From Hyphomicrobiales bacterium (GTDB lineage Bacteria > Pseudomonadota > Alphaproteobacteria > Rhizobiales > HXMU1428-3): a stretch of 18,504 bases of DNA. Position numbers and translations under genes: made by a program. The stretch is taken from NCBI GenBank assembly GCA_021775385.1, contig JAJFHW010000298.1:1-18504 (forward strand). The letters run 5' to 3'. Position 1 is the stretch's first letter. Each line of letters starts with the position of its first letter. The notes under the pieces were generated by a model. It had not been told where the DNA came from. It ran no database searches and saw nothing but the letters and a program-made list of their open reading frames with translations. Shown piece by piece: positions 1-18,504 of this stretch.

Positions 1-1462
1 TTTCAATAAATTTTTTAATAGGGACAATCTCGCCTTCATCTAAAAAATTGCTACACCTCGTATATTCAAGCAAAGAATCGAGCATATGCCGCATTCTTGT
101 TGAGGCACGTTCAATCCGGATGAAAATATTTTCTCCCTCATCATCAAGTTCTTTGACATAGTCTTGTTTTAAGATGGCGGTAAATGCTTCAATTCTTTTT
201 AACGGCGAACGAAGGTCGTGAGCAACAATGCGGTTAAACGCTAAAAGACCTTCATTTGCATTGTTAAGCTTCTTGTTTGTTTCTTGTTCAAGTTGGCGCA
301 ACGCTATTTGATTTTTCTCACCAGTCTCAGCTTTTTCTTTTGAAAATCTTAATTCATCAGTCATGCGCAGCGCCAGGTTATGAGCGCTCTTTCGTTGAGA
401 GGAGAGGGAGGAGATAGTGAGAAACAGTAAAATGTCAATAAGGATACCGCCAGCAGCAATAAAGAGCGGTTGATTTTTTTCGCCTGGAGATATAAATCCT
501 GTTTTTGATCGATATTCCAGTAACCAGGGGTGACCTCCAATTGTTAAAGGGCGTGAGGTGGTAAATCGGTTCTCTTTGGAAACAAGATTGGGAGTGTATT
601 GATTAGAGCTATCATAAAGCAGTCTTTCTCTGCCACTACTATCATAGATGCGAAAATCAAGATCTTTATCCCCTTTCCCTAATATGCCTTGCATAAGGTC
701 TTTTATTCGAAAGGGACTGTAGACATAACCATTTAAAGCAAAACGTTTTTCTTGAATGGTGGCCGTGGGCATGTTCGGATGATAGACAGGAAGATACATC
801 AAAAAACCCAGCTGAACATCATTTTCAGTTTCTTGAACAAGCGTAACTTTGCCTGAAACAGCAACATCTCCCGTATCCCTTGCACGCTCCATAGCTTCCC
901 GTCGTGTTGGTTCGGAAAACATGTCGTAACCAAAGGCACGCAAATTTCGGTCTTGAAAAGGCTCTAAGTAAATTATTGAACTATAAATTTCACGCTCACC
1001 GGCGGGAGAAATATCAAACTTGGGAAAGCCTTCACTACGAATTCTATTAATATGAGCTTTTTTATCATCAGGCTTTACGATCTCAGCATAACCAAATCCT
1101 TGTAAACCAGGAAAATATTTTTGTAGTCGTAGAGATTTTACATAGATTCCCCATTCTTCACGAGAAACTTTATCGTGCGCATTAAAAAAGCCAACCCCTC
1201 CCCAAAGGATAGCCTCTTGATCATTCATTCTATGTTCTATGGCCGTATGAATATCGTCAACTTTAAAAACAAAGCGCGATTTAGAAACTTGAGTAACCCA
1301 GTTGTTTGAAATATAATAAGCAAGAATTGTTATAAGAACGGACATGCCAAGAATTACCCACGCAAGGAGAGAGCTGTGTAATTCAGCAAAAGACCATTTG
1401 CTGGATGTTATAGTTGCTGAAGTGTTGGTTTCTTGTTTTATAATCTGCCGAGTAAATTTCAA
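1..1462 (-). CDS. CHASE-domain sensor histidine kinase (partial, 3' end off the window)
   Basis: Reading the minus strand from a TTG at 1462 gives 487 uninterrupted codons that leave the window at base 1. Residues about 33-52 form a membrane helix. Residues about 70-315 are extracytoplasmic and resemble a CHASE ligand-sensing domain, with FPGLQGFGYAEIV near 117-129 and a conserved block near 165-194 (YLEPF, AFGYDMFSEPTRREAM). A second helix lies near 332-352, then a coiled linker, then a HisKA segment with AHDLRSPLKRIEAF, so His415 is the likely phospho-acceptor. The ATPase domain lies outside the window. An AGGAG at 1470-1474 sits 7 bases before the TTG; the nearer ATG at 1467 is out of frame and hits a stop after two codons. 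A GTG at 1492 is an alternative start. The gene follows a response regulator on the same strand by 93 bases, so the two probably form one signalling unit. The ligand is unknown; in other organisms some CHASE domains bind cytokinin-like or peptide signals. Confidence 0.9.
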   Translation of the reverse strand, partial: MKFTRQIIKQETNTSATITSSKWSFAELHSSLLAWVILGMSVLITILAYYISNNWVTQVSKSRFVFKVDDIHTAIEHRMNDQEAILWGGVGFFNAHDKVSREEWGIYVKSLRLQKYFPGLQGFGYAEIVKPDDKKAHINRIRSEGFPKFDISPAGEREIYSSIIYLEPFQDRNLRAFGYDMFSEPTRREAMERARDTGDVAVSGKVTLVQETENDVQLGFLMYLPVYHPNMPTATIQEKRFALNGYVYSPFRIKDLMQGILGKGDKDLDFRIYDSSGRERLLYDSSNQYTPNLVSKENRFTTSRPLTIGGHPWLLEYRSKTGFISPGEKNQPLFIAAGGILIDILLFLTISSLSSQRKSAHNLALRMTDELRFSKEKAETGEKNQIALRQLEQETNKKLNNANEGLLAFNRIVAHDLRSPLKRIEAFTAILKQDYVKELDDEGENIFIRIERASTRMRHMLDSLLEYTRCSNFLDEGEIVPIKKFIE

Positions 1463-1555
1463 ATCATAACTCCTGCCGCGTAAATGTGACACTCACTTTT
1501 ATAAGGAGAGCAAACATAGATGATCAATTTATACAACAGATTGAAAACAACAGGT

Positions 1556-1981
1556 CTATTGCAAAAGCTTTTGCTTTATTTGGGGGATGTTTTTCAAGGC
1601 ATTAAAAAACTGATCATCAGAAAATGGTTTTACTATATAGCCATTGCTTCCAAGATTATCAGATCTTTTCATATCTTCTCGGTCTTCAGATGCAGAGAGC
1701 ATAAATACTGGAATGTTTTTATAAATTGGGTGGTTACGTATAGTCTTCAAAACCTCAAAACCATCTATGCGTGGCATGTTAATATCAAGCAATATTAAAA
1801 AACTATCTTTACTGGTTCCTAATTTAACTAGCTCATCTAATGTCGAAAGTAGGTCCTCTGAGTTTTGTTCACTAATAAAGCGATTTACAAAACCACATCG
1901 CCTTACAATTCTCCGAGTGAGAAAAATTTCATCTACATTGTCATCCAACATAATAAAAGTTGTCTCTGTGAGATCGCTCAT
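1556..1981 (-). CDS. Single-domain response regulator (Rcp1/CheY-like receiver)
   Basis: This 141-residue protein is one receiver domain with no output domain. The acidic pair is Asp13-Asp14, the phospho-acceptor is Asp66 in LLDINMP, the switch Ser is Ser96 in MLSAS, and the conserved Lys is Lys118 in VKPF. The long loop between strand 2 and Asp66 and the LLDINMPRIDGFEVL signature resemble Rcp1-type regulators that partner with phytochrome-like or CHASE kinases. It sits directly upstream of, and on the same strand as, a CHASE histidine kinase, its probable partner. With no DNA-binding domain it should act by protein contact or as a phosphorelay intermediate. The ATG at 1981 has only a weak GGTAA-like ribosome site. 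Confidence 0.93.
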   Translation of the reverse strand: MSDLTETTFIMLDDNVDEIFLTRRIVRRCGFVNRFISEQNSEDLLSTLDELVKLGTSKDSFLILLDINMPRIDGFEVLKTIRNHPIYKNIPVFMLSASEDREDMKRSDNLGSNGYIVKPFSDDQFFNALKNIPQIKQKLLQ

Positions 1982-2025
1982 ACATTTACCATTACCAACA
2001 TTTTAGCTGGCCCAATTCATTTTTA

Positions 2026-2054
2026 AATCAGTAATTTACTTAAAAATACTGATT
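2026..2054. repeat. Inverted repeat upstream of the response regulator
   Basis: AATCAGTA (2026-2033) and TACTGATT (2047-2054) are perfect 8-base complements around a 13-base AT-rich loop. The repeat lies 45-73 bases upstream of the response regulator start, in the gap after tonB. Neither side is followed by a T-run, so an operator is more likely than a terminator. The rest of the 207-base gap (1982-2188) is AT-rich and shows no gene. Confidence 0.35.
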
Positions 2055-2188
2055 CAGGCAAATGAAGCAAAATCTTATTTAAAAAAGGAGATGAAAGTAT
2101 AATATATATTTCATTATGCATAGAAATGTTAGTCAAAATACTGAAAATGAAAAATCAAAAAATGCCATGACTGAACACTATTAAATAA

Positions 2189-3031
2189 TCATCTAAACCG
2201 TATTGGAGCAGTTACTCTTAAAGATTTATGTCCATGAGGTAAGGGGGGGAACGGAGCAGCTCTTTTAGCTGTATTCAAAGCCAATTTATCGAGTTTCTTA
2301 TTACCACTGCTCTTATAAATTCTAAGATTTCTAATGCGGCCTGATTTGGAAATAGTAAAAGAAATCAATACAGTACCGCTTTTGCGAGATGACCTCACAT
2401 TACGCATTAATAAAGAACGAAGCCGCCCCTTGTAATTTGAAAGGGCAGCTTTCCCTGAAGCTTTGTTTTTAACCCGTCCTTGATTACCAACTCTGGATTT
2501 AGGTTTCGTTTTTTTATGATTGCGTGCACTCCCAATCATTTTAAGAGATTTTGTTTTAGTTCGTGTTTTTTTCTTCTTTTCTTTTTTTATGTCTTTCTTG
2601 AATTCGTTTATTACTTTAGCAGGAAGTTTCTTTTCTTTTGGCGTTTTTGTTAATTGTTCGGTCTTTGGTAAAGAAATTGGAGAGAGTTGTTCCTGTTTTA
2701 AGGACGCTTCTTCAACTATTTGTTTTTCTAATTGCTTTTCAGTAAGGATCTGAGTTTTCGGTTTGGGTTCCTTTTTTTCTACAAGCTGTTTTTTCTTATC
2801 GGTTCTTACTTTCTTGGGTTCAACTGTTTGCTCTTCCTGAATTGTTTCAGGACGGCTATTAATTTCACCCGTTAGCAGTGATGTTTGTGTTTTCGCAATA
2901 ATTAGAGAAATTCCAGATGAGCGCTCTATTTGTGGTGTGTTCCATTCGCTATAAAAACTCAAACCCAAAGACGCATGAATGATGAGTGAAAAACAAAAAG
3001 CAAAAAACCATTTAGACCCACTTAGCATCAT
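2189..3031 (-). CDS. tonB: TonB energy-transducing protein
   Basis: The 280-residue protein begins with one membrane anchor (about residues 8-26) followed by a long periplasmic spacer very rich in Lys, Glu, Pro and Gln. Its last 80 residues or so match the TonB C-terminal domain, with GTVLISFTISKSGRIRNLRI, then LDKLALNTAKRAAPFPPLP. In this family the C-terminal domain grips the TonB box of an outer-membrane receptor and passes on energy from ExbB/ExbD. The start codon overlaps the stop of the preceding exbD by four bases (ATGA), implying translational coupling. It is the last gene of the cluster, which also contains the presumed receptor partner. The spacer is longer and more Lys-rich than in E. 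coli TonB (239 residues). Confidence 0.92.
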   Translation of the reverse strand: MMLSGSKWFFAFCFSLIIHASLGLSFYSEWNTPQIERSSGISLIIAKTQTSLLTGEINSRPETIQEEQTVEPKKVRTDKKKQLVEKKEPKPKTQILTEKQLEKQIVEEASLKQEQLSPISLPKTEQLTKTPKEKKLPAKVINEFKKDIKKEKKKKTRTKTKSLKMIGSARNHKKTKPKSRVGNQGRVKNKASGKAALSNYKGRLRSLLMRNVRSSRKSGTVLISFTISKSGRIRNLRIYKSSGNKKLDKLALNTAKRAAPFPPLPHGHKSLRVTAPIRFR

Positions 3032-3459
3032 CGTTTCCCCCGAAGTGTGAGGAGTTTGACTTTCTCAATGCCAATTTTTTTGGCCAGCTTAGCTATCTTA
3101 ATAAGATGCGTTGCATCACTCTCTTTATCTGCAATGATGTATAAAACCTGCCTATCATCAGAGCTGTGCAATTGTTTTAGTCTAGGTTCAAGCTCATTAA
3201 GTGAGATCTTATTTGATTGAGAGAGAAAAATTCCCTCTTTAGAAACATAGAGTGCTTTAGACGGAAGTTTATCAGCCTGAGCTTCTTTCGTTGTAGGCGG
3301 TTGTAATGACACTGCAGGACTTTTTGTAAGAGTGCCGGCCATTAAAAAAAAGATCAAAAGTAAAAAGACAATATTGATAAGAGGCAAGATATTATCTTGG
3401 CCTTTTCTTCTTTCATGGGGGTGGTTCAGTTTTATTGTCATTTTATAACTCATCATCAT
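3028..3459 (-). CDS. exbD: ExbD-family protein with Asn at the essential Asp position
   Basis: A 143-residue ExbD/TolR-type protein with a short cytoplasmic N-terminus, one membrane helix (about 25-44) and a periplasmic domain. In ExbD and TolR the helix carries an aspartate (Asp25 in E. coli ExbD) needed for proton coupling. Here the aligned stretch reads PLINIVFLLLIFF, with Asn29 in that place (codon AAT), while the tandem paralogue upstream reads PLIDVVFLLLLFF. The protein should still pair with the other ExbD inside the ExbB pentamer but may not carry protons itself. It starts 21 bases after the first exbD and overlaps tonB by four bases. ATG is repeated three times at the start; Met7 is an alternative initiator, and no strong ribosome site decides between them. 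Confidence 0.88.
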   Translation of the reverse strand: MMMSYKMTIKLNHPHERRKGQDNILPLINIVFLLLIFFLMAGTLTKSPAVSLQPPTTKEAQADKLPSKALYVSKEGIFLSQSNKISLNELEPRLKQLHSSDDRQVLYIIADKESDATHLIKIAKLAKKIGIEKVKLLTLRGKR

Positions 3460-3480
3460 CTTAGATTAAGTTTTCTTGGT

Positions 3481-3876
3481 TTAATCAATTATTGTCACAG
3501 GTGAAATCTTATGAGTTTTCAAACCGTCTATAATTTCTGTAAGTCGTCTGGTTGGCACCTTTTCATCAATCTTCAAAACAACACCGGTTTGTTTGTTTTT
3601 GTTTATTGAATTGAGCAATTGATCTAGAGGAATTTCAGTTGCAATTTGAACGCCATTAACAGTTATTTTCTCATTCGTAAGAAGGTGGATAAGTATGGGT
3701 TTTAAATTTGATGGCTTCAGCTCAGAATTGGAGCTCGGAAATATCAAATCAATGCTCTGGTATTTTTCAAACTGAGTAGCAAGCATGAAAAATAACAATA
3801 ATAAAAAAACAACATCGATTAACGGTGTAAGGCTTAGTCGAGTACGAATTTTGGGTGGCTCTAGTAGAGTGGCCAT
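3481..3876 (-). CDS. exbD: ExbD proton-channel protein (canonical Asp)
   Basis: This 131-residue protein has the ExbD layout: a cytoplasmic N-terminus, one membrane helix (about 17-36) and a periplasmic domain ending in SPVTIID. Asp21 in TPLIDVVFLLLLFF matches the proton-carrying Asp25 of E. coli ExbD. It begins 18 bases after the exbB stop, with a CTGGAG ribosome site six bases before the ATG. It is the first of two adjacent exbD genes, which suggests a mixed ExbD pair powering the TonB encoded two genes further on. Confidence 0.93.
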   Translation of the reverse strand: MATLLEPPKIRTRLSLTPLIDVVFLLLLFFMLATQFEKYQSIDLIFPSSNSELKPSNLKPILIHLLTNEKITVNGVQIATEIPLDQLLNSINKNKQTGVVLKIDEKVPTRRLTEIIDGLKTHKISPVTIID

Positions 3877-3894
3877 TGCACTGCTCCAGTAAAG

Positions 3895-4575
3895 TTATGC
3901 CGGTTGCTTTAAAATTTTATCTTGTGCATTAGGGTCGGCAATACGGCCGGTAAAAAGTGCACTTAAGCAATTCTCCAAAACTTGTCTTTGTCGTTCAATT
4001 CGACTGTCAAACCAACTAAGTGCTATCGACACTGGTATAGCCACGGCTAACCCAACCGCAGTAGTAAGAAGAGCAACCCAAATCCCCCCAGCTAAACTTG
4101 CCGGGTTCACCTGGTCTCCAGCAGCTTGTAGTTTGTGAAAAGCATCAATCATTCCAACAACAGTTCCAAACAAACCAAGAAGCGGAGCAATCTGAGATAT
4201 AAGATCAAGAATTCGTAAGTTTGAGCGAATAGAACTTAAATGGTTAGAGGCCAACCTTGTTGCATCTTCTCTAACAGAGGCAACCGGTTGACCATTTGCA
4301 AGCGCTGTCATTGTGCCGGTTAAACTAATACGGATTGGACTAGGTTGTTTTTGGCAAAGTGATAAAGCTTCGTCAAATTGGTTTTTTTCCCAATGAGAGA
4401 ATATTTTATCTAACTTACGAGCGCTACCAACTTTTAGAAAAGTAAAGTGAGCTGCTTTTAAAATAATAATAGTCAGTGCAATAACGGACAGGCCGAGTAA
4501 AATTATAACAACAGGACCACCTTTATTGACGATGTTTAAAAGCAGGCTATTTTCAAAATAAGCATGAAGTGACAT
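3895..4575 (-). CDS. exbB: ExbB (MotA/TolQ/ExbB proton-channel family)
   Basis: A 226-residue protein with three predicted membrane helices: about 20-42, 127-148 in ISQIAPLLGLFGTVVGM, and 165-190 in IWVALLTTAVGLAVAIPV. The second and third carry the family signature that lines the pentamer pore around ExbD. The cytoplasmic region between helices 1 and 2 (about 50-120) is typical. An AGAGG ribosome site precedes the ATG. The gene lies between the PepSY gene and two exbD genes on the same strand with gaps of 48 and 18 bases. Membership of a TonB rather than Tol system is inferred from the adjacent tonB and receptor genes and the absence of tolA, tolB and pal. Confidence 0.95.
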   Translation of the reverse strand: MSLHAYFENSLLLNIVNKGGPVVIILLGLSVIALTIIILKAAHFTFLKVGSARKLDKIFSHWEKNQFDEALSLCQKQPSPIRISLTGTMTALANGQPVASVREDATRLASNHLSSIRSNLRILDLISQIAPLLGLFGTVVGMIDAFHKLQAAGDQVNPASLAGGIWVALLTTAVGLAVAIPVSIALSWFDSRIERQRQVLENCLSALFTGRIADPNAQDKILKQPA

Positions 4576-4623
4576 TTTATCCTCTTAACTTAGGGACTTG
4601 CCCTAGTTATTAACGAAGCGCTT

Positions 4624-6123
4624 CTATGAAGAAGAACGACGGCGTTTAAACAACATGAGATATCCAAGAACGGTAAAACCAATCGCGGCAATCAAAATGA
4701 CTGAAATAATGATGTCTCTTTTCTCTCGGCCTATGAACGGGGCTAGGAAGTTCCATTTATGCAAAAATGAAAATGAATAGCCCTCATAGCGCTCAAGATT
4801 AACCAAACGATCTACGAGCATGCCGGTTGCAGGGTCTATAAAAAGCTTGTCACCTTGAGGTGTGTTGAAATCAAGCTGCCATACAGGTAACCGTTTGTTA
4901 CGAAAGTCATAATGAGGCCCAAAGTGAGTAACTAGTGTAGTTTGCTGCAGTAGTTTTTCGGAAAAGCCAAGGTGAGATTTTGCAATATGTTGCACCATAT
5001 CTTTATCAGTCAAAGTAGATTTTTCACCAGTAAGCGCATCAAAATAAAAGGCTTGTTTTTCGGTTACCATTCCCTTGAAGCGTTTTGAGCGGGAAATTGC
5101 TTGGCCTTGTTTACCTTTAGGAATGCTAATGCGATAGAGCAGAGAAGGGCTGTCATTTACCTTCAACGTTCCCTCTACCAATGAAAGACTATTAAAAGCT
5201 TGGCCTTTGAAATTGTCTAACCATGTAAAGTCATCACCAAATTTTGAAGCACTAAGGTTGATTGGTTGACCAAGTTTTAAACCTCGGTGATTGTCACCAA
5301 AAGAATATTGCAGAAGGTGGTAGATACCACTTGTTGTAAACAATAATAAGGGCAACCAAATCGCAAATGAGAGAACGCGGTGCCATTTACGTCGACCCTC
5401 AAGAATGGAGCGCTTCTTAATCATGAAGATCAAAACAATGCCAGTAATTGCCATGCCCAATAAAGAAAGCAAAAGTAGCATCATCAAAATGATGCGAGCA
5501 TATTCAAAATCATCAAGCCACGCCCAGCTATGAAATGTTCGAAAGACAGATTGAACAGATGTTTTCCAACTGTTGGTTATACCAGCAAGTGCACCAAGTT
5601 CTGTGTATATAAAAGTGGTTTTATTATCCGACGTTTCAAACTCAACGCGGTAAACAGGAAGTAGCCTGTTTACCCAAGGATAAGCGGAAGTAAATTCAGT
5701 TTGAAAAGTAATTGTTTTTATAGGTGTTGATTTTAAGCCAGAATAGTACCGCGCCAGCCAAACAGCTTGTTTAATATCGTAGTTTGATTTTTCAACACCA
5801 GTTGAAATGTCAAAATATCGACGCGGAGCTTCATTTGATTGAGTGACTTGCAGGAGAGCACCTTCTTTAGAAGGTATGACCTTTACCATAATGGCTTTAT
5901 CAATTTTATTCTGCCTCAAAATTTTAGGAATTTGAGCGGCATGCTTGGAAGAGACTTTAACTTGAGGTGGAAAGAAAGAGGCCGCCTTCGGCCCCGTCCA
6001 TGTCATAAGCGGATGAGTAATGCCAGATATGGCAACAAACAACAATGCCAGCCCGCCTGTCCATCCAAGCCATTTATGTAATTTTGTGCTATTGCGCACG
6101 ATAGACGCTTTTCGTTTCGTCAT
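4624..6123 (-). CDS. PepSY-domain inner-membrane protein, probable metal-chelate reductase
   Basis: This 499-residue protein has the four-helix PepSY_TM layout: helices at about 20-41, 209-235, 249-271 and 469-492, with large periplasmic parts between helices 1-2 and 3-4. Histidines at or near helix ends (His16, His37, His198, His248, His269) could ligate heme, as in FoxB-type PepSY reductases that reduce ferric siderophores at the inner membrane. That role is established for some family members and inferred here. The C-terminus KRRRSSS is cytoplasmic. An AGGA lies about 11 bases upstream of the ATG. It sits between the receptor gene (41-base gap) and exbB, so it is probably co-transcribed with them. 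No ABC or other inner-membrane importer is present, so reduced metal released in the periplasm would need a carrier encoded elsewhere. Confidence 0.88.
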   Translation of the reverse strand: MTKRKASIVRNSTKLHKWLGWTGGLALLFVAISGITHPLMTWTGPKAASFFPPQVKVSSKHAAQIPKILRQNKIDKAIMVKVIPSKEGALLQVTQSNEAPRRYFDISTGVEKSNYDIKQAVWLARYYSGLKSTPIKTITFQTEFTSAYPWVNRLLPVYRVEFETSDNKTTFIYTELGALAGITNSWKTSVQSVFRTFHSWAWLDDFEYARIILMMLLLLSLLGMAITGIVLIFMIKKRSILEGRRKWHRVLSFAIWLPLLLFTTSGIYHLLQYSFGDNHRGLKLGQPINLSASKFGDDFTWLDNFKGQAFNSLSLVEGTLKVNDSPSLLYRISIPKGKQGQAISRSKRFKGMVTEKQAFYFDALTGEKSTLTDKDMVQHIAKSHLGFSEKLLQQTTLVTHFGPHYDFRNKRLPVWQLDFNTPQGDKLFIDPATGMLVDRLVNLERYEGYSFSFLHKWNFLAPFIGREKRDIIISVILIAAIGFTVLGYLMLFKRRRSSS

Positions 6124-6164
6124 GTCGATGTTCCTATTGTTAGATCAAAAATTATTGAGATATT

Positions 6165-8276
6165 TTAGAATTTAGATCTAAATCCAACATAGAAACGACG
6201 CGGCAAACCAGGACGATAAGAAATGTCAGGGTCACCAACCTGATTGCTTGTATAAGTCGAGTAACGTTCATCGGTGATGTTCATAACGCGGCCGTAAAGT
6301 TCTAATTTTTCAGAAATTTCCAAACTAGCCCTTAGGTTGAAAAGGTCATGCCCATCATATTTATTGGTGTTGGTTTCATCAGTGTAATAATCACCAACAT
6401 GTACCCACTCAGCTTCAATCATTAGTCCATTAATAAATGAAGGGCGGTATTGAATAGCAAGATTTCCTAAAGTTTTAGGTGCCTTGCCAATATCATTTCC
6501 TGCAAAGTTAATTTGAGTGGCAGGGAAACCAAACACAGCCGTGAAATCTTTATATTCCTGATTGCTATAACTAAAAGCAGAGGTGTAGCTCCACTCATCT
6601 GTCAGCTGACCTTTTAGTTCAATTTCAATGCCTTGGTGTTCAGTCTCACCAGCGTTAGAAATTTTTCTGTCTCCAGAAATATTATCGATATAGCTAACGA
6701 TATCGTCTTTTACCATCATGTGATAAAGGGTTACATTGTAGTTGAACCAGTCAGCTAATTTTCCGCGTGTTCCAATTTCAAAACTGTCAGAATGAACTGG
6801 CTTTAACTCATCTGTATCCTGGCTGGAGCCGGGGCGAAAGATCCTCCCAACAGAGGGGGCGCGAAATGAGTGACGGTAATTCGCAAAAAGATCAAGATCG
6901 CGCGTCGCATTCCATACAGCACCAAACTTAGGGCTGAGACTATCATAAGAAATGGACTGACTATCAGGTCGCAGATGATTAAAGCCGCCAAACCCAAATT
7001 GTTGTTCAACAACAGATGCATCGAGGTTATCTGTGTAATCAACACGAAAATAATCATACCGGAGGCCTGCTGAAAGTCTTAATTGAGAAAGAGCTTGCCA
7101 CTCGCCATGAATGTAAGGAGAGACCGCCAACATGTCAGCGTCATAATTATAATTGACACGCCCAGTTTCTGTAGTGTTGACAAAAAGTTCCCCGTCTTTT
7201 TCAACTGAAAGGCGTTTTTCCTTATATTGTGAAGTCGTATAATCAAAATCGACACCAGCTATAATTTCAGCATTTAGATTGTTTAATTTATGTCGGTATT
7301 TCGTATTCATACCAAATGATTGAAAGTCGTATGATCTATCATTCGGATCAAAAGTGAGCATCCAACTCGGCATAAGTTTCATTTCATTGTGACGCAGGAA
7401 AGGAGTAATTGTGAGTAGGTTATTATCATCAGGTTCATAAGCAAACTCTGTTGAAAAACGAATAGCATCTAACTCTCTGCGCCCAACATCATTGTGATAA
7501 AGGTTTTTCTTAGGATTGTTCAGATAATCATCTTCTTCAAGGCCAGAAACACCGCTTTGATCAACATGCGTATAGGAGAAAATTGATTTAATTTTCAGAT
7601 CTTCACTGATCTTGGCATCAAAGCGTCCGCTTGTGGCATAACGGCTAAAAGAGCTCTCATCCCTCCAGCCATTATTGTCTGTTAAATTGATGTTTGCTCG
7701 AAATCCGGCATTAAGTCCAATAGGTGAACCAACTGAAGCGAGCATTCTTTTAAAGCCAAAGGAACCAAATTCAGGGTTAATATAAATCTCTCTCTCATCC
7801 GGGCTTGGGGGTGTAATCACGTTGATAATACCGCCAATAGCATCACTACCATAAAGCGCTGAACCAGGACCCTTTGTGATCTCCACGCGGTCGGCTTGAG
7901 GCACATTAATTTCATAAAGAGCGTTGTGGTTAAAAAGCCCAGTAGGCCGAGTTGGTATGCCATCTTCTAAAAACAAATAAACAGCACCAGTAGTAAGCGG
8001 TTGGCGAATAGACGTCATGTGGCCTTCGCCGCCTAAGTCATTTACATAAACGCCTGCTTTTCTATTAGTGACATCAGAAGGGTGAGCAGGGCTAACAAAT
8101 TTAATATCTTCGTCAGTGACAACGCTGATTGTCTCGGCGAGTTCACTAACGGGTTTTGCTTCTTTGGTTGTGGTTACTACAATTGCATCAAGCGTTATAT
8201 TTTCGTCCGCAAGAGCAGGCGTGTTGAGAAGCGCAAGCACAGAAATAGTGCTTAAAAGAATTGATTTTTTACACAT
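6165..8276 (-). CDS. TonB-dependent outer-membrane receptor
   Basis: A 703-residue receptor with a signal peptide (about 1-23, ending TPALA), a candidate TonB box in DAIVV (30-34), a plug domain of about residues 45-160 containing GPGSALYGSDAIGGI, and a 22-strand-type barrel ending in the terminal Phe typical of outer-membrane proteins. A FRAP motif is present in YRHSFRAPSVGRIF, but the NPxL box and intervening His of heme receptors are missing, so heme is not favoured. A Met-containing stretch (NEMKLMPSWM) occurs in the barrel. The PepSY neighbour favours a ferric chelate; the DUF2946 neighbour leaves copper open. It has its own exbB, exbD, exbD and tonB downstream. The ligand cannot be read from sequence alone. 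Confidence 0.95.
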   Translation of the reverse strand: MCKKSILLSTISVLALLNTPALADENITLDAIVVTTTKEAKPVSELAETISVVTDEDIKFVSPAHPSDVTNRKAGVYVNDLGGEGHMTSIRQPLTTGAVYLFLEDGIPTRPTGLFNHNALYEINVPQADRVEITKGPGSALYGSDAIGGIINVITPPSPDEREIYINPEFGSFGFKRMLASVGSPIGLNAGFRANINLTDNNGWRDESSFSRYATSGRFDAKISEDLKIKSIFSYTHVDQSGVSGLEEDDYLNNPKKNLYHNDVGRRELDAIRFSTEFAYEPDDNNLLTITPFLRHNEMKLMPSWMLTFDPNDRSYDFQSFGMNTKYRHKLNNLNAEIIAGVDFDYTTSQYKEKRLSVEKDGELFVNTTETGRVNYNYDADMLAVSPYIHGEWQALSQLRLSAGLRYDYFRVDYTDNLDASVVEQQFGFGGFNHLRPDSQSISYDSLSPKFGAVWNATRDLDLFANYRHSFRAPSVGRIFRPGSSQDTDELKPVHSDSFEIGTRGKLADWFNYNVTLYHMMVKDDIVSYIDNISGDRKISNAGETEHQGIEIELKGQLTDEWSYTSAFSYSNQEYKDFTAVFGFPATQINFAGNDIGKAPKTLGNLAIQYRPSFINGLMIEAEWVHVGDYYTDETNTNKYDGHDLFNLRASLEISEKLELYGRVMNITDERYSTYTSNQVGDPDISYRPGLPRRFYVGFRSKF

Positions 8277-8354
8277 AGATATACCTGTTTAGGTCAAAAG
8301 AGATCTAGAGACACTCCCCCTATCAAAGGAGGCGAGCTTCTATCTCATTGAATT

Positions 8355-8373
8355 AATTATTATAAATATAATT
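8355..8373. promoter_or_regulatory. AT-rich inverted repeat before the TonB receptor gene (possible metal-regulator site)
   Basis: AATTAT (8355-8360) and ATAATT (8368-8373) are perfect arms around a 7-base centre, 19 bases in all, in the 106-base gap between the DUF2946 and receptor genes and 79-97 bases upstream of the receptor start. Length and base composition resemble Fur- or Irr-type sites, but it is not a consensus Fur box. A direct repeat AAAGAGATCTA occurs at 8297-8307 and 8375-8385. In DNA this AT-rich, such a dyad could arise by chance. Confidence 0.3.
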
Positions 8374-8382
8374 GAAAGAGAT

Positions 8383-8796
8383 CTATGCAAAGAGAGGAGG
8401 GCCACGTTTTAACGTGGTAAGGAGAAAGTGATTTTGCTTTTGTCTCGACTTTAACTCGAGCCGATAATTTACTTTTTGAACATGAGAAGGCAACGGAAGT
8501 CTGACTTCAGCATCAGGTTGAAGGATTGCAACTGGTTGCGCTGCACTATAACAAAGCGGGCATTCAAAATGTTGCTTTGGCTGCTCGCTTTGATCCGTAT
8601 TCTCTAGTTCACTAATATCAATCCACTTATAACCTTGAGCCGTACAAATCAAAATTTTTGTAGAGCTTTCAAATTGTGATGTTGTTTGAGAAAGTGAATA
8701 AACAGAAGCTTGCACAAGTGATGGCAGCAAGGCGTTCACGAGGAACACCCACACAAAAAGAAAAGATACTTTTTTAAACCACACTTGTTTACACAT
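8383..8796 (-). CDS. DUF2946-family exported Cys/His protein
   Basis: The 137-residue product has a signal peptide or membrane anchor (about 1-31), then Cys51 in LICTAQG, a HFECPLC cluster (His76, Cys79, Cys82), and a C-terminal RGPP near residues 131-134. This combination is what I know as DUF2946, a small family often encoded beside TonB receptors and metal genes, copper included; no function is established. The Cys/His set could bind a metal in the periplasm. The ATG at 8796 is preferred; a TTG at 8805 would add three residues. Neither has a strong ribosome site. It is the first gene of the minus-strand TonB cluster, 106 bases before the receptor gene. Confidence 0.8.
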   Translation of the reverse strand: MCKQVWFKKVSFLFVWVFLVNALLPSLVQASVYSLSQTTSQFESSTKILICTAQGYKWIDISELENTDQSEQPKQHFECPLCYSAAQPVAILQPDAEVRLPLPSHVQKVNYRLELKSRQKQNHFLLTTLKRGPPLFA

Positions 8797-8892
8797 GATC
8801 GGCAACTTAAGAAAATCTTATCTCGAAATCAATTATTATTTCAAATCTTTTTGTCGCGGGGTGAATTTTTCAAGAACTTTATCCACTTAGAG

Positions 8893-8918
8893 AGGTGAGA
8901 GGTTTTTTAATCTCACTT
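8893..8918. repeat. Inverted repeat in the divergent intergenic region
   Basis: AGGTGAGA (8893-8900) pairs with TCTCACTT (8911-8918), allowing one G-T pair, around a loop with a six-T run. It lies about 100 bases upstream of the DUF2946 start, in the space between the two divergent operons. It may be a protein site or a 5' leader hairpin; its function is unknown. Confidence 0.3.
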
Positions 8919-8949
8919 GTTTAATGGATTTGAGAGGAAATTGTCATAA

Positions 8950-8969
8950 TTCAGGTTTACCAACCTGAA
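8950..8969. promoter_or_regulatory. Perfect palindrome between divergent operons (candidate operator)
   Basis: TTCAGGTT-TACC-AACCTGAA is a perfect 8-base inverted repeat with a 4-base centre. It sits 98 bases upstream of the sensor kinase start and 153 bases upstream of the DUF2946 start. A TATACT at 8993-8998 could be the -10 of a promoter toward the kinase, which would put the palindrome just upstream of the weak -35 area. There is no T-run, so a terminator is unlikely. The regulator that would bind it is unknown. Confidence 0.4.
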
Positions 8970-9067
8970 CGGTAAAATTGATAAGCCTAATATATACTGA
9001 TACCATTACTCGTAAATATTCAATTATTCGGTTCCGTGTATTGTGCGCTAGCTGAGGGGGGTAAGAA

Positions 9068-10813
9068 ATGAGAAATAGGTGGGTGGTCATAGCCATCGTC
9101 TTATCGCTTTTGGTTATGAGTTTTATCTATTTTGCATCATATGGTTTTTTTAAAACGGAAGAACTGCAAAAACAAGAAGCGCGGGTATCGCTTTATAGAA
9201 GCACTCTTGTAAATGCTCTTGAGAGGTATCAATTTCTCCCCTTCATTTTATCAAAAGATCCTTTCGTAATCGCAGGAGCCACAGGTAAAGACTTGCCTGG
9301 CTTAAACCTTCGATTAAAAACATTCGTCAAACAGCAAGGCCTTGAAGCCATCTATTTAATGAACAAAGAGGGTGTAACTGTTGCCGCTTCAAATTTTGAT
9401 AAACCACTAAATTTCATCGGCCAGAATTATAGTTTTCGTCCCTATTTCAAAACCGCGCTAAGAGGCTCAGAGGGGACGTTTTTTGGCATTGGTGCGACAA
9501 CATCAAGGCCAGGGTATTTCATAGCAAGACCTGTTTACATAGAAAAAAAAGTCGCAGGGGTTATTGCCATAAAGTTAGGTCTGACTGGGTTGCAAGAAAC
9601 ATGGCGTAAGAGTGGTGAAAATGTATTTGTGTCAAACAAACAAGGGGTAATCGTACTCTCTTCAAATCAAGATATGCTATACAAAACTCTAAGTCCTCTA
9701 GATGATATTAGCCGTAATAAAATTATAGCAGGCAAGCAGTTTTTAAACCAGCCTCTATCCCCTTTAGGGTGGAAGGTTGGAGAAAAAAATGAAGTGATAC
9801 TCAATGGAAAACCATTCATGCATGTATCAGCCCCTATTTCTAAAAGGGCATGGCAGTTGCACTATCTGGCTACAGAAGACCGTGTGCAGGAACGAGCATC
9901 CTTTGTGGTAATAATTGGAGCGATTGCGGTATCTGTATGGATGACCATTTTTGCGACCATTCGTTCAAAACGAATTCGCATCGCCCTTGAAGCCTCACAA
10001 AAAGACAGGCAATCTCTACAAAAAGTAAATAAGAATCTCGAACAAGAGATCGTTGAACGACGTATGGCAGAAAAACGTTTGAAAAAAGCCCAAGAAGATC
10101 TCGCTCAGGCAAGTAAGTTAGCGGCACTTGGCCAATTATCAGCTTCAGTTACCCATGAATTAGGCCAACCAATCGCAGCAATGAGAAATTATCTGGTTGC
10201 CTATGAATTGGAGAATGAGGCTGAAGGCCCATCAATTACCATCGATCGTTTAAATGCGATCGTTTTGCGAATGGAAAATATTACAAAACAATTGAGGTTT
10301 TTCGCAGAACCTGGAAACAACCAATTAGAAGAGTTGGATTTAAGAAATATATTCAAGGGAGCACGTGACATTATCGCTCATAATATCACTTCATCCGGGG
10401 TCGATCTAAATGTTGAGATAAGTCAAAGCCCTATAATCATTGAGGGAAATAGATTGCGACTTGAGCAAGTGCTAATCAATTTAATCAGCAACAGCATCTT
10501 GGCAATGGAAAACAGTACAGTAAAAAAAATCGACATCTTGATGAAGGAAGAAAATGAAAACGCAATTCTAGCGGTAAAAGATACCGGCTGTGGTGTTGCA
10601 AATCGCACTATAGAAGAATTGCAGGAACCCTTTCACACTACGAGAGAATCCGGTCAAGGCATGGGGCTTGGACTGGCTATTTCTGCTGCGATTATAAAAG
10701 AACATCATGGTAAGATTGAAGTTCAGAATATAGAAGTCCAAAATAATGAAGAATGCGGAGCCTGTTTTTCTTTAATGTTACCAATTAAAAAGAAGAAAAA
10801 AATTCATGGATGA
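9068..10813 (+). CDS. dctB: DctB-like C4-dicarboxylate-type sensor histidine kinase
   Basis: A 581-residue membrane kinase. Helix 1 is at about 6-24 and helix 2 at about 278-298, enclosing a periplasmic double-Cache sensor with the DctB-like signature FIGQNYSFRPYF, GIGATTSRPGYFIARPV (about 116-156). A coiled coil (about 305-350) leads to the HisKA motif SVTHELGQP with His363. The ATPase domain has an N box (Asn472, Asn476), G1 DTGCGV (506-511), F box EPFHTT and G2 GQGMGLGL. A GAGGGGGG ribosome site precedes the ATG. Its last 8 bases overlap the regulator gene, so the pair is translationally coupled. In this family the kinase senses an extracellular organic acid and phosphorylates DctD. The TRAP genes downstream make it the likely sensor for their substrate. 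Confidence 0.92.
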   Translation: MRNRWVVIAIVLSLLVMSFIYFASYGFFKTEELQKQEARVSLYRSTLVNALERYQFLPFILSKDPFVIAGATGKDLPGLNLRLKTFVKQQGLEAIYLMNKEGVTVAASNFDKPLNFIGQNYSFRPYFKTALRGSEGTFFGIGATTSRPGYFIARPVYIEKKVAGVIAIKLGLTGLQETWRKSGENVFVSNKQGVIVLSSNQDMLYKTLSPLDDISRNKIIAGKQFLNQPLSPLGWKVGEKNEVILNGKPFMHVSAPISKRAWQLHYLATEDRVQERASFVVIIGAIAVSVWMTIFATIRSKRIRIALEASQKDRQSLQKVNKNLEQEIVERRMAEKRLKKAQEDLAQASKLAALGQLSASVTHELGQPIAAMRNYLVAYELENEAEGPSITIDRLNAIVLRMENITKQLRFFAEPGNNQLEELDLRNIFKGARDIIAHNITSSGVDLNVEISQSPIIIEGNRLRLEQVLINLISNSILAMENSTVKKIDILMKEENENAILAVKDTGCGVANRTIEELQEPFHTTRESGQGMGLGLAISAAIIKEHHGKIEVQNIEVQNNEECGACFSLMLPIKKKKKIHG

Positions 10814-12152
10814 GATTGTAGAAAAAAATTATCGTGTCATTGTTGTTGATGATGATAAAGAAATGCGCGCATCTCTCACTTACTTGCTCACCAAAGCAAA
10901 ATGGCAAGTGAAAAGTCTTGGACGTGCGGAAGATACAGAACGAGAATTAGAAAAATTTAATGCTGATGTTATTCTCAGCGATGTTCGTATGCCCGGAATG
11001 GATGGTCTTGAATTACTAAAGAAACTTAAAAAATTAAATGCCCCTCCAATGGTCTTAATCTCGGCTCATGGAGATATCCCACTTGCTGTTGAAGTTATGC
11101 AAAACGGAGCTTATTCATTTATTGAAAAGCCAACAGATCCACGCCGAATTTTAACAGTTTTAAGAAATGCTGCAGAGCATTATCGTCTTTCACAAGATAC
11201 AAAACGCTTAAAAGCCCAACTTGCTGATTTGTCAGGACTGGACAGAGCTCTCTTGGGTAAAACAGAAGTCATCAAAACTTTAAAAGAAGATATAGTCGAC
11301 CTCGCTAGAACAGATATTTCAGTTATGCTGTTAGGAGAAACAGGGACAGGAAAAGAACTTGTGGCAAGGGGAGTACATAATCTAAGCCCACGTGTAAACT
11401 CACCTTTCAAAGTATTAAATTGTGCGACCATACCAGTGCAGAATTTTGAAGAAATCATGTATGGAATAAAGGGCGAAAAAAAAGGTATTTTAGATAAAGT
11501 TCAGGCTGGAACCTTATTCCTGGATGACCTCAGTAATTGCCCGGTAGAACTCCAACCAAAAATTTTGCGGATTATTGAAGAAAAAGAATTCATTCCAATC
11601 GGAGGCGATGAACCACAAAAATTAGATGTACGGTATATCTCAGCGGTTGACGAAACGATCGATCAAAAAGTCAAAGAAGGGAAAATCCGTAAAGATTTAT
11701 ATTACCATCTAAACACTTTAATAATGAGGGTTCCGCCATTGCGAGATAGACGGGAAGATATCCCGCTTCTCTATGCCCATTATATGGAGCAATATGGCGA
11801 GCTATACGAAGTGCTCACACCTGAAATCACCACAGAAGACATGACGCTGCTCATGTCCCATGAATGGTTAGGCAATGTGAGAGAGTTAAGGAATGTAGCG
11901 GAACGAAGGATTTTAATGGCGCGGCGGGGCGGTGGTTCGGTCAACGAAGCTTTACAATTAGACACTAATCTGGATGATGTTCCAGGAACATTGAGAGAAG
12001 CAGTCGCAGCACTGGAGCGACAATTAATAGCCCAAGCTCTCAAAGCCAATCAAGGCCGAATGGAGGCTGTAGCTGAAGCGCTGGGTATTGGACGCAGAAC
12101 CTTAAACGAAAAAATCGTTAAACTCGGTCTAAATAAAAATGAAGTTTTATAG
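10806..12152 (+). CDS. dctD: DctD-like response regulator with degenerate sigma-54 (AAA+) domain
   Basis: A 448-residue protein with a receiver (about 8-125: Asp15-17, phospho-acceptor Asp59 in SDVRMPGMDG, Ser86, Lys108), an AAA+ domain (about 145-375) and a Fis-type helix-turn-helix (about 403-442). Walker A is intact (GETGTGKE, 177-184). The GAFTGA loop that touches sigma-54 is absent: EEIMYGIKGEKKGILDKVQ leads directly into GTLFLDD, about 8 residues shorter than normal. Walker B ends Asp240-Asp241 instead of Asp-Glu; the sensor I region reads SAVDET where AATNRD is usual; the second arginine of the FRxDLYYRLN motif is His301. DNA binding and phosphorylation should survive, but sigma-54 activation should not. 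It may act with sigma-70, as GAFTGA-less NtrC of Rhodobacter capsulatus does. It overlaps dctB by 8 bases. Confidence 0.9.
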   Translation: MDEIVEKNYRVIVVDDDKEMRASLTYLLTKAKWQVKSLGRAEDTERELEKFNADVILSDVRMPGMDGLELLKKLKKLNAPPMVLISAHGDIPLAVEVMQNGAYSFIEKPTDPRRILTVLRNAAEHYRLSQDTKRLKAQLADLSGLDRALLGKTEVIKTLKEDIVDLARTDISVMLLGETGTGKELVARGVHNLSPRVNSPFKVLNCATIPVQNFEEIMYGIKGEKKGILDKVQAGTLFLDDLSNCPVELQPKILRIIEEKEFIPIGGDEPQKLDVRYISAVDETIDQKVKEGKIRKDLYYHLNTLIMRVPPLRDRREDIPLLYAHYMEQYGELYEVLTPEITTEDMTLLMSHEWLGNVRELRNVAERRILMARRGGGSVNEALQLDTNLDDVPGTLREAVAALERQLIAQALKANQGRMEAVAEALGIGRRTLNEKIVKLGLNKNEVL

Positions 12153-12154
12153 CG

Positions 12155-12318
12155 CGGTTGCTGGTGGGCAACTAAAGCTCCACTAAGAAAGCGCGATTAC
12201 TTCGTGCCGGTTGCTGGTGGGCAACTAAAGCGCCACTAAGAAAGCGCGGTTGCTTCGTGCCGGTTGCTAGTGGGCAACTGAAGGCACACTAAAAAGTCAA
12301 CTAAAGCGCCACTAAGAA
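12155..12318. repeat. 53-base tandem repeats after dctD
   Basis: Three copies start at 12155, 12208 and 12261, a spacing of exactly 53 bases. The first two differ at about 3 of 53 positions. The third matches over its first 22 bases or so, then degenerates and is followed by a partial copy (12298-12318, CAACTAAAGCGCCACTAAG and following bases). Every full copy keeps the dyad GTTGC-N6-GCAAC (12157-12172, 12210-12225, 12263-12278). The array starts just after the dctD stop and ends about 195 bases before dctP. It could be repeated protein sites for dctP control, a structured 3' leader of the dctBD message, or an expanded repeat with no role. There are no distinct spacers, so it is not CRISPR. 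Confidence 0.85.
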
Positions 12319-12358
12319 TACCTCCCCCTCCTCCTCGGAGGCCTGCTACACTAGCAAC
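12263..12358 (+). other. Predicted RNA stem closing over the end of the repeat array
   Basis: GTTGCTAGTG (12263-12272, third repeat copy) is perfectly complementary to CACTAGCAAC (12349-12358). Between them lies a small hairpin, CCTCCTCGGAGG (12330-12341). This 10-base pairing competes with the local GTTGC/GCAAC dyad of the same copy, so two alternative folds are possible in a transcript reading through from dctD. Whether they are used is unknown. Confidence 0.4.
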
Positions 12359-12382
12359 AGAATAGCCGTGAGAGAAAACAAG

Positions 12383-12402
12383 CTCTGCGGAAATCCGCAG
12401 AG
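12383..12402. promoter_or_regulatory. Perfect 20-base palindrome upstream of dctP (candidate DctD binding site)
   Basis: CTCTGCGGAAATCCGCAGAG is a perfect inverted repeat centred about 121 bases before the dctP ATG. From memory, DctD upstream activating sites in rhizobia have a similar TGCGGA/TCCGCA core; this should be checked against published sites. The spot suits an upstream activator site for the DctD-like regulator encoded just before it. As RNA it would form an 8-pair hairpin with an AAAT loop, but no T-run follows, so a terminator role is less likely. Confidence 0.55.
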
Positions 12403-12436
12403 AAAGGTAAAATTATACGCAATTTTCTTCATAGAC

Positions 12437-12478
12437 ATGTCTTCATAAATGTCTTTATCATGTGGACCAAAGTACAAT
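12437..12478 (+). promoter_or_regulatory. Probable dctP promoter region
   Basis: Between the palindrome and dctP lie a 10-base palindrome AGACATGTCT (12433-12442), two direct copies of ATGTCTT (12437-12443, 12449-12455) and a TACAAT (12473-12478) that could serve as a sigma-70 -10. The -35 position is poor, as expected for an activator-dependent promoter. I find no TGGCAC-N5-TTGC sigma-54 promoter in 12403-12513. The -10 call is tentative. Confidence 0.3.
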
Positions 12479-12513
12479 AATTTCTTGTAACTTTTCATTC
12501 TGGGAGGAAAACT

Positions 12514-13527
12514 ATGAAAAGATCAATTATGAAGACGGTTGTAGCTGGTGCAATAACGTGTGCATTCGTTGCAGAAGCTGCGGCAACTGAATGGAATGTG
12601 TCACTCTGGGGTAAAAGAAGAGCGTTTACCGAGCATGTTGAAAAATTAGCAGAGCTAGTTGAAAAGAAAACAGACGGTAAATTTAAACTAAAAATTTCCT
12701 ATGGCGGTCTTTCTAAAAATAAAGAAAATTTGGATGGCATCTCTATCGGTGCATTTGAAATGGCGCAGTTCTGTGCCGGATATCACGCAGATAAAAACCC
12801 ATCTATAACAGTTCTCGAGTTGCCTTTCTTAGGCGTTAAATCACTCGAACAAGAAGTGAAAATTTCAAAGGCAGTATATAATCACCCAGCTGTAAAAAAA
12901 GACTTGGCCAGATGGAGTGCAACTCTTCTTATGCCATCTCCTTTGCCTCAATATAATGTTTTAGGTGTTGGAAAAAAACCTGGCGGTCTTGCAGATTTCA
13001 AGGGCTTAACAGTGCGCGCAACCGGTGGTATTGGCCGTGCGATGAAAGCCGTTGGTGCTGTCCCAACTTCTATGTCAGCATCTGAAGTTCGCCAGGCATT
13101 GGACAGCGGTGTTATTAAAGCCGTTGCATTCGCCCCTCATGCTCACATGGCATTTGGAACAGTCGAAAAAGGCAAATGGTGGACAACCAATCTTAACCCA
13201 GGCACCGTGAACTGCCCTGTTGTTGTAAACACTGATGCGTTGAATAAGCTAAACAAATCAGAAAAAGAAGCACTTCTAGGGTCTGTCGATGAAGCTCTTG
13301 ATCATTATGTAACCACATACAACAAAAAAACGATGGCTGCATGGGGACCTAAATTAGAGAGTAAAAAAATCGAGAAAGTTACATTCAGCGACGATGCATT
13401 AGCAGCCTTTAAGAAAAAGGTAGCGGCACCAGCAGCAAATGCCTGGATTGAACAAAACAAAAAACGCGGACTACCAGCAAAGGAATTATATGATCTGGTA
13501 GTAAGTGAAATTAAAAAAACGAACTAA
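12514..13527 (+). CDS. dctP: TRAP transporter periplasmic substrate-binding protein (DctP family)
   Basis: A 337-residue exported protein with a signal peptide (about 1-24, ending EAAA before TEWNVS). The TRAP receptor fold is indicated by the FCAGYHADKNPSITVLELPFL region (about 87-106), the GLTVRATGGIGRAMKAVGAVP region with Arg168 at the position that usually binds the substrate carboxylate, and the SASEVRQALDSGVIKAVAF region (188-206). GGGAGG at 12502-12507 is a strong ribosome site 6 bases before the ATG; Met6 is a less likely start. It delivers an organic acid, probably a carboxylate, to DctQM. The DctB-like sensor upstream suggests a C4-dicarboxylate-like ligand, but the receptor does not look like classical DctP and its substrate cannot be read directly. 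Confidence 0.93.
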   Translation: MKRSIMKTVVAGAITCAFVAEAAATEWNVSLWGKRRAFTEHVEKLAELVEKKTDGKFKLKISYGGLSKNKENLDGISIGAFEMAQFCAGYHADKNPSITVLELPFLGVKSLEQEVKISKAVYNHPAVKKDLARWSATLLMPSPLPQYNVLGVGKKPGGLADFKGLTVRATGGIGRAMKAVGAVPTSMSASEVRQALDSGVIKAVAFAPHAHMAFGTVEKGKWWTTNLNPGTVNCPVVVNTDALNKLNKSEKEALLGSVDEALDHYVTTYNKKTMAAWGPKLESKKIEKVTFSDDALAAFKKKVAAPAANAWIEQNKKRGLPAKELYDLVVSEIKKTN

Positions 13528-13544
13528 ATTACAAACGTTTGAAA

Positions 13545-13593
13545 TTTACTGGAGTAAAGAGTGTGATTTAGGTCGCCCCTTTATTCCAGTAAA
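13545..13593 (+). promoter_or_regulatory. Long stem-loop between dctP and dctQ
   Basis: TTTACTGGAGTAAAG (13545-13559) pairs with CTTTATTCCAGTAAA (13579-13593): 15 pairs including one G-T, around a 19-base loop. No T-run follows, so full termination is unlikely. It lies just past the dctP stop in the 92-base gap before dctQ. Such hairpins can protect the upstream message and lower expression of downstream membrane genes, which would suit a transporter needing more receptor than permease. Confidence 0.65.
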
Positions 13594-13619
13594 ACTCTTT
13601 ATGTTTGGGGGAGAGACAA

Positions 13620-14246
13620 ATGGCAGCAACTGGATCAGTACGAACTGATGGAACTTTGCTGAGTAGGCTTGATCAGTTTCTTTATAAAATTGAAACAGTA
13701 TTTTGTCTCATTGGTGGACTAGCTGTTTTTTCTCTGATGATCCTCGCAGTTATAAGTGTAACTGGGCGGCATTTATTCAATCAACCATTATCAGGTTATG
13801 TCGATTGGATCGAAATTATCATGCCCGTGATTGCGTTCTTAGGAATTTCTTTTTCTCAAAGGTTGGGTGGCCATATCCGTATGGACATCCTGATTATGAA
13901 TTTAAAAGGACGTCCATTGTGGATCGTAGAACTCATCTCATCAATCATAATTCTTATATTAATTTTGTTACTGCTTTGGGGCAGTTGGGCGCATTTCCTG
14001 CGCTCCTTTGATATGTCTGCTCCTTTATGGAGTAGAGATTCAAGTGTTGATATCGGGCTGCCTATCTGGCCAGCTAAACTTATTGTGCCTCTTGCATTTT
14101 TCATTCTGGTGATGAGACTGGTTTTACAAATTTGGGGATATGCTCGCGCTATATACGAAGGTTCGGATGAGCCCGTTGCGGTACCTCTACCTGAGGGCGC
14201 TGCCGAATTGGCAGCAGCAGAAGCAAAAATAGTCTCAGAAAAATAA
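13620..14246 (+). CDS. dctQ: TRAP transporter small membrane subunit (DctQ family)
   Basis: This 208-residue protein has four predicted membrane helices (about 26-50, 62-80, 101-122 and 147-168, numbered from the ATG) and family features GRHLFNQPLSGYVDWIEI and SQRLGGHIRMDILI. The ATG at 13620 follows GGGGGAGAG by about 4 bases and is preferred to an in-frame TTG at 13605 that lies within that ribosome site. DctQ pairs with DctM to form the sodium-coupled permease fed by the periplasmic receptor. The C-terminal tail is Ala/Glu-rich and cytoplasmic. It lies between dctP and dctM in the usual P-Q-M order. Confidence 0.93.
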   Translation: MAATGSVRTDGTLLSRLDQFLYKIETVFCLIGGLAVFSLMILAVISVTGRHLFNQPLSGYVDWIEIIMPVIAFLGISFSQRLGGHIRMDILIMNLKGRPLWIVELISSIIILILILLLLWGSWAHFLRSFDMSAPLWSRDSSVDIGLPIWPAKLIVPLAFFILVMRLVLQIWGYARAIYEGSDEPVAVPLPEGAAELAAAEAKIVSEK

Positions 14247-14328
14247 ATGAAAATAAGCAAGAGAGGCATCAAGTGAAATTTCAGCCTCAATCAAAGTTTC
14301 ACAGAGATTAAAGAACAGAGATAAGAAC

Positions 14329-15738
14329 ATGGATTCAATTGAAATCGGCCTATTTGTATCAGCTGGATTATTGCTCATGGTCCTCATCGGGGTGAGGGTG
14401 GCGTTTGCAGCAGCACTGTCTGGCCTCATCGGGTTGGTATGGATCTTCTGGGCAAAAAAAGGGTATGCTGGAGATGAATTTACCTGGGCTCTTACCGTTG
14501 CTACAAAAATTGCAGGACAAGTGCCGCACTCTAAAATTTCGTCGCAAGCCCTCTCCCTCATCCCTACATTCATTCTCATAGGGTATCTAGCTTACTACGC
14601 AGGCCTCACAAAAGCATTGTTTGAAGCGGCAAAACGTTGGATCGGCTGGCTCCCTGGCGGTTTGGCAGTCTCCACTGTGTTTTCAACGGCCGGTTTTGCT
14701 GCTGTATCAGGAGCATCTGTTGCAACATCCGCTGTGTTTGCAAGGGTTGCCATTCCTGAAATGCTTGCGCTTGGGTATGACAAACGCTTTGCAGCTGGTG
14801 TAGTGGCAGCAGCAGGGACCTTGGCCTCGCTTATCCCACCATCTGCAATTCTTGTGATCTACGCAATTATTGTTGAGCAAAATGTGGGAGCACTACTTTT
14901 AGCCGGGTTTTTACCAGGACTATTCTCAGCTGTTTTATATGGTGGCTTAGTCGTTTGCTTGGCTATGATGTTTAAAGATTTTGGCCCGCCTGTAAAAGGG
15001 TTTACATGGAGACAAAGATTTGAAGCTCTACCAGGGGCACTCCCTATTTTGTTTGTCGTCACCATCATCATCTTCTTTATTTACAATCCGTTTGGTGGAG
15101 ATGCCTGGGGCACACCAACAGAGGGCGGAGCGCTTGGTGCATTTGTTGTTTTTGTTATGGCTCTTTATAAGGGCATGCGATGGCCTCAATTAAAAGAGAG
15201 CTTGCTTGAAACAGCCAAGTTAACAGTCATGATCTTTTCAATCATTTGGGGAGTGTTGATTTACGTCCGCTTTTTAGGGTTTGCTGATTTGCCGGGCGTT
15301 TTTTCTGACTGGGTTTCATCACTAGATCAAAGTCCACTCCTAACATTTGTTTTGATCCTCTGTGCTTATGCAGTCTTAGGCATGTTTATGGATGCAATCG
15401 GAATGATGTTATTGACATTACCCGTCGTCTTCCCTGCAGTCATCGCTTTAAATGGTGGAGTTGATGTAACAGCGGCGAATAGTGCCTTTGGTATGGATAG
15501 CGTCAGTTGCGCTATATGGTTTGGAATTATCGTGGTGAAAATGGCGGAACTCTGTTTAATTACCCCGCCCATTGGATTAAACTGTTTTGTCGTAGCTGGT
15601 GTTTGTCCGCAAGTCACCGTACAAGATGTCTTTCGTGGCTCAGCCCCCTTCTTCATTGCTGACGCCCTAACAATTGCGGGCTTAATCGCATTTCCGCAAA
15701 TTGTGTTGTTCTTACCAAACCTTCTTTTAAGCGGTTGA
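14329..15738 (+). CDS. dctM: TRAP transporter large permease subunit (DctM family)
   Basis: The 469-residue protein is hydrophobic throughout, with about 12 membrane helices. Family regions include STAGFAAVSGASVATSAVFA near 123-142, an internal repeat ending ASLIPPSAILVIYAIIVEQN, and ILCAYAVLGMFMDAIGMMLLTLPVVFP with the matching second-half motif MAELCLITPPIGLNCFVVAGV. These two pseudo-repeats form the transport core. It follows dctQ after an 82-base gap containing a weak GTGAAA/TTTCAC dyad (14273-14278, 14297-14302) and ends at a strong terminator. It would import the DctP ligand with sodium, as in characterised TRAP systems. The length is slightly above the usual 425-435 residues, owing partly to extra sequence after the first helix (AKKGYAGDEFTWA). 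Confidence 0.95.
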   Translation: MDSIEIGLFVSAGLLLMVLIGVRVAFAAALSGLIGLVWIFWAKKGYAGDEFTWALTVATKIAGQVPHSKISSQALSLIPTFILIGYLAYYAGLTKALFEAAKRWIGWLPGGLAVSTVFSTAGFAAVSGASVATSAVFARVAIPEMLALGYDKRFAAGVVAAAGTLASLIPPSAILVIYAIIVEQNVGALLLAGFLPGLFSAVLYGGLVVCLAMMFKDFGPPVKGFTWRQRFEALPGALPILFVVTIIIFFIYNPFGGDAWGTPTEGGALGAFVVFVMALYKGMRWPQLKESLLETAKLTVMIFSIIWGVLIYVRFLGFADLPGVFSDWVSSLDQSPLLTFVLILCAYAVLGMFMDAIGMMLLTLPVVFPAVIALNGGVDVTAANSAFGMDSVSCAIWFGIIVVKMAELCLITPPIGLNCFVVAGVCPQVTVQDVFRGSAPFFIADALTIAGLIAFPQIVLFLPNLLLSG

Positions 15739-15752
15739 TGAGCTATCTTTAA

Positions 15753-15789
15753 AAAAATGGGAGTGGAGTAGGCTCTCCCTCCCATTTTT
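15753..15789. terminator. Strong bidirectional intrinsic terminator
   Basis: AAAAATGGGAG (15753-15763) pairs perfectly with CTCCCATTTTT (15779-15789), and an inner GGAG/CTCC (15765-15768, 15775-15778) extends the stem past one bulged base. A T-run follows on the plus strand and, through the A-run, on the minus strand. It sits between convergent dctM and the DsrE-family gene and should end both transcripts. Confidence 0.9.
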
Positions 15790-15804
15790 AATTTTGATAA
15801 AATA

Positions 15805-16245
15805 TTAAAAGCTTAATATGCGAGCATTTTCACCCAACAAACGTTTCCCCATTTTCTGAGGGTTCGCAGCGGTTATACCGTCTATAAGAGCCGTAAGTTT
15901 CACGCCTTTATTCGGCAGGTAAATAGCACAGACTTCAACTGTCGTTTTTGCCTTTTTCATAATCAACTTCATGAGCTTTTGAGGGCTCATCCCCTTCGGC
16001 TTTTGTGGGTTCGTAGCTGTTTTCGGCGCATCTTTAAGAGCCATGTCACCAGCCTCTCCACAAAGTAAAATATGGGCGCTTGCTCCTTGTTTAACAGCTT
16101 GCATTGTTAAAATCATCGCCATTAACTGGGTTTGCGCGTTCGCTGAAGTGACAATGGTGACCAACTGTTTTGAAGGTTCAGCAAAAGCTGAGGGGCTGGT
16201 GAATACACTAAGAATACCAATTAGAGCGACTAACATTTGTCTCAT
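15805..16245 (-). CDS. Exported DsrE-family protein
   Basis: From the ATG at 16245 the product has 146 residues, with a signal peptide (about 1-22, SPSAFA before EPSK) and a DsrE/DsrF-like fold: a first strand QLVTIVTS, a helix with many Met and Gln, HILLCGEAGDMAL with Cys62, and VEVCAIYLPNKG with Cys106, the position of the reactive Cys in many DsrE-like proteins. An AAAGGAC lies about 8 bases upstream of this ATG. A longer in-frame start at 16335 would add 30 residues before the signal peptide and is rejected. DsrE-type proteins carry sulfur on cysteine; here this would be in the periplasm. It is divergent from an exported rhodanese, a natural sulfur-transfer partner. Confidence 0.85.
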   Translation of the reverse strand: MRQMLVALIGILSVFTSPSAFAEPSKQLVTIVTSANAQTQLMAMILTMQAVKQGASAHILLCGEAGDMALKDAPKTATNPQKPKGMSPQKLMKLIMKKAKTTVEVCAIYLPNKGVKLTALIDGITAANPQKMGKRLLGENARILSF

Positions 16246-16258
16246 AGATTTTGTCCTT

Positions 16259-16272
16259 TTGATATAGATCAG
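16259..16272. promoter_or_regulatory. FNR-like box
   Basis: TTGATATAGATCAG matches the FNR/FnrL consensus TTGAT-N4-ATCAA at all but the last base. It lies 14 bases upstream of the DsrE-family start, too close to activate that gene, and about 127 bases upstream of the rhodanese start. It could repress the former or act on the latter; a chance match is possible. Confidence 0.3.
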
Positions 16273-16322
16273 GAAAGAGGAAAGCAAAACCGTAGTAAGA
16301 CAGGGAGAAAGAGGTCGTATCA

Positions 16323-16335
16323 GTGACAATGTCAC
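16323..16335. promoter_or_regulatory. Palindrome in the divergent DsrE/rhodanese promoter region
   Basis: GTGACA-A-TGTCAC is a perfect 6-base inverted repeat around one base; the flanks TC and GA extend it across one mismatch per side. It is 58 bases upstream of the rhodanese GTG and 78 bases upstream of the DsrE-family ATG. The arms resemble the TGTGA/TCACA half-sites of Crp/Fnr proteins, though the spacing differs. The Crp/Fnr-family regulator encoded downstream of the rhodanese is the natural candidate to bind it. An AATAAT at 16353-16358 could be the rhodanese -10. Confidence 0.5.
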
Positions 16336-16392
16336 AGAAGTGCTAGTAGACGAATAATAGAGTGCACTTAAATCTTTAAAAGGAGAAACAAA

Positions 16393-17025
16393 GTGCGTGA
16401 TTTAAAATGGTGTTTTTCAATATATACATTTGTAAAAATATTCTTTGGCTTTATGGCAATCAGTCTTGCAAGCCCCGCTTTCGCGGGTGATATAAAATCA
16501 GATGTTGATCCAGAAACAGTCAGTCAATCGAGATCAACACCATTGGGGTTATATCTATCCCCAAAAGCAGCCCATAAAGCTTTAAACGACAACCCTAAAA
16601 TTGTGTTTATCGATGTGAGGGATCCAATTGAGGTGGCGTTTGTTGGGCATGCTGTCGGTACAGATAAAAACATACCATTAGCCATTGCATCTCATGAATT
16701 TGCACCTGAATTAGGGCGGTATAAAATGAAAGCAAACCCAAATTTGTTAACAGAAGTAAAAGCCTTATTAGAACGAGATGGCTTAACAAAAAAAGATCCT
16801 ATTTTTGTTGCGTGTCGCTCAGGTGGGCGGTCAGGCAAAGTTGCTCGTAAGTTAATAAAAGCAGGCTACACAAATGTTTGGAACTTGGTTGAAGGGTTTG
16901 AAGGAGACAAGAATGAAGATGGAGCTCGGGCAGTAAACGGTTGGCGCAATGCTGGCCTTCCATGGACGTATAAAATTTCTGAGAGAATGGCGTGGAGTGT
17001 TAATAAGACGGCACCTAAGAATTGA
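16393..17025 (+). CDS. Exported rhodanese-like sulfurtransferase
   Basis: The 210-residue product starts with GTG, preceded by AAAAGGAG at a 7-base spacing. It has a signal peptide (about 1-31, ending SPAFA before GDIKSD) and a single rhodanese domain (about 52-190): IVFIDVRDPIE, the active-site loop VACRSGGRSGK with Cys141, and the closing NVWNLVEGFEGD. The six-residue active loop fits a sulfur-, not phosphate-, handling rhodanese. The C-terminal NGWRNAGLPW is common in this family. It would move sulfane sulfur in the periplasm. The divergent DsrE-family gene and downstream Crp/Fnr regulator suggest a small sulfur-stress or sulfur-relay group. The natural donor and acceptor are unknown. Confidence 0.92.
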   Translation: MRDLKWCFSIYTFVKIFFGFMAISLASPAFAGDIKSDVDPETVSQSRSTPLGLYLSPKAAHKALNDNPKIVFIDVRDPIEVAFVGHAVGTDKNIPLAIASHEFAPELGRYKMKANPNLLTEVKALLERDGLTKKDPIFVACRSGGRSGKVARKLIKAGYTNVWNLVEGFEGDKNEDGARAVNGWRNAGLPWTYKISERMAWSVNKTAPKN

Positions 17026-17149
17026 GGAGCAGTTGAGCTAAATCTCATCAATTTTCTAAAGGTTTGAGTTGTCAGGTTTCGAGGAGTAATCTGATCCATA
17101 AAAGTCAAACTATAAGTTAAGTTTACTGAAGAGAAATAAAGGTGAGAAA

Positions 17150-17797
17150 ATGAAAAACCTACATAGTACTGAAACTAGGATGGATCATGTGCCAGATTGC
17201 TTAAAAGGGTCTACCATAGTCTCTCTGCCGAAAGGGTTGCGGGTCTATCAATCTGGTGATGTTTGTGAGCAGTTTTTTTATTTGCTTAAAGGGGTTGTGA
17301 GAGTTGACCTTATTTCTCTTAGCGGTAAGGCCATTATGCTCTATCGCGTTGGTTCAGATCAAACTTGTGTGCTGAATACGTCCTGTCTTTTAGGTGGTAA
17401 TGATTATTGCGCTGAAGCGCATATAGAAGAAGATGTTGAGGCCTGCATTATTTCACAAAGTGAATTTGACGAGAAGCTAAATCATTCAACTGAATTTCGT
17501 CGACTGATTTTTCTTTCCTTTTCCGAGCGTCTAGCGTCCATGATAAGCAAAATTGAAGAAGTAGCTTTCACTCCAATAGATACAAGGCTAGCAGCAAGGG
17601 TCCTTCAATTGCAAAACAGCTCTTCAACAATCAAAGTGACCCACGACGAACTAGCAACCGACCTTGGTACAGCACGTGAAGTCATTAGTAGAAAATTAGC
17701 GCAATGGGAAAAACTTGGAATGATTGAACGCGGTCGCGGTGTTATTCATGTTTTAAATACAAAGCAGTTGCTATATTTAGCAGCAGGAAATGATTAA
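17150..17797 (+). CDS. Crp/Fnr-family transcriptional regulator with six cysteines
   Basis: A 215-residue protein with a cyclic-nucleotide-binding-type beta-barrel (about 20-110), a dimer helix (about 113-140) and a winged helix-turn-helix (about 163-205) whose recognition helix is near TAREVISRKL (174-183). Cysteines are at 17, 39, 73, 79, 87 and 99; three lie in the phosphate-loop region, GSDQTCVLNTSCLLGGNDYC. The usual cAMP-binding Glu and Arg are absent, as is the N-terminal cysteine cluster that holds the FNR iron-sulfur centre. A thiol-based signal such as sulfide, persulfide or oxidation is a reasonable inference given the rhodanese and DsrE neighbours. GGTGAG precedes the ATG. It follows the rhodanese by 124 bases, with no clear palindrome in that gap. 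Confidence 0.9.
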   Translation: MKNLHSTETRMDHVPDCLKGSTIVSLPKGLRVYQSGDVCEQFFYLLKGVVRVDLISLSGKAIMLYRVGSDQTCVLNTSCLLGGNDYCAEAHIEEDVEACIISQSEFDEKLNHSTEFRRLIFLSFSERLASMISKIEEVAFTPIDTRLAARVLQLQNSSSTIKVTHDELATDLGTAREVISRKLAQWEKLGMIERGRGVIHVLNTKQLLYLAAGND

Positions 17798-17859
17798 AAC
17801 CTGAAACAAAAAATCAGATCTTAATCATCAACACTCATTTGTAGTTACCTTGTAAAAGA

Positions 17860-18504
17860 TTAAAATCCTTCAATGACAATTTTGCCTTTGGCTTGGCCAG
17901 TTTCAATTAACCGATGAGCTTCGCGGATCGTGCTAGCATTGATGGGAGATAAGACATCGCTAAGAGTAGTGCGGATATCACCAGCATCAATGATTTTTGC
18001 AACAGCTGTTAAAAGCTTGTGTTGCTCTATCATATCTTCTGTTTTGTGCATGGCACGAGCAAACATAAACTCCCAATGTAAACTCGCTGCCTTAGCTTTC
18101 ATGCCATCCATTGGCAACGGTATGTTCGTGTTATCAATAGTGACAATCCCTCCTTGCGGGCGAATAAGTTCAACCGCAGTTTCCCAATGACGCATATCAT
18201 TAAAAATCGCAATGTGATCAACGTATTGAAATCCAAGGTCACGCACTTGTTTAACCATATTTTCCTTGTGGTTAATCACATAATCAGCACCAAGTTCTTT
18301 AACCCAATTTGTCGTCTCAGCCCGTGACGCCGTCGCGATAACTTTCAGACCGGCTAACTTAGCAAGCTGAATGCCAATCGAGCCAACACCACCACCAGCT
18401 CCGATTATTAAAATCGTCTGTCCAGAATTGCTATCCTTCGGATCAATTTTCAGTCTGTCAAAAAAGGATTCATAAGCGGTAATTGTAGTAAGAGGTAAAG
18501 CAGC
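17860..18504 (-). CDS. MDR-superfamily oxidoreductase (zinc-type alcohol dehydrogenase/quinone reductase-like), partial
   Basis: The reading frame is open from the right edge (18504) to the TAA at 17860, giving the last 214 residues; the N-terminal half is outside the window. It begins in the cofactor-domain entry (ALPLTTITAYESFFDRL), followed by the Rossmann motif GAGGGVGSIGIQLAKLAG and ATASRAETTNWVKELGADYV, which predicts NAD(P)H binding. The C-terminus EAHRLIETGQAKGKIVIEGF is typical of the quinone-reductase-like branch of medium-chain dehydrogenases. A GTG at 18279 lies inside the conserved Rossmann domain and is not a real start. It is convergent with the Crp/Fnr gene across a 62-base gap with no strong terminator. 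Substrate unknown. Confidence 0.9.
   Translation of the reverse strand, partial: AALPLTTITAYESFFDRLKIDPKDSNSGQTILIIGAGGGVGSIGIQLAKLAGLKVIATASRAETTNWVKELGADYVINHKENMVKQVRDLGFQYVDHIAIFNDMRHWETAVELIRPQGGIVTIDNTNIPLPMDGMKAKAASLHWEFMFARAMHKTEDMIEQHKLLTAVAKIIDAGDIRTTLSDVLSPINASTIREAHRLIETGQAKGKIVIEGF

Follow-up and report, generated by a model that had tools for sequence, protein, structure and literature searches.

A clade of DctD-like regulators without the GAFTGA loop, predicted to activate TRAP transporter operons independently of sigma-54

In this work, we present a comparative analysis of a DctD-like response regulator and of the transporter operon downstream of it, both located on an 18,504-nucleotide stretch of DNA from a Hyphomicrobiales bacterium (the window). 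The regulator and its close relatives lack the GAFTGA loop, the part of the protein which contacts sigma-54. This GAFTGA-less DctD is very probably a sigma-54-independent activator, predicted to bind at about -75 and -42 of the dctP promoter and to contact sigma-70 polymerase there, with no remote enhancer involved. The genes concerned are the following:

9068..10813, + strand, DctB-like sensor histidine kinase (dCache_1, HATPase_c), the regulator's partner (ORF, Pfam)
10806..12152, + strand, GAFTGA-less DctD-like response regulator, 448 aa (ORF, Pfam, alignment)
12514..13527, + strand, dctP, TRAP solute-binding protein
13605..14246, + strand, dctQ, TRAP small permease, start codon uncertain
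14329..15738, + strand, dctM, TRAP large permease

A DctB-like kinase homologue lies immediately 5' of the regulator in all 57 family loci, collected from genomes and plasmids. In the window the kinase and regulator genes share 8 bases (10806-10813), which suggests translational coupling. Directly 3' of the dctD stop codon there is a tandem array (12155-12296, period 53, 2.7 copies), because of which the dctD-dctP gap reaches 361 bp, compared to 100-150 bp in 35 of the 42 loci with dctP downstream. DctP relatives of solved structure are distant (best E 2e-15).

The receiver, Sigma54_activat, AAA lid and HTH_8 domains of the regulator all exceed Pfam cut-offs. Its AAA+ landmarks are:

11334..11357, + strand, Walker A GETGTGKE, residues 177-184, intact (K183 in 57/57 family loci)
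11445..11513, + strand, loop L1 segment, residues 214-236, shortened by 8 (alignment with GAFTGA-type DctD)
11514..11528, + strand, Walker B LFLDD, residues 237-241, with D for E at the second acidic position
11640..11654, + strand, sensor I region SAVDE, with Asp282 where Asn is usual
11688..11711, + strand, arginine-finger segment RKDLYYHL, with R295 retained and R301 replaced by His

Segment 214-236 counts 23 residues in the window protein vs 31 in all 11 loop-bearing comparators (L001, L056, L137-L145), which carry GAFTGA or a variant, e.g. GSFTGA, GAFPGA or GAFTNA; the gap is exactly 8 residues and falls at the sigma-54-contacting loop. A sequence-only reading of the same DNA had described a DctD-like regulator about 8 residues shorter, without this loop, with DD in Walker B, SAVDE(T) in sensor I and His301, and with intact Walker A, receiver and Fis-type domains. 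The alignment agrees with this description throughout, K183 as well as receiver D59 and K108 being present. Neither the alignment nor the structure prediction, both of which that reading had proposed as checks, restored a GAFTGA-like loop. The AlphaFold model (60 family sequences, mean pLDDT 85, pTM 0.56) is that of an ordinary receiver-AAA+-Fis protein, in which helix 211-219 is followed by a short connection, a loop-sized insertion being absent. PspF and NtrC1 can be superposed on its AAA+ domain at ~2.5 Å, and over the whole length Brucella NtrX (5m7o) is the best match in the PDB, the domain arrangement being unreliable at pTM 0.56.

The deletion is shared far beyond the window. A protein search yielded 7,997 matches from 7,999 scored candidates, and among the best 120, window protein included, none has a GAFTGA-like motif; the motif is also absent from the 57 family loci. 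A recent loss in the window gene alone is ruled out, since 0/120 of these best homologues retain the loop. Conservation of the deletion among homologues, which the sequence-only reading had left as a question, is thus answered in the affirmative. Its picture of several losses in one gene holds for Walker B, sensor I and His301, which are lineage-specific, and fails for the loop, which is missing clade-wide. Of the family loci, 44 have a segment of 23 residues and one has a segment of 28; the other 12, at 12-19 residues, have undergone further deletions. In L128-L134, L136, L122, L126 and L135 the segment is reduced to 12-14 residues, a far bigger deletion in the same place.

A tree of 105 proteins, built by a quick method with several long branches and after dropping L027, L004 and L005, unites 71 rows without the loop in a single clade (SH-aLRT 99). 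Its sister is L056 (G021:C28), which keeps GSFTGA and is 47-48% identical to the window protein; the L056 contig stops 150 bp after the gene. Clade and GSFTGA sister group with ten further GAFTGA-type rows (deeper support 86-92), whose DctD name is itself inferred. Rows resembling NtrX, named likewise by inference, are also loop-less; they form a separate group (support 100) and differ from the DctD clade in loop pattern and sensor I. With the 71-row clade lying among GAFTGA-type DctDs and the NtrX-like rows apart, the simplest account would be that the loop was lost once, in a DctD ancestor at the base of this large clade. The window protein groups with GAFTGA-type DctDs and not with NtrC or NtrX, a DctB-like kinase adjoins it, and its target is a transporter. 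Judged from these marks it is a DctD by descent, one that lacks the defining features of a sigma-54 activator, including the intact ATPase residues of a sigma-54-dependent bEBP (it has D241, D282 and H301).

A search for relatives in the genome contigs gave one locus, 36% identical, and a class-wide search (4 candidates scored per genome) found a member in at least 5 other genomes among 384. In the order of G062, 54 of 292 genomes have a member at E <= 1e-110 (5 candidates scored per genome). We take this order to be Rhodobacterales because its G669 (L103) neighbours Ruegeria conchae L060 in the tree. Surroundings were read for 47 of the 54 order members, leaving out G446, G448, G465, G499, G543, G660 and G708.

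Catalytic residues of the AAA+ domain follow a different pattern from the loop. Across the 57 family loci, E241 is found in 55 (the exceptions being D in the window and G in one locus), N282 in 52 and R301 in 56, the window departing at all three positions, while R295, K183, D240, R359 (sensor II), and receiver D59 and K108 are present in 57/57. DD and Asp282 are common to the window protein and P0002-P0005 (84-98% identical), and His301, among the rows compared, to the window protein and P0002 only; all three departures (Walker B, sensor I, His301) are particular to the window's lineage. As far as sequences tell, the catalytic residues are retained across most of the clade and are eroding in few branches; with E in 55/57, N in 52/57 and the second arginine finger in 56/57, ATP hydrolysis may be relevant in the clade. 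In L135, Gly replaces the Walker B Glu (LFLDG); this gene is possibly unusual, having one stop codon inside the aligned match, and only the portion after the last stop entered the comparison.

The hosts bear directly on the need for sigma-54. Full-length rpoN is missing in 48 of the 54 regulator-bearing genomes of the inferred Rhodobacterales, all 54 of them 99-100% complete; 41 of the 48 have no match at all and 7 have a match over 26-29 positions only, below 21 bits. The remaining six possess full-length rpoN, two of them under the curated cut-off. The clade therefore cannot need sigma-54 in those 48 hosts. In the whole order sample rpoN occurs in 68/292 genomes and is uncommon there regardless of the regulator, the association of regulator with rpoN absence being weak (Fisher 0.02, 292 genomes); the weight of the argument lies in the 48 hosts having the system without sigma-54, rather than in the association. 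Outside the order, rpoN is present in 6/6 clade hosts tested (G000, G007, G024, G145, G419, G416), including the window's own genome, which is 78.8% complete, so that sigma-54 is available there.

Promoters of the -24/-12 type were sought as TGGCAC-N5-TTGC with at most 3 mismatches. Between dctD and dctP the + strand has a single match, at 12352, without the key GG, which agrees with the earlier claim that no such promoter precedes dctP. The minus strand of this interval has five matches; the best (12221-12235, TGGCGCTTTAGTTGC, 1 mismatch) lies within the tandem array, faces away from dctP and is probably due to chance. Over the whole window such matches do not exceed chance (138 vs 131 expected), and among clade promoters, with GG and GC required, 1/54 reaches at least 8/10 matches vs 2.3% in shuffles. 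The GAFTGA-type locus L143 has a perfect TGGCACGGCGATTGC, with 83 bp from operator-core centre to the -24 GG, which places that operator at about -107. Another GAFTGA-type locus, L140, carries two perfect -24/-12 sequences (9328-9342 and 10536-10550), the first of them 67 bp past the end of its DctD gene and likely a sigma-54 target.

The dctD-dctP interval of the window contains the following elements:

12383..12402, + strand, predicted strong operator IR1, CTCTGCGGAAATCCGCAGAG, centre about -75.5 (sequence)
12418..12433, + strand, predicted weak operator O2, in IR1 orientation, 33 bp 3' of IR1, centre about -42.5
12432..12437, + strand, -35-like TAGACA of the dctP promoter (promoter scan)
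12456..12461, + strand, -10-like TATCAT, spacer 18 bp (promoter scan)

IR1 consists of perfect 9-bp arms, CTCTGCGGA-AA-TCCGCAGAG, and is the sole site in its own assembled genome when up to 1 mismatch is allowed. In the clade a palindrome CTGCGGA-NN-TCCGCAG is situated between dctD and the TRAP operon. It is found locally in 54 of the 57 family loci, 33 of them exact and 17/3/1 with 1/2/3 mismatches over 14 positions, and is locally absent in L049 (G145), L114 (G618) and L054 (G007). Genomes G145 and G618 have an exact palindrome before dctPQM on another contig, followed by a TTTCTTCAT box. The third locus, from the window's genus (67-70% identical), is a real exception with no site within 1 mismatch genome-wide; the L054 regulator is followed by a gene that looks GntR-like by eye and by another TRAP operon. 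The site stays at the transporter promoter even with a distance of 1.2-2.7 kb from dctD to dctP (L092, L093, L100, L126), with dctPQM divergent (L055), and with the dctP promoter on other contigs (L155, L156). The site thus travels with dctPQM when the operon is elsewhere. In L123, L125 and L127 a second operator precedes the kinase gene, ~1.8 kb 5' of where the regulator starts, which suggests autoregulation in that branch.

Throughout the order the exact site accompanies the regulator, being found once each in 33/54 regulator-positive vs 7/238 regulator-negative genomes (Fisher 1e-22). Twenty-nine of these 33 sites are no more than 60 bp away from the regulator match; of the remaining 4, two are off at the transporter (G437 by 1.2 kb, G644 by 2.2 kb), one is before the kinase gene (G565) and one on another contig (G618). 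Around the 7 regulator-negative sites (~8 kb) there were no homologues of D, P, Q or M; one of these sites has a 24%-identical kinase-like match nearby. The site counts in the window's own genome and in the order genomes rule out a chance palindrome. The 14-base core of the window operator is identical to that of the R. meliloti DctD-binding sequence TGTGCGgaaatCCGCACA, as quoted in the V. vulnificus DctD paper PMC11077940 (its ref 15, Scholl and Nixon 1996). Going by this identity, the palindrome is the classical DctD operator. The same core is found at L143, the only one of nine GAFTGA-type comparators with context (L137-L145) with a copy that differs from the R. meliloti pattern at no more than 2 positions.

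The window promoter was read by the scan as TAGACA-18-TATCAT (10/12 matches; 0.4 promoter-like sites expected by chance); both hexamers are weak matches, and O2 overlaps the -35 element. In the promoter set of 54 loci (L049, L054 and L114 dropped), the distance from the palindrome centre to the start of the TTTCTTCAT box is 31-33 bp in 50 and exactly 32 bp in 42, with four outliers. The box forms the right-hand portion of a second and degenerate operator copy, oriented alike and 33 bp downstream: in an operator-matrix scan shift 33 beats all other shifts from 17 to 84 (z 4.3), the copy being weak, with a mean matrix score of -18.8 and shift 33 the single best in 18/54 loci only. In L105 and L110-L113 the left half of the second copy is nearly perfect (by eye). 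The box is followed by a -35-like hexamer, in many loci TAGGCA, and then, mostly after a spacer of 17 bp, by a -10-like hexamer, with A at 2, T at 3, A at 4 and T at 6 in 32, 33, 31 and 32 of 54. From palindrome centre to -10 there are 63 bp in both the usual clade layout (40+6+17) and the window (39+6+18). Counted from the -10, with the start site predicted at 12468, the operator centres would fall at about -75.5 and -42.5.

The targets are mostly of one kind. A homologue of the window DctP lies downstream in 42/57 family loci and divergent in one more, the M protein that goes with it being 75-84% identical. A subset of the loci has as target a solute-binding protein with a fused permease of ~700-740 aa, recognized by sequence in L051, L094, L110 and L111 and by gene size only in L112, L119, L123, L125 and L127. 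By Pfam, the L110 binding protein is NMT1-like and its permease of DctM type, a pair which we take to be a TAXI-type TRAP. Both kinds of targets have the same promoter layout within the promoter set.

In Ruegeria pomeroyi DSS-3 the gene order is kinase, regulator, P, Q, M, likewise in three more plasmid records. Published transposon mutants of this strain (PMC10041152) give fitness values (log2) in three co-cultures of -0.27/-0.25/-0.22 for SPOA0237 (dctD-2), -0.18/-0.2/-0.18 for SPOA0238 (dctP) and -0.14/-0.14/-0.14 for SPOA0240 (dctM); we equate SPOA0237 with SPO_RS21020 via gene order and name, and polar effects of the insertions are possible. The dctD-2 mutants thus share the negative fitness of the dctP and dctM mutants, which is the direction an activator would give. 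We take these values to favour activation over repression, the effects being small (log2 -0.14 to -0.27).

Two other modes of control have to be weighed against activation through sigma-70. The regulator could be a repressor that, bound on the operator over the -35, blocks polymerase until a signal arrives. O2 does overlap the -35, a position repressors also take, and Caulobacter NtrC, GAFTGA-less as well, is reported to repress some sigma-70 promoters (PMC10274813); however, loss of fitness is common to the regulator and transporter mutants of R. pomeroyi (PMC10041152; with the same proviso on polar effects), and the promoter elements are weak, as at activator-dependent promoters, which leaves repression improbable. 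In rpoN-bearing hosts like the window's the protein might still be a sigma-54 activator, making use of a short alternative loop. Such hosts include its own genome and five other clade hosts tested outside the order, and Walker A, R295 and the sensor II Arg are intact. This reading is very hard to maintain, as the window has no good + strand -24/-12 before dctP and the 54 clade promoters are not above shuffles, whereas GAFTGA-type L143 does show a perfect one, 83 bp from the same operator core; moreover, the same promoter layout is found in rpoN-less genomes. The sequence-only reading had suggested a regulator that no longer remodels sigma-54 holoenzyme and works by sigma-70 contact or by repression. 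Its sigma-70 branch now appears strongly supported by the 48/54 rpoN-lacking hosts and the near-constant distance of the operator from the -35/-10, and its repression branch is disfavoured by the fitness loss which dctD-2 mutants share with dctP and dctM mutants (PMC10041152).

The two further alternatives, each of them most unlikely, concern the nature of the DNA itself. The palindrome might be no operator, its arms forming an RNA hairpin or terminator after dctD. The window does have a stable fold (z -3.6, 12370-12440), the palindrome begins less than 30 bp from the dctD stop in most family loci, its outer pairs vary symmetrically (T-A in 6/54, G-C in 5/54), as a palindromic protein site would also allow, and at least 5 T are among the 10 bases after it in 5/54 loci. 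Set against this, the window's terminator-like match is on the minus strand only, 40/54 loci have at most 2 T in the following 10 bases, the five inner pairs are nearly invariant with no compensatory change, the core is that of the published DctD site (PMC11077940), and the site keeps to the dctP promoter when this is distant (L092, L093, L100, L126), divergent (L055) or on other contigs (L155, L156). A terminator hairpin in particular is rejected on the grounds that the site moves with the transporter, that few T follow it and that the terminator-like match is confined to the minus strand. Decay of the window copy into a pseudogene would explain the extra catalytic changes DD, D282 and H301 of its lineage; it is at odds with a 448-codon frame open throughout, domains above cut-off, a perfect operator, and DD and Asp282 held in common with P0002-P0005, which are 84-98% identical.

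For the sigma-54-independent activator, the preferred reading, we propose the following course of events. An alphaproteobacterial DctD clade would have dropped loop L1 (GAFTGA), most simply once, and so have become independent of sigma-54. The DctB-like kinase presumably phosphorylates the regulator, which would occupy the DctD palindrome at about -75 jointly, and perhaps cooperatively, with the weaker copy at about -42 over the -35. From there it would recruit or position the housekeeping polymerase through direct contact and turn dctPQM on. By analogy with R. capsulatus NtrC, the AAA+ domain would most likely serve ATP-dependent assembly rather than polymerase remodelling, and in the window lineage its catalytic residues seem to be eroding. 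Taken jointly, these features could be read as a switch, a tentative reading to which we incline a little less than to its opposite: one loop deletion; a strong and a weak operator, both retained yet brought in from enhancer distance (about -107, as in L143) to lie at -75/-42 of a sigma-70 promoter; and a mostly conserved ATPase which, without L1, assembles on or acts on the housekeeping polymerase and is dispensed with in side branches (the window lineage, L135). If true, it would record a change from remote-enhancer to promoter-proximal control.

Compared to DctD of Rhizobium/Sinorhizobium meliloti and Vibrio (a group I bEBP with DctB), the clade has the same domain order, a DctB-like kinase, a transport target and the operator core TGCGGAAATCCGCA, as far as these systems are described in the source cited above. 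Per the reference entry in PMC11077940, the title of Ledebur and Nixon 1992 speaks of tandem sites that differ in affinity. In contrast to these DctDs, the clade is without the GAFTGA loop and without a -24/-12 promoter, drives TRAP and not DctA, and 48/54 of its hosts in one order are without full-length rpoN. Its sites lie at about -75/-42 vs -125 to -451 for the V. vulnificus DctD sites given in PMC11077940.

Loop-less relatives are found in other branches. NtrX (Brucella abortus 5m7n-5m7p) is the best whole-length structural match and its aligned chain has no GAFTGA; unlike the clade, NtrX-like rows stand separately in the tree (100), with another loop pattern and sensor I. TyrR, DhaR, HupR and VpsR have signal domains or targets that differ from those of the DctD clade. 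The first three are reported as sigma-70 dependent, and VpsR is argued to be so, each with a changed GAFTGA (PMC3162934). Rhodobacter capsulatus NtrC, described in PMC10274813 as having the loop deleted, using sigma-70 polymerase and requiring ATP binding but not hydrolysis, resembles the clade in the deletion and differs in serving nitrogen control and in being NtrC rather than DctD. Its deletion we infer to be of separate origin, the tree being one without R. capsulatus NtrC. Caulobacter NtrC, with an eight-residue deletion over GAFTGA, controls sigma-70 promoters of many genes with both signs, its Walker A and B residues being required (PMC10274813); in the DctD clade, by contrast, a genome with an exact site has just one. 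On the published accounts cited here, sigma-70-acting bEBP relatives with defective GAFTGA (TyrR, DhaR, HupR, R. capsulatus and Caulobacter NtrC) are already established. No earlier report of a GAFTGA-less DctD was found in the open-licence literature, judged by the titles and starts of abstracts among the matches listed. What looks new is the loop-less DctD clade, its operator use, and the DctD site pair shifted from enhancer distance to -75/-42.

The clade offers a natural series for the change from a sigma-54 to a sigma-70 activator, comprising a loop-bearing sister, loop-less members, others in which more of the segment is deleted and one lacking the Walker B Glu; nearly every loop-less member retains the same operator. 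For the TRAP uptake operons of marine alphaproteobacteria the clade further gives a specific signature made up of operator and promoter, and dctD-2 is reported to matter for fitness in diatom co-cultures (PMC10041152). Four plasmid-borne members are annotated as sigma-54 dependent regulators, a misleading name for this clade. One plasmid member, L059 (CP049031.1, plasmid pSC52_3), has an annotated APH(6) gene in its neighbourhood, at a distance of a few kb, with IS1247-type elements on either side of that gene.
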